64,000 nt of DNA, from positions 62,001 to 126,000 of the forward strand of contig NZ_JAHKPH010000014.1 in assembly GCF_018860385.1 (NCBI RefSeq), in the 5' to 3' direction. Below, in pieces: positions 1 to 64,000 of the stretch. A program made the translations under genes and the position numbers. Numbering within the stretch: the first letter of the stretch is position 1; each line of letters begins with the position of its first letter. The DNA comes from Reinekea forsetii (GTDB lineage Bacteria; Pseudomonadota; Gammaproteobacteria; Pseudomonadales; Natronospirillaceae). The notes under the pieces are model-generated. The model searched no databases and was not told the origin of the DNA. It worked only from the letters and a program-made list of their open reading frames with translations.

Positions 1-23
1 AGCCCGAAAACTACTTTTTTAAT

Positions 24-64
24 AAAGCCAGCGCCGCTTGAGAAAGCCGCGCTGGCTTTTTTTG
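24..64 (+). terminator. Rho-independent terminator of an upstream gene
   Basis: An 11-bp stem (24-34 pairs with 49-59) with a 14-nt loop is followed by a run of T. It most likely ends a plus-strand gene lying before the window and isolates the helicase gene that follows. Confidence 0.75.
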
Positions 65-146
65 TTTTGGTTCTCACTTTACAATCAGGTTCGATTCAGG
101 CTTGAATCTGCTAAACTAAGGTGGATTATTCTAATAGGTTGTATTC

Positions 147-1364
147 ATGACATTTGCTTCATTTGGCTTAGCACCTGCACTATTAAAAGCAGTTGAGGCT
201 AAGGGCTACCAACAGCCAACGCCCATTCAATCGTCAGCCATTCCTGAGATTTTAAACAAACACGATGTGATGGCCGGGGCACAAACAGGTACCGGTAAAA
301 CGGCCGCCTTCGCCCTGCCCATTTTACATCGGCTGCACGAGACCAACAGTGACCACTCCTTGGTTAAAGCCTTGGTGCTTGCGCCCACTCGCGAGCTGGC
401 TCAACAAGTGAGCCAAAGCTTTTCATTTTATGGCCAACATACCCATCATAAAGTGGTCATGGCATATGGTGGCGTTAGTATCAACAATCAGTTAAGCGCC
501 CTCGAACAAGGCGTCGATATACTTGTAGCCACGCCTGGGCGTTTGTTAGATTTGCTTTCTCGAAAAGCCGTAGATTTATCAGCGCTTGAATTTTTAGTGT
601 TAGATGAAGCCGACCGGATGCTCGACATGGGTTTTATAGACGATATAAAACGCATCTTAAAATCAGTACCCAGCACCCGACAAACTCTCCTATTTTCAGC
701 CACCTTTGATGATGCGATCTTTAAATTAAGCCAAGGGTTATTGCAAGACCCAAAACTCATTGAAGTGGACCAGCGAAATGCCGCAGCGAGCCAAGTAGAG
801 CAAATAGCCTACGAAGTTGATAAACATAAAAAACGTGAAATAACCTCTTACTTAATTGGCTCCAACAACTGGCAACAGGTTTTAATTTTTACACGCACGA
901 AAGCAGGTGCCGATACACTAGCGAAAGAAATGTGCAAAGACGGTTTAAAAACACAATCAATACACGGAGATAAATCCCAAGGGGCTCGTGAACGCGCCTT
1001 AGCCGATTTTAAAAATGGCAGCATTCGTGCGCTGGTTGCAACTGATGTCGCCAGCCGAGGTTTAGATATTGCTCAACTTAAATATGTTATTAACTACGAG
1101 TTGCCTCACAATGCTGAAGACTATATTCATCGAATCGGTCGCACGGGTCGAGCAGGCGAAACAGGTAAAGCGATTACCCTGCTAAGTGCCGATGAAAATT
1201 GGTTGCTCGATGAAGTTCATAAAATTTTAGATACTCGATTACTTCAGCAATGGCTACCCGGGTACGAGCCGGATTTAGATCAAAATTTTTCGCCCGAAAA
1301 GCCCAAAAAATCTAAACGCGGCAATAGCGGAAGCCATCGAAAATCAAGAAGACCACGTCGATAA
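147..1364 (+). CDS. rhlE: DEAD-box RNA helicase, RhlE-like
   Basis: ATP-dependent RNA helicase of 405 residues, expected to act in the cytoplasm on structured RNA in ribosome assembly or mRNA turnover. All family motifs are visible: Q motif GYQQPTPIQ (20-28), Walker A AQTGTGKT (45-52), PTRELA, DEAD (153-156), SAT (184-186), ATDVASRGLD and HRIGRTGRAG. The tail after the second RecA domain is short and very basic (KPKKSKR...RRPRR), as in RhlE-type enzymes and unlike the long DbpA or CsdA tails. The gene stands alone behind a terminator. The subfamily name is inferred from motif wording and tail length; the DEAD-box assignment is certain. Confidence 0.9.
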   Translation: MTFASFGLAPALLKAVEAKGYQQPTPIQSSAIPEILNKHDVMAGAQTGTGKTAAFALPILHRLHETNSDHSLVKALVLAPTRELAQQVSQSFSFYGQHTHHKVVMAYGGVSINNQLSALEQGVDILVATPGRLLDLLSRKAVDLSALEFLVLDEADRMLDMGFIDDIKRILKSVPSTRQTLLFSATFDDAIFKLSQGLLQDPKLIEVDQRNAAASQVEQIAYEVDKHKKREITSYLIGSNNWQQVLIFTRTKAGADTLAKEMCKDGLKTQSIHGDKSQGARERALADFKNGSIRALVATDVASRGLDIAQLKYVINYELPHNAEDYIHRIGRTGRAGETGKAITLLSADENWLLDEVHKILDTRLLQQWLPGYEPDLDQNFSPEKPKKSKRGNSGSHRKSRRPRR

Positions 1365-1380
1365 GGCATACGGAGGCCAT

Positions 1381-1695
1381 ATGAAAACCATCTTTCTCAT
1401 TTTATTAATATCCTTGAGCATAGCTACGCATGCCGAACCGCTAAGTAACTTAGCCTCAGTTGAAGATGGTTTAAAATCAACAAACCTTGATAATGTTTCT
1501 GATGATTATATAAGGCTGACGTTAAATGTTGGGTCTTACCAAACCGCAAGCGCAATAAAAAATGCGGTTGAATCTTGGTTAGGCCCCGACATGGTGATAG
1601 TTGAAAGCGTTTCCTTGTTAAAAATTCAAGCGCCGAGAGACAGTACTGCGAGAGTAGAATTTTTGAGTGCGTTATTGAACTTGGATATTCAATAA
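1381..1695 (+). CDS. Small exported protein with a FlgI-like domain
   Basis: A 104-residue protein with a clear signal peptide (about residues 1-18, ending THA). The rest has the pattern of one segment of the flagellar P-ring protein FlgI: a 'LTLNVGSYQTASAIKNAV' strand-helix, a GP turn, a 'LLKIQAP' strand, then 'RVEFLSALLNLDI', which parallels 'VRVP...FLADIQNMQV' of FlgI. FlgI is normally about 360-370 residues, so this is a stand-alone domain or a relic. The start lies 16 bp after the helicase stop with a good GGAGG site, so it is probably co-transcribed. No flagellar gene is nearby. Function unknown. Confidence 0.65.
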   Translation: MKTIFLILLISLSIATHAEPLSNLASVEDGLKSTNLDNVSDDYIRLTLNVGSYQTASAIKNAVESWLGPDMVIVESVSLLKIQAPRDSTARVEFLSALLNLDIQ

Positions 1696-1710
1696 CGCTA
1701 TAAAGATGCT

Positions 1711-2919
1711 TTATTCTTGCGCGCTGCTGAGCTCTTCTTCAGTTTGCTCCGGCTGCTCTTTGGGAAGACTGATAATAAAGGTAGTGCCTTCGCCTTCGAC
1801 ACTGTCAACTTCAACATTTCCATTGTGTCGCTCAATGATCGATTGAGTAATGGCTAAACCAATACCCGTTCCTTTTCCAATGCCTTTGGTGGTAAAGAAA
1901 GGGTCAAAAATTTTACGCTTAACTTCTTCGCTCATCCCCTTGCCATTATCCGAAATAGAGACAACGATGTTGTCAGCATCGGCGGTGGTCTTAACGCCTA
2001 TACGACCAAACTCCTCAATGGCATGGCAAGCATTGACGATTATGTTCACAAACACTTGCCCTAACTGCGAAGCAATACATTCCACGGTTGCATCGTTGGC
2101 CAAATCAAATTCGACTTCGGCCTTATATTTAATCTCATTGCGCAGTAAATTCACTGACGACTCAAGAAGGTGGTTAATATCAGAATGTTCAAACTTAACT
2201 TCACCGATATGAGAGTATTCTTTTAAATCTTTCACGATATCACGAACCCGTACAAGACCATCTTTTGATTCGCCGGTTATTTCCTCTAAGCTTTCCATAT
2301 ACATTGGGATTTTGGTTTTTGCCGACCAAGTAGCATATAGAAGTGTGCCTGCACCTGTTGGGTCTTGTTCACAATGTTCCTTTAATGCCTCTAATTCTTC
2401 ATTTATTTTACCCACGTAACGACCAATGAGATTCATATTGGAAGAAACAAAGCCAATAGGGTTGTTTATTTCATGCGCCACGCCGGCGGCCAGTTGACCT
2501 AGCGCCGCTAACTTCTCTGATTGAATTAACTGATCTTGGGTTGCATTAATTTGCTCCGTTTGCTCCCTTAATCTCAATTGGATAGCGATTCGATTCAGCA
2601 AAATTTCAGGATGAATCGGTTTGGTTACAAAATCTGTCGCGCCGCAACTGAGCAATTCAGACTCGACCGAGCGTTCGCTGTCAGCGGTTAATATCATCAC
2701 AGGAATATTCTTAGCCTTAAAATACTCAACCACATCTCGGCCTGTGGTGTCTTTCATGTGTAAATCGGATAAAACCATATCCCAACGAGAGCCAGCTTGG
2801 TAGGCATTGAACAGCTCCTCGCCCGAACTGAACAGTTCTGAGTCATAGGTTTCAGCAACCACTTTTTGAATAATCAAACGACTGGATTTTTGATCATCAA
2901 CAATTGCAACTCTATTCAT
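1711..2919 (-). CDS. Receiver-histidine kinase hybrid (REC-HisKA-HATPase)
   Basis: About 402 residues from the chosen start. An N-terminal receiver domain (VAIVDD; phosphoacceptor Asp in 'MVLSDLHMKDTTG'; Lys in 'FVTKPIHP') is followed by a coiled-coil linker and a kinase core with the H-box 'AAGVAHEINNPIGF', N-box 'VNIIVNACHAI' and ATP lid 'GKGTGIGLAI'. It has no membrane segment, so it is cytoplasmic. I chose the ATG at 2919 because AAAGGAGGT lies just upstream and because it overlaps the end of the preceding kinase by 8 nt, which suggests translational coupling; an ATG at 2967 is also open. It is likely an intermediate kinase in the pathway formed by the neighbouring signalling genes. The target is unknown. 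Confidence 0.85.
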   Translation of the reverse strand: MNRVAIVDDQKSSRLIIQKVVAETYDSELFSSGEELFNAYQAGSRWDMVLSDLHMKDTTGRDVVEYFKAKNIPVMILTADSERSVESELLSCGATDFVTKPIHPEILLNRIAIQLRLREQTEQINATQDQLIQSEKLAALGQLAAGVAHEINNPIGFVSSNMNLIGRYVGKINEELEALKEHCEQDPTGAGTLLYATWSAKTKIPMYMESLEEITGESKDGLVRVRDIVKDLKEYSHIGEVKFEHSDINHLLESSVNLLRNEIKYKAEVEFDLANDATVECIASQLGQVFVNIIVNACHAIEEFGRIGVKTTADADNIVVSISDNGKGMSEEVKRKIFDPFFTTKGIGKGTGIGLAITQSIIERHNGNVEVDSVEGEGTTFIISLPKEQPEQTEEELSSAQE

Positions 2920-4267
2920 TGACAACCACCTCCTTTGGAAAAAGCATCGTAAACTCAGTACTTTCATTCAAGACACTTTTAGCTTTCACCGCACCATTCA
3001 CCATTTTCAATAAATTCTCACTTAAGGCTAGCCCTAACCCGACTCCTTCACCCACTGGCTTAGTGGTGAAAAACGCATTAAATATATTAGGTAAGTCTTC
3101 TTCAGTAATGCCGACGCCGTTATCTAACACGCTGACACCAAAATTTAATTCGTCTTTAAAATAGTACACACTGATTTTAGGATTTGCTTTGTCTTTAACG
3201 GCGTATACGGCATTTCTGACAATATTATCAAGTGCTAGGGTAAACACCTGCAAAGGTAAGCAAACCGAAATTGGTTCATCGGGTAATATTAAATCAACGT
3301 ACTCAGAGCCTTCTTCCAAACTCATGATGTAAAATTCAATGGAGCTTTTCACATCAAATACTTGTGGCTCTTCATCGGCCAGTTTATTCAATGGTTGCAA
3401 GAGCGACACGATATCTGAGACTCGATCCAAGCCTTCAACAGATTCATCGATAACTTGATCGACTTCTTTCAACATTTGACTGGGCTTATTCAAGCTATCT
3501 AAATTTAACGCTTCAATAGACTCTAAAACTTTAGAGCTTACTTTTCCGATGTAGGATAAATTACTTTTTATGAAACTAATGGGGTTATTAATTTCATGAG
3601 CAACACCCGCGGTGAAATGGCTCAAGGCGTTAGCTTTCTCAGTATCGACCAATTCACTTTGGGTACTCGACAAGCTATCGATGGTCGCCTGAAGCTCGCT
3701 GGTTTTTTCATAAATTTGTTGTTCGAGCGTGTCGGTCAGCTCATGCAATTCCATTTCCGTTCGTTTACGGATGAACCACTGCCCAAAAATGGTGCCGAAA
3801 ACCGCAATGACATCCTTTAGGTGCGCGGTCATGGGTGCTCCTTTAATAAGGTTATCACACGCAAACCAGCCAATCGGTTTTTCACCATGCCAGATAGAAA
3901 CAATTGCGTTCCAACCGGTACCCACTTCTTTGTCGTAACTTGTGAGGGTTATGTTTTCTTTTACAATTAATGCACCTTTTTGTTCAAGCGAGTCTTTCAT
4001 CCAGTGATTATCGCAAAGCGACATTTCTAGATCATGCTCGTCTTTAATTTGCCCGTTTTCGTCTGTTCCCCAAGTCCCTTTCACCTTAGTTTGATCATCG
4101 GACAGCAAAAGTATGCCTGCCCGATCAAGACATAAGACATTTAAGGATATTTGCACCGCTTCATGGCAAATGTCGTCTAAATTTTTACAGTGTGCGAAAG
4201 CATGTTCAGCTTCCGATAATAACCAATGTAGATCTACAGATGGCTGTTCGGATGAGTTCAGTTGCAT
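2912..4267 (-). CDS. GAF-domain sensor histidine kinase
   Basis: A 451-residue cytoplasmic kinase. Residues of about 25-170 look like a GAF sensory domain ('GWNAIVSIWHGEKPIGWFACDN'-type strands), followed by a coiled coil ('LEQQIYEKTSELQATIDSL'), a HisKA H-box 'TAGVAHEINNPISF', an N-box 'DNIVRNAVYAVKD' and G-boxes 'VLDNGVGI' and 'GEGVGLGLAL'. The start is supported by GGAGA four bases before the ATG. It is the first gene of a minus-strand pair with the receiver-kinase hybrid and is divergent from the response regulator at 4415. The ligand of the GAF domain cannot be told from sequence. Confidence 0.85.
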   Translation of the reverse strand: MQLNSSEQPSVDLHWLLSEAEHAFAHCKNLDDICHEAVQISLNVLCLDRAGILLLSDDQTKVKGTWGTDENGQIKDEHDLEMSLCDNHWMKDSLEQKGALIVKENITLTSYDKEVGTGWNAIVSIWHGEKPIGWFACDNLIKGAPMTAHLKDVIAVFGTIFGQWFIRKRTEMELHELTDTLEQQIYEKTSELQATIDSLSSTQSELVDTEKANALSHFTAGVAHEINNPISFIKSNLSYIGKVSSKVLESIEALNLDSLNKPSQMLKEVDQVIDESVEGLDRVSDIVSLLQPLNKLADEEPQVFDVKSSIEFYIMSLEEGSEYVDLILPDEPISVCLPLQVFTLALDNIVRNAVYAVKDKANPKISVYYFKDELNFGVSVLDNGVGITEEDLPNIFNAFFTTKPVGEGVGLGLALSENLLKMVNGAVKAKSVLNESTEFTMLFPKEVVVNE

Positions 4268-4349
4268 TGTTTCTCCACGCTCAAACGGGCCTAAATTCGG
4301 CCGCCCTACTTAAGACTTTAGCAGAGAATTAGAACTTCATTAGAAATCT

Positions 4350-4377
4350 TTGCGAAAGGTTAACCCCTGTCTATACT
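4350..4377 (+). promoter_or_regulatory. Candidate sigma70 promoter of the 4415 response-regulator operon
   Basis: TTGCGA (4350-4355) and TATACT (4372-4377) are separated by 16 bp and lie in the divergent gap between the kinase and regulator genes, 37 bp before the chosen start. Assigned by motif only. Confidence 0.45.
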
Positions 4378-4414
4378 GCCATTAGATTACCTAAAGAAGA
4401 TGCCTAGAGGATAT

Positions 4415-5197
4415 ATGGCTAAGATACTCGTAGTAGACGATGAAGCGAACGTTGCTAAGTCAGTGATGCGCCTTTTAGAAGAGCAGGGATTTCAAGTATT
4501 TACCGCTGAAAATGGCAAAAACGCACTCGACATACTCAATAGTGAAAGCGACATCAGCGTGGTCATTTCTGACCAGCGAATGCCGGTGATGACGGGGGCT
4601 GATCTGTTTAAGCAAATGCAACTCGATCACCCACTGGTGAAACGAGTATTGCTCACAGGTTACACTGAAATGGAGACGTTGCGAAAAGCCATCAACCAAG
4701 GGTCCATATTTAGATTATTGCTAAAACCCTGGGATGACAGTGAGCTCATAAATTGCATCCAAGAGGCCGTTGCCGCCTTCAATTTGGAACGTGAGAACAG
4801 ATCGATCAAAGAAAAATTAACCAAGCTCAACATAAATTTAGAGCGATCGGTAGATCAGAAAAATCGTGAATTGAGTATGAATATTCATTCACTAGAGCGC
4901 TATGAGTTAATTATTTCACAATTACCTATCGGAATAATTTGCCTGAGCGATGAAGGGATGATCGTGCTCGCCAATAAGCAATTTTACCATGACTTTAACA
5001 TTGACCATGCTATTGAAGGCTTACCGTTCAATAGAATTCTACCAGCTGAGATGAACAACCTTATAGAGAATTTTGAAGACGGTCGCCACCACACTATTGA
5101 AACAGACACCGCCAAATTTGATGTCACCTCTAACTTTTTACGAGACAACAACCATGTATTTGGAAAAACGCTCTCAATAAGGGTTTTAACTAAATGA
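4415..5197 (+). CDS. Response regulator with receiver, coiled coil and PAS-like output
   Basis: About 260 residues. The receiver domain is complete: acidic pair VVDDE, phosphoacceptor Asp in 'VVISDQRMPVMTG', Thr in 'LLTGYTE', Lys in 'RLLLKPWDD'. It is of the RpfG/PdtaR-like type common in HD-GYP and HDOD systems. A coiled coil follows ('NLERENRSIKEKL'), then a PAS-like region ('ISQLPIGIICLSDEGMIVLA'). There is no DNA-binding or cyclase domain, so it likely acts by protein contact. I start it at 4415 because AGAGGA sits six bases upstream; an ATG at 4400 is also in frame. It overlaps the next gene by 4 nt, giving an operon running to 7562. Confidence 0.8.
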   Translation: MAKILVVDDEANVAKSVMRLLEEQGFQVFTAENGKNALDILNSESDISVVISDQRMPVMTGADLFKQMQLDHPLVKRVLLTGYTEMETLRKAINQGSIFRLLLKPWDDSELINCIQEAVAAFNLERENRSIKEKLTKLNINLERSVDQKNRELSMNIHSLERYELIISQLPIGIICLSDEGMIVLANKQFYHDFNIDHAIEGLPFNRILPAEMNNLIENFEDGRHHTIETDTAKFDVTSNFLRDNNHVFGKTLSIRVLTK

Positions 5198-5484
5198 ATA
5201 TCCAGATTACGGAAGCTGTAGGCCGAACCACATCTTTGGCCATTGTGAACAGTCGCGGGGCGGTTTTAATTCCAGCCGGTTTTGAGTTGTCTGAAAAAGT
5301 TATTGAAGCCTTAATTAAGCAAGGGATTGAATCGGTAGAAGTTTTAGAAAGCAATGAAAACGACGTCATTGCAGAAATCATGCAAAAAAAGATTGATCGA
5401 ATTGAACACCTTTTTTATCCATACGATTCACCAAAAATGAATGAGCTAAAAACATGCTTGATCAATCAAACCCTGAACTCTTAG
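5194..5484 (+). CDS. Small protein, module resembling the tail of the HD-GYP neighbour
   Basis: A 96-residue soluble protein whose first half ('IVNSRGAVLIPAGFELSEKVIEALIKQGIESVEV' split over strands and one helix) has the same pattern as the C-terminal module of the REC/HD-GYP-like protein at 6231-7562 ('LFNVRGVIMLTKGT...LEKLRYI'). Modules of this type often accompany HD-GYP and HDOD proteins. It overlaps the previous gene by 4 nt and the next by 31 nt, so the three are probably translated together. I do not recognise a named family and assign no function. Confidence 0.7.
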   Translation: MNIQITEAVGRTTSLAIVNSRGAVLIPAGFELSEKVIEALIKQGIESVEVLESNENDVIAEIMQKKIDRIEHLFYPYDSPKMNELKTCLINQTLNS

Positions 5485-6227
5485 AGTGGCTAACGAGCCT
5501 TGAAAAGCTCGATCAAACTAAAATCATAAGCTCTGAAACCCAGAAGCTACTAGATGAACTCGGCAGTGAAGATTTAAACATTGCTCGAGTGAGCCAGCTG
5601 CTTGAGTCGGAGCCCATTCTTTGTGCCAGAATTTTGATGATTGCCAACAGTCCATTTTTTGGTTTTGCCCGACAAATTGACCGCATTGAAGAAGCCGTCG
5701 TCATCATCGGCAGTAAAACACTGACCTCATTGATTTACACCAGTACACTGCTAAAAAGCACAAGTAACCCTTCGGTATTGCCTTATGCAAAGCATTCACT
5801 GACCACAGCCTTGTTCGGCAAAGCGCTGGCTGAAGCTACTAACGAAGACAAAGACCAAGCTTACTTAGGCGGCTTGTTGCATCTACTACCGGTTATTGCC
5901 AACTATCACCCGAAATTAGAAGGCCAGCTCAGCAATGAATTATTACAGGCGGCGGCTTCCACCTTATTGGTAAAAATAGGCATGCCAGAGTCGACTTGCC
6001 ACAATATAACCAACTTATACAGTGACAACCCCGACAACAGCCAATCTAAAATATTGAAATTGGCTAACGCCATGGCGATTATTCTTACCACTGAGGATTG
6101 TCCATTCTCATCGATTCCTAATTTAGAAACATTGCTTTCTGAGTTATCCATTAAGCCTTCTGAGCTGGCGACTATGTGTGCCCGCGTTGAATCAGAACAG
6201 CACAGTTTATTCAGGTTACTAGGTTAA
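5454..6227 (+). CDS. HDOD domain signalling protein
   Basis: 257 residues. The central part has the HDOD pattern: 'LNIARVSQLLESEPILCARILMIANSPFFGF', then 'IEEAVVIIGSKTLTSLIYTS' and 'FGKALAEATNEDKDQAYLGGLLH'. HDOD proteins resemble HD phosphohydrolases but lack the metal ligands and usually work as scaffolds in c-di-GMP or chemotaxis-like pathways. No other catalytic motif is seen. It starts inside the preceding small gene and ends 3 bp before the next, so it is tightly coupled. Its partners are probably the two flanking receiver proteins (inference from context). Confidence 0.82.
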   Translation: MLDQSNPELLEWLTSLEKLDQTKIISSETQKLLDELGSEDLNIARVSQLLESEPILCARILMIANSPFFGFARQIDRIEEAVVIIGSKTLTSLIYTSTLLKSTSNPSVLPYAKHSLTTALFGKALAEATNEDKDQAYLGGLLHLLPVIANYHPKLEGQLSNELLQAAASTLLVKIGMPESTCHNITNLYSDNPDNSQSKILKLANAMAIILTTEDCPFSSIPNLETLLSELSIKPSELATMCARVESEQHSLFRLLG

Positions 6228-6230
6228 AAT

Positions 6231-7562
6231 ATGACGGAAATTTCGAGTGATCAAATAAAAATATTATTTGTAGACGATGAAGAAAACATTTTAAAAACCC
6301 TTAAACGCTTAATGAGTTTTGAGGATTACGAATGTTTTTTTGCCTCTAACGGAAAAGAAGGGTTAGAGCTACTTCAACAAACACCCATTGATATCATTAT
6401 ATCTGATATGCGTATGCCGGAAATGAATGGCGATGATTTTTTAGCCGCCGCGCGTGAGATTTGCCCAAATTCAATGCGATTTATTTTGTCGGGTTACTCC
6501 GACTTTACCTCCATGATTAAGGCTCTGAATGAAGGCGGTGTACATCAATTTATCTCCAAGCCTTGGGATGATGAAGCCCTCCTTCAAAAAATTCACGATG
6601 CCGCTGAGTCTGTAAAAATAAGAAGCGAGCGCGATAGACTACGAGAGCTAACAGAGCGACAAGCTCAAGAGCTCAAAGATGCCAACCAAGGTTTAGAAGC
6701 AAAAGTTAAGGCACGCACCAACGAACTGGAACAAACTTCCGACATGCTCGATTTAAGCTTTCAAGAGCTTAAAGCCAGTTATGGCGTTTTTATTGATGTG
6801 ATTGGGCAGGTGCTGAGCCTTCGTTCCGTTGCGCCTAAAGATTACCTGAATGATATTGCCGATACGGCAAAAGCCTTAGCGGCCGCTAAGGGCATGAACG
6901 AAGATCAGCAAGATAATGTTTATAAAGCTGCAAAACTACACGAGCTAGGGAAAATCAGAATACCTGAAAACATTCTAAAGAAACCACTAACACAAATGTC
7001 AACTCAAGAGCTTAAAGAATACAAAACCTACCCAATGCAAGGTTATGCGCTGTTAGCAAGCTTGGATAACTTAGGCGAAGTTGCGAACTATATTCAGGCG
7101 CACAGCGAACACTTTAATGGCAAAGGTTTTCCTAACCGACTCAGTGAAGGCCAAATTCCGCTCGGCTCTCGAATCATTTCGATTTGCATGTATTACTTCA
7201 TGTATCGGAACGGGCTCATCGATGGCAACAGCCACGATGAAGACGAATCGGAGAAGTTTATTCGACAAAAGGCCGGTCAATGGGTCGACCCTGATTTAGT
7301 GGAAGCATTTTTAGAATGTGCGGAAGAAGAGTTAGCCAAAAAAGGGCAGTTTGAAAGCCGTATCGCACTGTCACAAGCTCAACCAGGCATAGTGTTATCA
7401 CGTGATTTATTTAACGTACGTGGTGTCATCATGCTAACGAAAGGCACCATGGTTACGCTAAAAACATTGGAGAAACTCAGATACATCGCCGAGAAAGACT
7501 CAACCGACTATACACTCTATATTGAAGTCACGAATACGTTACCAACAGAAGGTGACGCTTAG
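6231..7562 (+). CDS. Response regulator with degenerate HD-GYP domain
   Basis: 443 residues: an intact receiver (VDDEEN; Asp in 'IIISDMRMPEMNG'; Lys in 'FISKPWDD'), a long coiled coil (about 130-175), then an HD-GYP-type fold. HD-GYP proteins normally hydrolyse c-di-GMP using a bimetal site. Here the signature HD is HE ('KLHELGKIRIPE'), HHE is HSE ('AHSEHFNGKGFP'), GYP is GFP, and the late Asp of 'ADVYDAL' is missing ('ISICMYYFMYR'). I therefore infer that it binds ligand or partner rather than cleaving c-di-GMP. The C-terminal about 65 residues form the small module shared with the 5194 gene. Last gene of the operon. Confidence 0.85.
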   Translation: MTEISSDQIKILFVDDEENILKTLKRLMSFEDYECFFASNGKEGLELLQQTPIDIIISDMRMPEMNGDDFLAAAREICPNSMRFILSGYSDFTSMIKALNEGGVHQFISKPWDDEALLQKIHDAAESVKIRSERDRLRELTERQAQELKDANQGLEAKVKARTNELEQTSDMLDLSFQELKASYGVFIDVIGQVLSLRSVAPKDYLNDIADTAKALAAAKGMNEDQQDNVYKAAKLHELGKIRIPENILKKPLTQMSTQELKEYKTYPMQGYALLASLDNLGEVANYIQAHSEHFNGKGFPNRLSEGQIPLGSRIISICMYYFMYRNGLIDGNSHDEDESEKFIRQKAGQWVDPDLVEAFLECAEEELAKKGQFESRIALSQAQPGIVLSRDLFNVRGVIMLTKGTMVTLKTLEKLRYIAEKDSTDYTLYIEVTNTLPTEGDA

Positions 7563-7572
7563 TTTTTGTTAA

Positions 7573-7610
7573 AGACTCATGCACAGTTAAAAGTGCATGA
7601 GTCTATTTTG
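7573..7610. terminator. Terminator between convergent genes
   Basis: A perfect 12-bp stem (7573-7584 with 7593-7604, AGACTCATGCAC type) and an 8-nt loop lie between the stops of the HD-GYP-like gene and bkdB. The flanking T/A runs are modest on both sides, so it may serve both directions. Confidence 0.65.
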
Positions 7611-7613
7611 AGA

Positions 7614-8840
7614 TTACTTTAATGTCATCATCATTGTCATTGGTGATTCTAAGAATTGCTTCCAGCGATTATTAAAGCGAGCAATGGTGCCACCATCGAG
7701 TACACGGTGATCGCCCGACCAGCTGGTTTGAATGATCTCGCGTGCCACGACTTGACCGTTGCTGTCAAAGCGAGGCAATGACTGTATTCGGCCAATGCCA
7801 ACAATAGCGACTTCAGGCGCGTTGACAATGGGAGTTGTCACCGTGCCACCAATAGACCCAATGTTCGAAATAGTTACCGTACCGCCTTTTAAATCGGCTG
7901 GCGATAAACGGCCCGCGCGCCCGGCTTTTGTCAGCCGCTTAATTTCGGCTGAGACTTCCGCTAACGACATCCGATTCACGCCTTTAATATTTGGCACCAT
8001 TAACCCCATTGGGGAATCGACTGCCATGCCAATGTTATGATCAGAGAACTGGTGTATCTCTGTTCCAGCATCATTTACATGGCTGTTAATGATTGGAAAT
8101 TCTTTCAGCGCCAGCGATAAACTTTTTACTAAAATGGCCATCAAGGTTAACTTTTGCTCACTGTCTTCCGATGCCTCATTCAAGGTACGACGCATTGCGT
8201 TGGCGGCGGTAATATCCACTTCTTCAGCAAAGGTGAAATGCGGAATGGTGGAGACACTGTGCAACATTTGTTTTGCCATCGCCGCACGAATGCCTTTAAT
8301 AGGAATAATATCTACGGCCGATTCAGCTGCGGGCGTTGCGTTGGCAGAGACAGCTGGCTGGCCGCCTTCGACAAAGTTAAGCATATCTTCTTTAAGCACT
8401 CGGCCATTTGGCCCTGTACCTGGTACCTGGGCAATGTCGACATCTTGTTCTCTAGCAATGCGCCTTACCGCAGGCGTCGCCAATACTTTTCGGCTGGTGC
8501 TTGGTTCAGTTTTTAAGCTTTGCGTTACAGCTTCTACTTTGCTTGGCTTAGCCTCTTGCTTTTCTTCAGCCGCAGGTTCTGCTTCAGTATTACCGGCTGA
8601 TGCAGATAACTCTATTTGAAACAATGGCGCATGCACTTTAGCAATCTCACCTTCTTTCACATAGTGTTTTACTAGAATGCCAGCGTGCTTGGCAGGTATC
8701 TGGACCAATGCTTTATCGGTTTGAACATCAGCAATGGCCTGATCTTCTTCGATCACATCGCCTTCTTGTGCTAACCATTCAACCAGCTCACACTCCACAA
8801 TGCCTTCGCCGATATCCGGTAAAATAAAATCTTCTTTCAT
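7614..8840 (-). CDS. bkdB: Branched-chain 2-oxoacid dehydrogenase E2 (dihydrolipoamide acyltransferase)
   Basis: 408 residues. It transfers branched acyl groups from lipoyl-lysine to CoA and forms the core of the complex that oxidises the 2-oxoacids of Val, Leu and Ile. Visible parts: one lipoyl domain with the lipoylated Lys in '[11 protein letters not shown]', an alanine-rich linker, the peripheral-subunit-binding domain ('[16 protein letters not shown]...[11 protein letters not shown]'), and the catalytic domain ending in '[15 protein letters not shown]' with the active His and Asp. It follows the E1 beta gene by 10 bp. No E3 (lpd) gene is adjacent, so E3 is presumably shared with other complexes. 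Confidence 0.9.
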
Positions 8841-8850
8841 GGTCGGCTCC

Positions 8851-9828
8851 TTAATAATTCATGCTGTGTTTAATGGCTTCAAATACTTTACTGGCATCAG
8901 GAATGTATTCGGCTTCATGCGATAACGGGTAAGGGACATCCATTCCGCACACGCGCAATATTGGCGACTCTAAGTGCAAAAACGCCTGCTCTTGGACCGT
9001 CGCAGCGACTTCAGCACCAAAACCATTTGTCAGTGTCGCTTCGTGGGAAATAATCAGTCGGCCTGTCTTTTTCACTGAATTAACAATGGTCTCGACATCC
9101 CAAGGTACAATCGTTCTTAAATCGACGACTTCACAAGAGATTCCCTCTTCTTGCGCTAACTTGGCGGCTTCAGTAATGATCTCCATCTGAGCTCCCCACG
9201 CTAATAAAGTAATGTCTGTGCCTTCTTCTACAACTTCGGCCACGCCCAATGGAATCTCATAGTCTTCTTCAGGCACTTCACCAACAGACGCACGGTATAA
9301 GCGCTTCGGCTCAAAGAAAATTACAGGGTTATCTTCTCGAATAGAGGCCAACAATAAACCTTTAGCTTGATGCGGATTACGAGGCACCACAACTTTTAAG
9401 CCTGGCGTATGGGCAAAATAAGCTTCGGGAGATTGTGAGTGGTAATGCCCACCATGAATGCCACCACCGTAAGGCGTTCTAACGGTAAGACCGCCAACAT
9501 TAAATTCATTACCACTGCGGTAACGAAATTTAGCTGTTTCATTAACAATCTGATCAAAGGCTGGGAATATGTAATCGGCGAATTGAATTTCTGCAACGGC
9601 TTTAAACCCGTTTGCAGCCATGCCATTGGCAAACCCTAAAATGCCTTGTTCAACTAAAGGAGTATTAAACACTCGATCTTTGCCAAACTTTTCTTGCAAG
9701 TGGCTGGTCGCTCTGAAAACGCCGCCAAAGTGGCCGACATCTTCACCAAAACAAACGCATTTTTCGTCTTCACGCATGGCCGTTTCTAAAGCGCTGTTTA
9801 CGGCCTGAAGGAGATTGATTTTACTCAT
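8851..9828 (-). CDS. bkdA2: Branched-chain 2-oxoacid dehydrogenase E1 beta
   Basis: 325 residues, the usual length. Transketolase-type pyrimidine-binding domain ('[18 protein letters not shown]', '[16 protein letters not shown]', '[19 protein letters not shown]') and the C-terminal transketolase domain ('[22 protein letters not shown]', '[14 protein letters not shown]'). With E1 alpha it decarboxylates branched-chain 2-oxoacids using thiamine diphosphate. The start codon overlaps the E1 alpha stop by 4 nt (ATGA), showing an operon with coupled translation. Confidence 0.92.
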
Positions 9829-10991
9829 GAGTCTAACCTCCCAGAAGTTTTCGGATAAGCCGACGGGTACTTTCTAATGTGTGATTTAAGATCGGCCAAC
9901 TGGCTTTCTAAAATAGCCGAAGGTTCATCAAATACGTCGGTGATGATGTCATCAATTTTATTCACTGGACGTTTTTCGGCTTCTTTCATTTGCGCAAGAA
10001 TCTCTTCGCGGTATTCGGCATAGAGCGCGTTTTCTTGCTCATCGTCCCACCAGCCTTTTTTGGTCAACCAATGCTTATAGCGTAAAACTGGGTCTTTAGT
10101 GGCCCATTTAGCTTCTTCTTCTTTTGAGCGATAACCGGTAGGATCATCTGAAGTAGAATGCGCACCTAAGCGATAACTCATGGCTTCGATCAATACAGGC
10201 GCATTGTGCTCGATGGCATACTCACGAGCGACTCGTGTGGCCTCATAAACTGCGAGCAAATCGTTACCATCTATACGAATGGTTTTTATCCCATAGCCTA
10301 CGCCTCGGCTTGCAATGCCGTCGCCAATGTATTGTTCTGAGGCAGGGGTTGAAATGGCATAACCATTATTTCGACAGAAGAATATAGTTGGGCATTTAAG
10401 TACGGCCGCCATGTTTAAGCCGGCATGAAAATCACCTTCACTTGCGGCGCCTTCACCAAAGTAGCAAATAGTACAGGCTTTGTTACCTTCTAATTTTTGA
10501 CTGTAGGCGTATCCCGAGGCTTGCGGAATTTGCGTACCCAAAGGTGAAGAGATGGTCATGTAGTTCAATTCGTTAGAACCATAATGAATAGGCATCTGTC
10601 GACCTTTACCCAGATCGCGCTCATTTGAAAAACACTGATCCATGAACTGCTCGGTACTAAAGCCACGATAACGCAAGGTGCCCTGCTCACGATATTGAGC
10701 AAACACCATATCTTTGGCTTCTAACGCTGCTGCCGAACCAATCGACGCGGCTTCTTCACCTAAGCAAGGCATATAGAATGAAATACGGCCTTGACGTTGG
10801 GCGCTGACCATTCGTTCGTCAAACACCCGAATAAAGGCCAGGTCGCGATATATTTTAAGTGCAAATTCTTTCGACATCTCAGGTTCGACAGCCTTGGGGT
10901 ACAAGGTGCCATCTTGCTTCAACACTTTAAAGATGGGTATTTCTAAAGCGTCGCCTGAGATAAATGTAGGTTTATGAATGGTCTTACTCAT
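9825..10991 (-). CDS. bkdA1: Branched-chain 2-oxoacid dehydrogenase E1 alpha
   Basis: 388 residues with the thiamine-diphosphate motif beginning '[15 protein letters not shown]' and ending in NN ('[10 protein letters not shown]'). The phosphorylation-loop region of the family is also recognisable ('[16 protein letters not shown]'). It is the first bkd gene on the minus strand. The 145-bp gap to the enoyl-CoA hydratase gene upstream is AT-rich and could hold its own promoter, although I could not pick a clear -35/-10 pair. Confidence 0.92.
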
Positions 10992-11136
10992 AAAAACCTC
11001 CTCTCGTGTTATTTTAATTAGACGTGGTTAGCCCAAGAATCATTCTGATAAACTTAGACAGCCTTTTTCGAACTGAACTTGTGTTACTTTTTATTATTAT
11101 TTTCATTTTTAATATTTTAATTTTAGTTTGGCGCTT

Positions 11137-11916
11137 TTAATTTAAGAACCAATTAGGTTTTCGTTTTTCAAGAAAAGCACTCAACCCTTCTTGGCCTTCG
11201 TCAGAAACACGTTGATTGGCAATACGCCAAGCTAAGTTTTCCATCAATGTTTCATCTATTGTTCGGGTGCTGACATCTCTAACCAACTTTTTAATTTTTC
11301 GATGCGAATTTGGTCCGCCGGCACACAGGTGATTCACTAGCGTTGAAAGCGTTTCATCAATTTCATCAGAAGCAACTACCTCGTGTACAAGCCCCAAGCT
11401 TAACGCTTTTTCGGCACTGAAACGTTCACCCGTTAGCATGTAACGTTTAGCTTGTCTGGCGCCCAATGCCTTGACGACAAAAGGGGAAATAGTGGCTGGG
11501 CTTAATCCTAACCGCGTTTCAGACAACGCGAAAAAGGTTTGCTGTTCAGCAATAACTATGTCGGCACAGGCGGTTAAACCAACACCGCCACCCATTACAG
11601 CCCCATGAACAATGGCAATAACAGGCTTTCGACAATGCGCGAGATTAAACATGAGATCGGCCAATTGCTTCGCATCGGCTACGTTGTCTTCCATGCTGAC
11701 AGCTTTCATGCCCTTCATCCAATTCAAATCGGCACCGGCACTAAAGTGTTTGCCATTTCCGCGCAAAACAATGGCACGAATATCTTCTGAATCTTGAGCG
11801 TTCTCTATGTGCCCATTCAACGTGTTGATTAACTCGTTATTAAAAGCATTAGAAACGTCTGGTCTGTTCAGACGTAAGGTTAAAATATGATTTTCTAGTT
11901 CGGCTATTACCGTCAT
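11137..11916 (-). CDS. liuC: Enoyl-CoA hydratase family, LiuC-like (3-methylglutaconyl-CoA hydratase)
   Basis: 259 residues, crotonase fold. Oxyanion-hole segments are 'HFSAGADLNWMKGM' and 'GAVMGGGVGLTACADIV', and the catalytic region reads 'ALSETRLGLSPATISPFVV'. The wording FSAGADLNWM and LGL.PATISP is characteristic of methylglutaconyl-CoA hydratases of leucine breakdown, hence the tentative name. The carboxylase genes liuB and liuD that usually accompany liuC are not next to it, so a more general enoyl-CoA hydratase is possible. It lies 13 bp after the acyl-CoA dehydrogenase gene. Confidence 0.75.
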   Translation of the reverse strand: MTVIAELENHILTLRLNRPDVSNAFNNELINTLNGHIENAQDSEDIRAIVLRGNGKHFSAGADLNWMKGMKAVSMEDNVADAKQLADLMFNLAHCRKPVIAIVHGAVMGGGVGLTACADIVIAEQQTFFALSETRLGLSPATISPFVVKALGARQAKRYMLTGERFSAEKALSLGLVHEVVASDEIDETLSTLVNHLCAGGPNSHRKIKKLVRDVSTRTIDETLMENLAWRIANQRVSDEGQEGLSAFLEKRKPNWFLN

Positions 11917-11929
11917 TGTGACTTACCTA

Positions 11930-13075
11930 TTAACTGAATCGTTTTTCAATGTCGCGCGCAATGATCATTTTTTGGATGTCACTGGTGCCTTCATAAATTT
12001 TTGCCACACGAACATCTCGATAAATTTGTTCTAAAGGGAAGTCATTTAGGTAACCGTACCCACCTAACACCTGCATAGCTTCTGAAACAACCGATTCTGC
12101 CATTTCACTAGCCATCAGCTTGGCCATAGCCGCTTCTCTTAGTGCGGCTTCACCTCTATCTTTTTTACACGCTGCCAACCAAACTAACTGACGCGCGGCT
12201 TCTATTTTGGTATCCATATCGGCTAGCCTAAACGCAATGGCTTGATGCTCCATTAGCGGCTTATCAAAACTCTTTCGCTCAAGGGCGTAGTTTGCAGCAA
12301 TATCAAAGGCTGCTTGAGCCATGCCGACACATTGTGCCGCGATACCAATACGACCACCCTCTAAATTAGCTAAAGCAATTGCGTAGCCTTGGCCTTCTTT
12401 ACCTAATAAAGCATCACTGGGTACAACCACATCGTTGAAATGCAATTGAGCCGTATCAGAGGCATGTTGACCCATTTTCTTTTCAATGTTGGTCACTTCA
12501 AACCCAGGCAGTTCAGACGGTACTAAAAACGCACTCATGCCTTTTTTGCCTAACTCTGGGTTTGTTACGGCGAATACAATAGCCACATCGCAGATTGAGC
12601 CATTGGTGATAAATTGCTTGGTTCCACTTATACGCCAACCACCGTCTACTTTGGTGGCTTTGGTTTTTAACGCCGCGGCATCTGACCCGGCTTGTGGTTC
12701 CGTTAAACAAAATGCACCCAGTTGTTCGCCTGTCGCTAATGGCGTTAGCCATTGCTCTTTCTGTTGGTCTGAGCCAAATGCATTTACTGGTCCGCAGACA
12801 ACCGAGTTCATAACCGAAGTCACTGTGGATAAAGCACCATCGCCTTTGGCAATTTCTTCAACCACGAGCGCTAGAGATAAATAGCCTGCGTCACTTCCAC
12901 CGTAAGTCTCGGGTACTAACATACCGTAAAAACCCATTTCACCCAGCTCTCGAATGGTATCAACGGGGATTTCGCTGCTTTTGTCCCAGAGTGCACTGTT
13001 CGGTTTTAGTGCATTAATAGAAAAGTCTGAGGCGGCATCACGCATCATGCGTTGAATGTCGTTTAGCTCTATCAC
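11930..13075 (-). CDS. Acyl-CoA dehydrogenase (short or branched chain)
   Basis: 381-residue FAD enzyme. It shows the family signatures 'AFCLTEPQAGSDAAALKT' and 'QVLGGYGYLNDFPLEQIYRD', and the probable catalytic Glu in 'KIYEGTSDIQKM'. In this position next to bkd and a LiuC-like gene it probably oxidises isobutyryl-, 2-methylbutyryl- or isovaleryl-CoA. The exact substrate cannot be decided by eye. It is the first gene of the catabolic group, and a LiuR-like palindrome lies about 140 bp upstream. Confidence 0.87.
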   Translation of the reverse strand: MIELNDIQRMMRDAASDFSINALKPNSALWDKSSEIPVDTIRELGEMGFYGMLVPETYGGSDAGYLSLALVVEEIAKGDGALSTVTSVMNSVVCGPVNAFGSDQQKEQWLTPLATGEQLGAFCLTEPQAGSDAAALKTKATKVDGGWRISGTKQFITNGSICDVAIVFAVTNPELGKKGMSAFLVPSELPGFEVTNIEKKMGQHASDTAQLHFNDVVVPSDALLGKEGQGYAIALANLEGGRIGIAAQCVGMAQAAFDIAANYALERKSFDKPLMEHQAIAFRLADMDTKIEAARQLVWLAACKKDRGEAALREAAMAKLMASEMAESVVSEAMQVLGGYGYLNDFPLEQIYRDVRVAKIYEGTSDIQKMIIARDIEKRFS

Positions 13076-13211
13076 AGTGACCTCTTCGGCAGTTCGCCTT
13101 GATAAGGATAGCTTAAGTAAACCGCCCTAGGCTGTTTATACAGCTTCTTTAGACGCAGAATCCCTAAGGCTTAAATCGTTCATTTTTATTTGGGGTGTAG
13201 GCTAATTCAGG

Positions 13212-13227
13212 TTTACGTTAACGTCAA
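13212..13227. promoter_or_regulatory. LiuR-like operator palindrome
   Basis: TTTACGTTAACGTCAA is a 16-bp near-perfect palindrome (one mismatched pair). It resembles the sites of the MerR-family regulator LiuR that controls branched-chain amino acid and fatty acid breakdown in gammaproteobacteria. It lies upstream of the acyl-CoA dehydrogenase/liuC/bkd group. The regulator gene itself is not in the window. Confidence 0.5.
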
Positions 13228-13354
13228 TTCGGTGAAAATATAAATTTGTCAGTTAATGTGTACGGTTAACTCAGAAAGGCTGATAAACAGGAGGTTACAA
13301 GCAGAGTGAGTGTGTGCTCACTCACTCGAATCGGTGTTGTAAGGCGAGCCTTAC

Positions 13355-13732
13355 TTAGAACGACATGGCATTTGATAAATCATCATCAATATCACTTGGG
13401 TTAACCACTATGGCTTCCTCTTGGCGATCTGGGAAGACCGCGACCACAACTTGATCTTCTGTTAACCCAGGCACCCAACGAGTCTGCCATGCGTTTAAAT
13501 CTATCGACTGAGGTTCACAAGCTTTCCAATCTCCATGAACCCACTGCTGCGCACATTCTTTATGAGGCCAAATAGGTAAACAATCGCCATCTTCACTGTT
13601 CAACAACACAAAGCCTTTGTTGTCGGACAGGATCCAAATTTCCTGCTGCTCAAGCGCCGTTTCGACAAGGTATTCATACCTTTCTTGTGAATCGAGTTGC
13701 TCTAGGTGCTGGTATGGGTTTGGGTTACTCAT
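13355..13732 (-). CDS. DUF2750 family protein
   Basis: About 125 residues, cytoplasmic. The pattern 'ERYEYLVETALEQQEIWIL', 'GDCLPIWPHKECAQ', 'WVPGLTEDQVVVAVFP' and a C-terminal 'VVNPSDIDDDL' matches the DUF2750 family, whose role is unknown. I start it at 13732 (MSNPNPYQ), because GAAGAG lies at the right distance; ATGs at 13744 and 13783 are also open. It is a single gene, divergent from the iron-regulated operon. Confidence 0.75.
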   Translation of the reverse strand: MSNPNPYQHLEQLDSQERYEYLVETALEQQEIWILSDNKGFVLLNSEDGDCLPIWPHKECAQQWVHGDWKACEPQSIDLNAWQTRWVPGLTEDQVVVAVFPDRQEEAIVVNPSDIDDDLSNAMSF

Positions 13733-13815
13733 AAAACTCTTCATCGTTGATATTTGTGCACAGTGTGCGGTGGTGTAACGCAAAGGTCGAGGTTTTTTAT
13801 GTGAATATTTACTTT

Positions 13816-13834
13816 GGTATTGATAATCATTATC
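13816..13834. promoter_or_regulatory. Fur box 1
   Basis: GGTATTGATAATCATTATC matches the 19-bp Fur consensus (GATAATGATAATCATTATC) at 17 of 19 positions. It lies 56 bp before the first imelysin gene, in the expected place for iron-dependent repression. Confidence 0.8.
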
Positions 13835-13853
13835 AACTAATGTTTAATCGCAC

Positions 13854-13872
13854 GCAAATGATAACCATTACC
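13854..13872. promoter_or_regulatory. Fur box 2
   Basis: GCAAATGATAACCATTACC matches the Fur consensus at 15 of 19 positions and ends 17 bp before the imelysin start codon. Together with box 1 it suggests tandem Fur binding across the promoter. Confidence 0.65.
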
Positions 13873-13889
13873 AATAAAAGAGAGTCTCC

Positions 13890-15116
13890 ATGAAAAAGTT
13901 TCTGCTCGCCCCACTTTTTGTTTGCGGCATTGCTCAAGCCGACATTACGCCTAGCCAAGTGATTGAAGGCTATGCCGATTTAGCGCTGGCCACTTACAGT
14001 GATGCTCTACATACGGCGGAGCATCTGCATGAGCATTTAGAGTGGCTGGTTAAATCACCCTCACAGAGTGCACTAGACGAGGCAAAGGCCGCTTGGATTG
14101 CAGCACGACCTTCATACCAACAATCTGAAGTATTTCGTTTCGGGAATAGTATTGTTGATGATTGGGAAGGCCAGTTAAATGCTTGGCCGCTCGATGAAGG
14201 CTTAATTGACTATGTCGACAACAGTGCCTATGAACATGAATTAGGTAACGATGGCAGTATGGCTAACATTGTAGCTAACAAGAAGGTTGGCGATCTAAAA
14301 GTATCACGACTTAACCCTAAAACATTAGCCAATTTAAACGAATTTGGCGGATCAGAAGCTAACGTTGCCACCGGATACCACGCCATTGAGTTTCTACTTT
14401 GGGGTCAAGATTTGAATGGTCACGAGGCTGGTGCGGGCAATCGACCTTGGACCGATTATGCAAAGGGCAATGAGTGTCGCGACGGTCACTGCAAGCGCCG
14501 AGGACAATATTTATTGGCCGCCAGTGAATTGCTGATTGATGATTTAGCCTACATGGTGAACCAATGGGCGCCAAACGAAGACAATTACCGTGCTGAACTG
14601 TTAGCGCTAGAATCAAAACAAGCGTTAAACAGAGTGCTCTTTGGTATGGGCTCGTTAGCTTTAGGTGAACTGGCAGGCGAACGAATAAAAGTAGCTTTAA
14701 CCGCTAACTCTACCGAAGATGAACACGATTGTTTTTCTGACAACACACATAACTCTCACTACTACAACGCGCAAGGCATCGCTAACCTTTACTTTGGCCA
14801 CTACACCGATGCCAATGGTGAAACCTTGTCCGTACCTAGTTTGCGCGACTACTTTGCAAGCCAAGGTGAATTAGAGTTTATTCACGACGCCGATAACGCT
14901 TTTCATGCAACCGAAGCAAGCTTGATGAAAGTGGTTAAAAGCGCAAAAGCGGGCATTGCATTCGATCAACTCATCGCACCAGGTAATGCCACCGGCAAGG
15001 CAATGTTAACAAACGCCATCAATAACCTTGTAAATGAAACGCACGTCATTGAGCGCATGGCTCAGCTTTTAGATATTGCACAACTAACACCTGACGATGC
15101 TGGACATGAATTTTAA
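13890..15116 (+). CDS. Imelysin family iron-regulated protein (peptidase M75 fold)
   Basis: 408 residues with a signal peptide (1-18, ending AQA), so periplasmic or surface exposed. The conserved GxHxxE motif is present as 'GYHAIEFLLWGQDL' (near residue 165). Imelysins bind iron or haem-derived iron and are not peptidases in the usual sense. First gene of a Fur-controlled cluster with a di-haem DUF1111 protein, a second imelysin-like protein and a DUF1513 protein, an arrangement known from other gammaproteobacteria. It overlaps the next gene by up to 20 nt. Confidence 0.87.
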   Translation: MKKFLLAPLFVCGIAQADITPSQVIEGYADLALATYSDALHTAEHLHEHLEWLVKSPSQSALDEAKAAWIAARPSYQQSEVFRFGNSIVDDWEGQLNAWPLDEGLIDYVDNSAYEHELGNDGSMANIVANKKVGDLKVSRLNPKTLANLNEFGGSEANVATGYHAIEFLLWGQDLNGHEAGAGNRPWTDYAKGNECRDGHCKRRGQYLLAASELLIDDLAYMVNQWAPNEDNYRAELLALESKQALNRVLFGMGSLALGELAGERIKVALTANSTEDEHDCFSDNTHNSHYYNAQGIANLYFGHYTDANGETLSVPSLRDYFASQGELEFIHDADNAFHATEASLMKVVKSAKAGIAFDQLIAPGNATGKAMLTNAINNLVNETHVIERMAQLLDIAQLTPDDAGHEF

Positions 15117-16518
15117 TCATCATACCAAATGCTTATTGGGTTTTAGCATGGCGGTGGCTGTTTATTCAGCCACTGCTTTTGCGCAATTACCACTGACGGG
15201 TGGGCAAACCACCACACAAAAAACTGGCTCAGCAGCCTTTAGCCAGCCTGCGGCTAATTTACCCCTGCTCGACCGAGTCGACTTCAGTGTAGGAAACTCA
15301 TTCTTTCGTAACCCTTGGGTGATTGCACCCAGCTCGACCGTTGCGCGCGATGGGCTCGGGCCACTGTTTAATACTAACGGCTGTCAAAACTGCCACATAC
15401 GTGATGGTCGCGGACACGCACCAATCAATGAAGACGATACTGCAACTTCGATGCTAGTGCGATTATCAATCGTGGCTCTAACGGCCGAAGAAAAACGCCA
15501 ACAACTTAAGCGTGGCCCAAATGCCGAGCCTAACTATGGGCACCAATTTCAAGACGGCGCTGTTCCAGGTGTGGCTCCAGAAGGTCGAATTGAAATGTCT
15601 TGGAATACAGCGTCGTTTCGTTACCCCGATGGTGAAAAGGTTACGTTAAGATCTCCGCAATTATCACTGACCAATCTTAACTATGGCGAGTTGTCTAAGC
15701 AGGTACAAACCTCAATACGGATTGCTCCCCAGATGATTGGACTTGGGTTGCTCGAACAGGTAAGCGAACAAACCATTCTCGCAAATGCTGACCCGGATGA
15801 TGTCGACAATGATGGTATTTCTGGCCGAGCCAATTTTGTTTGGAATGTTCGACAACAACAAACTCAACTAGGGCGATTCGGTTGGAAAGCTGGCATGCCC
15901 ACCTTAGAACAACAAAATGCAGCGGCTTTTAACGGTGATTTGGGGATAACCAGTGAGTTGTTTCCTAAAGATCATTGCACAGAAATTCAACGTCAATGCC
16001 TTAGCGCACCCAATGGCGATTCAGGTGCTGAAAAAGAATTGCAAAAAGATGTTCTCACCGCCGTCACTTTTTACACTCGTCATTTAGCCGTGCCTATACA
16101 ACGTAACCACAACAGTAAAGAGGTTATGCAAGGAGAAGCGTTATTTAAATCGACAGGTTGCGCTGCTTGCCATACACCCACAATGAAAACACCTTACCTA
16201 GCCGATTTACCCGCGCTGTCTGAGCAAACCTTTCATCCCTTTACCGATTTATTATTACACGATATGGGTCCTAAATTAGCTGATCATCGAGAAGAGTTTT
16301 TAGCCAGTGGTCTCGAATGGCGAACGCCACCATTATGGGGGACGGGTTATGCACTTGAAGTAAATGATCAGGTGGCATTATTGCACGACGGTCGCGCGCA
16401 AAGTGTTGAAGAAGCTATTTTGTGGCACGGTGGAGAAGCCGAGACAAGCCGGCAACGCTTTATCTATTTAGCGAAGCAAAAGCGAGACGCCTTAATTGCA
16501 TTCGTTAACTCACTTTAA
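15097..16518 (+). CDS. Di-haem c-type thiol oxidoreductase-like protein (DUF1111)
   Basis: 473 residues, exported (hydrophobic segment ending AFAQ, about residue 30). Two CXXCH haem sites are seen: CQNCH (96-100) and CAACH (near 355). The N-terminal 'RNPWVIAPSSTVARDGLGPLF' and the C-terminal 'RTPPLWG', 'LLHDGRAQSVEEAILWHGGEA' are typical of the DUF1111 relatives of di-haem cytochrome c peroxidase. A redox role in iron handling is inferred from the cluster. Either ATG 15097 or ATG 15106 may be used; both overlap the imelysin gene. Confidence 0.87.
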   Translation: MLDMNFNHHTKCLLGFSMAVAVYSATAFAQLPLTGGQTTTQKTGSAAFSQPAANLPLLDRVDFSVGNSFFRNPWVIAPSSTVARDGLGPLFNTNGCQNCHIRDGRGHAPINEDDTATSMLVRLSIVALTAEEKRQQLKRGPNAEPNYGHQFQDGAVPGVAPEGRIEMSWNTASFRYPDGEKVTLRSPQLSLTNLNYGELSKQVQTSIRIAPQMIGLGLLEQVSEQTILANADPDDVDNDGISGRANFVWNVRQQQTQLGRFGWKAGMPTLEQQNAAAFNGDLGITSELFPKDHCTEIQRQCLSAPNGDSGAEKELQKDVLTAVTFYTRHLAVPIQRNHNSKEVMQGEALFKSTGCAACHTPTMKTPYLADLPALSEQTFHPFTDLLLHDMGPKLADHREEFLASGLEWRTPPLWGTGYALEVNDQVALLHDGRAQSVEEAILWHGGEAETSRQRFIYLAKQKRDALIAFVNSL

Positions 16519-16527
16519 AAGGTCAAT

Positions 16528-17403
16528 ATGAAACGCTTTCTATTTTTACTTGTCACTGCCTTTTTTTCTTTATTGGGTACATTGAGCGCGGAAGAAAACC
16601 GTTACGATTTGGAGGTTTTAAGACAATTTAAAACCTATACAACACAACTAGAAAATGCCGTGACCAGCCAATGTGAAACCGAGTCTGGTGTTAACTTCAC
16701 ACAACTATGGACAGAAACTGCTTCGCAGTGGTTTCTAATTAAAGGATTAGGATTACCCGCGCTTGAGTTTTTACAGTTAGACCATCAAGTTGTGTTTTGG
16801 CCCGATTCAAAAGATCGTTTACGTAAGCAAGTAAACAATGCCCTCACATCACAACTAAGTTCAACACAATTAGATGCCTTACCAAACTCCGTGATGAGCT
16901 TATCGGCCATTGAATACATTCAAACGCTTACGCCAAGCGATGAGCATTGCCAATGGCAAGCGGCCATTATGAAAAAGCAAACTGGGCTCGCAATAGAATT
17001 GTTTGACCTTCAACAGTATTATGAGTTTTCAACTTTCGAACAGGTCACCGCCTTGCACTCAAGTGTGTTGCTTAGTCATAGTTTATTGAAAGAAGTGTTA
17101 TCGAACAGCGCAAAAGTTAACTGGGCCTTAGCACCGGGGTGGCGGTCTCAATCTGGCTGGCCAATTTTACAAGCACTGAGCGCTCAAATTAATACCTTGT
17201 TTAAACAGCTCGACCCGGATTCTGATCAGCGTGCACGAACAGAACTGTTGCTTAAACAAGTGATCGATTCAGAAGCACCACTAACTCAATCAGAACTAGC
17301 TGATTTAAACCAGCAACTTAAAATGCTGGCGCACTATATAGAAAATGACCTCGCCTTATCACTCGATATTTATTTAGGGTTTAACAATTTTGACGGTGAT
17401 TAG
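16528..17403 (+). CDS. Second imelysin-like protein
   Basis: 291 residues with a signal peptide ending near LSAEE. The length and the helical pattern ('LSSTQLDALPNSVMSLSAIEYIQTL') fit the shorter imelysin paralogue of this cluster. The GxHxxE motif is degenerate here ('SLSAIEYI'), so its metal site probably differs from that of the first imelysin. It lies 9 bp after the DUF1111 gene and overlaps the DUF1513 gene by 14 nt. Confidence 0.75.
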   Translation: MKRFLFLLVTAFFSLLGTLSAEENRYDLEVLRQFKTYTTQLENAVTSQCETESGVNFTQLWTETASQWFLIKGLGLPALEFLQLDHQVVFWPDSKDRLRKQVNNALTSQLSSTQLDALPNSVMSLSAIEYIQTLTPSDEHCQWQAAIMKKQTGLAIELFDLQQYYEFSTFEQVTALHSSVLLSHSLLKEVLSNSAKVNWALAPGWRSQSGWPILQALSAQINTLFKQLDPDSDQRARTELLLKQVIDSEAPLTQSELADLNQQLKMLAHYIENDLALSLDIYLGFNNFDGD

Positions 17404-18445
17404 TCGGCGAGCGTTTTTACGCCAAGGGTCGGCTTTGGCGTTAGCCGCTCCACTTAAATCTTTAGCCTTTGCAAACGCCACGACCAATACTGACGAGCTA
17501 ATCATTGGCGCGTCCAGATTAGGCAGTGACCACTTTGCCATTAGCGCAGTAAACCTTGATGGCGCGCTGCAATGGCAACTGCCTTTACCGGGCCGCGGGC
17601 ATGATATTGCATTGCACCCAAACCTAGACATTGGTATTGCCATTGCGCGTCGACCGGGCAGCTATTTACAGTTATTTAGCTCACGAACCGGCCAAGATTT
17701 AGGGCTAGTCAGAGCTGGTAATCAATTAAAGTTGAACGGCCACGCTTGCTGGGTAAACAACAAGCTCATTGTCAGCGCCAGTCATCGAGTCAGCTCTCAA
17801 ATGTGTTTACTCAGCTACGAATTAACTGAAAATCAATTGGTTGAAGTTGGCCAGCAGTTTTTTGACTATATTGGACCACATGAAATCGCCTTTGCGGCTA
17901 ATGCCGTTTGGGTTGCTGTTGGAGGTTTAAAAACCAAGGGTCGAGAAGTAACCAATAAAAATAGTCTTACCTCATGCGTGCTCCAACTATCACCCAATAA
18001 TTTAAAGGTAGAAAAGGTGTTCCCGGCTCCTTTTGCGGGTCTCAGCCTAAGACACCTAGCCTTCTCAGAACACGAAACTCTTTATGTTGCAGGCCAATAC
18101 CAACTGGACCCAAACAACAGCCCACCACTTTTGTTTGCACTAAAAAATGAAACGCTCACGCCACTGAAGGCACCGCCTAGCCTTTGGGCTCAACTGAAAG
18201 GCTACATCGGCAGTGTAGGAGTCAGTGAAGGAATGATTGTAGCAACCAGCCCTCGTGCTCACTGGCTAGGCTGGTTTGCAGAGCATAATTTTGAATTGAC
18301 CGATCAGTTTTTACTGCCAGACGTATGCGCACTGGCAGCAACCTCTCAAGGTTTGTTCGCAGGTTCAGGCACAGGGAGAGTCTACAACCAAGGAGATGTG
18401 ATTCCGAGCAAGATACGATGGGATAACCATTTCAGTGCGACTTGA
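17390..18445 (+). CDS. DUF1513 protein with Tat signal
   Basis: 351 residues. The N-terminus carries a twin-arginine signal (SRRAFLRQGSALALAAPL), so it is exported folded to the periplasm. The body is rich in beta-strand blade patterns ending in short turns, as in DUF1513 beta-propeller proteins of imelysin loci. Its biochemical role is unknown. Last clear member of the Fur-controlled operon; the next gene begins 53 bp later. Confidence 0.82.
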   Translation: MTVISRRAFLRQGSALALAAPLKSLAFANATTNTDELIIGASRLGSDHFAISAVNLDGALQWQLPLPGRGHDIALHPNLDIGIAIARRPGSYLQLFSSRTGQDLGLVRAGNQLKLNGHACWVNNKLIVSASHRVSSQMCLLSYELTENQLVEVGQQFFDYIGPHEIAFAANAVWVAVGGLKTKGREVTNKNSLTSCVLQLSPNNLKVEKVFPAPFAGLSLRHLAFSEHETLYVAGQYQLDPNNSPPLLFALKNETLTPLKAPPSLWAQLKGYIGSVGVSEGMIVATSPRAHWLGWFAEHNFELTDQFLLPDVCALAATSQGLFAGSGTGRVYNQGDVIPSKIRWDNHFSAT

Positions 18446-18498
18446 ACATAAGCTAAAACCTTGAGAACATCGGGGCATGAATCACCCCTGAGGTCCGT

Positions 18499-19806
18499 AT
18501 GATTTTCCCAAACAATGATGACGGTTGTGGTTGGCTTAACCAACTCGCGCCCCGCTCCGCAAACGCGCAACTGCACGAGCAGATTATATGCGACTGGCTG
18601 ATCATAGGCGCAGGTTACACAGGCTTGTCTGCAGCACGAAAACTTGCTGCTCTGCGACCAAATGATCAGATTGCTATTGTTGAAGCGCAACACGCGGGCG
18701 AAGGTGCCAGCGCAAGAAACTCAGGCTACTTAGTAGATTCAACCTTAAATGACGGCCACCTGACCGGCGAACACCTCAGTTTGTATAAGCAAAAATATGA
18801 TTTAAACCAAGTGGCTTTAGAAACCGTTAAGAAGTTTGTGGATGCTTATCAAGTAGATTGTGATTGGGATGAATCAGGCAAATTTCACGCAACGTCAATG
18901 ATAAAAAACGAAACTAAACTAGAGCAGTTTCATCAAACATTGGCCAGCTGTGGCATTAAAAGTTCATTGCTGGCGGGTAGCGAGCTACACGAGCGCCTTG
19001 GTACCAAATTTTATCGCATGGCGGTGCACACGGAAGGTGGCGTCATGTTACAACCGGCTAAATTAGCGCGCGCTATGATTACCGCTTTACCCAATAATGT
19101 GGCGTTATATGAGAATACGCCTGTCCACAAAATAGAATACGGCTCCAAAAAAGTATCGGTGACTACGCACCAAGGTTCAGTGACGGCGAAACAAATTTTA
19201 TTATGTGCTAACGGCTTTTTGCCATCGTTAGGTGCATTCACGCAACGCGCATTTCCTTTGACGTTAACCGCTAGCTTAACCCGTACGCTTACCGAACAAG
19301 AATATTCATCAATCGGCTCGCCAAAGCCTTGGGGGTTATTGTCGGCACAAGCCATGGGCGCAACCGTACGGTTAACCGAAGATAAACGCATTATGATTCG
19401 TAATACGGCTGAAGCGATCACCGGTGTTCACTTATCAACTCAAGCGTTGCAACGGCGTATTCATGTTCACCAGCAGGGCTTAGAAAAACGTTTCCCTTCT
19501 CTGCCCGATAACCTCATAGAGCACAGCTGGGCAGGCATCACCTGTATCAGCGGAAACTCAGCGAATATTTTTACTCGGGTCTCAGAAAATTGCCTTGCCG
19601 CTGGCTGCTATAACGGTGGCGGTATTGGCTTGGCTACGCACTTTGGTGAGCAGCTCGCTTATTTAGCCATCGGCGAGAACACGCCAGAAATTGAACAGAT
19701 AAACCAGCGCCCACAACCGAATTGGTTGCCACCCCAACCCTTTTTACAGTGGGGTGTTAAAATGCGCTTAGCCAAAGATAGGCTGTTTGCAAAAGCCGAA
19801 CGTTAA
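18499..19806 (+). CDS. FAD-dependent oxidoreductase, DAO family (PuuB-like)
   Basis: 435 residues. The dinucleotide-binding motif is 'LIIGAGYTGLSAARKLA' (about 32-48), preceded by an N-terminal 'WLNQL' stretch and followed by 'EGASARNSGYLVD', as in gamma-glutamylputrescine oxidase and related glycine/D-amino acid oxidases. The C-terminal 'CYNGGGIGLATHFGEQLA' closes the FAD domain. The substrate is probably an amine or amino acid, but no polyamine genes are nearby to support PuuB itself. It may be read through from the DUF1513 operon. Confidence 0.8.
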   Translation: MIFPNNDDGCGWLNQLAPRSANAQLHEQIICDWLIIGAGYTGLSAARKLAALRPNDQIAIVEAQHAGEGASARNSGYLVDSTLNDGHLTGEHLSLYKQKYDLNQVALETVKKFVDAYQVDCDWDESGKFHATSMIKNETKLEQFHQTLASCGIKSSLLAGSELHERLGTKFYRMAVHTEGGVMLQPAKLARAMITALPNNVALYENTPVHKIEYGSKKVSVTTHQGSVTAKQILLCANGFLPSLGAFTQRAFPLTLTASLTRTLTEQEYSSIGSPKPWGLLSAQAMGATVRLTEDKRIMIRNTAEAITGVHLSTQALQRRIHVHQQGLEKRFPSLPDNLIEHSWAGITCISGNSANIFTRVSENCLAAGCYNGGGIGLATHFGEQLAYLAIGENTPEIEQINQRPQPNWLPPQPFLQWGVKMRLAKDRLFAKAER

Positions 19807-19830
19807 TAAAACGCGTTAGTGAGTAACTCT

Positions 19831-20340
19831 CTAAAAGTACAAAGATAAGCATTGGTGCCATTGCTGACACTTTTGTTCAAATGACATCGCCGCAAAAGCA
19901 GGGCTTGTTGATGGCAACTTGTGTGTGGCGATGTTGGCAAAGACAGGCTGCTTGGCAAATACTTTTTTAAAACTGGCTTCTGCTTTACCCCCGTTGAATA
20001 AAATAGCCGCCACACTTGTGTGTTGCGTTATAAAAGCATCAATGGGGTTTGCTTGTTCCGTTTGTATATTGATGGCGCTGTCTAAACTGCCTTGACGCTC
20101 TGCCCGGCCAAGCACATCCCACAAGGCTATATTTTTATCGAGTAAGCCCGCTAGGCGGTGTTCATAGTCTGACTGTTCATCTAGACCAAAATAGCGACAC
20201 ATGATGGGCCAAAAAGCATTTCTTGGGTGCGCGTAATATTGGTGCGCGTTGAGAGAAGCAACGCCAGGGATCGAACCCAAAATTAATACCTTGGGCTCGC
20301 TCTTTGTTTGCGCATCAAAAGACTGAATGGCGTTATTCAT
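19831..20340 (-). CDS. DNA-deoxyinosine glycosylase (UDG superfamily family 6)
   Basis: 169 residues. The motif 'LILGSIPGVASLNAHQYYAHPRN' (split around the active site) followed by 'AFWPIM' is that of hypoxanthine-DNA glycosylases of the uracil-DNA glycosylase superfamily, which remove deaminated adenine. The C-terminal part 'LPSTSPAF' matches the usual 'LPSTSPA' loop. It lies 16 bp downstream of uvrD on the same strand, so two DNA-repair genes may be co-transcribed. Confidence 0.85.
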   Translation of the reverse strand: MNNAIQSFDAQTKSEPKVLILGSIPGVASLNAHQYYAHPRNAFWPIMCRYFGLDEQSDYEHRLAGLLDKNIALWDVLGRAERQGSLDSAINIQTEQANPIDAFITQHTSVAAILFNGGKAEASFKKVFAKQPVFANIATHKLPSTSPAFAAMSFEQKCQQWHQCLSLYF

Positions 20341-20356
20341 AAACTGATATTTTTGC

Positions 20357-22519
20357 TTACAACGGAATCAAGTTGGCGTATTGCAGCATGAGCACACGCT
20401 CTTTACCTTCATCAAAGGCAACGGTAATCCGAGTTTGAGCACCACCGCCTTCGGCGTGAACAATGGTGCCTTCTCCAAACATGGCGTGTTCGACGCGCTG
20501 CCCCATTGATAGACCGGCATCTTCAACAGCCATGTTTTGTTGCAACCCAAAATTAACTGGACGAGACACCTGTGAACGCAGCCTAACTTCATTTAAATAT
20601 TCATCGGGAATTTCACGTACAAAACGCGACACGCTATTAAACGTTTCGTTCCCATACAACCTTCTGCTCTCTGCATAGGTTAGCGTTAATTCTTTTTTGG
20701 CACGCGTTATACCCACGTAGGCGAGGCGACGCTCTTCTTGAATGCCGCCGACATCGTCCATCGACATTTTATGAGGAAACAGATTTTCTTCCATCCCGGC
20801 TAAAAATACGTGATCGAACTCGAGGCCTTTTGCGCTGTGCAATGTCATTAGGTTTACGCTGTCTTCAAATTCATCGGCTTGGCCGTCACCGGCATCCAAC
20901 GACGCTTCGCCTAAAAATTGCGCCAGCAATTCACCGGTCGATTCAACATCGACTTCTGTCGAAAAGCTTTGCGCCGCAGTAATCAACTCGTTTAAGTTCT
21001 CAATACGAGTGCGCCCTTTTTCACCCTTTTCTTTCTCGTGGTATTCGATCATGCCTGAAGCGTCGTTTACAAACTTCACTATATCGCCCAGATCATCTTG
21101 TTCGATAACCTCAACTTCGATATCTGAAATGAGTTGCATAAAATTCTTGAGTGCATTGCCTGCGCGTGCGGCAAATACACCATTTTCTAGCGCTAGCTCT
21201 GCCGCTTGCCACAAAGAGCAGCCTTGATCGCGAGCAAATAATCGCAAAGTCTCAACCGTTTTATTACCAATGCCTCGAGGAGGAACATTGATGATTCGCT
21301 CCATAGATGCATCGTCTAATCGGTTAACCACTAAACGTAAATAAGCGACTGCATTGCGTATTTCCATTCGCTCGTAGAAGCGAACACCGCCATAAATTCG
21401 ATACGGCACCTGAACCTGAATAAGCGCTTCTTCGAGTACGCGTGATTGAGCATTTGAACGGTAAAGTAAGGCTATTTCGCTCGGGTTTGTCGAGGATTCA
21501 ATGAGTCGCTTCATTTCGTCTGCAATAAATCGTGCTTCATCTTGCTCGTTAAAACCCGCATATAAACGGATAGGCTGGCCATCGTCGCCTTCTGTCCAAA
21601 GTTTTTTACCTAATCGGCCGCTGTTGTTTTCTATTACCGCATTCGCGGCATTCAAAATATTGGCCGTCGAACGATAATTTTGCTCTAAACGCACGACTTC
21701 GGCATCACTTTGAACCGCCGAAAAATTTTGAATGTTTTCTACTTTCGCACCACGCCAACCGTAAATTGATTGGTCATCATCGCCTACGATCGTTAAGCTT
21801 AGCTTCTCTCCGACCAGAACACGTAACCAAGCGTATTGGATTTCGTTAATGTCTTGAAATTCGTCGACCAAGACATGCGTAAATCGGTCTTGGTAGTGGG
21901 CCAATACATCAGGTTGGTGCAGCCATAGCTCGTGAGCACGCAACAATAATTCACCGAAATCGACCAAGCCACTTTGCTGGCAAAGCTCTTCGTAACGGCT
22001 ATATAAATCTTTTAATGTTTCTTGATACCAATCACCCTGGGTTTGGACATATTCCGCTCGGCGACCCTCATCTTTTTGCCCGTTAATAAACCATTGAACT
22101 TGCTTAGGCTGCACGCGATCATCGGTAATATTGAGATCGGCCATGATTCGTTTAACTAATCTCAGCTGATCGTCAGAATCCATGACCGTAAAGTTTTGCG
22201 GTAGATTAGCTTGTTGCCAATGTGCTTTTAACAATCGATGCGCTAAACCATGAAATGTGCCAACCCATAAACCGTGAGAAGGCGTTTCCAATAACTCTTC
22301 AATACGGCCTTTCATTTCTCGTGCCGCTTTATTTGTAAAGGTAACCGCTAAAACACTGTAGGGAGAGGCAAGCCCTGCTGCAACAAGCCAACCAATGCGA
22401 TGCGTTAATACGCGTGTTTTACCAGAACCAGCGCCCGCTAATACGAGTAAATGCTGTGCATCGCTAGTTACCGCTGCTCTTTGTTCGGTATTAAGCAAAT
22501 CTAGTTGCAGAGAATTCAT
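20357..22519 (-). CDS. uvrD: DNA helicase II UvrD
   Basis: 720 residues from the chosen start, exactly the usual UvrD length. 3'-5' helicase of nucleotide excision and mismatch repair. Motifs: Walker A 'LAGAGSGKTRVLTHR', 'VDEFQDIN', 'VGDDDQSIYGWRGA', 'LEQNYRST', 'MTLHSAKGLEF', 'RRLAYVGITRAKK'. The C-terminal 'VEHAMFGEGTIV' and 'VAFDEGKERVLMLQYANL' fold is the UvrD tail. I reject the start at 22585 because it lies upstream of the LexA-like box. Confidence 0.93.
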   Translation of the reverse strand: MNSLQLDLLNTEQRAAVTSDAQHLLVLAGAGSGKTRVLTHRIGWLVAAGLASPYSVLAVTFTNKAAREMKGRIEELLETPSHGLWVGTFHGLAHRLLKAHWQQANLPQNFTVMDSDDQLRLVKRIMADLNITDDRVQPKQVQWFINGQKDEGRRAEYVQTQGDWYQETLKDLYSRYEELCQQSGLVDFGELLLRAHELWLHQPDVLAHYQDRFTHVLVDEFQDINEIQYAWLRVLVGEKLSLTIVGDDDQSIYGWRGAKVENIQNFSAVQSDAEVVRLEQNYRSTANILNAANAVIENNSGRLGKKLWTEGDDGQPIRLYAGFNEQDEARFIADEMKRLIESSTNPSEIALLYRSNAQSRVLEEALIQVQVPYRIYGGVRFYERMEIRNAVAYLRLVVNRLDDASMERIINVPPRGIGNKTVETLRLFARDQGCSLWQAAELALENGVFAARAGNALKNFMQLISDIEVEVIEQDDLGDIVKFVNDASGMIEYHEKEKGEKGRTRIENLNELITAAQSFSTEVDVESTGELLAQFLGEASLDAGDGQADEFEDSVNLMTLHSAKGLEFDHVFLAGMEENLFPHKMSMDDVGGIQEERRLAYVGITRAKKELTLTYAESRRLYGNETFNSVSRFVREIPDEYLNEVRLRSQVSRPVNFGLQQNMAVEDAGLSMGQRVEHAMFGEGTIVHAEGGGAQTRITVAFDEGKERVLMLQYANLIPL

Positions 22520-22530
22520 GAAAAAGCCTA

Positions 22531-22546
22531 CTGTATATAAAAACAG
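22531..22546. promoter_or_regulatory. LexA (SOS) box of uvrD
   Basis: CTGTATATAAAAACAG matches the SOS consensus CTGTATATATATACAG at 14 of 16 positions, with both CTG and CAG arms intact. It ends 12 bp before the uvrD start, so uvrD is very likely part of the SOS response here as in Escherichia coli. Confidence 0.8.
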
Positions 22547-22671
22547 GCTAAGTTTATCAGAATGAAATAAAAAAGGCTTGGCCATTGAAAATTTTCAATG
22601 AAATCAAAGAAAAGCGCGTCATATCCCAAAAACTTGCTTAAAAGTATCTATAATTAATACACAGACCATAA

Positions 22672-25425
22672 ATGAAGATACAGATGTACTCAGAATTTGA
22701 GACTTTAAGGCACCGACGCCTACAATATTTACTGAAAAATGCACCCTATTATTGGCTCACTAGCCTTGGTTTAAGCATCCTCTGTGCAATATATGAGCTC
22801 AATTTCAAAGAAACTCTGCACCTTGGTTCTATCGCTGTATTAGTTTGTGTATCTATTGCGGGTTATTTATCAACAGTTTTCAGCCAAGTACAGGCTCGCA
22901 AAGACCCTTTGTGGAGCCCGGTGTTATGGTTTTTAGCTATTTTATTGTGCAACAGCATGGTTTGGGGGCTATTTGCACGCCACGAGCCCTTTTTTAACTC
23001 GCTTGCCCTTGTATTAACAGCGGTTGCCAGTATGGCCTTCTACTCGCATGGCCGCCTAAGTGCTGCAGCCATCATTCCAGCAACGTTAATTCCAATTCCT
23101 TTTTTGTATTTTTCAAACCTTGAGTTTTTATGGCAACTTCATTTGCCCGCGATCATTTTAATATACATTGCCAGTAAGCAGCGCCACTCAATGGGTTTGG
23201 CGAATGTCCGGAGCGATTTTGAAGCATCGCGCTTGAATCATATGATGACGACAACGCAAACCGATCTGCAAAAAACCATCCAGCAAAAAACCCACGAATT
23301 ACAGGAAGCAAATGCACGACTCAGTACCGAAGTCGATTTGCGTAAAGACGTAAACCAAGCGCTTATTAATAGCGAAGAGCAACTTAATCTAGCTATTGCA
23401 ACTGCAGGCATTGGGTTTTGGGATTGGGATATTCCCGCACGCAAAGTTTACCACTCAGACACCGAGCGCTTTTTTGGGTTTCAGCAATTGCCAGGACAAG
23501 AACCTTTGGATTTGTTCGATATCGTGCTTGAAGACGATATCCCTTTGATCAGAAAAGCCATGCTTGACCACCTACGTGGAAGGACAGATTACTATACCGC
23601 GCGGTATCGCGTTAAAACGATACGCAACCAAGATATCAAGTGGATCGAAGACACCGGGAAAATCAGTGAACGGGATGATTTAGGACGTGGCGTTCGTTTA
23701 CTGGGAACGCGCCGAGATATCACCTTAGATATGCAACAACAAGAAGAACTGAGTTTGGCGGCCAGTTTATTTAATACTAATCCAGACGGTGTATTTATTT
23801 TAGATGCACAACAAAACTTCAGAACCTGTAACCGTGCATTTTGTGACATTTTACAACGACAAAAAGGTGAGTTACTTGGAGAGCCTTTGTTCAAAGTATT
23901 GAGGACAGAGCAACACGCACGGATAGAATTAGGTGTAGCCAACAATGGACGATGGCAGGGCGACATTGTCGCTGCCAGAGGAAAAGATGAGCGTATTCCT
24001 ATTTCCTTAACTCTGACCGCCGTCACTCGAGATGATAAATCTGTATCGCATTACTTAGGCATTTTTAGAGACTTATCCGACGTGAGCTCGGCCACGGCCA
24101 ACACAGAAACGCTCGGTCATACCGATAAACTCACTGGCTTGTATAATCGTGGTTATTTTCATCAGGTATTGAATCAATTCCATGAACACCGCCCATTGCA
24201 AGAAAATCATTACGCCGTGTGTGTTTTAAACTTGGACCGATTCAAAACCATCAATGAAAGCTTAGGCATCGAAGTTGGGGACCAACTGTTAAGTGATTTG
24301 GCGGCTCGCTTAAACAACTTGCAAGAGCCGGTAAGGCAGGTGTCTCGCTTAAGCAGTGATGAATTTGCTTTAATTATCGAGTATGAAAACGACCAAAATC
24401 ATTTGCATCAAATTCTGTCCGCCATCCAAGCTGACGTAACTCGTCCGTTCTTAGTCGACGACCATGAGCTGATAGTTACGGCCAGTATTGGGGTTTGTAT
24501 CGTTTCAGAAAATAACCTGAGCCAATTAATGAATCACGCAATCGCGGCTATGAATCAGGCGCGTTATAAAGGCGGCAATAATTTTCAGTTCTATCATCAA
24601 AAACTCGCGACTTCGCCTTTAGAGCGGTTACAACTTGAAAAATCGCTACGCAAAGCCATCGTAAACCATGAATTCTCTGTCGAATTCCAACCTAAATTGA
24701 ACCTCTCCAGTGGCATTATCGATTCTGTCGAAGCGCTGGTTCGCTGGCGGCACCCACACAAGGGCTTACTCGATCCACAAGATTTCATCCCATTAGCGGA
24801 AGAAACAGGATTAATATCGGCCATTGGCGAGCAAGTACTTAATAAAGCCTGCATGGAGGCCTCTACTTGGCGTGACCGAGGGTTTGGTGATATATCAGTT
24901 TCGGTTAACTTATCTAGCCACCAGATAAGACGTGATGATCTTTACGAAGTGATACAAAATGCACTCAAAACCTCGCAGCTACCGGCTGAGTACCTTGAGC
25001 TAGAGCTGACCGAAAGCATGTTGATGGAAGACATCAATCATGCTCAGGACTTTTTGAACCAGTTAAGATCTCTCGGTGTTCGCTTGGCGCTCGACGATTT
25101 TGGCACGGGTTATTCTTCTTTAAGTTACTTAAAGCGATTGCCAATAGATACCTTGAAAATAGACCAATCGTTTGTGGCGGAGATACGCCCGGGAGAAAAA
25201 AGCCCGATCGTTGAGGCCATTATGGCTATGGCCGACAGTTTGAATTTAAGCGTTGTCGCAGAAGGCGTTGAAACTCGCCAACAACTGGAATATTTAGAAT
25301 CGCTGGCTTGCGATTACGCACAAGGATTTATCATTAGCCGAGCGTTACCTGCGTCTGAAATTCTCACCTTAATCAGGCATTCAAACTTACAAATGCTGAA
25401 TCAAAGCCCCGAATCAGTGCATTAG
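22672..25425 (+). CDS. Membrane PAS-GGDEF-EAL protein, probable c-di-GMP phosphodiesterase
   Basis: 917 residues. Several N-terminal membrane helices (about 25-170), a coiled coil, two PAS domains (about 235-350 and 360-470), GGDEF and EAL. The GGDEF signature is changed to SSDEF ('VSRLSSDEFALII'), so cyclase activity is unlikely. The EAL domain keeps all expected residues: 'VEALVRW', Asn in 'VSVNLSSHQI', Glu in 'ELTESML', 'LDDFGTGYSSL', Lys in 'LKIDQSF', Glu in 'VVAEGVET'. I infer a phosphodiesterase that may be stimulated through its inactive GGDEF domain. Confidence 0.88.
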   Translation: MKIQMYSEFETLRHRRLQYLLKNAPYYWLTSLGLSILCAIYELNFKETLHLGSIAVLVCVSIAGYLSTVFSQVQARKDPLWSPVLWFLAILLCNSMVWGLFARHEPFFNSLALVLTAVASMAFYSHGRLSAAAIIPATLIPIPFLYFSNLEFLWQLHLPAIILIYIASKQRHSMGLANVRSDFEASRLNHMMTTTQTDLQKTIQQKTHELQEANARLSTEVDLRKDVNQALINSEEQLNLAIATAGIGFWDWDIPARKVYHSDTERFFGFQQLPGQEPLDLFDIVLEDDIPLIRKAMLDHLRGRTDYYTARYRVKTIRNQDIKWIEDTGKISERDDLGRGVRLLGTRRDITLDMQQQEELSLAASLFNTNPDGVFILDAQQNFRTCNRAFCDILQRQKGELLGEPLFKVLRTEQHARIELGVANNGRWQGDIVAARGKDERIPISLTLTAVTRDDKSVSHYLGIFRDLSDVSSATANTETLGHTDKLTGLYNRGYFHQVLNQFHEHRPLQENHYAVCVLNLDRFKTINESLGIEVGDQLLSDLAARLNNLQEPVRQVSRLSSDEFALIIEYENDQNHLHQILSAIQADVTRPFLVDDHELIVTASIGVCIVSENNLSQLMNHAIAAMNQARYKGGNNFQFYHQKLATSPLERLQLEKSLRKAIVNHEFSVEFQPKLNLSSGIIDSVEALVRWRHPHKGLLDPQDFIPLAEETGLISAIGEQVLNKACMEASTWRDRGFGDISVSVNLSSHQIRRDDLYEVIQNALKTSQLPAEYLELELTESMLMEDINHAQDFLNQLRSLGVRLALDDFGTGYSSLSYLKRLPIDTLKIDQSFVAEIRPGEKSPIVEAIMAMADSLNLSVVAEGVETRQQLEYLESLACDYAQGFIISRALPASEILTLIRHSNLQMLNQSPESVH

Positions 25426-25670
25426 AAATGCGCTGATTGGCCTCTCAAGACATATAAACACGACTTTAACATTGTTGGCGCGACACTTGCTTACTTAATA
25501 GCGACCAAGTGACCTGGCCAATTTGGAAAGCGTCTTCATTGCTACGATGAAGTTCACAGAAATGTCATCCGAAATGGCTAAAATTACACTCGAACTGAGC
25601 GATGATAAGTACTCTTGGTTGAACGACTTATAACAATAATACGGCAGTTGCCTCTAAAGGAGCCATGTAA

Positions 25671-25865
25671 ATGTCTACAAACCTTTTTGAACTCGAATTG
25701 GCCAATATTGAAGACTCTATCCTCCACAAGCCAGCCGATGCTAGCCAAAACAAGCGACAAGAAAATCATCGTCGTCTTGCGGCTCGCCGAGCTATTGAAG
25801 ATTATATGGAGCAGCAAAGAATGCGCTCTGAGTATCACGACCTTGAGTTAGACGTTTTTAACTAA
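25671..25865 (+). CDS. Small charged protein (PA3496-like)
   Basis: 64 residues, no membrane segment, rich in Arg and Glu. The second half 'ENHRRLAARRAIEDYMEQQRMR' is a charged helix resembling the PA3496 family of small proteins in pseudomonads, a match made from memory. The start has AAAGGAG nine bases upstream and the gene is followed at once by a strong terminator, so it is a complete single-gene unit. Function unknown. Confidence 0.7.
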   Translation: MSTNLFELELANIEDSILHKPADASQNKRQENHRRLAARRAIEDYMEQQRMRSEYHDLELDVFN

Positions 25866-25874
25866 CAGGGTAAG

Positions 25875-25909
25875 CAATAAAGGCCGCATTAGCGGCCTTT
25901 ATTGTTTTT
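25875..25909 (+). terminator. Strong Rho-independent terminator
   Basis: A 13-bp perfect stem (25875-25887 with 25892-25904), an ATTA loop and five T. It ends the 64-residue gene. Confidence 0.88.
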
Positions 25910-26034
25910 GAAGCTGTTACTTAACTCTACGCGAGATGTTACCGATGGTTACCTGATCGCAGCACTCACCTTTTTCTTGATGGTGAGAACGGCCAGTCTG
26001 CTCAAAAAACTTACAAAAATTAACACCCTGCCAG

Positions 26035-26580
26035 TTATACGACTGATAACCCTTCATCAATGTACTGGTCTTTCAATTTACAATAGTTTTTGGCTGAGTA
26101 TTTAAAGAAACTCAATTCTTTGTCGGTCAACTTTCGAGCTTGTTTCGCGGGTGAGCCAATGTACATATAACCCGATTCTAATCGTTTTCCAGGTGGCACT
26201 AAAGCGCCCGCCGCAATGATGACCTTATCTTCTACCACAGCACCATCTAATACCGTTGCGCCAATACCAATCAACACTTCACTTCCAATCGTACAGCCAT
26301 GCAAACAAGCTTGATGCCCAATTGTGACATCTGAGCCAATAGTTAAGGGGTATCCTAGTTCATTGTAATCACTGGCGTGAGTAATATGCAGCACGGCACC
26401 GTCTTGTACAGAGGTTCGAGCACCGACGGATATTCGATGCATATCGCCTCGTATAATTGCGCCAGGCCACACAGAGACATCATCTTCTAAGGTTACATCA
26501 CCCAGCACAAAACTGAGTTCTGCAATCATTACTCGTTGCCCGAGCCTAGGCTGCTGATCCCCTAACGTATGAATTGCCAT
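26035..26580 (-). CDS. Gamma-carbonic anhydrase family protein (YrdA-like)
   Basis: 181 residues, left-handed beta-helix of hexapeptide repeats ('VTLEDDVSVWPGAIIRGD', 'IGSDVTIGHQACLHGCTIG', 'VIIAAGALVPPGK'). The three His ligands typical of the family can be placed in 'GDMHRI' and 'TIGHQACLHGC'. Members bind zinc or iron; YrdA-type proteins have weak or undetected carbonic anhydrase activity, so the physiological reaction is open. Single gene. Confidence 0.85.
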   Translation of the reverse strand: MAIHTLGDQQPRLGQRVMIAELSFVLGDVTLEDDVSVWPGAIIRGDMHRISVGARTSVQDGAVLHITHASDYNELGYPLTIGSDVTIGHQACLHGCTIGSEVLIGIGATVLDGAVVEDKVIIAAGALVPPGKRLESGYMYIGSPAKQARKLTDKELSFFKYSAKNYCKLKDQYIDEGLSVV

Positions 26581-26795
26581 GCGACTGTACCCTCCTGAAG
26601 TTATTGGTTTTATCGCAAAAACTTACCACAGACACAGGTTAAAACACATGATTCTTTCGGTAAGCGCTCCTGAGCTTGCTTAAATGCTGAGATTATTGAG
26701 CGAACCGTTGCAATTTAAACTAAAATTAACCCATTCTCGTCAAGGTCGTTTATAATTCTGGCCAACAGGTTAACTTTCCTTTTAAGGTTCTCAAC

Positions 26796-27356
26796 ATGAC
26801 AGACAAGGTTTTTATCAGCTCGCAAGAGCTCTTGCAGGACTCCTTTCGCTTGGCACATAAGGTATTAGAAGATGGCTTTCGTCCAGATTTTATTATTGGT
26901 ATTTGGCGAGGGGGCGCTCCGATTGGTATCGCAGTACAAGAGTACTTTGATTTTAAAGGCATAGAAACCGATCATATTGCGGTTCGAACATCGTCTTATT
27001 ACGGTATTGGAAAGCAATCTAAAGAAATTAAAGTGCATGGTTTGCACTACTTAATTGATCACGCCAATGCTGACGATTCGCTACTTATTGTTGACGATGT
27101 TTTTGATTCAGGTCGCAGTGTAGACGCCCTGATCAAACAAATTCGCCAGCAGTCTCGGTTAAACACCCCGAAAGATATTCGCGTTGCCTGCCCATGGTAT
27201 AAACCTAAAAACTCACAAGTGGACATTGTTCCTGACTATTACGTTCAGCAAAGTGAAGAGTGGTTGGTTTTCCCACATGAATTATCTGGCCTTACGCCAG
27301 AAGAATTAGTCGAAGGCAAAAAAGAACTCAGTGAGATTAAAGATATACTTCTTTAA
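26796..27356 (+). CDS. Purine-type phosphoribosyltransferase
   Basis: 186 residues. The PRPP-binding motif is 'LLIVDDVFDSGRSVDAL' (about 94-110), preceded by 'IGIWRGGAPIG' and a flexible 'RTSSYYGIGKQ' loop. It belongs to the COG2236-type group often annotated as hypoxanthine or xanthine-guanine phosphoribosyltransferase, which salvages purine bases. The base specificity cannot be fixed by eye. It is preceded by AAGG eight bases before the ATG and followed by a bidirectional terminator. Confidence 0.82.
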   Translation: MTDKVFISSQELLQDSFRLAHKVLEDGFRPDFIIGIWRGGAPIGIAVQEYFDFKGIETDHIAVRTSSYYGIGKQSKEIKVHGLHYLIDHANADDSLLIVDDVFDSGRSVDALIKQIRQQSRLNTPKDIRVACPWYKPKNSQVDIVPDYYVQQSEEWLVFPHELSGLTPEELVEGKKELSEIKDILL

Positions 27357-27370
27357 AAATGCCGATATAA

Positions 27371-27407
27371 AAAAGGCTCCTAAACGTAAGTTTAGGAGCC
27401 TTTTTTT
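27371..27407. terminator. Bidirectional terminator
   Basis: A perfect 15-bp stem (27371-27385 with 27390-27404) with a GTAA loop and A/T runs on both sides lies between the convergent phosphoribosyltransferase and malG genes. Confidence 0.9.
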
Positions 27408-27420
27408 GTGCTGTTAGAAA

Positions 27421-28680
27421 TTAACCTTTCACACCACCAGAGGTTAACCCACCTACAAGGAAGCGCTGAGCAATTAAGAATACGATTGTAATTGGAACGC
27501 CGGCTAAAACGGCGGCCGCAGCGAAGTCGCCCCACAATAAATTTTGATCTTGAATGTATTGCTGCGAACCTACTGCGAGCGTCATCTTATTAATGTCACT
27601 GATTAACAAAGCCGCCAGAGGGTACTCATTCACAATACCAATAAAAGCCAAAATAAACACGACGGCCAATATAGGCACACTTAATGGTAATAAGATTTTA
27701 TAAAATGTTTGCCACGGTGTTGCGCCATCGATTGAAGCAGACTCCTCCATCGCGGGATCAATGGTATCGAAATAGCCAATGATCAAGAAAATATTCAAAG
27801 CCATCCCGCCCATATAACCAAAGATGAGCGCCGAGTGAGTATTAAGTGCCAACAGATCAATAAATGCACCCAACTTATCAAAGATTAGGTACAACGCGAC
27901 CAAGAATAAGGTATTCGGAAACATTTGAATAACCAGTAAACTTTTAAGCATCTGATCTTTACCCGTAAAGCCTAAACGCCCAAAAGCGTATGCTCCCGTG
28001 GTAGAGAACAATAAAATTAGGAAGCCGGTAATACTGGCTACTTTTACTGTATTCATTAACCAAGACAACACAGGGAATTTAGGAACCGCTACATAAGCAT
28101 CCCCGTATTGTAAGGTCGTTCGCGTTGCACCTTCTGGTAAACTCGGTACATCTAACTGCCCATTGATCGAGCCTTCGGGCGTTGTGAAATGAACATCACT
28201 TGAGTATTGATCACGGTTTTCTTCTAGATCTAATACAATTTTCTGATAATCGTAAAAGCCTCGCTTGTCTGCCCCTTCAATGATGATTTTGTCGCCTACT
28301 TGATTCAAGAAGGAAATCGCCAAGTAACTGGTAATAGGAAAATCCTCTTCACTGAATTCCGTATCTGCTTGCAACGACCAGCGACCATCAGCGTAAAAAG
28401 TAAGATCCCCTAAGCCGTTATTTAACTCAACAACCTCGACACCGTCTAAATCTTTCTTAAGCGGGTTCATACCGGTGTAATTGTTCTCCAGCGCTAACGC
28501 CCAGTGCTCCATTGTAGGGCTAGACGGTATTAGCAAATTAACTGGATCTACTAAGGTTTGGCCACTGCGAAATGAAATCGAAATAACATAGAGCAACGGA
28601 TAGATTACAAAAAACAAGAATGCTAAGAGTAAAATGTGTACGCCAACAACTCGGGCGAAAAACGATTTTGATTTAACCAT
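27421..28680 (-). CDS. malG: Maltose/maltodextrin ABC transporter permease MalG, with enlarged periplasmic loop
   Basis: About 419 residues, against about 296 in Escherichia coli. The last two-thirds are a normal MalG, with the ATPase-contact loop '[22 protein letters not shown]' (EAA motif, shown in part). Between the first membrane helix and the conserved '[14 protein letters not shown]' there is a periplasmic stretch of roughly 145 residues where E. coli has about 35. The stretch is beta-rich and acidic. I start at 28680 because GGAG lies just upstream; an ATG at 28713 would overlap malF. It pairs with MalF to form the channel; no malK is present in the window. Confidence 0.88.
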
Positions 28681-28696
28681 GTGAATTCTCCGAGAA

Positions 28697-30265
28697 TTAT
28701 TTTTGCACGCCAATTTTTACTTTCAATGCTTTGAGATAAAACACAGCCATGATGCCAATCATCACAAAGATAAAAGTCGATATGGTTGCACCCAGTGCAT
28801 AATCTTGCGTATCACCCAAAAAGGCTAATCGGTAAGCGTAGTTCACCAGTAAATCGGTTCCACCAGCGGGAGGATTAGAGGCCAACATCAGTGGAGCGCC
28901 TCGGGTTAAGAGCTGAATTAATACAAAGTTGTTAAAGTTAAATGCAAAGGAGGCAATCAACAACGGCAACAAAGGTTTAATGATTAACGGTAAAGTAATC
29001 TTAAAAAAGTTTACGATGGGGTTAGCCCCCTCTAAGCTCGATGCTTCGTATAGGTCTTTCGGGATTGATTGCAACATACCTAAACATAAAATAAACATAT
29101 AGGGGTAACCTAAATAAACATTCACCAGCAAGATTTTGGTTTTCGACATGGTGATGTCAGTATCCCAAGCCACCTGAAATTGAAACAGCGCATCTAAGGC
29201 GTGGTTAATCTGCCCAAAGTTCTGATTGAACAGTGCTTTAAAAACGAGCATTAGAATAAAGGCAGGCACCGAGTAAGGTAAAATCAATAGCAGCTGATAA
29301 ATACTGCGGCCTTTGATTGGGTCCCATTGCACGAAACTCGCTAAGACAATTCCCAGCATAAATGTTGCGGCTACGGAGAATATAGAAAAGAAAATGGTCC
29401 AGGTAAAAATTGATAAAAATGGTTTTAACATATCTTTATCAGTGACGACTCTTATGTAGTTATCCAATCCAACGTTAACTTGGAAACCGGGAGAGACATA
29501 ATCGCCATTGGGTAGCTCGAAGAAGCCTGTTTCAAAATTTGCGGAAACCTGCTCCCCTGTATCTTGATTGACCAAAACATCGTCTTTTTCAGCGACCCAC
29601 AATGGGTGTATTTCTGCATATTCCCGTAATTTAGATTTCGCGAGCTCTGTACCATTAGGCAACACCAGCTTGATATCGGCGAGTGGTTGTCGGTAAGTAA
29701 TCACAGACTTTCTTGGGGCTTCTTCAAGCACTGGCTCTTCGTTGATTGGCACCATGGGTAGTTTAATGGCTTCAGAATTGTCTAACCCAATCGGATCTTG
29801 CGTGATGAACATTTGATCATCGTCCGCCACCAGCGCTAAGTGAAACTGATCACCTTGGTGATAAATTTTTAAACCATAAGATTCACTGCCTTCGGCAATA
29901 TACGTTTGGCTTAAGAAATAATTCTTAGCTTGCTCATATTCGAGTAAGTGCAGGTTCGACTTATTCGTAAAGGTCAGCCCTAAGGTGTATAAAATCGGCA
30001 TGATGATAAAAAAGGAAACGCCAACAAGTGACGGGAATATATAGCGCCAGACATAAGCTCTATCTGACGTAAATACGAATGCAAAAGCACACGTAAACAC
30101 CAGCATTATGCCTGCGTATAGCATTTCACCTTGGGCATACATTAAAAAGGTAATGTATAAAAAAAACACCGACAACGTGCAGACTAAGCCGTACTGAATT
30201 ACCGTTTTCCATCGCTCCTGGGCCGTCATTTCTGGCGCCATCGGGATGGCGTTTGCATTCGCCAT
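28697..30265 (-). CDS. malF: Maltose ABC transporter permease MalF
   Basis: 522 residues, close to the 514 of E. coli MalF. Membrane helices at the N-terminus, a large periplasmic P2-type domain (about 95-270), then five or so helices with the EAA loop '[20 protein letters not shown]'. The C-terminal '[21 protein letters not shown]' is typical. It lies 240 bp after malE, with two hairpins between them, and 16 bp before malG. Confidence 0.9.
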
Positions 30266-30424
30266 GTTCCATCCTTTAATTTACTTATAATTGATAGGGC
30301 TAAGATTAAAGTTTAATCGTTGATTTGTAAGGGTTGAATTTAACATAGTTGGGCAAAACCCAGCTTAATCCAGTTCGTTGGTGGACTGCCCCTTAAGCTC
30401 TTCACTTAGATTATAGTTAAGCTC

Positions 30425-30489
30425 AAAAAAAAGGGCTTACAGCCGCAGCTATAAACCCTTTTTTAACCCCCGAATAGAGTTACGGGGGT
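30425..30489 (-). terminator. Paired hairpins between malE and malF
   Basis: Read on the minus strand, a 7-bp GC hairpin (30466-30472 with 30483-30489) is followed by an 11-bp hairpin (30432-30442 with 30447-30457 approximately) ending in a run of eight T. This looks like a partial terminator that lowers malFG relative to the abundant binding protein, the position where E. coli malE-malF carries palindromic units. Confidence 0.7.
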
Positions 30490-30505
30490 CTAGCTAACGG
30501 ATCAC

Positions 30506-31687
30506 TTATTCAGTGATACGAGCCGCTGCATCATTCAATGCCGCTTCAGCTGTTTGCGCACCTTGAGTAATAGAGGTTAACGCAGCTTCCATGTTGCTCC
30601 AGAACGCATCCATTTCTGGTACGTTTGGCATTGGCTCACTGGTTGTCCAAACTTTAAAGGCTTCAGCAATACGCTTATCTTCTTTACCCACTTTCTTCAT
30701 GAATTTCTTATGAGTCACGGCACCTAGGGCACGATCATCATTAACCATGGTCAAACCTTCTTCAGTTAATAGGTAGTTTTCAATGAACTCTACCGCTAAC
30801 TCTTTGTTTGGAGAAGAAGCGTTGATACCAGCAGAAAGTACGCCAGTGAAAGCTCTTGGCTTACCTTTTCCTACTTTAGGATAAGGCGCAAGTTCGAAAT
30901 CGATGCCCGCTTTTTGGTAATCAGCCCAAGCCCATGGTCCGTTAATGACACAAGCTACTTCGCCAGCTTTAAATGCGGCATCGAATACGCCGTAGTCAAC
31001 ACCAGCCGGCATAACACCTTCGTCGATTAAATCTTTAATCATTTGAGCACCAGCAATGGCACCCGGAGTATTAACACCCGTTACTTTAGAATTGTAAGAA
31101 CCATCAACCTGTTCAAACGCGTAACCACCTTCAGCTGTTAAGAAGCCATAAGTGAAGTAAGTGTTGTTGTAATCCCACATAAGCGCTTTTTTACCTTGAG
31201 CTGCTAGGCCAGGCGCTGCTTCACGTACTTCATCAATAGATTTAAATGGCTTGTCAACGATATCGGTGTTACAGATCTGAGTAGGACCTTCAACGTTGAT
31301 TGGGTAACCATAGACTTGACCGTTATAAGATGTAGCCGCCCAGAAAGAGTCATCTAATGCTTTCATAACATCTTTACTTGGAGAAACTGGAGAGATCAAA
31401 CCAGACTTCGCCCAAGAACCAAAGCGATCGTGTGCCCAAATGAAAACGTCTGGACCTTTACCGATGGCAGCTTCTTGCTGGAATTTACCAGTTGCATCAT
31501 CAGGCGTTTCAACTGTAACAGTTATGCCAGTGTCATCGGCAAAAACATCACCGACTTCTTGCAAACCGTTATAGCCTTTATCTGAACCAATCCAAATGGT
31601 CAGAGAGCCTTCTTCCCAAGCCATTGCTTGAGTGCCTAAGGTAGCACTGGCAACAGCCAACGCAGTAACTAATGTTTTCTTCATCAT
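30506..31687 (-). CDS. malE: Maltose/maltodextrin-binding protein MalE
   Basis: 393 residues with a signal peptide ending AMA (residues 1-23). The mature part reads as a classic MalE: '[18 protein letters not shown]', '[19 protein letters not shown]', '[13 protein letters not shown]', '[19 protein letters not shown]'. It delivers maltodextrins to MalFG in the periplasm. The start codon has AGGAAG nine bases upstream; a second in-frame ATG follows at once. Confidence 0.92.
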
Positions 31688-31939
31688 TGTTGGAGCTTCC
31701 TATCTTATTATTGTCGTGTGCCTAAGAATTACTTCATTACAGCACTTAAAGTAACGTCTTCTACTTAAGTGTCCAAGATCGGTTTTTTCATTCTACGGTA
31801 AAATCCACCTAACCCACCCCATCTAACTACCTATTTTGGCAAATTAGACGGAATAGCCGTGAATTATTTGACGATCTTAAGTCTATTGCTCAAAGGGTGA
31901 ACAATAGCTGAATGCCAACTTTTTTATTTGCCTTACGCT

Positions 31940-32116
31940 CTATTCATCGTCTAATAATGAATAATGCGTTTGCAATTGATACGCCACCAAAAAGGCAATC
32001 AACGCTCCGAGTGTGCAAAAAATCGATAAGCTGAACAGGCCACTGTCAATAAGTACCATGGCAGTACCTAATAAAGCGCAAGCGGTAAAAACGGTAATCA
32101 AGAACAACCCTTTCAT
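31940..32116 (-). CDS. Small two-helix membrane protein (58 aa)
   Basis: A 58-residue gene found by reading the minus strand. It starts MKGLFLITVF and ends HYSLLDDE. Two hydrophobic segments (about 3-22 and 26-47) are joined by a short IDSG turn, giving a small inner-membrane protein. GAGGGGG lies six bases before the ATG, which is strong support for translation. It stands alone between malE and the chemoreceptor gene. Family and function are not recognised. Confidence 0.65.
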   Translation of the reverse strand: MKGLFLITVFTACALLGTAMVLIDSGLFSLSIFCTLGALIAFLVAYQLQTHYSLLDDE

Positions 32117-32252
32117 ACAACCCCCTCTCTTCAGAATTCTAGCGCACCCTGCGCCAACTGGTTAAAGAGAGTTTAGTTCACATATTTCAGGCCTGCAGCG
32201 AATCGTACAAAACAACACTATTTGACGACAAATTGACAGCTCAAAAGACCCC

Positions 32253-33983
32253 TTATGATTTGAGCTGATCACTTATTTTGTGCACGGAGCCTGCCATCTG
32301 ATCAAGCAACAGGGCATGTTCAGTTAAGCGCGTAATCTGCTCTGTGATACGCATGACGCTGTCGTCGACACTGATGGCTACCGAAGATTGCTCACCCGTT
32401 GCCTCGGCTATTTGATTATTTAACTTTTGCATCTCACTCACGAGCTGAGCCACCTGTTCTATCGAATCTTGAACTTGCCGTGCATGTGCCATATTTTTTT
32501 CGCTGCTGGCACGAGATTCACTCATTTCTTTTACGGCCTGCTCGGCACCTTGCTGCAGCTTTTGCACAGTCTCTTGAATCTCAATGGTCGATTGCTGAGT
32601 TCGGCTGGCTAAGCTCCGTACTTCATCAGCGACCACGGCAAAGCCGCGGCCTTGATCCCCTGCTCTGGCGGCCTCAATAGCAGCATTCAATGCCAGCAAG
32701 TTGGTTTGCTCTGATATTCCACTGATCACTGACAGCACCGTGCCAATCTCTTCGGTATTTTTAGCCAACTCATTCACGACTTCGGTAGAATTGTCGATCC
32801 GATGAGTTAATCGCTCCAAGCTTTGAACGCTCTCAGTAATCGTTTGCTGACCAAAAGTGACGGCACTGGTTACTTGCGAGGCTAATTCAGACGCCGTTTC
32901 CGTGGTGGATTTTACCTGCTCTGCACTGTCGGATAATTGATGGGTGGCGACCGATACCATCTCTATTTCTTTTTGTACTTTGTTGGTATTTTCCGATAAC
33001 CCTTCTTCTTTTGGACTCGCTTGTGCCATTAAAGAATCAAGTAACTGTGCACTGTGCTCCGTTGCTTGCCGTGACGAGTTTATTTGCTCGACTAATTCAT
33101 TGTAGGCCGAAACTACGCCATTTAACTCTGGATCGCTTTGCGTTTCTATTAGCTGCCAATCGTTTCTTTTAATACCAGCCTGTACCCGTACCGATAACTG
33201 TTGAATCGGTTTTAACAACCTTTGGAATGCAACCGCCGCCGCTATTGCAATAATAACCAGAAGGGCAACGCTGTAGGTCAGTGCCGATCCGATAATACTC
33301 TTTGCGGTGCGTCCAATATCTTCTCCTGCGGCATAGGCAGCATCGCCAGCTTGCTTAATCGCATTAGAGCCTTGGCTAATCTGATCCATTGAGTTGGCTT
33401 GTTCATTCACGTATTGGTCTCGTAAGGCATTGAGCAAAGTCAATACTTTATCGGCCTGCAATTTTGCACCTTCGCCCATCGACTTACCCATAGACACCGA
33501 ATTACTTTCGAACATTTCAAACATACGCTCAGCGTAGAGTTGAAAGCTTTCAGCCTCTTTTGTGATGCCTACAAAAACTGCAGCATTTTCGGGATCACTT
33601 TGGCTCATAGCCGTAAGCTGTTGCAAAAGCTGGTCATGCTTTTCTCGGCCAGACTCTAATGAGGCGGTGACCAACGTCAACGCTCCTTGAAAATACCAAT
33701 AGGTAGTCTCATTCAGTAAATTAATGGCACTGTTTATTTGATGCACCCGCTCGATATTAATTTGCTGATCTGCGATTAACTCAATGTGCTGTGTTGATTG
33801 CGCTGCTTGCGTTGCTATGAGGGTTAATTGTTGATCGACTATCGGATGAACCGTCTGAATCTTTTTTATAATAAACAGGTTTACAGCAAGCACTGCCAGC
33901 GCAATCGCGAATATGAAACAGACAAAACGCACCTTAAGTGACCCGCTTCGAGACTTAGGCTTTTCTGGGGAGTGGTTTTTCAT
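32253..33983 (-). CDS. Methyl-accepting chemotaxis protein
   Basis: About 576 residues from ATG 33983, chosen because GAGG lies eight bases upstream (an ATG at 34037 is also open). Two membrane helices (about 14-34 and 230-250) flank a helical periplasmic sensor region, followed by a HAMP-like linker and the signalling tip '[20 protein letters not shown]' with '[14 protein letters not shown]'. The protein signals to CheA/CheW. The ligand is unknown. The C-terminus lacks a visible CheR-tethering pentapeptide. Confidence 0.88.
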
Positions 33984-34095
33984 TAAAGGCGCCTCAAACA
34001 TAACTATACCTAAGGAGTAGCCTAGCAGCCTTTGCAAAAATTGTGAGATCAGGCTGATAGAGAAACAGAGTCTTATTTATCGTCCATTGTTTGAG

Positions 34096-34563
34096 TTACT
34101 TGAAGGGCTTTTCTTTCTCGAAACGAGCCTTATAAAAGGCATCATTCTCTGGGAGACCAATTAATAGCCACAATTCGCCTTTAGGACTGACCCGGCTACG
34201 AATGACTCGAGCTTCTCGGTCTAGGTATTTTTGCAGCCAATCTAAAGCGGCTTGCCTTGAATTAGGGAGCCGATACCACTGGTTCGCCCATTCATTACTC
34301 CATGCCATTATTTGATCTTCATACACATGGCGAATGCGCTCATCGACACTGGCGTCCGATAAAGGGGACTGCCGAAGTTGCGTAACAGGGTACCCCGGCA
34401 TTTGAGGATCACATACAAATGCCGGCGCAGGAGTGCGGGGGCTATCGGGGTATACGCAACGAGTCATCTCGGTATTTAAAGACCGAGAACTACAGGACAA
34501 CATCAAGCACCCTATGGCCAAATAGGCCAACAAAGACTTAATGTGGAGCCAAACGTTCGCCAT
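34096..34563 (-). CDS. Predicted lipoprotein
   Basis: 155 residues. The N-terminal hydrophobic stretch ends in the lipobox 'LMLSC', so the mature protein starts at Cys 24 and is lipid-anchored. The rest contains two further Cys ('RCVYP', 'FVCDP') and a helical part with several Trp ('MAWSNEWANQWYRL', 'ALDWLQKYLD'). No family recognised. It lies 40 bp after serA on the same strand. Confidence 0.65.
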   Translation of the reverse strand: MANVWLHIKSLLAYLAIGCLMLSCSSRSLNTEMTRCVYPDSPRTPAPAFVCDPQMPGYPVTQLRQSPLSDASVDERIRHVYEDQIMAWSNEWANQWYRLPNSRQAALDWLQKYLDREARVIRSRVSPKGELWLLIGLPENDAFYKARFEKEKPFK

Positions 34564-34603
34564 AATTACCCTCGTACTACCTTTAAAATCCGAGCCTGTA
34601 TTA

Positions 34604-35833
34604 TTAAAACAATATACGAGCTCGAATTGTTCCCGTCACTGCCAATACTTTTTCTAATGCCGTTTCAGAGCAATCTGCCGAAACATCAATAACAACATAA
34701 CCAATTTGCTCAGAAGTTTGTAAGTACTGACCAATAATGTTGATGTTATTTTCAGAAAACACGGTGTTAATTTCCGATAATACGCCAGGAATATTTTTAT
34801 GAACATGCAAAATTCGATGCGCATTGGGGTGCGATGGTAATGCAACTTGTGGGAAGTTAACGGCCGACAGCGTAGTACCGTTGTCTGAGAATGTCGCCAG
34901 TTTTTCGGCAACTTCAATGCCAATGTTAAGTTGCGCTTCAAGCGTAGACCCACCGACATGAGGTGTAAGAATAACATTGTCGAACTCCCTTAACGGTGAG
35001 ACAAACTCATCCGTATTTGAGCGTGGCTCAACTGGGAACACATCAATAGCGGCACCTAAAAGCTTTTTACTTCGTATCGCATCGGCTAAGTCGTCTATAT
35101 CTACTACTGTGCCTCTAGCTGCATTAATAAAGACGCTATTCTCTTTCATTTGATCAAACTGCGCTTTTGCCATCATCCACTTAGTTGAAGTCGTTTCTGG
35201 CACATGAAGCGAAACTACATCGGCTTTACTCAGAAGATCATTTAAAGAACCAACTTGTTGAGCGTTGCCCATTGGAAGCTTGGTCACAATGTCATAAAAC
35301 AGCACTTCCATGCCCAGCCCTTCAGCAAGCACACCTAACTGGGTGCCGATACTGCCATAACCCACAATACCGAGCTTTTTGCCTCGGATTTCATAGCTGT
35401 TCTCGGCTGTTTTTTTCCAACCACCTTGATGGCAGGCGGCGTTTTTCTCAGGGACACCGCGTAACAATAATATGGCTTCGGCCAAGACCAATTCAGCAAC
35501 CGATCGAGTGTTTGAATAAGGAGCGTTAAAAACAGCTATACCACGGGCGGCTGCGGCTTTTAAGTCTACCTGATTGGTTCCTATGCAAAAGCAACCTACC
35601 GCGACCAGCTTTTTCGCGGCTTCGAATACTTTTTCAGTCAATTGCGTGCGAGAACGGATGCCAATAAAGTGGACATTTTTGATTTTTTCGATCAGTTCGG
35701 CTTCAGGAAGCGAACCTTTCAGCAATTCTATGTTGCTGTAACCAGCGTTGGTTAGTGTATCTAAGGCGCTTTGGTGAACGCCCTCTAAGAGTAAAATGCG
35801 AATTTTGCTTTTATCGAGGGAAGTTTTGTTCAT
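34604..35833 (-). CDS. serA: D-3-phosphoglycerate dehydrogenase
   Basis: 409 residues, matching the E. coli-type enzyme (410). First step of serine synthesis. NAD-binding motif 'LGIVGYGSIGTQLGVLAEGLG', catalytic region 'NAARGTVVDIDDLADAI', 'LTPHVGGSTLEAQ', and a C-terminal ACT domain ('HKNIPGVLSEINTVFSENNIN') that normally binds serine for feedback inhibition. Single gene. Confidence 0.93.
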   Translation of the reverse strand: MNKTSLDKSKIRILLLEGVHQSALDTLTNAGYSNIELLKGSLPEAELIEKIKNVHFIGIRSRTQLTEKVFEAAKKLVAVGCFCIGTNQVDLKAAAARGIAVFNAPYSNTRSVAELVLAEAILLLRGVPEKNAACHQGGWKKTAENSYEIRGKKLGIVGYGSIGTQLGVLAEGLGMEVLFYDIVTKLPMGNAQQVGSLNDLLSKADVVSLHVPETTSTKWMMAKAQFDQMKENSVFINAARGTVVDIDDLADAIRSKKLLGAAIDVFPVEPRSNTDEFVSPLREFDNVILTPHVGGSTLEAQLNIGIEVAEKLATFSDNGTTLSAVNFPQVALPSHPNAHRILHVHKNIPGVLSEINTVFSENNINIIGQYLQTSEQIGYVVIDVSADCSETALEKVLAVTGTIRARILF

Positions 35834-36093
35834 CTTTGGGCTCTGCTAAAGGTGACTAATAGGGTTGCAACTCCATGATAACACAGGCTTTATGTGGATT
35901 TTCAGCCAAATATTGCAATGTAATCATTCATTTCAGGGTATTTTCGCCCTTTTTCTAACTCAATCACAACCAGATACGAGTTATATTGAGTATTCTGACC
36001 TCTTTACCCTTGGGTTATTGCCGCCTAGGCCACTATATCGTTATACTTGCCGCCATTCTAAAAATTGCTGACTTGAATAAAACGGACTAATAC

Positions 36094-36504
36094 ATGAAAA
36101 AACTGCTTATTTTAATTAGTACATTGACTGCAAGCTTCGTGTTTGCCGACTATACAAGCTATGAAGACGAAGTAGCCGAACGTTTGAAACCGGCCGGAAA
36201 CGTTTGTGTGCAAGGCGAAGAATGTACCACCGCCACGGCTACAGCGACCGTTGCTGACACGGGTCCTAAAAGTGGTGATCAAGTTTATACAACGGCCTGC
36301 GCCGCCTGCCACGGCACTGGTGCCTTAAATGCGCCGAAATTAGGTGATGCCGCAGCTTGGGCGCCTCGCCAAACCAAAGGTTTAGACACACTTTACGCAA
36401 ATGCTATTAATGGCTTCAATGCGATGCCGCCTCGTGGTGGTAATGCCGCGTTGAGCGACGATGAAGTGAAAGCCGCAGTTGATCACATGTTGAATGGTCT
36501 ATAA
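36094..36504 (+). CDS. Cytochrome c5-like periplasmic cytochrome
   Basis: 136 residues with a signal peptide (1-18, ending VFA). One haem site CAACH (69-73) and a Met ligand in 'NAMPPRGG'. The C-terminal 'LSDDEVKAAVDHMLNGL' is typical of cytochrome c5/c555-type electron carriers. There are two extra Cys before the haem domain (38 and 44). It has its own terminator downstream. Likely carries electrons to a terminal oxidase (family knowledge). Confidence 0.87.
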   Translation: MKKLLILISTLTASFVFADYTSYEDEVAERLKPAGNVCVQGEECTTATATATVADTGPKSGDQVYTTACAACHGTGALNAPKLGDAAAWAPRQTKGLDTLYANAINGFNAMPPRGGNAALSDDEVKAAVDHMLNGL

Positions 36505-36533
36505 AACATTGATCTGAGTACATGAAAAAATTT

Positions 36534-36558
36534 AAGGGTGGCCTATGCTGCCCTTTTT
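36534..36558 (+). terminator. Terminator of the cytochrome gene
   Basis: A hairpin of 9 pairs with two wobbles (36534-36542 with 36547-36555) and a CTAT loop runs into five T. Confidence 0.6.
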
Positions 36559-36757
36559 AATGCCCATCGTTTGAGCGTCAGCGCCAACCCAGCTTTTATG
36601 AACAGTTCGACTTCAACTTCTGTATTTAACTCCAATGTACGTACTACTGAGTCTACCACCAAAATAACGCTTCGTTTTTTAACTAATTTATACAGCTAGG
36701 TAAGAATAGGGCTAAAGGCAAACACCTGCTTTAACCCAAAATAAAACCAATTCGACG

Positions 36758-39583
36758 TTATGGGTGGTGTACCGCGACAACTTTTTTCCCATTTAACAAC
36801 CTACCAAGTAAGTCATTCACTTGCTCAGTTGTGACAGTGGCTAGCATAGCCTCACCATTATCATAATCTGTAATATCGCCGCCTAAAAATAGAATACCGG
36901 TTAGATTATTCAAAATACCTGTATTGGTGGCGAGGTTTTGTTTTTCTGATTCCGCCACACGATGACTTGCTTCCAAGACCTCCTGGTCCGTCAACGGGGT
37001 TTCTATCAGTTTTTGCAAGGTTTCATCCAATGCGGTTAGGGCTTCTTTTTCTCGAGCTGGTTCTGTACTCAGGTGAATTTGTAATTGCCACTGCTGTTGA
37101 TCAAAGGTCTGAATACCCTGAAAAACCGCCGTTCCGTATGTGAGACCCGAATCTTCACGTATCGCTTTATGCAAGCGTTTTTCTACAGCTTGAATCATCA
37201 CTTCCGACGCTAAGTAGCGTTGCACGTCAACGGGTAATTCTGTCTGTGCAAAAAGGTAAGTGATGTCGGTTTTTTCTTCAGCTTGACCCGCAACGCGGAT
37301 AAATCGGCTCTCTGTGGTAATGGGTCCCAAGCTTCTGCTAACACTTGGCCCAGGCAATGGCAAACCCGCCAAATAAGCCTTTAAGGCGGGGGCAACTTGA
37401 TCTGGCGTTACATCACCCACAATAGCCACTATAACCCCCTGATTATCCTTTAAAATCGACTCTTGCACCGCAACAAGATCAGCTCTTGTAACCGCAGCAA
37501 ATTCGTCTGGGCTGAAATAGACATAACGTGGATCTTCAACGCCATAAACCGCCGCTAAGAACTGCTTTTCAAATTCATACGTCGGGGTAGCCTGGTATTG
37601 GGCACTGTGTTCCACACTGCTGTTTAAGGTAAGAGCGATCATTTGCTCGTTCAATGCAACATCGGTCAATGAACCAGATGTTAGCTTTAACATTTGGCCT
37701 AGCTGGTCTGCTTGACCGGAAAGTTCGACCCCGCTAGCGTTTTCATCAATAAAGACATTGTAACCAATGCCATCAAGATCTAATTTATCGAAAAAATCTT
37801 GGCCGCTTCGGCCTTCTAGCCCGGAACGAATACGGACCTCACTCCATTGCTCCGAAGCCGCAATGAGGTCATTGCTCATTTGACGGTTGCCACCAAAAAC
37901 CATAGTTTGGGTATAGACACGACTCGGTTCAATGTCACTTTGCTTAAGAACGACGGTAATTCCATTCTCTAGCGCCCAAATAAACAAACCTTCCTCTTCT
38001 GTTAGGTCAAATTCTTGGCTAATGGAGCCTGGGAATTCATAATTAAGCCCTCCCCCTGCAGCAGAAGTTTCCACTGGCGCACTTACCTCTTGCTGCCAAG
38101 CCTCTGCGTATATTGCGGGCCAGTCTTGCGTCTCAGGTGTGATTGTTTTTGGGTGATAAAAATAGGCGGCCAGGTCTTGTGAACCGATGGTTTGAGCAAT
38201 GTAGTGATTGATCTTTTCAAGTTTAACAGCAGTTGCCATTTTTTCCGATTCAATAACCGCGGCATCAATGTCTTCTAACGCCATATTTGTGCTTAAAAAG
38301 TACATCAAGTAGTCGGAGTGGCTCTCGCTATCAGCACCTTGCAGCCAGCTTTGAATGTTCTTATTCTGCATAAGAATTTTTTGTTTGGCCGTTGCAAACT
38401 CGGAGGCCGTAATACCATATCGTTGTAGGCGGTTAAGCTCTAGTGTTATATCGTTTAGCGCTTGGTTTTGTTTCCCATCATAAGCCGTCGCCCATAGATT
38501 TAGGTATTTAGTTTGTTCAAAAAACTCCCCTATTTGAGAGCCAGCATCAATAATTGCAGCATCTGAAACTTCGCCCAATCGTTGTAACCTTGCACTTAAA
38601 ACAGACGTATAGACCTGATCGATAAAATCAATCTCGCGGGCAATTGGCGTGTCTGAGCCATACCGATGTACTGGCATATATAACTGCCATTGATGGCTTG
38701 TAACATTACTGTCGGTGACACCTTTAAAACGAGATCCTTCTATTGTTACGGTACCTAATGCGTAATTGATTTCAGAGGTTGGCTCAGCAGTCCAGGGCGT
38801 AAAAACAGTATTAATCGTTTCAACCGCATCAAAAACGCCTTCTGGATACACCACAACAAACTCAGCGTTGTCTGGGCGGTACCATTTCTGATAATAATCT
38901 CTTAGCTGTGTGGCCGTTGCGCTGGCCACGATATCATTATCGCCAATAGGCAAACGATTCAGTAAATGCGTACCCTGATACAAGTCGTTATATTCTTGCA
39001 ACCAAGACTGCTCTTCTGTTCCAAAGTTAGAACGCCATTCTTCAATGACCACTGGAGCCTCTTTAGACACCTCTTCTTGCGCAAAGCTAATGGCCGTTGC
39101 CCAGTCGTACATTACTTCAAAAGCGGTATCAATAAGCTCAGGTTGATCGACGGGAACAGTCAGTTTATAAACAGTCTCGTCAAAAGAAGTATGTGCGTTG
39201 ATATCGCCACCAAAACTCATGCCTGCCGATTCAAAAAATTCAACAATATCATTTTTAGGAAAGCGTTCAGTACCATTAAAGGCCATGTGCTCGACAAAGT
39301 GTGCAAGCCCTAACTCAGTATCCGTTTCAACCAACGAACCAGAGCGTATCCGTAAGCGCAACTCTACTCGGTCACGAGAGCCGTTATCGGGTAACGTTTT
39401 TACATACCAGTCTAACCCATTAGGCAATGTACCACTTTGGATAAGAGGATCGGGCACCGCCTGCCACGCTTGCTCAGCGCTGAAAGAAACGACTTGCGAG
39501 CGCTCTGTGGACTGCGGCAACAGAACACTGCAACCTGCGAGTACAACTGCAGACAAGGTAGCTCCGATTATTGACTTTTTCAT
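36758..39583 (-). CDS. M16 family zinc metallopeptidase (insulinase type), lipoprotein
   Basis: 941 residues. The N-terminus ends in lipobox 'VVLAGC' (Cys 18), so it is likely an outer-membrane or periplasmic lipoprotein. The inverted zinc motif HFVEH is at 95-99, with the downstream Glu in 'VVIEEWRSNFG'. Two M16 halves are present; the second lacks HxxEH, as usual for PqqL-like proteins. It probably degrades peptides in the periplasm. It borders the bacteriocin-like island 62 bp downstream of the exporter gene on the same strand, so co-transcription is possible though not shown. Confidence 0.87.
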   Translation of the reverse strand: MKKSIIGATLSAVVLAGCSVLLPQSTERSQVVSFSAEQAWQAVPDPLIQSGTLPNGLDWYVKTLPDNGSRDRVELRLRIRSGSLVETDTELGLAHFVEHMAFNGTERFPKNDIVEFFESAGMSFGGDINAHTSFDETVYKLTVPVDQPELIDTAFEVMYDWATAISFAQEEVSKEAPVVIEEWRSNFGTEEQSWLQEYNDLYQGTHLLNRLPIGDNDIVASATATQLRDYYQKWYRPDNAEFVVVYPEGVFDAVETINTVFTPWTAEPTSEINYALGTVTIEGSRFKGVTDSNVTSHQWQLYMPVHRYGSDTPIAREIDFIDQVYTSVLSARLQRLGEVSDAAIIDAGSQIGEFFEQTKYLNLWATAYDGKQNQALNDITLELNRLQRYGITASEFATAKQKILMQNKNIQSWLQGADSESHSDYLMYFLSTNMALEDIDAAVIESEKMATAVKLEKINHYIAQTIGSQDLAAYFYHPKTITPETQDWPAIYAEAWQQEVSAPVETSAAGGGLNYEFPGSISQEFDLTEEEGLFIWALENGITVVLKQSDIEPSRVYTQTMVFGGNRQMSNDLIAASEQWSEVRIRSGLEGRSGQDFFDKLDLDGIGYNVFIDENASGVELSGQADQLGQMLKLTSGSLTDVALNEQMIALTLNSSVEHSAQYQATPTYEFEKQFLAAVYGVEDPRYVYFSPDEFAAVTRADLVAVQESILKDNQGVIVAIVGDVTPDQVAPALKAYLAGLPLPGPSVSRSLGPITTESRFIRVAGQAEEKTDITYLFAQTELPVDVQRYLASEVMIQAVEKRLHKAIREDSGLTYGTAVFQGIQTFDQQQWQLQIHLSTEPAREKEALTALDETLQKLIETPLTDQEVLEASHRVAESEKQNLATNTGILNNLTGILFLGGDITDYDNGEAMLATVTTEQVNDLLGRLLNGKKVVAVHHP

Positions 39584-39645
39584 TAAGGTTCCTTCTATGA
39601 TTTCAGTAAATAACTAATGGGTAAATATGCTTAGATTGGTTAATA

Positions 39646-41712
39646 TCAATCACTTACAGAATTATTAAGCTGGCCCATATTAATAGCCACGTCCGCACTT
39701 TTTATAGTTTCAGGGCGATGGGCAACAATGATGCGTGTCACGTCCATTTTCTTTATATTGCTATTCACAACGGACTCACGCTCAACATCTAAGTGACTGG
39801 TGGCTTCGTCTAGAAATAATAATTTTGGTTCACGGTAAAGTGCTCGCGCTAGGATCACGCGTTGTTTTTGGCCGCCGCTGAGAGAGGTGCCCATGTCCCC
39901 GACCAAGGTATTGTATCGCATGCCAAACTTTAAAATATCTTCATGCACGGCTGCTTTTTGGGCGCATAAGGCTATTTTCTCGAAATCGAGTTTAGGATCA
40001 AAGCAGGCTATATTGTCAGCTACCGAACCCGACAAAAGCTGATCATCTTGCATCACCGCGGCTATTTGGGTGCGATAATCATCTCGCTTAGTAATGTCCA
40101 CTCCATCAACTAAGACTTGCCCACTATTAGGCTTTAACAAACCCATCATTACTTTCAGTAAGGTAGTTTTGCCGCAGCCACTTGGGCCGACGATAGCAGC
40201 CGATTGACCTGCGGGGATGCGAAAGCTAATATTTTCAAAGATAGAATCGTCTGTTTCAGAATAACGGAAAGTTAAGTTCTTAACTTCAATAGATCCTTTA
40301 ACATCAGATAGATGTTGAAGGTTTGCGGTATGTCGGTCTACATCTTCGGCTTCGGTAAAGGTTATATCAGCAAGCCGATCAAGATGAAGGCCAATCATCT
40401 TGAATTCGATGAGCATATCTATTAGCCCATCCATACGAGCAACAAACTGGTTTTTATAGCTCATAAACGCATAGAGCATACCCAAAGACATTAGGTTACC
40501 CATCACCGACGTTGCCAATAGGTATATAACGACTATGTTTTCTATACCAAATAGCAGACTATTTAGGGTTTCATAGGCAATGCCCCATTTTGCAACGGAC
40601 ACGTCGGTATTTAGAGCTTCAGTGTATTTATTTTGCCATAAATTTTGTCGGTCATTCTCCCGCTGAAAAAGTTTAACCGTTTGAATGGCTCGAACAGACT
40701 CCATAAAATTAGAATCTTCTTTGGCATGTGCAATTATACTTTCTTCAGATAAGCGACGAAAAGGGCGATAAAGAGCAAAGCGCAACAAGGTGTATAGGCC
40801 AGCGATGACTAAGACAACCAAGGCAACTTTTACAGAGTATATAAACATCGCCGTTAACGTGATTACAGCCATTACGCCATCGACTATGGAGCTAACTAAG
40901 CCCGTGGTAAGCAAATCTTTAACGGACTGTAACGACCCAAAACGAGAAACAACATCACCTATATGGCGTTTTTCAAAATAGTCTAAAGGCAACCTAATAA
41001 GGTGACGAAATAAATTGGCGGCCATCTGATAGTTCAATTTTGTCGATAGATGCAAGATCACAAAGCTACGCAGAGTATCAGTTGCGGTTTGCAACAGCAT
41101 AAGTAAGCCAAACCCCAGCGCCAAGACCAACAATAAACTGCCGTCGTTCCGTAACAGCACATCATCAACAACCGTTTGCATATAAAAAGGTGCAACCACT
41201 GCAAAGAGCTGCAATAGAAAGGACAGCGCCACAATGGTGATTATATTTCGCTTAAGTCCAAAAATACGCTGCCAAAAGTGAGACAAGGTCAGCTTTTGTC
41301 GCACCTCCTTTCTCTCGAATTTTGCAGTGGGTGTTAACTCAAGCGCAATTCCCGTGAAGTGCGCTGAAAACTCAGTGTGGCTATAAGTGACTTCTCCGAT
41401 CGCAGGATCAAGAACCGTAACTTTGTTTTTGCCTACGGCCTTTAAAACAACAAAGTGGTTCATATCCCAATGCAAGATGCATGGGAGTTGAAGCTTAGAT
41501 AAATCAGCAAGGTCTAATTGCAAAGCTCGACCCGCTAATTCTAACTTCGCAGAGATATCCATGAGCTGCTTTAAGTTTGTGCCTTGTGAAGAAATCTTAA
41601 ATTGATTTCTTAAATTTGAGAGGTCAGATACATAGCCATAGTGGCCTGCGATCATGCCGACGCAGGCAAGACCACATTCTGAAATTTCCGTTTGTAGTAT
41701 TAGCTTAAGCAT
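39646..41712 (-). CDS. Peptidase-containing ABC exporter (PCAT), intact copy
   Basis: 688 residues. The N-terminal C39 peptidase is complete: Gln7, Cys13 in 'EISECGLAC', His86 in 'MNHFVVL', Asp102 in 'LDPAIGE'. Six membrane helices follow (about 155-440), then the ATPase with Walker A 'GPSGCGKTTL', signature 'LSGGQKQR' and Walker B 'LLFLDEA'. Such exporters cut double-glycine leaders and export the core peptide. This is the only full-length copy of three in the island. No good ribosome site is seen before ATG 41712; GGAAAAG lies rather far upstream. Confidence 0.93.
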   Translation of the reverse strand: MLKLILQTEISECGLACVGMIAGHYGYVSDLSNLRNQFKISSQGTNLKQLMDISAKLELAGRALQLDLADLSKLQLPCILHWDMNHFVVLKAVGKNKVTVLDPAIGEVTYSHTEFSAHFTGIALELTPTAKFERKEVRQKLTLSHFWQRIFGLKRNIITIVALSFLLQLFAVVAPFYMQTVVDDVLLRNDGSLLLVLALGFGLLMLLQTATDTLRSFVILHLSTKLNYQMAANLFRHLIRLPLDYFEKRHIGDVVSRFGSLQSVKDLLTTGLVSSIVDGVMAVITLTAMFIYSVKVALVVLVIAGLYTLLRFALYRPFRRLSEESIIAHAKEDSNFMESVRAIQTVKLFQRENDRQNLWQNKYTEALNTDVSVAKWGIAYETLNSLLFGIENIVVIYLLATSVMGNLMSLGMLYAFMSYKNQFVARMDGLIDMLIEFKMIGLHLDRLADITFTEAEDVDRHTANLQHLSDVKGSIEVKNLTFRYSETDDSIFENISFRIPAGQSAAIVGPSGCGKTTLLKVMMGLLKPNSGQVLVDGVDITKRDDYRTQIAAVMQDDQLLSGSVADNIACFDPKLDFEKIALCAQKAAVHEDILKFGMRYNTLVGDMGTSLSGGQKQRVILARALYREPKLLFLDEATSHLDVERESVVNSNIKKMDVTRIIVAHRPETIKSADVAINMGQLNNSVSD

Positions 41713-41899
41713 AAGTTATATTAATTTCTTTTCCTTGTTGCATTCTCACTTCCTAAATATATAAACGCTTCTGTTACTGCTTCAAACCTGTCACGGGGTC
41801 AGCATTATTTTTTGAACAATACAATACTCGCAAACTTTGATATCTACCTATGTAAACGATAAACCCCAGTAAATACTGACAAATATTTTAGACTTAACC

Positions 41900-42258
41900 C
41901 TTAAGGTATGGACTATGTGGCTTAACCGCTAAAAAACCTATCTAGCTATAATTTAACTTCCTGATCACCTAACCTGGATTGTGACTTTTTTACCTGCTGA
42001 CTTAAAATCAGAAAATTATTATGAGTCCAATGCTAAGAACAAGGCAGTTGAAGCTGAGGCAAGCCTTACAGCCCTAACTGTAAAGCTCCAACTTCGTAGC
42101 AATACCTATGAGCTACTTTAAAAGGTTTCTTGTGATGAACTTTGAATTAGTCGCTTAAATTGGAGACAGCTGATACTTAATCATGGTAACTCGCTCTAAT
42201 ACCTATATGGACAAGGTCCAATTCTGAAATCTCGATTTATAGCATAATTTTCCAAATT
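41900..42258 (-). pseudogene. Decayed third copy of the PCAT C39 domain
   Basis: This otherwise gene-free stretch aligns by eye, on the minus strand, with the first about 360 bp of both other PCAT copies. It shares 'GATTTCAGAATTGG' (start of the C39 domain), 'CTCCAATTTAAG', 'TCACAAGAAACC', 'CTACGAAGTTGGA', 'GCTTCAACTGCC' and 'AGCATTGGA' in the right order and spacing. Stops and indels are scattered through it and the ATG is lost. It is an old duplicate, far more diverged than the truncated copy at 43631. Confidence 0.7.
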
Positions 42259-42275
42259 TAAACTGTTGTATTAAG

Positions 42276-42593
42276 TTAATCTGCGCAACGAAGTCTAAGA
42301 ATTAGTTTTTCTTCATTATATGTTTCCTTTTTTTCGTCAAGTAGAAGGCTTGTAGTAACTGTCATTGTTATTACCTCACCTCTAGCGATTAGCTCTGAGC
42401 AGGTGATCTTTGCCAATGAGTCTATAGTGCTTCCATCTAATTTTTCAAAAAACTTAGAATCTTTAGATATTTTATACTGACTGCCGTCATAATTTAGATC
42501 TAACCGATTTGCATCACCAACTAACACGTCTGCATATAAATTACTGAGGACAGCTACACCAACACCAAATAGAATTTTGTATTTTATATTCAC
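42276..42593 (-). CDS. Small exported protein of the bacteriocin-like island
   Basis: 105 residues with a signal peptide (about 1-21, ending LYA). The mature part has two Cys ('KITCSELIARG' and 'LRLRCAD'), which could form a disulphide, and a Thr-rich strand 'ITMTVTTSLLL'. It follows the P6 precursor gene with a UUCG-loop hairpin between them. An immunity or accessory role is an inference from position; no family recognised. Confidence 0.6.
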   Translation of the reverse strand: MNIKYKILFGVGVAVLSNLYADVLVGDANRLDLNYDGSQYKISKDSKFFEKLDGSTIDSLAKITCSELIARGEVITMTVTTSLLLDEKKETYNEEKLILRLRCAD

Positions 42594-42617
42594 AATATTT
42601 TTCCCTTATTTAAAGTA

Positions 42618-42635
42618 GGGGTAGCGAACTACCCC
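42618..42635 (-). promoter_or_regulatory. UUCG-loop hairpin after peptide gene P6
   Basis: On the transcript strand GGGGTAG-TTCG-CTACCCC forms a 7-bp stem with the very stable UUCG tetraloop. There is no T run, so it looks like an mRNA-stabilising or attenuating hairpin rather than a full terminator. Confidence 0.6.
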
Positions 42636-42645
42636 CAAAATCTCA

Positions 42646-42888
42646 TCATGTACCCTGAGGCAAGTTGTGAGCTTGTTTTCTAGCAGCTCGATCTGCTGAT
42701 CTAGCATCTGCGCAACTCGAAGTTACCGTAATACTAGTACTAGTACTTTTAACAAATACCACTCCTTTGCTCGAACTTGCTGTCGTATTATTGGTAACAC
42801 TACTAGCACCGCTGCTATTACACTGTTCAAGGACAGTAGCTCCACCAAATACTTCTTTTAAATTCAATTCATTTACGATAATTATCAT
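42646..42888 (-). CDS. Double-glycine precursor peptide P6
   Basis: 80 residues. The leader ends in 'LNLKEVFGG', a classic double-glycine cleavage site (after residue 16), followed by a core starting ATVLEQCNSSG. The core is rich in Ser and Thr with two Cys. AAGGGG lies seven bases before the ATG and overlaps the stop of P5, so the two are translationally coupled. Cys positions and the motifs 'CNSSGAS' and 'CADAR' parallel P5 ('CNSIGAS', 'CGEAR'), so they are paralogues. Likely cut and exported by the PCAT. Confidence 0.75.
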   Translation of the reverse strand: MIIIVNELNLKEVFGGATVLEQCNSSGASSVTNNTTASSSKGVVFVKSTSTSITVTSSCADARSADRAARKQAHNLPQGT

Positions 42889-42897
42889 ATCAACCCC

Positions 42898-43137
42898 TTA
42901 AGTATTGCGAGCTTCGCCACAAGTCATGGTATATGTTGTGGAGCTTGATGTGCTGGCGGTACCAGTAACCTTACCAACAGTCTCGTTTACAGACAGTTTG
43001 TTCGTAACGGTTATAGTAACCTTATCATTGTCGCTTGCTCCTATTGAATTGCAATAATTGGCTACTAGTGACTTAACTTCGTCTGAACTTCCAGAACCAC
43101 ATACTTCAGCTAATTCAATCCCAACTAATTCTTTCAT
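42898..43137 (-). CDS. Double-glycine-like precursor peptide P5
   Basis: 79 residues. The leader 'MKELVGIELAEVCGSG' has the usual amphipathic ELxxIE pattern, but the cleavage site reads GS-G rather than GG. The core contains two Cys ('NYCNSIGAS' and 'TMTCGEARNT') and Ser/Thr-rich beta segments. It is preceded by stem-loop A1. The ribosome site AAAAGG is only two bases from the ATG, as in the repeat copy at 45030. With P6 it may form a two-peptide product (inference). Confidence 0.68.
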   Translation of the reverse strand: MKELVGIELAEVCGSGSSDEVKSLVANYCNSIGASDNDKVTITVTNKLSVNETVGKVTGTASTSSSTTYTMTCGEARNT

Positions 43138-43157
43138 TTCCTTTTCATTTTATAATT

Positions 43158-43197
43158 TACAACCCCAGTCATCTTGGCGATTTCCTCAAAGGTTGTA
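43158..43197 (-). promoter_or_regulatory. Stem-loop A1 in the leader of P5
   Basis: TACAACC (43158-43164) pairs perfectly with GGTTGTA (43191-43197). The 26-nt loop holds the core GTCATCTTGG (43168-43177), shared with the B elements. It lies about 20 bp before the P5 start on the transcript strand. Confidence 0.65.
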
Positions 43198-43254
43198 TTG
43201 GTTTACAAGAAAGTGAACCATTTCACTCGCTCGATTTGCTCTATAGCAAATTTT

Positions 43255-43407
43255 TTAAAGTATATTCACATTAATTGGTCTTGGAGTCGGCAACAAAAGC
43301 TTCTTGCCACCTACTTTTGGCAATGATCTACCTTTGTGTTTTGGCGTTACAGCACTTCGACCAGCGCCTTTTACTTCTACTAGATTTTTAGGACCAATAT
43401 CTTCCAT
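43255..43407 (-). CDS. Small basic proline-rich peptide P4 (50 aa)
   Basis: A 50-residue gene read from the minus strand. It begins MEDIGPKNLVEVKGAGRS and ends TPRPINVNIL. 'NLVEVKGAG' resembles a double-glycine leader with GA or AG at the cleavage site; a later 'KVGG' is an alternative. The core is basic and proline-rich. AAAAGGA lies nine bases before the ATG. A copy (P2) differing by one codon lies at 45148-45300. Translation is supported by this conservation and by the ribosome site. Confidence 0.65.
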   Translation of the reverse strand: MEDIGPKNLVEVKGAGRSAVTPKHKGRSLPKVGGKKLLLPTPRPINVNIL

Positions 43408-43437
43408 GTGTTTTCCTTTTCAAGTTTTATTGTTAAA

Positions 43438-43463
43438 CTCGAAAGACCTCATTCCTTTTCGAG
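43438..43463 (-). promoter_or_regulatory. Hairpin in the P4 leader
   Basis: CTCGAAA (43438-43444) pairs with TTTCGAG (43457-43463), enclosing a purine-rich AGGAATGAGG loop on the transcript strand. It is identical in the second module (45331-45356). Confidence 0.5.
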
Positions 43464-43472
43464 TGTTGGTTA

Positions 43473-43516
43473 GGGGCGCTTCCGGTCATCTTGGCGGATA
43501 TCTCAAGGGGCGCCCC
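43473..43516 (-). promoter_or_regulatory. Stem-loop B1 in the leader of P4
   Basis: GGGGCGC (43473-43479) pairs with GCGCCCC (43510-43516), and an inner stem TCCG (43481-43484)/CGGA (43495-43498) closes the conserved loop GTCATCTTGG. The core is the same as in stem-loop A but the outer stem is wholly different and still fully paired. Confidence 0.7.
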
Positions 43517-43599
43517 GCTTTTATCACCATCAAACGTGTGATTCCTTTCTACTCGTTTATCATCTCTAATTTTCACTATCGAAATTATGCAGCCAAGCA

Positions 43600-43648
43600 C
43601 TACAACCTACCTTTTAAACTGAATAGGGGCTCAAATAACCATTCTAAT
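43600..43648 (-). pseudogene. 3'-terminal remnant of an hlyD copy
   Basis: On the minus strand these bases encode 'LEWLFEPLFSLKGRL' followed by a stop, identical in protein to the end of the intact hlyD at 45493. It is joined directly to the truncated PCAT gene, in another reading frame, at about 43648. Confidence 0.8.
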
Positions 43649-44176
43649 AGGGAAGGGCGCAACCACCGCAAAGAGCTGTAATAAAAAAGACAGCGCCACA
43701 ATGGTGATTATATTTTGTTTAAGTCCAAAAATACGTTGCCAAAAGTGAGACAAGGTTAGCTTTTGTCGCACTTCCTTTTTCTCGAATTTTGCAGTGGGTG
43801 TTAGCTCAAGTGCAATACCGGTGAAGTGCTGTGAAAACTCCGCATGACTATAAACCACCTCACCAATAGCCGGATCAAGAATCGTGACTTTGGATTTACC
43901 AACAGCCTTTAATACAACAAAGTGATTCATGTCCCAATGTAAGATGCAAGGGAGTTGGAGCTGTGACAAATCTGCAAGGTCTAACTGCAAAGCTCGACCC
44001 GCTTGCTCTAACTTCGCAGCTATATCCATGAGCTGCTTTAAGTTGGTGCCTTGCAACGAAATCTTAAATTGATTTCTTAAATTTGAGAGGTCAGATACAT
44101 AGCCATAGTGACCCGCGATCATACCGACGCAGGCAAGACTACATTCTGAAATTTCGGTTTGTAGTATTAATTTCAT
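43631..44176 (-). CDS. Truncated PCAT: C39 peptidase domain only
   Basis: About 181 residues from ATG 44176. It is nearly identical to the N-terminus of the intact exporter and keeps the whole C39 site (Gln, Cys in 'SECSLAC', His in 'MNHFVVL', Asp in 'LDPAIGE'). It runs into the first membrane helix and stops after 'VVAPF' followed by the foreign tail PIRMVI, which is read out of frame from an hlyD remnant. It may be dead, or it may still act as a free leader peptidase, since the catalytic domain is undamaged. Confidence 0.8.
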   Translation of the reverse strand: MKLILQTEISECSLACVGMIAGHYGYVSDLSNLRNQFKISLQGTNLKQLMDIAAKLEQAGRALQLDLADLSQLQLPCILHWDMNHFVVLKAVGKSKVTILDPAIGEVVYSHAEFSQHFTGIALELTPTAKFEKKEVRQKLTLSHFWQRIFGLKQNIITIVALSFLLQLFAVVAPFPIRMVI

Positions 44177-44188
44177 CAAGTTTTTTAT

Positions 44189-44392
44189 CTACCTTATTTC
44201 GCCAACAAATTCGAAATCGAAATATTTGAATACTGTAAGCAGGATAGCGAAGTAAATGTCCATAAATTGAAGTCGATAAAACAATGATTCTTCTAGCTCA
44301 ACACTGTTGTCTACGTAAAAAATAATAGCAGCGATATCTCATACGAATGCTTCGCGCTGCTAAAGTAGGGCAGGGACTACAATTCTCTTCAT
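44189..44392 (-). pseudogene. Possible broken small gene
   Basis: From ATG 44392 one frame reads MKRIVVPALL, a stop, six residues, a second stop, then 49 open residues ending 'FKYFDFEFVGEIR'. The last part is protein-like, with a hydrophobic 'DIYFAILLTVF' segment. It ends just before the truncated PCAT. The rest of the 320-bp gap shows nothing else. Reading it as a broken accessory or immunity gene is tentative. Confidence 0.35.
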
Positions 44393-44501
44393 AAATCGCC
44401 CAAACAAAGACCCTCTAAAAATTTAGCACTACTTGGCTAGCAGATTAATTAGGCAGAAAAAATGTTACATCCCAACTGTTAGATTACTCACCTCCCTAAG
44501 T

Positions 44502-44690
44502 CTACTCTTCCAAGGAGGATTTATTTACTCTTAGATTCCTCCCTAGTTTTGGCCAATAAACAATTAAAAAATGCGTAATCAGTAATCCCACCAGTGCAAC
44601 TGTATTAAGCATCTCACCTGATTGATAATTAACTACAATCACAAATGACAGCATAAATAGAATTTCTAAAATCCCCCTTAAATTCATCAA
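44502..44690 (-). CDS. Small two-helix membrane protein, immunity-like
   Basis: 62 residues with two hydrophobic segments (about 8-22 and 28-46) and a basic tail ('KLGRNLRVNK'). Either the first or second ATG may be used (MMNL). Its size and its place immediately downstream of precursor P3 suit a bacteriocin immunity protein, which usually sits next to its peptide gene. That role is inferred from context only. Confidence 0.55.
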   Translation of the reverse strand: MMNLRGILEILFMLSFVIVVNYQSGEMLNTVALVGLLITHFLIVYWPKLGRNLRVNKSSLEE

Positions 44691-44767
44691 ACCTTTTCCT
44701 CCTAACTTAATATTTTATTAAACTCGGTATAAATCAACTAAAACTTAAAAACTCAATAGCCAACTTA

Positions 44768-44784
44768 GGGGGAGAGCCCCCCCC
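44768..44784 (-). promoter_or_regulatory. GC hairpin after peptide gene P3
   Basis: GGGGG and CCCCC arms flank a short AGAG loop (on the transcript strand, loop CTCT) 13 bp after the P3 stop. Similar GC hairpins follow P6 and P1. There is no T run. Confidence 0.5.
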
Positions 44785-44796
44785 TTCCTTACTAAA

Positions 44797-45024
44797 TTAG
44801 TTACATGTTGCTATTGAAACAAGACCAGCGGCCATAGAAACATATGGAGCTTTTTTCGCTGAAAGTACTGCAACATACTGTGAACCTCTGCAAATATCTT
44901 TCTTTGCCTTCTTAGAATCCCCCTTAATTGCAGAAGTGGCCCAACCAGGGTGGCCACTATAGCCACCGTTAATCAACTTGCCACCATTCACTTCTCTTAC
45001 TAAATTCAGGCTTAATTCTTTCAT
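44797..45024 (-). CDS. Double-glycine precursor peptide P3
   Basis: 75 residues from ATG 45024 (77 from ATG 45030; the second ATG has the better spacing to AAAAGG). The leader reads 'KELSLNLVREVNGG', a textbook double-glycine leader, followed by a core starting KLINGGYSGHPGW. The core has two Cys ('DICRGS' and the C-terminal 'ATCN'), a lysine-rich middle and a hydrophobic, glycine- and alanine-rich end ('YVSMAAGLVSIA'), like class II bacteriocins or microcins. Exported by the island's PCAT (inference). The membrane protein at 44502 is its likely immunity partner. Confidence 0.8.
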   Translation of the reverse strand: MKELSLNLVREVNGGKLINGGYSGHPGWATSAIKGDSKKAKKDICRGSQYVAVLSAKKAPYVSMAAGLVSIATCN

Positions 45025-45050
45025 TTTCATTTCCTTTTCATTTTAAAATT

Positions 45051-45090
45051 TACAACCCCAGTCATCTTGGCGATTTCCTCAAAGGTTGTA
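45051..45090 (-). promoter_or_regulatory. Stem-loop A2 in the leader of P3
   Basis: Same perfect 7-bp outer stem and core as A1, at the same distance before the P3 start, although the peptides P3 and P5 themselves are unrelated in their cores. Confidence 0.65.
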
Positions 45091-45147
45091 TTGGTTTACA
45101 AGAAAGTGAACCATTTCACTCGCTCGATTTGCTCTATAGCAAATTTT

Positions 45148-45300
45148 TTAAAGTATATTCACATTAACTGGTCTTGGAGTCGGCAACAAAAGCTTCTTGC
45201 CACCTACTTTTGGCAATGATCTACCTTTGTGTTTTGGCGTTACAGCACTTCGACCAGCGCCTTTTACTTCTACTAGATTTTTAGGACCAATATCTTCCAT
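45148..45300 (-). CDS. Small basic proline-rich peptide P2 (50 aa)
   Basis: Second copy of P4, read from the minus strand, with one residue changed (Ile to Val in 'TPRPVNVNIL'). It has the same ribosome site and the same upstream hairpins. It lies 190 bp after hlyD and 120 bp before P3. The near identity of the two copies contrasts with the drift in the flanking hlyD tails. The peptide may be a toxin, an inducer or a chaperone-like partner; sequence alone does not decide. Confidence 0.65.
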   Translation of the reverse strand: MEDIGPKNLVEVKGAGRSAVTPKHKGRSLPKVGGKKLLLPTPRPVNVNIL

Positions 45301-45365
45301 GTGTTTTCCTTTTCAAGTTTTATTGTTAAACTCGAAAGACCTCATTCCTTTTCGAGTGTTGGTTA

Positions 45366-45409
45366 GGGGCGCTTCCGGTCATCTTGGCGGATATCTCAAG
45401 GGGCGCCCC
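45366..45409 (-). promoter_or_regulatory. Stem-loop B2 in the leader of P2
   Basis: Identical to B1 in stem, inner stem and loop core GTCATCTTGG. Two bases outside the element are among the few that differ from copy 1. Confidence 0.7.
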
Positions 45410-45492
45410 GCTTTTGTCACCATCAAACGGGTGATTCTTGTCTGTTCGTTTATCATTTCTAATTTTCACTATCGAAATCATGCAGCCAAGCA

Positions 45493-46794
45493 TTACAACC
45501 TACCTTTCAAACTGAATAGTGGCTCAAATAGCCATTCTAATAAGGTTCGTTCTGCTAATTTAATATCGGCTTCTAACGAAATACCTTCTTTAAGGCTCAA
45601 CGGTTGGCCGTATGCGTCAATATTCTGTTGGGCTAGCTTTGCAGTCACTCTGTACATGGGCTCTTGTGCATTGACAGCCAAACCTGTTAGTTCATTCGGT
45701 AACAATACGGTTTGAGAGACATTGGTTATCGTTGCATCGTATTGGCCAAACTTTTGGAAACTAAAGGCCGAGTAACGTATTTTGACTGTTTGATCTTTTT
45801 CAACAAAACCAATTGCACGAGCGGGCACCAATAACTCTGCCTCTAGCTCGCTGCCCTCTGGGGTTAAAGTCAGTAACGGGATATTACTATGTGCTTCTTG
45901 CCCTTCACTTATCTGAATATTTGAAACAACACCTGCGCTACTTGCCTTTAATATGTACGCCTGCTGGCCGTAAAGCTGGGTAATACTTTGCGCAATAGCC
46001 GAAAGGCTGGCTTCTAATTGGTCTTCACTGTCCATTTGCTCAAAGCTTAAAACCGTGCTTTGTAGTTGAAGTGTTTCTAGCGTAATTTTTTGAGCATCGG
46101 AAGTACGAGCGATCTCTTGGAGTTGGGACTTTAGCGACAGTACTTTTTCTAAGGCTGCATCGGCATCGCTTTGGGTGGCTAAGGCCTGATCAGCTAATGA
46201 CTCCATATTTGCTAACTGTCTTGAGGCTAAATCAAGTTGTTGCGTGATTAGAGTTCTCTGTTTAGTTAAGTGTTTTAGATCACTTTTTATGGCCACAACG
46301 CGCTTGGTTAGCTCATTCGCCTTACCTGCATATACTTCTGGCAAACGGCTAAGTTGATTGGACAGTGTATTCCTTTGGGAGAAATACTCATCTAGCATGA
46401 GTGTTTCTAAGTGATCACCATTAGCTAGAATTTGATCGCCGTTTATTAAGACGAGTGCTTGATCTTTCACAACCTTGTCGCCTTCTTTTACGAAGATCTC
46501 GCGAACAATACCTGAGCGCGATGCATATACTTTTAACACTCCGGTATTAGGTACTAGAAAGCCCTGCACAGTTTCTTTACGCGCATAGCTGCCATTGATT
46601 AACAGAACCATAGCGGCAGTCACAAACAATATGAGGGTGATCGTTATAATGGAATACGACAGTGGCGGAATTACTAGAACATCGCCTAACAATCTGTCTT
46701 GTTGTTTTTCAACAGCTTGCTTGCGAAATAAACCATGGCGCTCGTCTTTTTGCTCACTAGTACCTAGTGATGCATTGTCCATGTGAGTGGTCAT
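45493..46794 (-). CDS. HlyD-family membrane fusion (adaptor) protein
   Basis: 433 residues. One membrane helix near the N-terminus (about 43-65), a biotinyl-lipoyl-like start ('GVLKVYASRSGIVREIFVKEGDKV'), a long coiled coil (about 130-270) and a returning lipoyl half ('ILKASSAGVVSNIQISEGQEA'), the standard HlyD/CvaA plan. It links the PCAT in the inner membrane to a TolC-like channel, which is not in the window. AAAGGG lies six bases before the ATG. Transcribed toward the peptide genes. Confidence 0.9.
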   Translation of the reverse strand: MTTHMDNASLGTSEQKDERHGLFRKQAVEKQQDRLLGDVLVIPPLSYSIITITLILFVTAAMVLLINGSYARKETVQGFLVPNTGVLKVYASRSGIVREIFVKEGDKVVKDQALVLINGDQILANGDHLETLMLDEYFSQRNTLSNQLSRLPEVYAGKANELTKRVVAIKSDLKHLTKQRTLITQQLDLASRQLANMESLADQALATQSDADAALEKVLSLKSQLQEIARTSDAQKITLETLQLQSTVLSFEQMDSEDQLEASLSAIAQSITQLYGQQAYILKASSAGVVSNIQISEGQEAHSNIPLLTLTPEGSELEAELLVPARAIGFVEKDQTVKIRYSAFSFQKFGQYDATITNVSQTVLLPNELTGLAVNAQEPMYRVTAKLAQQNIDAYGQPLSLKEGISLEADIKLAERTLLEWLFEPLFSLKGRL

Positions 46795-46945
46795 TGCTAA
46801 TCCCTTTTAAACCAAATAAAACATGACAAACTCTATTGTCAGTTCTGAGCCATCCTTGCTCAATTCGGAAGAACTTTAGTGAGTTATTGAGTTATTGGCA
46901 ACAGCTTATTCTGATAGCTTTCAATTTTGTGACCCAGGCCATTGA

Positions 46946-47293
46946 TTAGAAAAAGCTAATTAATAACCAAATAATGATCGGGACACAAAGGGCTTGAAGC
47001 ACACGCACTCCAGAGAGAGCTCTAGACATATTGTAATTGTTCGAAGAGCTTAGGCTTGCTTTGTTATCCATGAAACCTATAGCAACCCGGTTTGCCCTTG
47101 ATTGGCTTACAAAACTGCCAGTGGAGTGGGTTGACAATATTGAAATAGCAATAAAAATCAGCAAGCCAATTTGAGCAAACATATACTCTTCTATGGTTCT
47201 TATGGTTATAAAATCTATGAACTTATTTGCTAAATAAACACCAATCAAAGTGACTATATTAATTAAACATATATCTAGAATGAATCGTTTCAT
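46946..47293 (-). CDS. Small membrane protein of the island
   Basis: 115 residues with about three hydrophobic segments (5-30, 38-58 and 97-115) and a polar middle ('SQSRANRVAIGFMDNKASLS'). It starts 35 nt inside the end of the hydrolase gene, so the two are translationally coupled. An immunity or accessory role is possible because of the setting; no family recognised. Confidence 0.65.
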   Translation of the reverse strand: MKRFILDICLINIVTLIGVYLANKFIDFITIRTIEEYMFAQIGLLIFIAISILSTHSTGSFVSQSRANRVAIGFMDNKASLSSSNNYNMSRALSGVRVLQALCVPIIIWLLISFF

Positions 47294-48566
47294 TTAGATC
47301 TCCTTTTAGGTTGTCTATAGATGTGCATTCGACACCCCGCTTCAAACTAAGTAAACTTGTTGGTAGCAATGAGTGGTAGGCACCTTCGTTTATTTGTAAT
47401 TCTATACAAGAAAAGATCTCTAGATATGAATACGCATAGGCCAGATCAACTATGGGATCATATGCATTAAAAAAGATTAGCACTGGTACACTACTCGTAC
47501 TTGGCTTTTGTTGTTTCAGTCTTTTCCCACAAATAAATTGACGGGGATCCCCCCATCGGGCACCGTAAACACCTAGATCGAATACAATATATTCATCACG
47601 ATCTAAGGTTTCAAAATCATTACACATGACTAGCTCAAAATGTGTTCTACTAAAGTGGCTACTTTGACTTACGCTATATCCTTCATATTGCGTAGATGCT
47701 TTAAAGTCAAACTCGTGCAGAGAACGTATCGCCGCTATCGGACCTTCGTTTGCTAGTACTCTCTGTATTTTTCTAATGAGGTCCAGCTTCAATACTGGTC
47801 TACCTACATTGTCAAAAACTGACGTTCCAATACCTTCTATAAATATTGCCTTTTGGGTTAGCTCAGTAAGTACATTTGGGAACTTTCGCTTACAATCAGC
47901 ATCTGCTAAGCACGCCCCTTTTAAATTCAGAAATACTCTTGCGTACATATATGGATCTGGAATGTGATTTTTATGGCTAAATGAAAGTGGTGCATTTAAA
48001 ACAAGCCGGTCAATTTCTAGGATACCTAGAATTGTTATTTCAGCCGCCACTCTTGCACTATAAGAAACTCCGTAAAGCACTATATCTGTTAAATTAACAT
48101 CTAACAATCGAGTCGCAATATCCTTGGCAAAACCTTTACTACTATAACTGGAAGCTCCGGGGTTCATACTAATCACCCGAGCTAAGCAGTCTTCGTAAGA
48201 AGTCGCTGCTGAACATGCTAGCGAATTATTAGGAGACGTACCAGGTATTGTATAGATAGTAATAGTGCAAAAATCGCCTTCTGCTATTAGTAGCGTAACC
48301 AATTCAGCAGCTTCGTCCTCAGATATGAAAAAACCAGGCCCTCCTGTACCCGGTAGCACAAGATTTTCATCACACTCATTCAGCACACTTTGCCACTTAT
48401 ACTCATAGAATGTATCTACTGCGCCGTTTAGTTTTGAAACCAATAACTTAGTCTCTCGAGCAGAAGATGTATATTCACTACAAGTTCCAAGTAATAGAAA
48501 GGCAAATATCATTAGAAGGGACAATATGAAAATAATTTTCGCGATTGAATTTACAGGCAGTTTAAT
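47259..48566 (-). CDS. Exported alpha/beta-hydrolase, tripeptidyl-aminopeptidase-like
   Basis: About 435 residues if read from 48566. The fold markers are 'VLPGTGGPGF' (oxyanion strand), nucleophile Ser in 'LYGVSYSARVA', Asp in 'FFNAYDPIVD' and His in 'GAYHSLL', as in proline iminopeptidase and TAP-like enzymes. Frames starting at TTG 48524 or ATG 48512 cut into a good signal peptide and lack a ribosome site. An ATT codon at 48566 follows AAAGGA at the right distance and gives a complete signal peptide, so an unusual start is possible. It may trim, activate or destroy the island's peptides (inference). Confidence 0.7.
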   Translation of the reverse strand: MKLPVNSIAKIIFILSLLMIFAFLLLGTCSEYTSSARETKLLVSKLNGAVDTFYEYKWQSVLNECDENLVLPGTGGPGFFISEDEAAELVTLLIAEGDFCTITIYTIPGTSPNNSLACSAATSYEDCLARVISMNPGASSYSSKGFAKDIATRLLDVNLTDIVLYGVSYSARVAAEITILGILEIDRLVLNAPLSFSHKNHIPDPYMYARVFLNLKGACLADADCKRKFPNVLTELTQKAIFIEGIGTSVFDNVGRPVLKLDLIRKIQRVLANEGPIAAIRSLHEFDFKASTQYEGYSVSQSSHFSRTHFELVMCNDFETLDRDEYIVFDLGVYGARWGDPRQFICGKRLKQQKPSTSSVPVLIFFNAYDPIVDLAYAYSYLEIFSCIELQINEGAYHSLLPTSLLSLKRGVECTSIDNLKGDLNETIHSRYMFN

Positions 48567-48614
48567 AAATATTCCTTTAAGTCCAATTTGTAGTGGTCAA
48601 CTCAATAAACAGTG

Positions 48615-48640
48615 GATGGAGGAGGTCTCCCCCCTCCATC
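48615..48640 (-). promoter_or_regulatory. Hairpin after peptide gene P1
   Basis: GATGGAGG (48615-48622) pairs with CCTCCATC (48633-48640). No T run follows on the transcript strand. It is in the same relative place as the hairpins after P3 and P6. Confidence 0.5.
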
Positions 48641-48646
48641 TCAGCT

Positions 48647-48724
48647 CTAGCGTCCCCCTGGACAGATAGATCCAGCTTTACTCCAACTTGATTTAGCGCA
48701 ATCCCCAGGTCTAGTCTTACTCAC
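48647..48724 (-). CDS. Possible -1 frame extension of P1, or coupled 25-aa ORF
   Basis: In the -1 frame relative to P1 the sequence continues past the P1 stop for 25 residues beginning SKTRPGDCAKSS, with two Cys and a Trp, to a TAG at 48647. It can be reached by slipping at C-CCA-AAA in P1, or by starting at a GTG (48724) that overlaps the P1 stop as GTGA. It looks like a plausible bacteriocin tail, but it could also be chance. Confidence 0.35.
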   Translation of the reverse strand: MSKTRPGDCAKSSWSKAGSICPGGR

Positions 48725-48882
48725 TTTCTTCTTTTTCTTTTTGGGACATAAACCTCTACAAAGTAAAAGGCGCCACCAGGTGCATCATCACCCTTCATCC
48801 AACCTCCACCTGTACCATCTGTCCCTCTATCATGCATACCACCAGAGACAAGCTCAGATTTTTCCATATTTATTTCATTCAT
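48721..48882 (-). CDS. Double-glycine precursor peptide P1
   Basis: 53 residues, read from the minus strand. The leader 'MNEINMEKSELVSGG' is a typical double-glycine leader, with core MHDRGTDGTGGGWMKG and a strongly basic end (KRKRRK). AAAAGGA lies nine bases before the ATG. The gene is the first of the minus-strand island. It carries a candidate -1 slippery heptamer near its end (see the entry at 48647). Export by the PCAT is inferred from the leader. Confidence 0.75.
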   Translation of the reverse strand: MNEINMEKSELVSGGMHDRGTDGTGGGWMKGDDAPGGAFYFVEVYVPKRKRRK

Positions 48883-49298
48883 TTGTTAAAATCCTTTTAA
48901 TTAACTAGCTTACAACGAGCTATATCCTTGTTCTTCTACTCACCCTACTAAGCAATTGAAAGAATTTTTAATCTCTACTTTGTCAAAGATGGTGAGTTAC
49001 TTAAATGATCACTAGAGATAAGATTATCAAAACTACCCCAATAAACTAAAAGCAAATCATTTGGCTAACTCTATCTGCAAGCTAGCTGATTGCTTGGGGA
49101 GTAGATATTAAATACCTAATATTTTACCAATCTAATAACGCTCAGTAAAATTTGATCGAGTTGAATATTATCGTCATTCTAAATTTTGTGGAATGAAGCT
49201 TACTATAGACTATTTAAAATGTGATGGACCTCAAAAAAAATCTGCATAAATATTTTTAGTATATCTAAGTACGCATCTATTGCTGAATCTAATTCAAA
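48883..49298 (-). promoter_or_regulatory. AT-rich gap, probable promoter region of the island
   Basis: No gene seen in 416 bp. On the minus strand a TTGACA (48981-48986) is followed by an AT-rich stretch (TTAAAAAT) about 100 bp before P1, a possible weak promoter. None of the stem-loop A or B elements occurs here. Confidence 0.35.
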
Positions 49299-51503
49299 TT
49301 AGTACTTAATCAGCGGCAACACAATACTCCTCTCAAACTCTCTTATATTTTTTTCAGCTAAAAAGTGTATTGATAACCTTGTTGGGCTTTCTTTAACAAT
49401 TTGTCCTACGCCTAAACTCGGGTGAGAAACAGTTTGGCCAATTAAGGTATCGGTGGAGTGTCCAAGCGTCCAATCCACTTTTAAGGGTGAGCTAAGACAG
49501 TTGATATAATGCTCTACGCTGGGGCGGTGCATTAATCTTGGTAGCGAAACGGCTGATTGCTGCGTTTCGATTGCTTTAAACAAAGTTGGTAAGCCCCTAA
49601 CAAAATCCATAGGTAGAAATGGAGATTGCAGTTGTTCTGAGGTGTCTTTTGGTACCAATAAAATTAACTTTTCTTGAGCACGTGTTATGGCAACATATAA
49701 TAGGCGACGCTCACTGGCAAGCGAACTTTGGCTGGCGAGTTCGTGTTCTGGTTCATAAGGAAAGAAGCGCCCATTAAGCTCAGGAATGATAACCAAGGGC
49801 CACTCTCTGCCTTTAGCTTTGTGGATAGAAGATATTAATACACCATCACTTTTGTTATCACGCTTACGTTGCAACAGTTCCGCCAAGTGTGCGGTTGTCT
49901 CACTGGCTAACCAGTTATTCTGCCGTAAGAATTTAGAAAAGGCTTTGACCGTGGCGATTTGATCATCTACTTGCGCGACTGAAAAAGCGTTGTCTTTTAG
50001 TGCCTCGTAGTAGTCTGTTGCTTGCGACCAACCCACAGCTAATTCGTAAGCGCTGGCGTTGCCTCGCTCGGCTTTTTCTATCCACCGAGCGCGTTCGAGT
50101 AGTTGCTCTGCTTGATATTTTGACAGCGTTTCAGGTATCGCATTACGTAACGCTTGACCCCACCCTGTTGAGTTTGAAATGAGCGACGTCATCATCGTAT
50201 CGGTCACGGCTTTTTTAACTTTTAAAAATGGCTGAGTTAGCAACGCTTGCCAAGCCGCGCGTCTAACGGCTACCGACCAATTTGCAGCTTCGCCGCTGGC
50301 CAATTGGAACAGCACCCTGAATGGTTTAAGCTCATGTCTCTCCAGCACCATAGTATTGTTATCGAGCCGATAAGGAATATTTTCTGCCAGTAGCAGCAAC
50401 TCTAAACGGACGCTGTTTGACCAAAGACGATTAAGCACCGCTATCTCTGTTAACGGCCTATTTTCTGCCCACAACTTGATACTTTTTAATGCGGCAGTTG
50501 CGCTGTCACCACTGACAATCGCTTCAACTTCTGTGTTGGGCGTTGAGCTATGCGAAAAACATTGAGTACGAGCATGATCGGCATGGTAGTTGCCCGCAAT
50601 CACCTGGTTCGCCAGCAAACTTACGCTGTCACCAAAACGAAAGGTATTGCTTAGGTGATAGTCTGTTACTGCTTCATATTGCTCAGAAAAGTTATGTGTC
50701 AATAAGCTTGGGCGTGAACCGCGAAATTCATAAATGGTTTGGTCCGGATCGCCCACCACGATAATTTGTCCCCGTTCGCCATGGAGTACGTCTAACAAGT
50801 ACTGCTGAGTTGGATTAATGTCCTGATACTCATCGACAATAATTTCATCCATGTGGGCGGCAAAGTGTTGGGCGATCGATGGTTCTCTTTTAAACCTTAT
50901 AGCTGGCTCATACAACAAGTCGTTGAAGGTGAGCTGGCGTGACTGAGCGCGCCAATCTTCGAAATGATCAAAAGCCTCAATAAAGAGTTCACAGCTTTTA
51001 GGTAACCCGGAGCGCTCAAAAACTTCGGTAGGTGAATCCAGTGTACTCTTAACCTGTTCAATAAATGAGACTAATGGTTCTACCCACTTTTTTTTACGTG
51101 CCAGAATATCTTCGACTAGTGTGGCGTCGGCAAGAGAGCGAAGTATTCGCCATAACACTTGTTCAATTTCACTGTCTTTAAGCAGTTCTTTTTTGAAAGA
51201 CGGCATGTCCCCTTGTGACACCAAGCTTTCGCATAATTTATAACCCAAAGAATGAAAAGTGCGAACGGAGGGCAATTGATGCGACGCGAAACCCGATTGC
51301 TGTGCCAACCTGCGCCGAAAATCAAGCTGAGCAGACTTATTATACATAAGTATCAGCATACGCTTCGCCCTTACCCCCGCCGCTAGGCGAGCTGAAACAT
51401 AAGCTGTCAGAGTTTGAGTTTTGCCTGAACCAGCCACTGCAATAATACGTGCATGACCAGATGGGTGCTGAATGACTTGGGATTGTTCGTTGGTATAGCG
51501 CAC
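49299..51503 (-). CDS. UvrD/Rep-family superfamily I helicase, second in window
   Basis: 734 residues. Walker A 'AVAGSGKTQTL', 'VDEYQDINPTQQ', 'VGDPDQTIYEFRGS', 'ISSIHKAKGREWP' and 'RRLLYVAITRAQEKL' define a DNA helicase. It is not a close copy of UvrD: the middle domain is different and the C-terminus ends in another short beta module ('VSHPSLGVGQIVKES'), which has the same role as the UvrD tail. Neighbours give no clue to the pathway. It borders the bacteriocin-like island and has normal base composition. Confidence 0.85.
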   Translation of the reverse strand: MRYTNEQSQVIQHPSGHARIIAVAGSGKTQTLTAYVSARLAAGVRAKRMLILMYNKSAQLDFRRRLAQQSGFASHQLPSVRTFHSLGYKLCESLVSQGDMPSFKKELLKDSEIEQVLWRILRSLADATLVEDILARKKKWVEPLVSFIEQVKSTLDSPTEVFERSGLPKSCELFIEAFDHFEDWRAQSRQLTFNDLLYEPAIRFKREPSIAQHFAAHMDEIIVDEYQDINPTQQYLLDVLHGERGQIIVVGDPDQTIYEFRGSRPSLLTHNFSEQYEAVTDYHLSNTFRFGDSVSLLANQVIAGNYHADHARTQCFSHSSTPNTEVEAIVSGDSATAALKSIKLWAENRPLTEIAVLNRLWSNSVRLELLLLAENIPYRLDNNTMVLERHELKPFRVLFQLASGEAANWSVAVRRAAWQALLTQPFLKVKKAVTDTMMTSLISNSTGWGQALRNAIPETLSKYQAEQLLERARWIEKAERGNASAYELAVGWSQATDYYEALKDNAFSVAQVDDQIATVKAFSKFLRQNNWLASETTAHLAELLQRKRDNKSDGVLISSIHKAKGREWPLVIIPELNGRFFPYEPEHELASQSSLASERRLLYVAITRAQEKLILLVPKDTSEQLQSPFLPMDFVRGLPTLFKAIETQQSAVSLPRLMHRPSVEHYINCLSSPLKVDWTLGHSTDTLIGQTVSHPSLGVGQIVKESPTRLSIHFLAEKNIREFERSIVLPLIKY

Positions 51504-51608
51504 AGGTAGGGTGTCTTTTAATAAAGTTAGACAAGAATAGCATTTTGGCGGGTAGCAAAAAACCTTGCTATAGTAATATCACACCTTGATAATTGTGGAG
51601 CACCTAGT

Positions 51609-51863
51609 ATGCCTAAGACCGAGCTAAAGAGTTTGTTCCAACACCTTCGCGAAAGGCTGCCAGAATCAGAAGCTAGCCCGACCCAGCAGATGCTGATGGA
51701 AAAAATTCAGTACCATATTCACGATGAAGGTGAAGCAGACCCTGCAGAGCCTAATTTAAGGGAATCGGTTGAAATTCTACTTGATGAGATCGAAGCTGAG
51801 CACCCAAAAAGCGCAGCCATTGCTCGCAATATTCTTGAAACGCTAGCCGCGATTGGTATTTAG
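51609..51863 (+). CDS. DUF4404 family protein
   Basis: 84 residues, acidic and helical ('LKSLFQHLRERLPES', 'VEILLDEIEAEHPKSAAIARN'), the pattern of the small DUF4404 proteins of gammaproteobacteria. Its stop overlaps the convergent rmuC stop by 4 nt. Function unknown. Confidence 0.75.
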   Translation: MPKTELKSLFQHLRERLPESEASPTQQMLMEKIQYHIHDEGEADPAEPNLRESVEILLDEIEAEHPKSAAIARNILETLAAIGI

Positions 51864-53098
51864 TTTTCTTTATCTACTCGCTTGCCATGGTAGTTTTCGG
51901 GCATTGTTTTAGACGTCGGTGCCCCTAGGTCTTTTAATTTTTCAACCTGATCAATCAATGAGCCGCGACCATCTCGTAACGTCCCCATCGCTTCTTGCCA
52001 GGTTGATTGTGTTGTTTCCACTTGCTGCCCGAGCTTTTCTAGCTTTTTTACCAGCACCGTCATTTTGTCGTATATTTTACCGGCATGTTGAAACAGGATA
52101 GATGCATTTTCATTCTGCTTTTCTAACACCCACATGGTGGCAACCGTTTTTAATGTTGCCAATAACGTTGAAGGCGTGACAACAACAATATTGCGCTCAA
52201 ACGCCTCATCAAATAAACGCGGCTCCGCTTCGAAGGCGGCCACAAATGCGCTTTCTATCGGCATAAACATCAACACAAATTCAGGGGCATTTAAGCCTTC
52301 TAAGGCTGGGTAGTTTTTGTCACTTAGGCTTCGTACATGCTGGCGTACGGCGGCGATGTGTTGCTTTAAGTATTGTACATGAGTCTCTTCGTCATCTGCG
52401 CTGACATAGCTTTGATACGCATTTAAACTGACTTTGCTGTCTATTATGATGTGCTTGCCTTCAGGCAAATTAACGACAAAATCAGGCCGCTGATTCTGCC
52501 CTTCAGTTGTTTTGAAGTTTGCTTCACGTTGGTACTCTCGGCCATTTTTCAGACCTACACTTTCTAATATGCGCTCTAACTGCAATTCACCCCAGTTTCC
52601 TTGCAGCTTTTTGTCGCCTCGTAATGCTAGGGTAAGGTCTTCGGCCTGTTTATGCAGCTGGCCATTCAAATCGCGAAGCTGGTTTAGCTGCGATTGCAAC
52701 ATTGCCCGGCCTTGAGTATCGTGCGTGTGTATTTCATCAACTCGTTGACGAAAGTGAGCCAATTGTTTCTCAAATGGCTCTAGCATGGCACTGATATTAG
52801 CTTTTGATTGCTGTTGAAATTGATTGTTTTTTTGTTCAAACAGATGGCTAGCCAATAAGCTAAATTCTTTTTTTAGCTGCTGTTTAGTGGCATCCAATTC
52901 TTGTGATTGCAGCAGTTGGCCTTGAACTTTTGCGAGTTCTAATTCGTATTGCTTCAATGTCTCCAGTAATTCGCCCTGTTCTCTCTGTCCACGACCATAA
53001 AGCCAAAGATAAGCCAAGCTGCTGACAGCAAAACCCAATACAAAGACCGCTGCAAATAAGCTTTTATCGGCAAACAACCATTCAATCATTTTGATCAC
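51860..53098 (-). CDS. rmuC: DNA recombination protein RmuC
   Basis: 412 residues: one N-terminal membrane helix, a long coiled coil (about 30-165), then the conserved nuclease-like domain ('GDKKLQGNWGELQLERILESVGL', 'PDFVVNLPEGKHIIIDSKVSL', 'FVLMFMPIESAFVAAF'). RmuC limits inversion at short inverted repeats. It overlaps the pseudouridine synthase gene by 17 nt; ATG 53089 is an alternative start. Confidence 0.9.
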   Translation of the reverse strand: MIKMIEWLFADKSLFAAVFVLGFAVSSLAYLWLYGRGQREQGELLETLKQYELELAKVQGQLLQSQELDATKQQLKKEFSLLASHLFEQKNNQFQQQSKANISAMLEPFEKQLAHFRQRVDEIHTHDTQGRAMLQSQLNQLRDLNGQLHKQAEDLTLALRGDKKLQGNWGELQLERILESVGLKNGREYQREANFKTTEGQNQRPDFVVNLPEGKHIIIDSKVSLNAYQSYVSADDEETHVQYLKQHIAAVRQHVRSLSDKNYPALEGLNAPEFVLMFMPIESAFVAAFEAEPRLFDEAFERNIVVVTPSTLLATLKTVATMWVLEKQNENASILFQHAGKIYDKMTVLVKKLEKLGQQVETTQSTWQEAMGTLRDGRGSLIDQVEKLKDLGAPTSKTMPENYHGKRVDKEN

Positions 53099-53738
53099 TC
53101 TCTAACCATTGGCGAAACAAAGGGTCTTTAGGCGGTGCTGTGACACTGAATTTTCTACCCTCTAAATCAAACGCTAATTGCCAGGCGTGTAAATACAGAC
53201 GGGCCGATGGCGACCCAGAATATAATGCATCCCCTAATATTGGGCTGCCAATACTTTTCATCGCCACCCTTAGCTGATGTGTTTTACCTGTTTTTGGGAA
53301 CAACTTAAATCCGCGTAACCCTGGCTCTATCAACTCAGATTCGAAATAAGTTATTGCGGGGTTTTCTTGGCTACGCAACAATTTAAACTGACCACGCCGG
53401 CTGGGCGCCATATCACCTTTGATCCAGCCTTGCTTTTTTTTCGGTTTTTGATCGCTGATGGCCAAGTATGTTTTTTTAATTTCTTTGCTCGCGAATAACT
53501 GGCTCAGCTTTTGATTAGCAACACGAGTTAAGGCCACAATCAGCAACCCAGAAGTAGGCTTGTCTAAACGATGAACAGGAAAGCACGGCACAGAAAGCGT
53601 TTGTGTCACCCATTCTAAAATTCCAGGTGCTTGGGCATCTTTTTGCACTGTCCACCCAATGGGTTTGAAGACGATACAAAAACCCTCATGTCGCTCAATA
53701 ATATAGGGAGTGTCTAACGGTTGATTTGTTAGGTCCAT
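53082..53738 (-). CDS. RluA-family pseudouridine synthase (TruC-like)
   Basis: 218 residues. The catalytic motif is 'PVHRLDKPTSGLLIVAL' with the active Asp, and the C-terminal 'KTHQLRVAMKSIGSPILGD' completes the family signature. There is no S4 domain. Length and wording suggest TruC (tRNA U65) or a related enzyme. It overlaps the SRPBCC gene by 10 nt and rmuC by 17 nt. Confidence 0.85.
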   Translation of the reverse strand: MDLTNQPLDTPYIIERHEGFCIVFKPIGWTVQKDAQAPGILEWVTQTLSVPCFPVHRLDKPTSGLLIVALTRVANQKLSQLFASKEIKKTYLAISDQKPKKKQGWIKGDMAPSRRGQFKLLRSQENPAITYFESELIEPGLRGFKLFPKTGKTHQLRVAMKSIGSPILGDALYSGSPSARLYLHAWQLAFDLEGRKFSVTAPPKDPLFRQWLESDQND

Positions 53739-54163
53739 AAACCCAAGTCTACGTCATCGTTTGGATTAACTTCGCTGAGTAAGGAATGCTTGAGTCGATC
53801 AATTGTTACACCCCAAAAGGTGTTTAGCCCAGCAGCATGTTGCGACGTCACTTGAAGGTCGCGATGCTCCAACGTTAAAGTCTGTCGATCATCTCGGCTC
53901 TCTAAGCGCCAATGAATCAATGTGTTCACCCACTCTTCAGGGCCTTGCACGCACAACCACTCAAGCGCTTGGTCGGGTATGTCTTCAACGACTTTTATGA
54001 TGATTGAAGATTTGGTCGCCTGGTGCGTTAAACACCAGCTATCGCCGCCAGAAATAGAAACATCATCGGGCCACCACTTTAACAACCCAACACGTGTAGT
54101 TAACGCGGCCCAAACATCACTTGGAGAAGTTACTAAACTAATTTCATGATAGAGTGTGGTCAT
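53729..54163 (-). CDS. SRPBCC (AHSA1/START-like) family protein
   Basis: 144 residues. The N-terminal 'EISLVTSPSDVWAALTT...LLKWWP' and the C-terminal helix 'HAAGLNTFWGVTIDRLKHSL' are typical of the SRPBCC ligand-binding fold. No enzyme motif. First gene of a three-gene overlapping unit with the pseudouridine synthase and rmuC. Ligand unknown. Confidence 0.75.
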   Translation of the reverse strand: MTTLYHEISLVTSPSDVWAALTTRVGLLKWWPDDVSISGGDSWCLTHQATKSSIIIKVVEDIPDQALEWLCVQGPEEWVNTLIHWRLESRDDRQTLTLEHRDLQVTSQHAAGLNTFWGVTIDRLKHSLLSEVNPNDDVDLGLWT

Positions 54164-54220
54164 AGTTGGGTTCTTCCAAGTAATTAAACTGAATGAGATA
54201 AGTTTACCAGAGTAATCTAG

Positions 54221-55195
54221 ATGCGTAACCGCCCTGACAACAAATCATTGACGATGACGCCTGATGGCTCGTTGAATCACTTAGAAGTTGAATGCTCACT
54301 GTTATCTCAACAGGACCCATTAATGGGCGCTGATAATCTCACTGGAGCTCAATTGGCTTCTAGCCTGGCTTTACAGCAACTTATCACACATTTTATCGTC
54401 GATCACTCAATGAACATTCGCCGGTTTTTAGACGAATTCAGCGATAAAAATGCGCAACATAATAATATTCTCGATTGCTACAGCCGCCGACTCGCCAGTG
54501 TGATTAATACCGCTAAAGCAGGTCAACGGTGGCCATCAAAAGCTAATACGGATTTAACAGCGTTGATGCACTATTGGCAAAATACCGACACCATCGTTAT
54601 TTCTGGCGGCTTAACAACGGGTTCGTTCGGTCAATTTTTAGCCTCCCGAATTGAAACCTTGCTACCTGAAATTACCGTGTTGAGCTCGCCTTGGGCCGGT
54701 CAAACGGCGTTAATTGGCTTAGCTCAAACCGTTAAAAGCGCTTCGGATTTACTGGTGATTGATTTCGGAGCCACAGGCATTAAACGGGCGGTGGCGTCCA
54801 ATTATGGAAATCGTTTAAAAGAACTGACAGAATTTTCTACGGTTTCCTTTACCGACGCGCACGGCCACATCGGGAAACAGGGGGTATTAGAGGTATTAAG
54901 GCAAACCCGCCGTGAGTTATCGTCGCCGTTGCCCGTAGCCATTAGCTTAGCTTGCTACCTAAACCAAGGTCATCCATTTCAATATAAATCTGGCATTTAC
55001 TATCCATTGGAAGCTGATTGCGACAACCTAACGAAGGCATTAAACGATGAATGGCTGCCCAGTTGTGGGTTAGGTTCGCTTGCATTGCTAGAACACGACA
55101 GCTCAGCAGCAGGGCTAGCCTTTCGATTCAGTCAACCTGCAATGATGATTACATTAGGTACCGGTTTGGGTTCCGGGCCTTGCCCATTAGCCTAA
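54221..55195 (+). CDS. Actin-fold (ASKHA) kinase-like protein with permuted motif order
   Basis: 324 residues. Three phosphotransferase-like motifs are visible but out of the usual order. 'IVISGGLTTGSFGQFLA' (adenosine-type, about 126-142) comes first. 'LLVIDFGATGIKRAVA' (phosphate-1 type, about 178-193) follows, and 'MMITLGTGLGSGP' (phosphate-2 type, about 308-320) ends the protein. In ROK-type sugar kinases the order is phosphate-1, phosphate-2, adenosine. I read this as a possible circular permutation. The first 110 residues are helical and unrecognised. The start could be ATG 54221 or the in-frame ATG at 54254. Substrate unknown. Confidence 0.55.
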   Translation: MRNRPDNKSLTMTPDGSLNHLEVECSLLSQQDPLMGADNLTGAQLASSLALQQLITHFIVDHSMNIRRFLDEFSDKNAQHNNILDCYSRRLASVINTAKAGQRWPSKANTDLTALMHYWQNTDTIVISGGLTTGSFGQFLASRIETLLPEITVLSSPWAGQTALIGLAQTVKSASDLLVIDFGATGIKRAVASNYGNRLKELTEFSTVSFTDAHGHIGKQGVLEVLRQTRRELSSPLPVAISLACYLNQGHPFQYKSGIYYPLEADCDNLTKALNDEWLPSCGLGSLALLEHDSSAAGLAFRFSQPAMMITLGTGLGSGPCPLA

Positions 55196-55207
55196 TTATA
55201 AGCCAAG

Positions 55208-55465
55208 TTATACAAACCTAACGGCAAACCCATCAGCCTCAACACGTTCAACCACAATCGAAACGCTCGTTAAGGTCCCCCTTTTCAGCATTTTGGTCTG
55301 AAACATTGCCCCTACTTTTACTTCAGCTAAGGGCTCGGCGGGTCTTAGATAGGCTCCGCTACTGGAGATATTAATACATGAACAAACCAATGGCTGGTTG
55401 TCTTGTGTGACCAATGTCAGTGGTATTTCCAGCTGTCCACATCTTGGCGCTCTCGATTCTGTCAC
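55208..55465 (-). CDS. PilZ-domain protein
   Basis: 85 residues. 'CSCINISSSGAYLRP' carries the second c-di-GMP contact pattern (N/DxSxxG), and the preceding 'SRAPRCGQLEIPL' is a weak form of the RxxxR motif. Such proteins respond to c-di-GMP by contacting partners. The poor Arg motif makes binding uncertain. It lies between the ASKHA-like gene and a GGDEF-EAL gene. Confidence 0.75.
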   Translation of the reverse strand: MTESRAPRCGQLEIPLTLVTQDNQPLVCSCINISSSGAYLRPAEPLAEVKVGAMFQTKMLKRGTLTSVSIVVERVEADGFAVRFV

Positions 55466-55678
55466 TTAACTCACCCTGTTTTAGTGTCGTTTTTTTGACT
55501 ACAGTATCACGCTATTTTTAATGCTTGTACCCCAAAGCCTTCTGTGGCCTTGCTCTTTATTTAATCGTTTTTTAACACAGTTAAAAACTTTAGCAGGAAA
55601 AAGTGACAGATACGCTGACTCAGCTATACTAAATCGAATGAAACTAACTATTCTCCTACCGAAGATTAACTGGCAACT

Positions 55679-58294
55679 ATGACATTTATTCTCACCATTA
55701 TCGCATCTGTCTGTTTAGTTGCTATTTTACTGCTTCCATCAGTCTGGATTAACCTCTTACTCACAATACTCGGTGTGGCAAGTTTAATCTATGTAGTGCA
55801 AAAATCGCCCAAAATGCTATTCCCCGGGTTTGCGTTGATAATGGCATTGATCGTGGTTCCGGTAACTAAATGGTACCTACCGGCTCTGTTAAAACAGTCT
55901 ACTTCGGTTTTAGAAAGCAAAATTGAAACTGAATTCGATGTTATCGAGAGTACTCTGCAGCAATTTTTCTTCAACAACTCTGCCGCTCTCGATTCTTTGA
56001 ATCTGTTAATCGCCAATGAAGAAGTACTGACGGACCGAGTTTTTCAAAACTGGATGAAACAGCTGCTGCCTGATTACCGCAACAACTACTTAAATATTGC
56101 CATCAGTGAAGATCTCATTGCGAAACACGTTTACCCAAAATCAGAAGCCAATTTAAAGGTACTCGCACGCAATTTAGGCGAAACTCCCAACATGGGGTTT
56201 GTTTATCATGAGGTATTAAAAACTAATGTACCTGGCATCATCGGCCCGGTCGATTTAATACAAGGCGTGCCTGGAGTGATTCGAGTGGTACCAGTCGAAG
56301 GCAAGCCAAATGTCATCATTTCTGGAGTCCTTTCTCTACAAAGCCTAAAAGAACAGCTGATTCCACTCGTTTCGGAGTCCAGTAAGCTATCTATTGCCGT
56401 CACAGGTTATGCAGACCCTTATTACCTAGTTAACCAAGCAGAACCTAAAAAGAGCATCCTAAAACGAGTTGAGTATCAGGATATTAAAGTAGATATCTAT
56501 ATTCAGTCTGATCTACTGCAATCGACGATCACTCGAACGCGATGGACCTCATATGCGGTGTCTTTTTTAGCTTGGCTGCTATTAACGTCAAGTTTCACAT
56601 GGCAAAGGCATTCTATTCGCTTAAGAGACCAACAACGCAGCGCCATTTTAGAAAACAAAAACGCCTTAATCGAAGCGCAGCGCCTAGGGCAACTGGGCTC
56701 TTGGCGGCAATCGGGCGATGACTCCTTCAAGCTGTCAGAGCCGCTGCAAAGTTTAATTGGCGTGATGAAAGAAACAATTGCGCTCAAAGACTTAGACAGC
56801 TTGGTTCATCCGAGTGAACACAAAAAGGTTCAGACTGCATTTGAGGAACTCTCCTCGGGGAAACTCACCAGAATCACGACTCAGCATCGCCTTAGAGTTG
56901 GCGAACGCTATCGTTGGTTTGAACACCGAATCGCACGCTCTGAAGATGGTGAGTTAACTGGCATTGTGCGCGATATTCAAACGATTAAAGAGCAAGAAAA
57001 GCAGGTTGCAAAGCTTGAAGCATTTGACCCGCTGACAGGTGCATCTAATCGTCGACACTTTCACCAGCTCGTGTCACAAAACATCGCCCTGTGTGATCGT
57101 CGTAATACCACTCTTGGTTTAATGCTGATCAACATTGATGACTTTCGATCCGTCAATGAAAAATACAATCAAGCCGTTGGTGATGAGCTGCTAAAACTAA
57201 TCGCCAGCCGATTAACCACCATTTGCCGCAAAACAGATTTTATTTCTAGATTAGGTGGTGACACATTTGCTGTAGCACTTGTCGATGTCGGCACAGCAAG
57301 TCAGTCGGTTATCGCGGTTGAAAATATCCTTCGAAAGTTAAAAATGCCTTATCGATTAAATAATGAAGAGGTATTTCCGCAACTTACCTGTGGTGTGGCG
57401 CTATACCCAGACGATGGGCTAGATTTTGAACATCTGTTACAGCGGTGTGAACAAACATTATCGATCGCTAAAACAAATAAACGCGGACACTATTCATTTT
57501 ATTCAGCCGAGTTGGATTCTCAAACGAACCGCCGGCAGCGAATTTTGGCTAGCCTTCCAAGCGCTCTGAAGAATGATCACTTTTACATTGTCTTTCAACC
57601 TAGGGTCAGCAGTACTGGGGATCACTCATCACTGAGCATGGAGGCGTTGGTACGCTGGCAAGACCCTGAGCTAGGGTTTGTCTCACCTGGCGAGTTTATT
57701 CCGATTGCCGAAGGTACCAGCTTAATTGCCGATATTGGTACTTGGGTCATGAATGCGGCTTTTTCAGCACTGCATCAGTATAAAGATCAACTGCCCAGAG
57801 GTTTGTCGATATCCATCAATTTATCTCCTCGCCAGTTAGAAGACACTACCTTAGTCAGTAAGGTAAAACAGGCACTCGATAAGTTCGATATTGACCCAAA
57901 TTGTATAGAGTTAGAAGTTACCGAACATTCTATCGCGGTCGAGTCTGATATCGTGTTGAGCAATATGAAAGAGCTTAATAACTTAGGGTTTAAATTCGCC
58001 CTTGACGACTTTGGCACCGGCTATTCTAATCTAAGTATGTTGCAATCTTTACCGCTGCACGTTCTAAAAATAGATATGAGTTTCATAAGAAACATTGGCT
58101 TTAGTGATAAGTCGAATGAGTTGGTCCGAGCCATCATAGATTTGGGCCACACCTTAGGGCTACACACTGTTGCAGAAGGTGTTGAAACCATTGAACAGGT
58201 CTCTTATCTAGAAAAATTAGGGTGCGAAGAGCTCCAAGGCTTCTACTTTTATAAACCAGCCCCCATTGAAGAGCTCATCAACAGATTAGCTTGA
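55679..58294 (+). CDS. Membrane GGDEF-EAL protein, probable c-di-GMP phosphodiesterase
   Basis: 871 residues. Two or three N-terminal helices, a periplasmic sensor (about 75-285), another helix (about 287-305), a PAS-like region, GGDEF and EAL. The GGDEF signature reads GGDTF ('SRLGGDTFAVAL'), so cyclase activity is doubtful. The EAL domain is complete: 'MEALVRW', Asn in 'SINLSPRQL', 'ELEVTEHSI', 'LDDFGTGYSNL', 'LKIDMSF', 'TVAEGVET'. It is likely a phosphodiesterase with an extracytoplasmic input. The end overlaps the convergent transporter gene by 9 nt. Confidence 0.87.
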   Translation: MTFILTIIASVCLVAILLLPSVWINLLLTILGVASLIYVVQKSPKMLFPGFALIMALIVVPVTKWYLPALLKQSTSVLESKIETEFDVIESTLQQFFFNNSAALDSLNLLIANEEVLTDRVFQNWMKQLLPDYRNNYLNIAISEDLIAKHVYPKSEANLKVLARNLGETPNMGFVYHEVLKTNVPGIIGPVDLIQGVPGVIRVVPVEGKPNVIISGVLSLQSLKEQLIPLVSESSKLSIAVTGYADPYYLVNQAEPKKSILKRVEYQDIKVDIYIQSDLLQSTITRTRWTSYAVSFLAWLLLTSSFTWQRHSIRLRDQQRSAILENKNALIEAQRLGQLGSWRQSGDDSFKLSEPLQSLIGVMKETIALKDLDSLVHPSEHKKVQTAFEELSSGKLTRITTQHRLRVGERYRWFEHRIARSEDGELTGIVRDIQTIKEQEKQVAKLEAFDPLTGASNRRHFHQLVSQNIALCDRRNTTLGLMLINIDDFRSVNEKYNQAVGDELLKLIASRLTTICRKTDFISRLGGDTFAVALVDVGTASQSVIAVENILRKLKMPYRLNNEEVFPQLTCGVALYPDDGLDFEHLLQRCEQTLSIAKTNKRGHYSFYSAELDSQTNRRQRILASLPSALKNDHFYIVFQPRVSSTGDHSSLSMEALVRWQDPELGFVSPGEFIPIAEGTSLIADIGTWVMNAAFSALHQYKDQLPRGLSISINLSPRQLEDTTLVSKVKQALDKFDIDPNCIELEVTEHSIAVESDIVLSNMKELNNLGFKFALDDFGTGYSNLSMLQSLPLHVLKIDMSFIRNIGFSDKSNELVRAIIDLGHTLGLHTVAEGVETIEQVSYLEKLGCEELQGFYFYKPAPIEELINRLA

Positions 58295-59194
58295 TGCCTT
58301 TTTATTCAACAGCAATGTTGCTGCAACGCCTGCACTGACGAATGCAATGCCCATCCATTGTATTGGGCTTATTGTCGCGTTTAACACCACCATGCTTAAA
58401 ATTGCGTTGAACAAAGGCGCAGTCGTGATCATTAAACCTGCAATGGTAGCGTTTGATCTGTTAACGGCCGATATCCAACAAAAGTAAGACACCAATGAAG
58501 GGAACAGGGCAACAAATAACACAGCCCAATATTGGTCCTTAGCAGGAGCAATGAATGCGCCTTCGCGAACCATATCAAAGACCCAAAACGGAATAATAAA
58601 GAGCGTTCCGACGCCCATAAAAAATGTCAGTAAAGCCACTGAACTAATACCAATGGGAGACAGCTTTTTCAATAAAACGGTATAGAAAGACCAACTTAGC
58701 ATAGCGACCACAAGCAGCAATTCGCCGACCCCGGCACCTGATTCACTTAAAACTGACCAGTCTCCTTGCGTGACAACGACAAGTGCTCCAAACACCGCCA
58801 ACAAAAAAGTAAGCCACTGGATAAGTGATTGTTTAGCGCCACCAAATATACTCGACACAATGGCAATAAATACCGGCAGCATCGCTAAAAAGGCCCCTAC
58901 GTTAACAGGCTGAGTATATTCTAATGCCCAATATTGGAAAGTGTTGTACAAAGTAACACTTAAAATGGACAACCCAACCAATGGCCAAAAATTCGCTTTA
59001 AACCAGTTTTTTTGGGCAAGTAGTTTTGGCAAACCGAATGGCAGTAAAATTAAAAAAGCGGTAATCCAACGAAACTGTGAAAGGGTAAAGGCCGGTAATG
59101 TTGCCACTACCATCTTTCCTACAATCGCATTAGCCGCCCAAAAAAAGCTGGCGGTCGATGCGAGCACTACTGCTATTACGGTTTGATTTGCCAT
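58286..59194 (-). CDS. DMT-superfamily EamA transporter
   Basis: About 302 residues with ten predicted helices in two EamA repeats ('ASFFWAANAIVGKMVVA' in the first, 'LLLVVAMLSWSFYTVLLKKL' in the second). Inner-membrane exporter of small metabolites; substrate unknown. I start at ATG 59194, which has AGAGG upstream; the GTG at 59206 is less likely. The gene follows the atp terminator on the same strand, so it probably has its own promoter. Confidence 0.85.
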   Translation of the reverse strand: MANQTVIAVVLASTASFFWAANAIVGKMVVATLPAFTLSQFRWITAFLILLPFGLPKLLAQKNWFKANFWPLVGLSILSVTLYNTFQYWALEYTQPVNVGAFLAMLPVFIAIVSSIFGGAKQSLIQWLTFLLAVFGALVVVTQGDWSVLSESGAGVGELLLVVAMLSWSFYTVLLKKLSPIGISSVALLTFFMGVGTLFIIPFWVFDMVREGAFIAPAKDQYWAVLFVALFPSLVSYFCWISAVNRSNATIAGLMITTAPLFNAILSMVVLNATISPIQWMGIAFVSAGVAATLLLNKKASS

Positions 59195-59206
59195 TGTCCC
59201 TCTCAC

Positions 59207-59236
59207 TAAAAAAAAAGCGACCCTAGGGTCGCTTTT
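59207..59236 (-). terminator. Terminator of the atp operon
   Basis: GCGACCCTAGGGTCGC (59217-59232) is a perfect palindrome with A runs before and T after, giving a stem extended by A-T pairs. On the minus strand it ends in a long T run. Confidence 0.87.
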
Positions 59237-59257
59237 AACTTAAACCAAAAATGGTTA

Positions 59258-59680
59258 TTAACGAAGTGCTTTTCGTGCCTGCTTAATGGTACGAAGTTGG
59301 CCAACAGCTCTTGCTAACTGAGAAGCAACTTCAGCAAACTCTTTGCTTGCCATGCTATCAGCTAAGGTTTGAGCAGCCGCTTGCTTCGCCTGTTCGGCTT
59401 TCGCTTCGTCTAAGTCATCGGCTCGCACAGCTGTATCAGCTAAAACCGTAATTTGGTTTGGCTGAACTTCAAGATAACCGCCATCTACGTAGATGACTTC
59501 TTCTTTACCATGCTGCTTAATGACTCGGACAGGTCCCGGCACTAAACGAGTTAGTAGAGGAGCGTGCCCTGGTTTTATACCGAGCTCGCCCGCTTCACCC
59601 TCACACACCAACAGTTCGACAAGGCCATCAAAGACCTTCTCTTCGGCACTGACGATGTCGCAACGTACTGTCATAGCCAT
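59258..59680 (-). CDS. atpC: ATP synthase epsilon subunit
   Basis: 140 residues, the usual length. '[15 protein letters not shown]' and '[23 protein letters not shown]' form the N-terminal beta-sandwich; the C-terminal helical hairpin ends '[17 protein letters not shown]'. Rotor subunit that inhibits ATP hydrolysis. Last gene of the operon, 23 bp after atpD. Confidence 0.95.
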
Positions 59681-59703
59681 GTGATGTTACCTCCAGTGTG
59701 TGA

Positions 59704-61125
<1,422 letters not shown>

Positions 61126-61992
61126 TTATTGCACCGCCGCAGCGCCGCCAACAATTTCAGAAATTTCTTGAGTAATCGCGGCCTGACGGGCCTTGTTGTA
61201 CTCAAGTTTCAGGTTATCGATCATTTCACCAGCGTTGTCGGTGGCGCTCTTCATAGCCATCATTCGAGAGGCTTGTTCACAGGCTCCATTTTCGACAACA
61301 CCCTGGTATACCTGGGCTTCGATAAAGCGTGTTAACAATCCATTCAAAAGCGATTCCGCATCTGGCTCATAGAGATAATCCCACGCATAACTGCGCTTCG
61401 TTTCATCTTCTGCCGCTTTCAACGGTAACAACTGGTCTACCTTTGGTTTCTGTACCATGGTGTTTATAAACTCGTTATAAACAACATACAGACGGTCAAT
61501 CTTGCCGGATTCAAAGTCATCTAACATAACTTTAACGCCGCCGATTAGGTCTTTTACGGTTGGCTTATCACCAACATGCGTGATGGATGCGACTACGTCG
61601 AATCCACGCGCTTTAAAAAAACCTGTGCCTTTACTACCAATGGCACAAACCTGAGTTTCAACACCTTTTGCTTTCCATTCTTCAGCATTTTTGCTGATCG
61701 ACTTGAAAAGGTTAGCGTTCAAACCACCACAGAGACCTCGGTCGGTGGACACTACAATGTAGCCCACTCTTTTTACTTCACGATCTTGCAGATAAACGTG
61801 CTTATACTCAGTGTTCGCATTCGCTAGATGCCCGATTACCGCTTGCACTTTTTGTGCATACGGCTGGCTAACTAACATACGATCTTGAGCTTTACGCATT
61901 TTACTCGCTGCAACTAACTGCATTGCAGAGGTAATTTTACGCGTATTATTAATGCTATTTATCTGCGTTCGTATTTCTTTTCCGACTGCCAT
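61126..61992 (-). CDS. atpG: ATP synthase gamma subunit
   Basis: 288 residues. The N-terminal '[20 protein letters not shown]' and the C-terminal '[19 protein letters not shown]' helices form the central shaft; '[16 protein letters not shown]' is the family hallmark. Normal length, between atpA and atpD. Confidence 0.95.
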
Positions 61993-62037
61993 AGCATTAG
62001 CCTCAGTTAGTTGGCTACTTTCGTAGCCAGAATCAAT

Positions 62038-63582
62038 TTACCAGCTTTGAGTCGCTTTGAATTTTTCAAAAGCGGCTTTAAAGGTGCCTTCGATATCATC
62101 ATTCCACTTACCTGATTCAGAAATTTCTTTCATCAGGTCGCCGTGTTCACTGTTCATGTAAGCATGAAGAGCGGCTTCAAAAGGAAGTACTTGTGAAACT
62201 TCAAGTTCATTCAAGTGACCTTCGTTAGCGGCATAAACTGAGACAGCCATTTCAGCAACGCTTAAAGGCGCATACTGGTTTTGCTTCATCAATTCGGTAA
62301 CACGAGCACCGTGGTCTAACTGTGCTTTAGTAGCGTCGTCTAGGTCAGATGCGAACTGCGAGAATGCCGCAAGTTCACGATACTGAGCCAATGCAGTACG
62401 AATACCGCCAGACAGCTTTTTCATGATTTTCGTTTGCGCCGAACCACCCACACGAGATACCGAAATACCGGCGTTCATCGCAGGACGAACACCTGCGTTG
62501 AATAAATCAGATTCTAAGAAGATCTGACCATCGGTAATCGAAATTACGTTGGTAGGTACGAATGCAGATACGTCACCACCTTGGGTTTCAATAATTGGTA
62601 ATGCAGTTAAAGAACCTGTCTTACCTTTTACTTCACCTTTAGTGAATTCTTCTACGTATTCTGCGTTTACGCGCGAAGAACGCTCTAGTAAACGTGAATG
62701 CAAGTAGAAAACGTCACCTGGGTAAGCTTCACGACCCGGCGGACGACGTAACAACAATGAAATTTGACGATAAGCAACGGCTTGCTTAGACAAATCATCA
62801 TAAATGATTAGGGCATCTTCACCGCGGTCGCGGAAGTATTCGCCCATAGAGCAACCAGAATATGGTGCAATAAATTGCATCGATGCTGGTTCAGAAGCCG
62901 AAGCTACAACGATGGTGGTATATTCCATCGCACCGTGCTCTTCTAATTTACGTACAACGTTAGCAATGGTTGAACGCTTCTGGCCGATAGCAACATAGAC
63001 ACATTTAATGCCAGTTCCTTTCTGAGCCAAGATAGCATCAACGGCCATCGCTGTTTTACCTGTTTGACGGTCACCAATAATAAGCTCACGTTGTCCGCGG
63101 CCGATTGGTACCATTGAGTCAACAGACTTATAACCAGTTTGTACCGGCTGATCGACCGACTGACGAGCAATTACACCTGGTGCAACTTTCTCGATTGGGT
63201 CAGACAATTTCGCATTGATATCGCCTTTACCATCGATTGGGTTACCCAAAGAGTCAACCACACGACCCAGTAGTTCAGGACCAACAGGGACTTCAAGAAT
63301 ACGGCCGGTGCACTTACAAGTTTGGCCTTCGGCCAACATCTTGTACTCACCAAGTACAACAGCACCAACAGAGTCTTGCTCTAGGTTAAGTGCCATACCG
63401 AAAGCGCCGCCTTCGAATTCGATCATTTCGCCGTACATTACATCGGCTAGACCGTGGATACGTACAATACCGTCAGATACACCGACGATAGTACCTTCAT
63501 TTTGTGCTTTAGAACCCGTATCTAACTTCGCGATACGATCCTTAATAATGTCACTGATTTCTGAAGGATTCAGTTGCTGCAT
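62038..63582 (-). CDS. atpA: ATP synthase alpha subunit
   Basis: 514 residues. Walker A '[10 protein letters not shown]' (about 169-178), '[19 protein letters not shown]' and '[20 protein letters not shown]' (each within the nucleotide-binding domain) identify the alpha subunit, and the Arg finger region '[12 protein letters not shown]' is intact. Lies 13 bp after atpH. Confidence 0.97.
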
Positions 63583-63595
63583 GCGTTTTCCCTCA

Positions 63596-64000
63596 TTAGG
63601 AATTCATTGCGTCAGCGAGTTTCGACAATTTTCCGCGTACGGAGTCGTCGATAACCAGATCGCCAGCTTTGATGATGACACCGCCAATTAAGGCTGTATC
63701 GATTTCAATTGTCAGAGAAACTTCACGATCTAACTTCTTCGCCAGTTTATCTGATAACGTTTTTTGCTGAGCGTCGCTGAGTGAAAAGGCACTCTTAACG
63801 ACTACATCGGCACTTTTTTCATGCTCGGCTTTGAGCAAGTCAAATTGTGCGCTGATTTCTGTCAACAAAGGAAAACGGTTATTTTCTGCTAATACATCTA
63901 GCAGGCTTTTCGCCCCTTCGTTGCAATCATCCCCTGCTAACTGCGCAAGAGTAGTCGCTTTCTCAGATGCCGTTACTGATGGGTTACCAATAAACTGGTG
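63596..64000 (-). CDS. atpH: ATP synthase delta subunit (N-terminus outside window)
   Basis: Partial. The frame stays open from 63596 to the window edge (134 residues), against about 177 for the family, so roughly the first 45 residues lie beyond base 64000. '[21 protein letters not shown]'-type strands and '[17 protein letters not shown]' are the usual C-terminal region. Stator subunit that joins F1 to the b subunits. Confidence 0.93.

What the first reader, a model, noticed from the sequence alone, without database searches (positions are those of the whole stretch)
43158..45409. Stem-loop with a conserved core and two compensating outer stems before four peptide genes
Elements at 43158-43197, 43473-43516, 45051-45090 and 45366-45409 share the core GTCATCTTGGCG...CTCAA (plus strand). 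A-type copies enclose it with TACAACC/GGTTGTA, B-type copies with GGGGCGC/GCGCCCC. The outer arms have no sequence in common yet pair perfectly in both types, which is the pattern expected when structure is selected. Each copy is in the leader of a small peptide gene with a double-glycine-like leader. It could be a cis-regulatory RNA, a processing signal, or a folded DNA site used for cassette duplication. I know of no named family with this core.
Basis: partly seen in the sequence, partly recalled or inferred. Interest (0 to 1): 0.78.

Follow-up and report, generated by a model that had tools for sequence, protein, structure and literature searches.

The report
Conserved RNA-like leaders before exported peptides
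In a marine bacterium and its relatives, genes for small exported peptides (probably bacteriocins) are preceded by a foldable hairpin with a fixed core and changing but still pairing arms, which looks like a new, narrowly distributed control element in the messenger RNA.

Summary
The four elements lie at the stated coordinates, but the genes run on the minus strand, between hlyD and a C39-peptidase ABC exporter gene. Copies 1 and 2 are one 97% duplication, so the window holds two independent types, A and B, not four.

Covariance-model searches gave 15 elements in 7 loci of 5 genomes: four of one genus (one named Reinekea) and one of another genus of the family. The core persists while the outer arms change and still pair (7-10 of 11 pairs in 13 of 13 rows). 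13 of 15 stand before a small peptide gene, 17-28 nt (A) or 65-69 nt (B) from its start. Three genus members without the hlyD gene lack it. I accepted no hit outside the family in the order and class samples. Rfam has no match. Loop-length changes argue against coding.

Weak points: double-sided changes are mostly the A-versus-B contrast; wobble pairs favour sense-strand RNA for A, not B; no RNA data exist.

Best explanation: a structured intercistronic mRNA leader that controls peptide expression through its conserved core, trans factor unknown. The cassette-duplication site idea is not supported.

The parts
45493..46794 (-). hlyD-type membrane-fusion protein gene, upstream gene of the leader-peptide block
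   Evidence: HlyD_3 and type_I_hlyD hits
45366..45409 (-). element B, copy 2 (core hairpin H2)
45416..45435 (-). hairpin H1 upstream of B copy 2
   Evidence: alignment A5 and pair counts
45330..45357 (-). hairpin H3 between element B and the peptide gene, with an AAAAGGAATG motif (copy 2)
45148..45300 (-). 50-aa peptide gene pepB, GA-type leader, proline-rich C-terminus
45127..45144 (-). hairpin H1a upstream of A copy 2
   Evidence: alignment A6 and pair counts
45099..45126 (-). hairpin H1b upstream of A copy 2
45051..45090 (-). element A, copy 2 (core hairpin H2)
44797..45030 (-). 77-aa double-glycine-leader peptide gene
43634..44179 (-). truncated C39 peptidase copy (aa 1-182 of the exporter)
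   Evidence: Peptidase_C39; tblastn
43603..43653 (-). hlyD 3' tail (last 17 codons) at the duplication joint
43473..43516 (-). element B, copy 1
43523..43542 (-). hairpin H1 upstream of B copy 1
43437..43464 (-). hairpin H3 (copy 1)
43255..43407 (-). 50-aa peptide gene pepB, copy 1
43234..43251 (-). hairpin H1a upstream of A copy 1
43206..43233 (-). hairpin H1b upstream of A copy 1
43158..43197 (-). element A, copy 1
42898..43137 (-). 79-aa peptide gene with GS-type leader after A copy 1
39646..41712 (-). C39-peptidase ABC exporter gene, downstream end of the block
   Evidence: Pfam Peptidase_C39, ABC_membrane, ABC_tran

Best explanation
The elements are structured intercistronic mRNA leaders. 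In the transcript from hlyD towards the C39 exporter, the leader in front of each of the first two peptide positions (B, then A) folds into a type-specific set of hairpins. The core hairpin is common to both: an 8-11 bp outer helix of free sequence, an asymmetric internal loop UGAG...GACY, and a small inner AUC/GAU hairpin capped by about (C)GSCAA. It sits at a nearly fixed distance from the peptide start codon. Its job is most likely to set how much peptide is made relative to the exporter, at the level of translation or local mRNA stability, through recognition of the invariant internal loop by a trans-acting factor (protein, small RNA or ligand) shared by A and B. Shown: the element, its conserved core, pairing arms, accessory hairpins, near-fixed spacing and restriction to this gene block in the genomes searched. 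Inferred: that it acts as RNA, that it regulates expression, and that a trans factor reads the loop.
For: A model built from three genomes (R1) found further copies at E 3.0e-17 and 7.3e-14 (G096) and at 2.4e-7, 2.6e-7 and 4.7e-4 (second loci of G004 and G000), each in a peptide leader of an hlyD/C39 block. In the end 15 elements in 7 loci of 5 genomes. On 13 rows 74.8% of cells pair against 62.4 (sd 2.2) in shuffles, and double-change cells are 24 against 13.1 (sd 3.0), both 0 of 500 shuffles as high; the best slid register has 54.5% paired. The arms of the copy in another genus (GGCGGTCTC/GAGACCGCC) are new and pair 9 of 9. 13 of 15 precede a small ORF; stem to start codon is 17-28 nt in the 7 A rows and 65-69 nt in the 6 B rows measured. 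Type A has two more hairpins (95.1% of cells paired over three helices, slid registers at most 47.0%), type B two others (81.5% over three helices, slid at most 47.3%). In type A leaders G.U cells are 36 and A.C cells 1, the sense-strand RNA pattern. In the genus 4 of 7 genomes have both a close hlyD and the element, and 3 of 7 have neither.
Against: Type B does not show the sense-strand pattern: G.U 9 against A.C 20 over its three helices (one row is out of register there), 4 against 13 in the core helix with that row put right. Most double-sided changes are the A-versus-B contrast; in the type A core helix there are none. Two of five shuffle measures are not exceeded: pairs with a double change (296 of 500 shuffles as high) and pair types (55 of 500). 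On the A leader the pairing excess over shuffles is small (95.1 against 93.7%, 41 of 500 as high). Crossing A and B arms still gives a mean of 5.93 of 11 pairs and a maximum of 10. Single-sequence folding is weak in several copies: z runs from -4.51 to -0.02 and 5 of 13 are below -2. By R1 alone the copies G004A' (E 0.237) and G009B (E 0.026) are no better than the false hits in G013 (0.0106) and G019 (0.0395); I accept them for their core, arms and place beside hlyD sequence. G005B has no recognisable peptide gene after it. No conserved pairing of the leader with the ribosome-binding site was seen by eye, so no switch can be drawn. There are no transcript data.
Confidence: 0.55

Rival explanations
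1. Intercistronic stabiliser or processing site without a specific reader: the hairpins only protect the peptide part of the mRNA from decay or set the 5' end after cleavage, so that the substrates are made in excess over the exporter.
For: Place between hlyD and the peptide genes, several hairpins in a row, no terminator-like site on the sense strand (both sites are on the other strand), promoter-like matches not above chance (9 against 6.6, sd 2.7). Outer arms free to vary fits a mechanical role.
Against: A mechanical hairpin would not need a nearly invariant loop of about 20 nt shared by A and B and by another genus.
Confidence: 0.2
2. Folded-DNA or recombination site for duplication or exchange of peptide cassettes.
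For: The region after A is unrelated even between two genomes of one species, and the homology between the two window copies ends 26 bp beyond A. Element-bearing blocks are repeatedly duplicated with truncated exporter genes. The wobble test does not favour one strand overall: G.U 18, A.C 16.
Against: The other break lies inside hlyD and the joint is to a C39 fragment, away from any element. The elements measured have one orientation and a near-fixed distance to the start codon. Type A wobble pairs (36 to 1) would be G.T mismatches in DNA. Recombinase genes were not sought systematically.
Confidence: 0.1
3. A remnant of coding sequence (a decayed leader, or the ISAKMTG-like reading that runs through B).
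For: In the window and G096 an ORF of 55 aa runs through B, and A and B share a frame reading EExAKMTG / EISAKMTG by eye.
Against: The loop changes length by 1 to 2 nt between copies (A4), which breaks that frame in G004B', G000B', G009B and G000A'; conservation follows pairing instead.
Confidence: 0.03
4. B and A are a translation-coupled device: a ribosome finishing (or pausing on) the proline-rich end of pepB sets how the A leader folds and thus how much of the variable peptide is made.
For: In the window, G096 and the second G000 locus the first hairpin of the A leader starts within a few nt of the pepB stop; pepB ends are proline-rich.
Against: G005 has A without a recognisable pepB, in the second G004 locus A follows hlyD and not pepB, and in G004 the gap from the pepB stop to the hairpin is longer.
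Confidence: 0.07

Closest known systems
Cis-regulatory structured RNA leaders in general (riboswitches, protein-binding leaders)
   Same: Conserved core in an internal loop, variable helices that keep pairing, near-fixed place upstream of the start codon, tied to one gene block
   Different: No Rfam 15 family reaches threshold in the window or three related loci; no ligand, factor or expression switch known; narrow distribution in the genomes searched
Intercistronic stabilising hairpins (REP-type and similar; recalled, not tested)
   Same: Hairpins between genes of one operon whose products are made in unequal amounts
   Different: Here the loop rather than the arm is conserved, and the element is confined to one operon type
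attC sites of integrons (recalled definition)
   Same: Arms that pair with little sequence conservation, beside exchangeable genes
   Different: The R boxes as I recall them are not in the arms; the window's duplication breaks are not in the element; it lies in a near-fixed place 5' of the gene
Leader hairpins of the hlyD-peptide-C39 blocks in G010 and G016 (same family, other genera)
   Same: Same place, a hairpin whose arms differ between copies around a partly conserved loop, followed by a second hairpin
   Different: Core sequence differs and model R2 does not find them

Membership tests
Any Rfam 15 family | Score at or above the family's gathering threshold | tested here: not met
   0 matches in the 64-kb window and in L077, L078, L082; a permissive scan of 44900-45600 gave three matches far below threshold
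Cis-regulatory RNA leader (kind, not family) | Base pairing conserved over sequence | tested here: met
   two of five shuffle measures not exceeded, and the contrast is mostly A versus B
Cis-regulatory RNA leader (kind, not family) | Acts as RNA of the sense strand | tested here: inconclusive
   Type A G.U 36 versus A.C 1, type B G.U 9 versus A.C 20
Cis-regulatory RNA leader (kind, not family) | Alters expression of the downstream gene | not testable with these tools
   Needs reporter fusions and transcript data
Intrinsic terminator or attenuator | G+C-rich stem followed by a U run on the sense strand | tested here: not met
   The two terminator-like sites in 42800-45700 are both on the plus strand
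attC site | R boxes RYYYAAC / GTTRRRY in the arms (recalled) | tested here: not met
   Read by eye: A has TTACAAC and GTTGTAA, B arms have neither AAC nor GTT
Kink-turn (box C/D type) | CUGA opposite UGAUGA with a helix on each side (recalled) | tested here: inconclusive
   UGA is present in 12 of 13 rows and GAUGA in 13 of 13, but predicted folds pair AUC with GAU instead and no inner C-stem is consistent

The most novel reading that the evidence does not exclude
A previously undescribed regulatory RNA class, confined to hlyD-peptide-C39 blocks of one bacterial family, in which two different leaders in one operon display the same invariant internal loop so that one trans factor (an RNA-binding protein, a small RNA, or a signal tied to peptide export or immunity) sets the dose of a constant proline-rich peptide and of a hypervariable peptide together. 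The G010/G016 leaders would be a diverged second class of the same device.
Probability: 0.35. Interest if true: 0.7.

Novelty: new member of a known kind. Interest (0 to 1): 0.5.

Why it matters
From general knowledge, Gram-negative double-glycine peptide operons are mostly annotated by their exporter and their control is little known. A conserved leader gives a handle: it marks substrate genes that are too short and variable to find by homology, predicts that a constant and a variable peptide are co-regulated, and offers a small, testable RNA whose core should bind something. The contrast of free arms and fixed loop is a clean case for compensatory-mutation tests.

Tried and rejected
Named RNA family: no match. 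Coding remnant: loop-length changes break the frame. Terminator and promoter: not above chance. Strand choice by wobble pairs: undecided overall, 18 G.U to 16 A.C, for sense RNA in A and against it in B. Kink-turn, and pairing of the core with the ribosome-binding site: no consistent pairing by eye.

Wider spread. Order sample, 390 genomes with model R2 at E up to 0.01: 22 genomes matched, five of them the element-bearing genomes. I tested the 18 matches of that call outside the accepted sites, plus the G013 and G019 matches: 19 of 20 lie over an open frame of at least 116 aa (some frame, either strand), and none of the 20 has hlyD or C39 in the stretch of about 3 kb held, so I rejected them. 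The twentieth, G005:C53:227396, holds the core in a non-coding stretch without pairing outer arms and may be a solo remnant or chance. Class sample, 369 genomes at E up to 1e-4: own genome only. Both large searches use stricter filters that lose some weak matches. Viral contigs: 24 stretches with an exact 16-mer of the core; the model scores them at most 22.2 bits, 23 of 24 over the core alone; a longer core pattern had 0 hits. Plasmid and phage records: no match to the B leader.

Literature: six full-text searches; only listings with starts of abstracts were seen, no paper was opened, and no title or abstract start listed describes this element. Subscription journals are not covered.

Rows dropped: the two copies in L080, because it repeats L079 at 100% over 11,973 bp near the two ends of one contig, which I read as terminal redundancy. 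Alignment A4 omits the second window copies of A and B; A7 holds all 15.
Full report
Place. The four elements lie on the minus strand between an hlyD-type gene (45493-46794) and a C39-peptidase ABC exporter gene (39646-41712). Reading with the genes, the order is hlyD, B, a 50-aa peptide (pepB), A, a 77-aa peptide, a truncated C39 copy joined to the last 17 codons of hlyD, B, pepB again, A, two further peptide-sized ORFs and the exporter. The 518-bp repeat (43132-43649 and 45025-45542, 97.3%) explains why every element is seen twice. None of the peptides given to Pfam and NCBIfam has a match. The genus is inferred: genome G005, placed in the same genus, is Reinekea sp. G2M2-21. The family name Saccharospirillaceae is recalled.

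Chance. The core 11-mer is found without mismatch only at the four sites in the window and six times in the genome. The longer pattern has four perfect and two 3-mismatch sites.

Homologues. A pattern search of 96 relatives showed the A-B pair in two same-genus genomes, G004 and G005 (19 of 96 genomes had some match, and the other single matches were not followed one by one). Seven sequences from G000, G004 and G005 gave alignment A2 and model R1. R1 then found, in 7 genomes of the genus, the same-species genome G096 (3.0e-17, 7.3e-14) and second loci in G000 (2.6e-7, 4.7e-4) and G004 (2.4e-7; 0.237 for the A type), and in the family one copy in another genus, G009 (0.026). Hits rejected in the same calls had E 0.0106 (G013) and 0.0395 (G019), so the last two accepted copies rest on core, arms and neighbourhood rather than on R1. 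Weaker matches in G005 (0.058) and G096 (0.259, 0.599) were not accepted. With model R2, which contains these sequences, 15 elements score 43.0 to 67.2 bits. They lie in 7 loci of 5 genomes: G000 two loci (6 elements), G004 two (4), G096 one (2), G005 one (2), G009 one (1).

Anatomy. Sense consensus: outer arm, YUGAG, 0-5 nt, (A/U)UC, about (C)GSCAA, GAUGAC(C/U), outer arm, with single-row departures (A4). Predicted minimum-energy folds of the 13 rows show the outer helix and a 2-4 bp inner hairpin of AUC with GAU. Energies are not uniformly low: z from -4.51 to -0.02, 5 of 13 below -2. The outer helix has 7-10 of 11 standard pairs in one register (G009B one nt shifted). Against this, arms crossed between A and B give a mean of 5.93 pairs and a maximum of 10 (84 crossings), since the arms are of simple composition; B arms crossed with B' arms still give 5-10. 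The statistical support therefore comes from the counts on the alignment: 74.8% of cells paired against 62.4 (sd 2.2) and 24 double-change cells against 13.1 (sd 3.0), 0 of 500 shuffles as high, all six slid registers lower; pairs with a double change and pair types do not clearly exceed shuffles. The CM-fitted alignment of all 15 gives the same picture. Double changes are mostly A versus B. Within A the core helix has only one-sided changes; within B there are 7 double-change cells over three helices against 3.7 in shuffles, 12 of 500 as high.

Other hairpins. Before A lie two conserved hairpins. In one of them the second G004 locus has quite different letters in the same register (22 of 500 shuffles reach the covariation score). 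Before B lies an ATCAC/GTGAT hairpin, and between B and pepB a hairpin with an SD-like AAAGG or AAAAGG. G005B lacks the 3' arm of that last hairpin and has no recognisable pepB.

Spacing and genes. From the outer helix to the start codon there are 17-28 nt in the 7 A rows measured and 65-69 nt in the 6 B rows measured (13 of 15 elements, the other two being G005B without a clear gene and G009B at a contig end). Of the 13 leaders, 7 have GG, 4 GA, 1 GS and 1 AG at the expected place.

Strand. If the sense RNA is the functional form, G.U cells should outnumber A.C cells. They do in the A leader (36 to 1) and not in B (9 to 20, with G009B out of register there; 4 to 13 in the core helix with it in register). 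These are cells, not events. The test supports sense RNA for A and leaves B open.

Distribution. In the genus 4 of 7 genomes have a close hlyD (E below 1e-200) and the element; the other 3 have neither (one has a distant hlyD match at 4.4e-4). In the family, hlyD at E up to 1e-20 is in 8 of 22 genomes: the four above, G009 (a remnant), and G010, G016 and G018, in which no element was found. G010 and G016 have another hairpin in the same place, with arms that differ between copies. I inspected 12 hlyD loci (2 from the family, 10 from outside it): in the 10 from outside, C39 follows hlyD within about 110 bp, with no room for peptide genes (35 of 390 genomes of the order sample had an hlyD at E up to 1e-40). 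The element thus goes with peptide genes between hlyD and C39. I accepted no hit outside the family.

Evolution of the block. The segment after A is unrelated between the window and G096, the same species, while the exporter side is 97.5% and the hlyD-B-pepB-A side 90% identical. Truncated hlyD copies in front of a leader keep the last 17 codons (window), 24-29 (G010) and 30 (G009), but one in the second G004 locus keeps only residues 12-90 and no tail. The tendency to keep the 3' tail fits, without proving, a leader or its promoter beginning near the hlyD end.

Mechanism. Shown: conserved core, pairing arms, accessory hairpins, near-constant spacing, one orientation, restriction to the block. 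Inferred: RNA action, control of expression, a shared reader of the core. A recombination role is weakened because one duplication break is inside hlyD and the joint is to C39, though the other break is 26 bp from A.

Novelty. No Rfam family. In the open-access library six searches listed nothing that describes it (listings only). I class it as a new member of a known kind, a candidate cis-acting RNA motif.

Noticed in passing
43255-43407 and 45148-45300 (-); L079 6535-6687, L037 7978-8121, L078 6916-7071, L077 7819-7971: pepB is a small peptide family with a variable middle and a proline-rich end (LPxPGPV-like, e.g. PAPRPVLY). By eye it recalls proline-rich antimicrobial peptides; no PDB sequence match for the window copy.
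   Followed up: partly
L118 4553-4660 and 7206-7310 (+), L119 8232-8340 (-): In two other genera of the family the leader at the same place carries a different hairpin with arms that differ between copies and a partly conserved loop, then a second hairpin.
   Followed up: partly
43603-43653; L118 4428-4514; L082 4760-4849: Three truncated hlyD copies in front of a leader keep the last 17-30 codons (two of them also an N-terminal part); a fourth, L078 6352-6588, does not keep the tail.
   Followed up: partly
42003-42251 (-): A second, much decayed C39-peptidase stretch (37.5% identity over 88 aa) between the last peptide ORFs and the exporter.
   Followed up: no
48721-48882 (-): A 53-aa ORF with a double-glycine-like leader (ELVSGGMH) upstream of the hlyD gene; model R2 found no element before it.
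   Followed up: no
G096 contig C1, 20000-32000 and 3480000-3492000 (L079, L080): Two stretches near the ends of one contig are identical over 11,973 bp, probably terminal redundancy of a circular assembly.
   Followed up: partly
G005:C53:227396-227424 (L112 1501-1529, -): A solo copy of the core in a non-coding stretch without pairing outer arms, before a gene I read as antitoxin-like; remnant or chance.
   Followed up: partly
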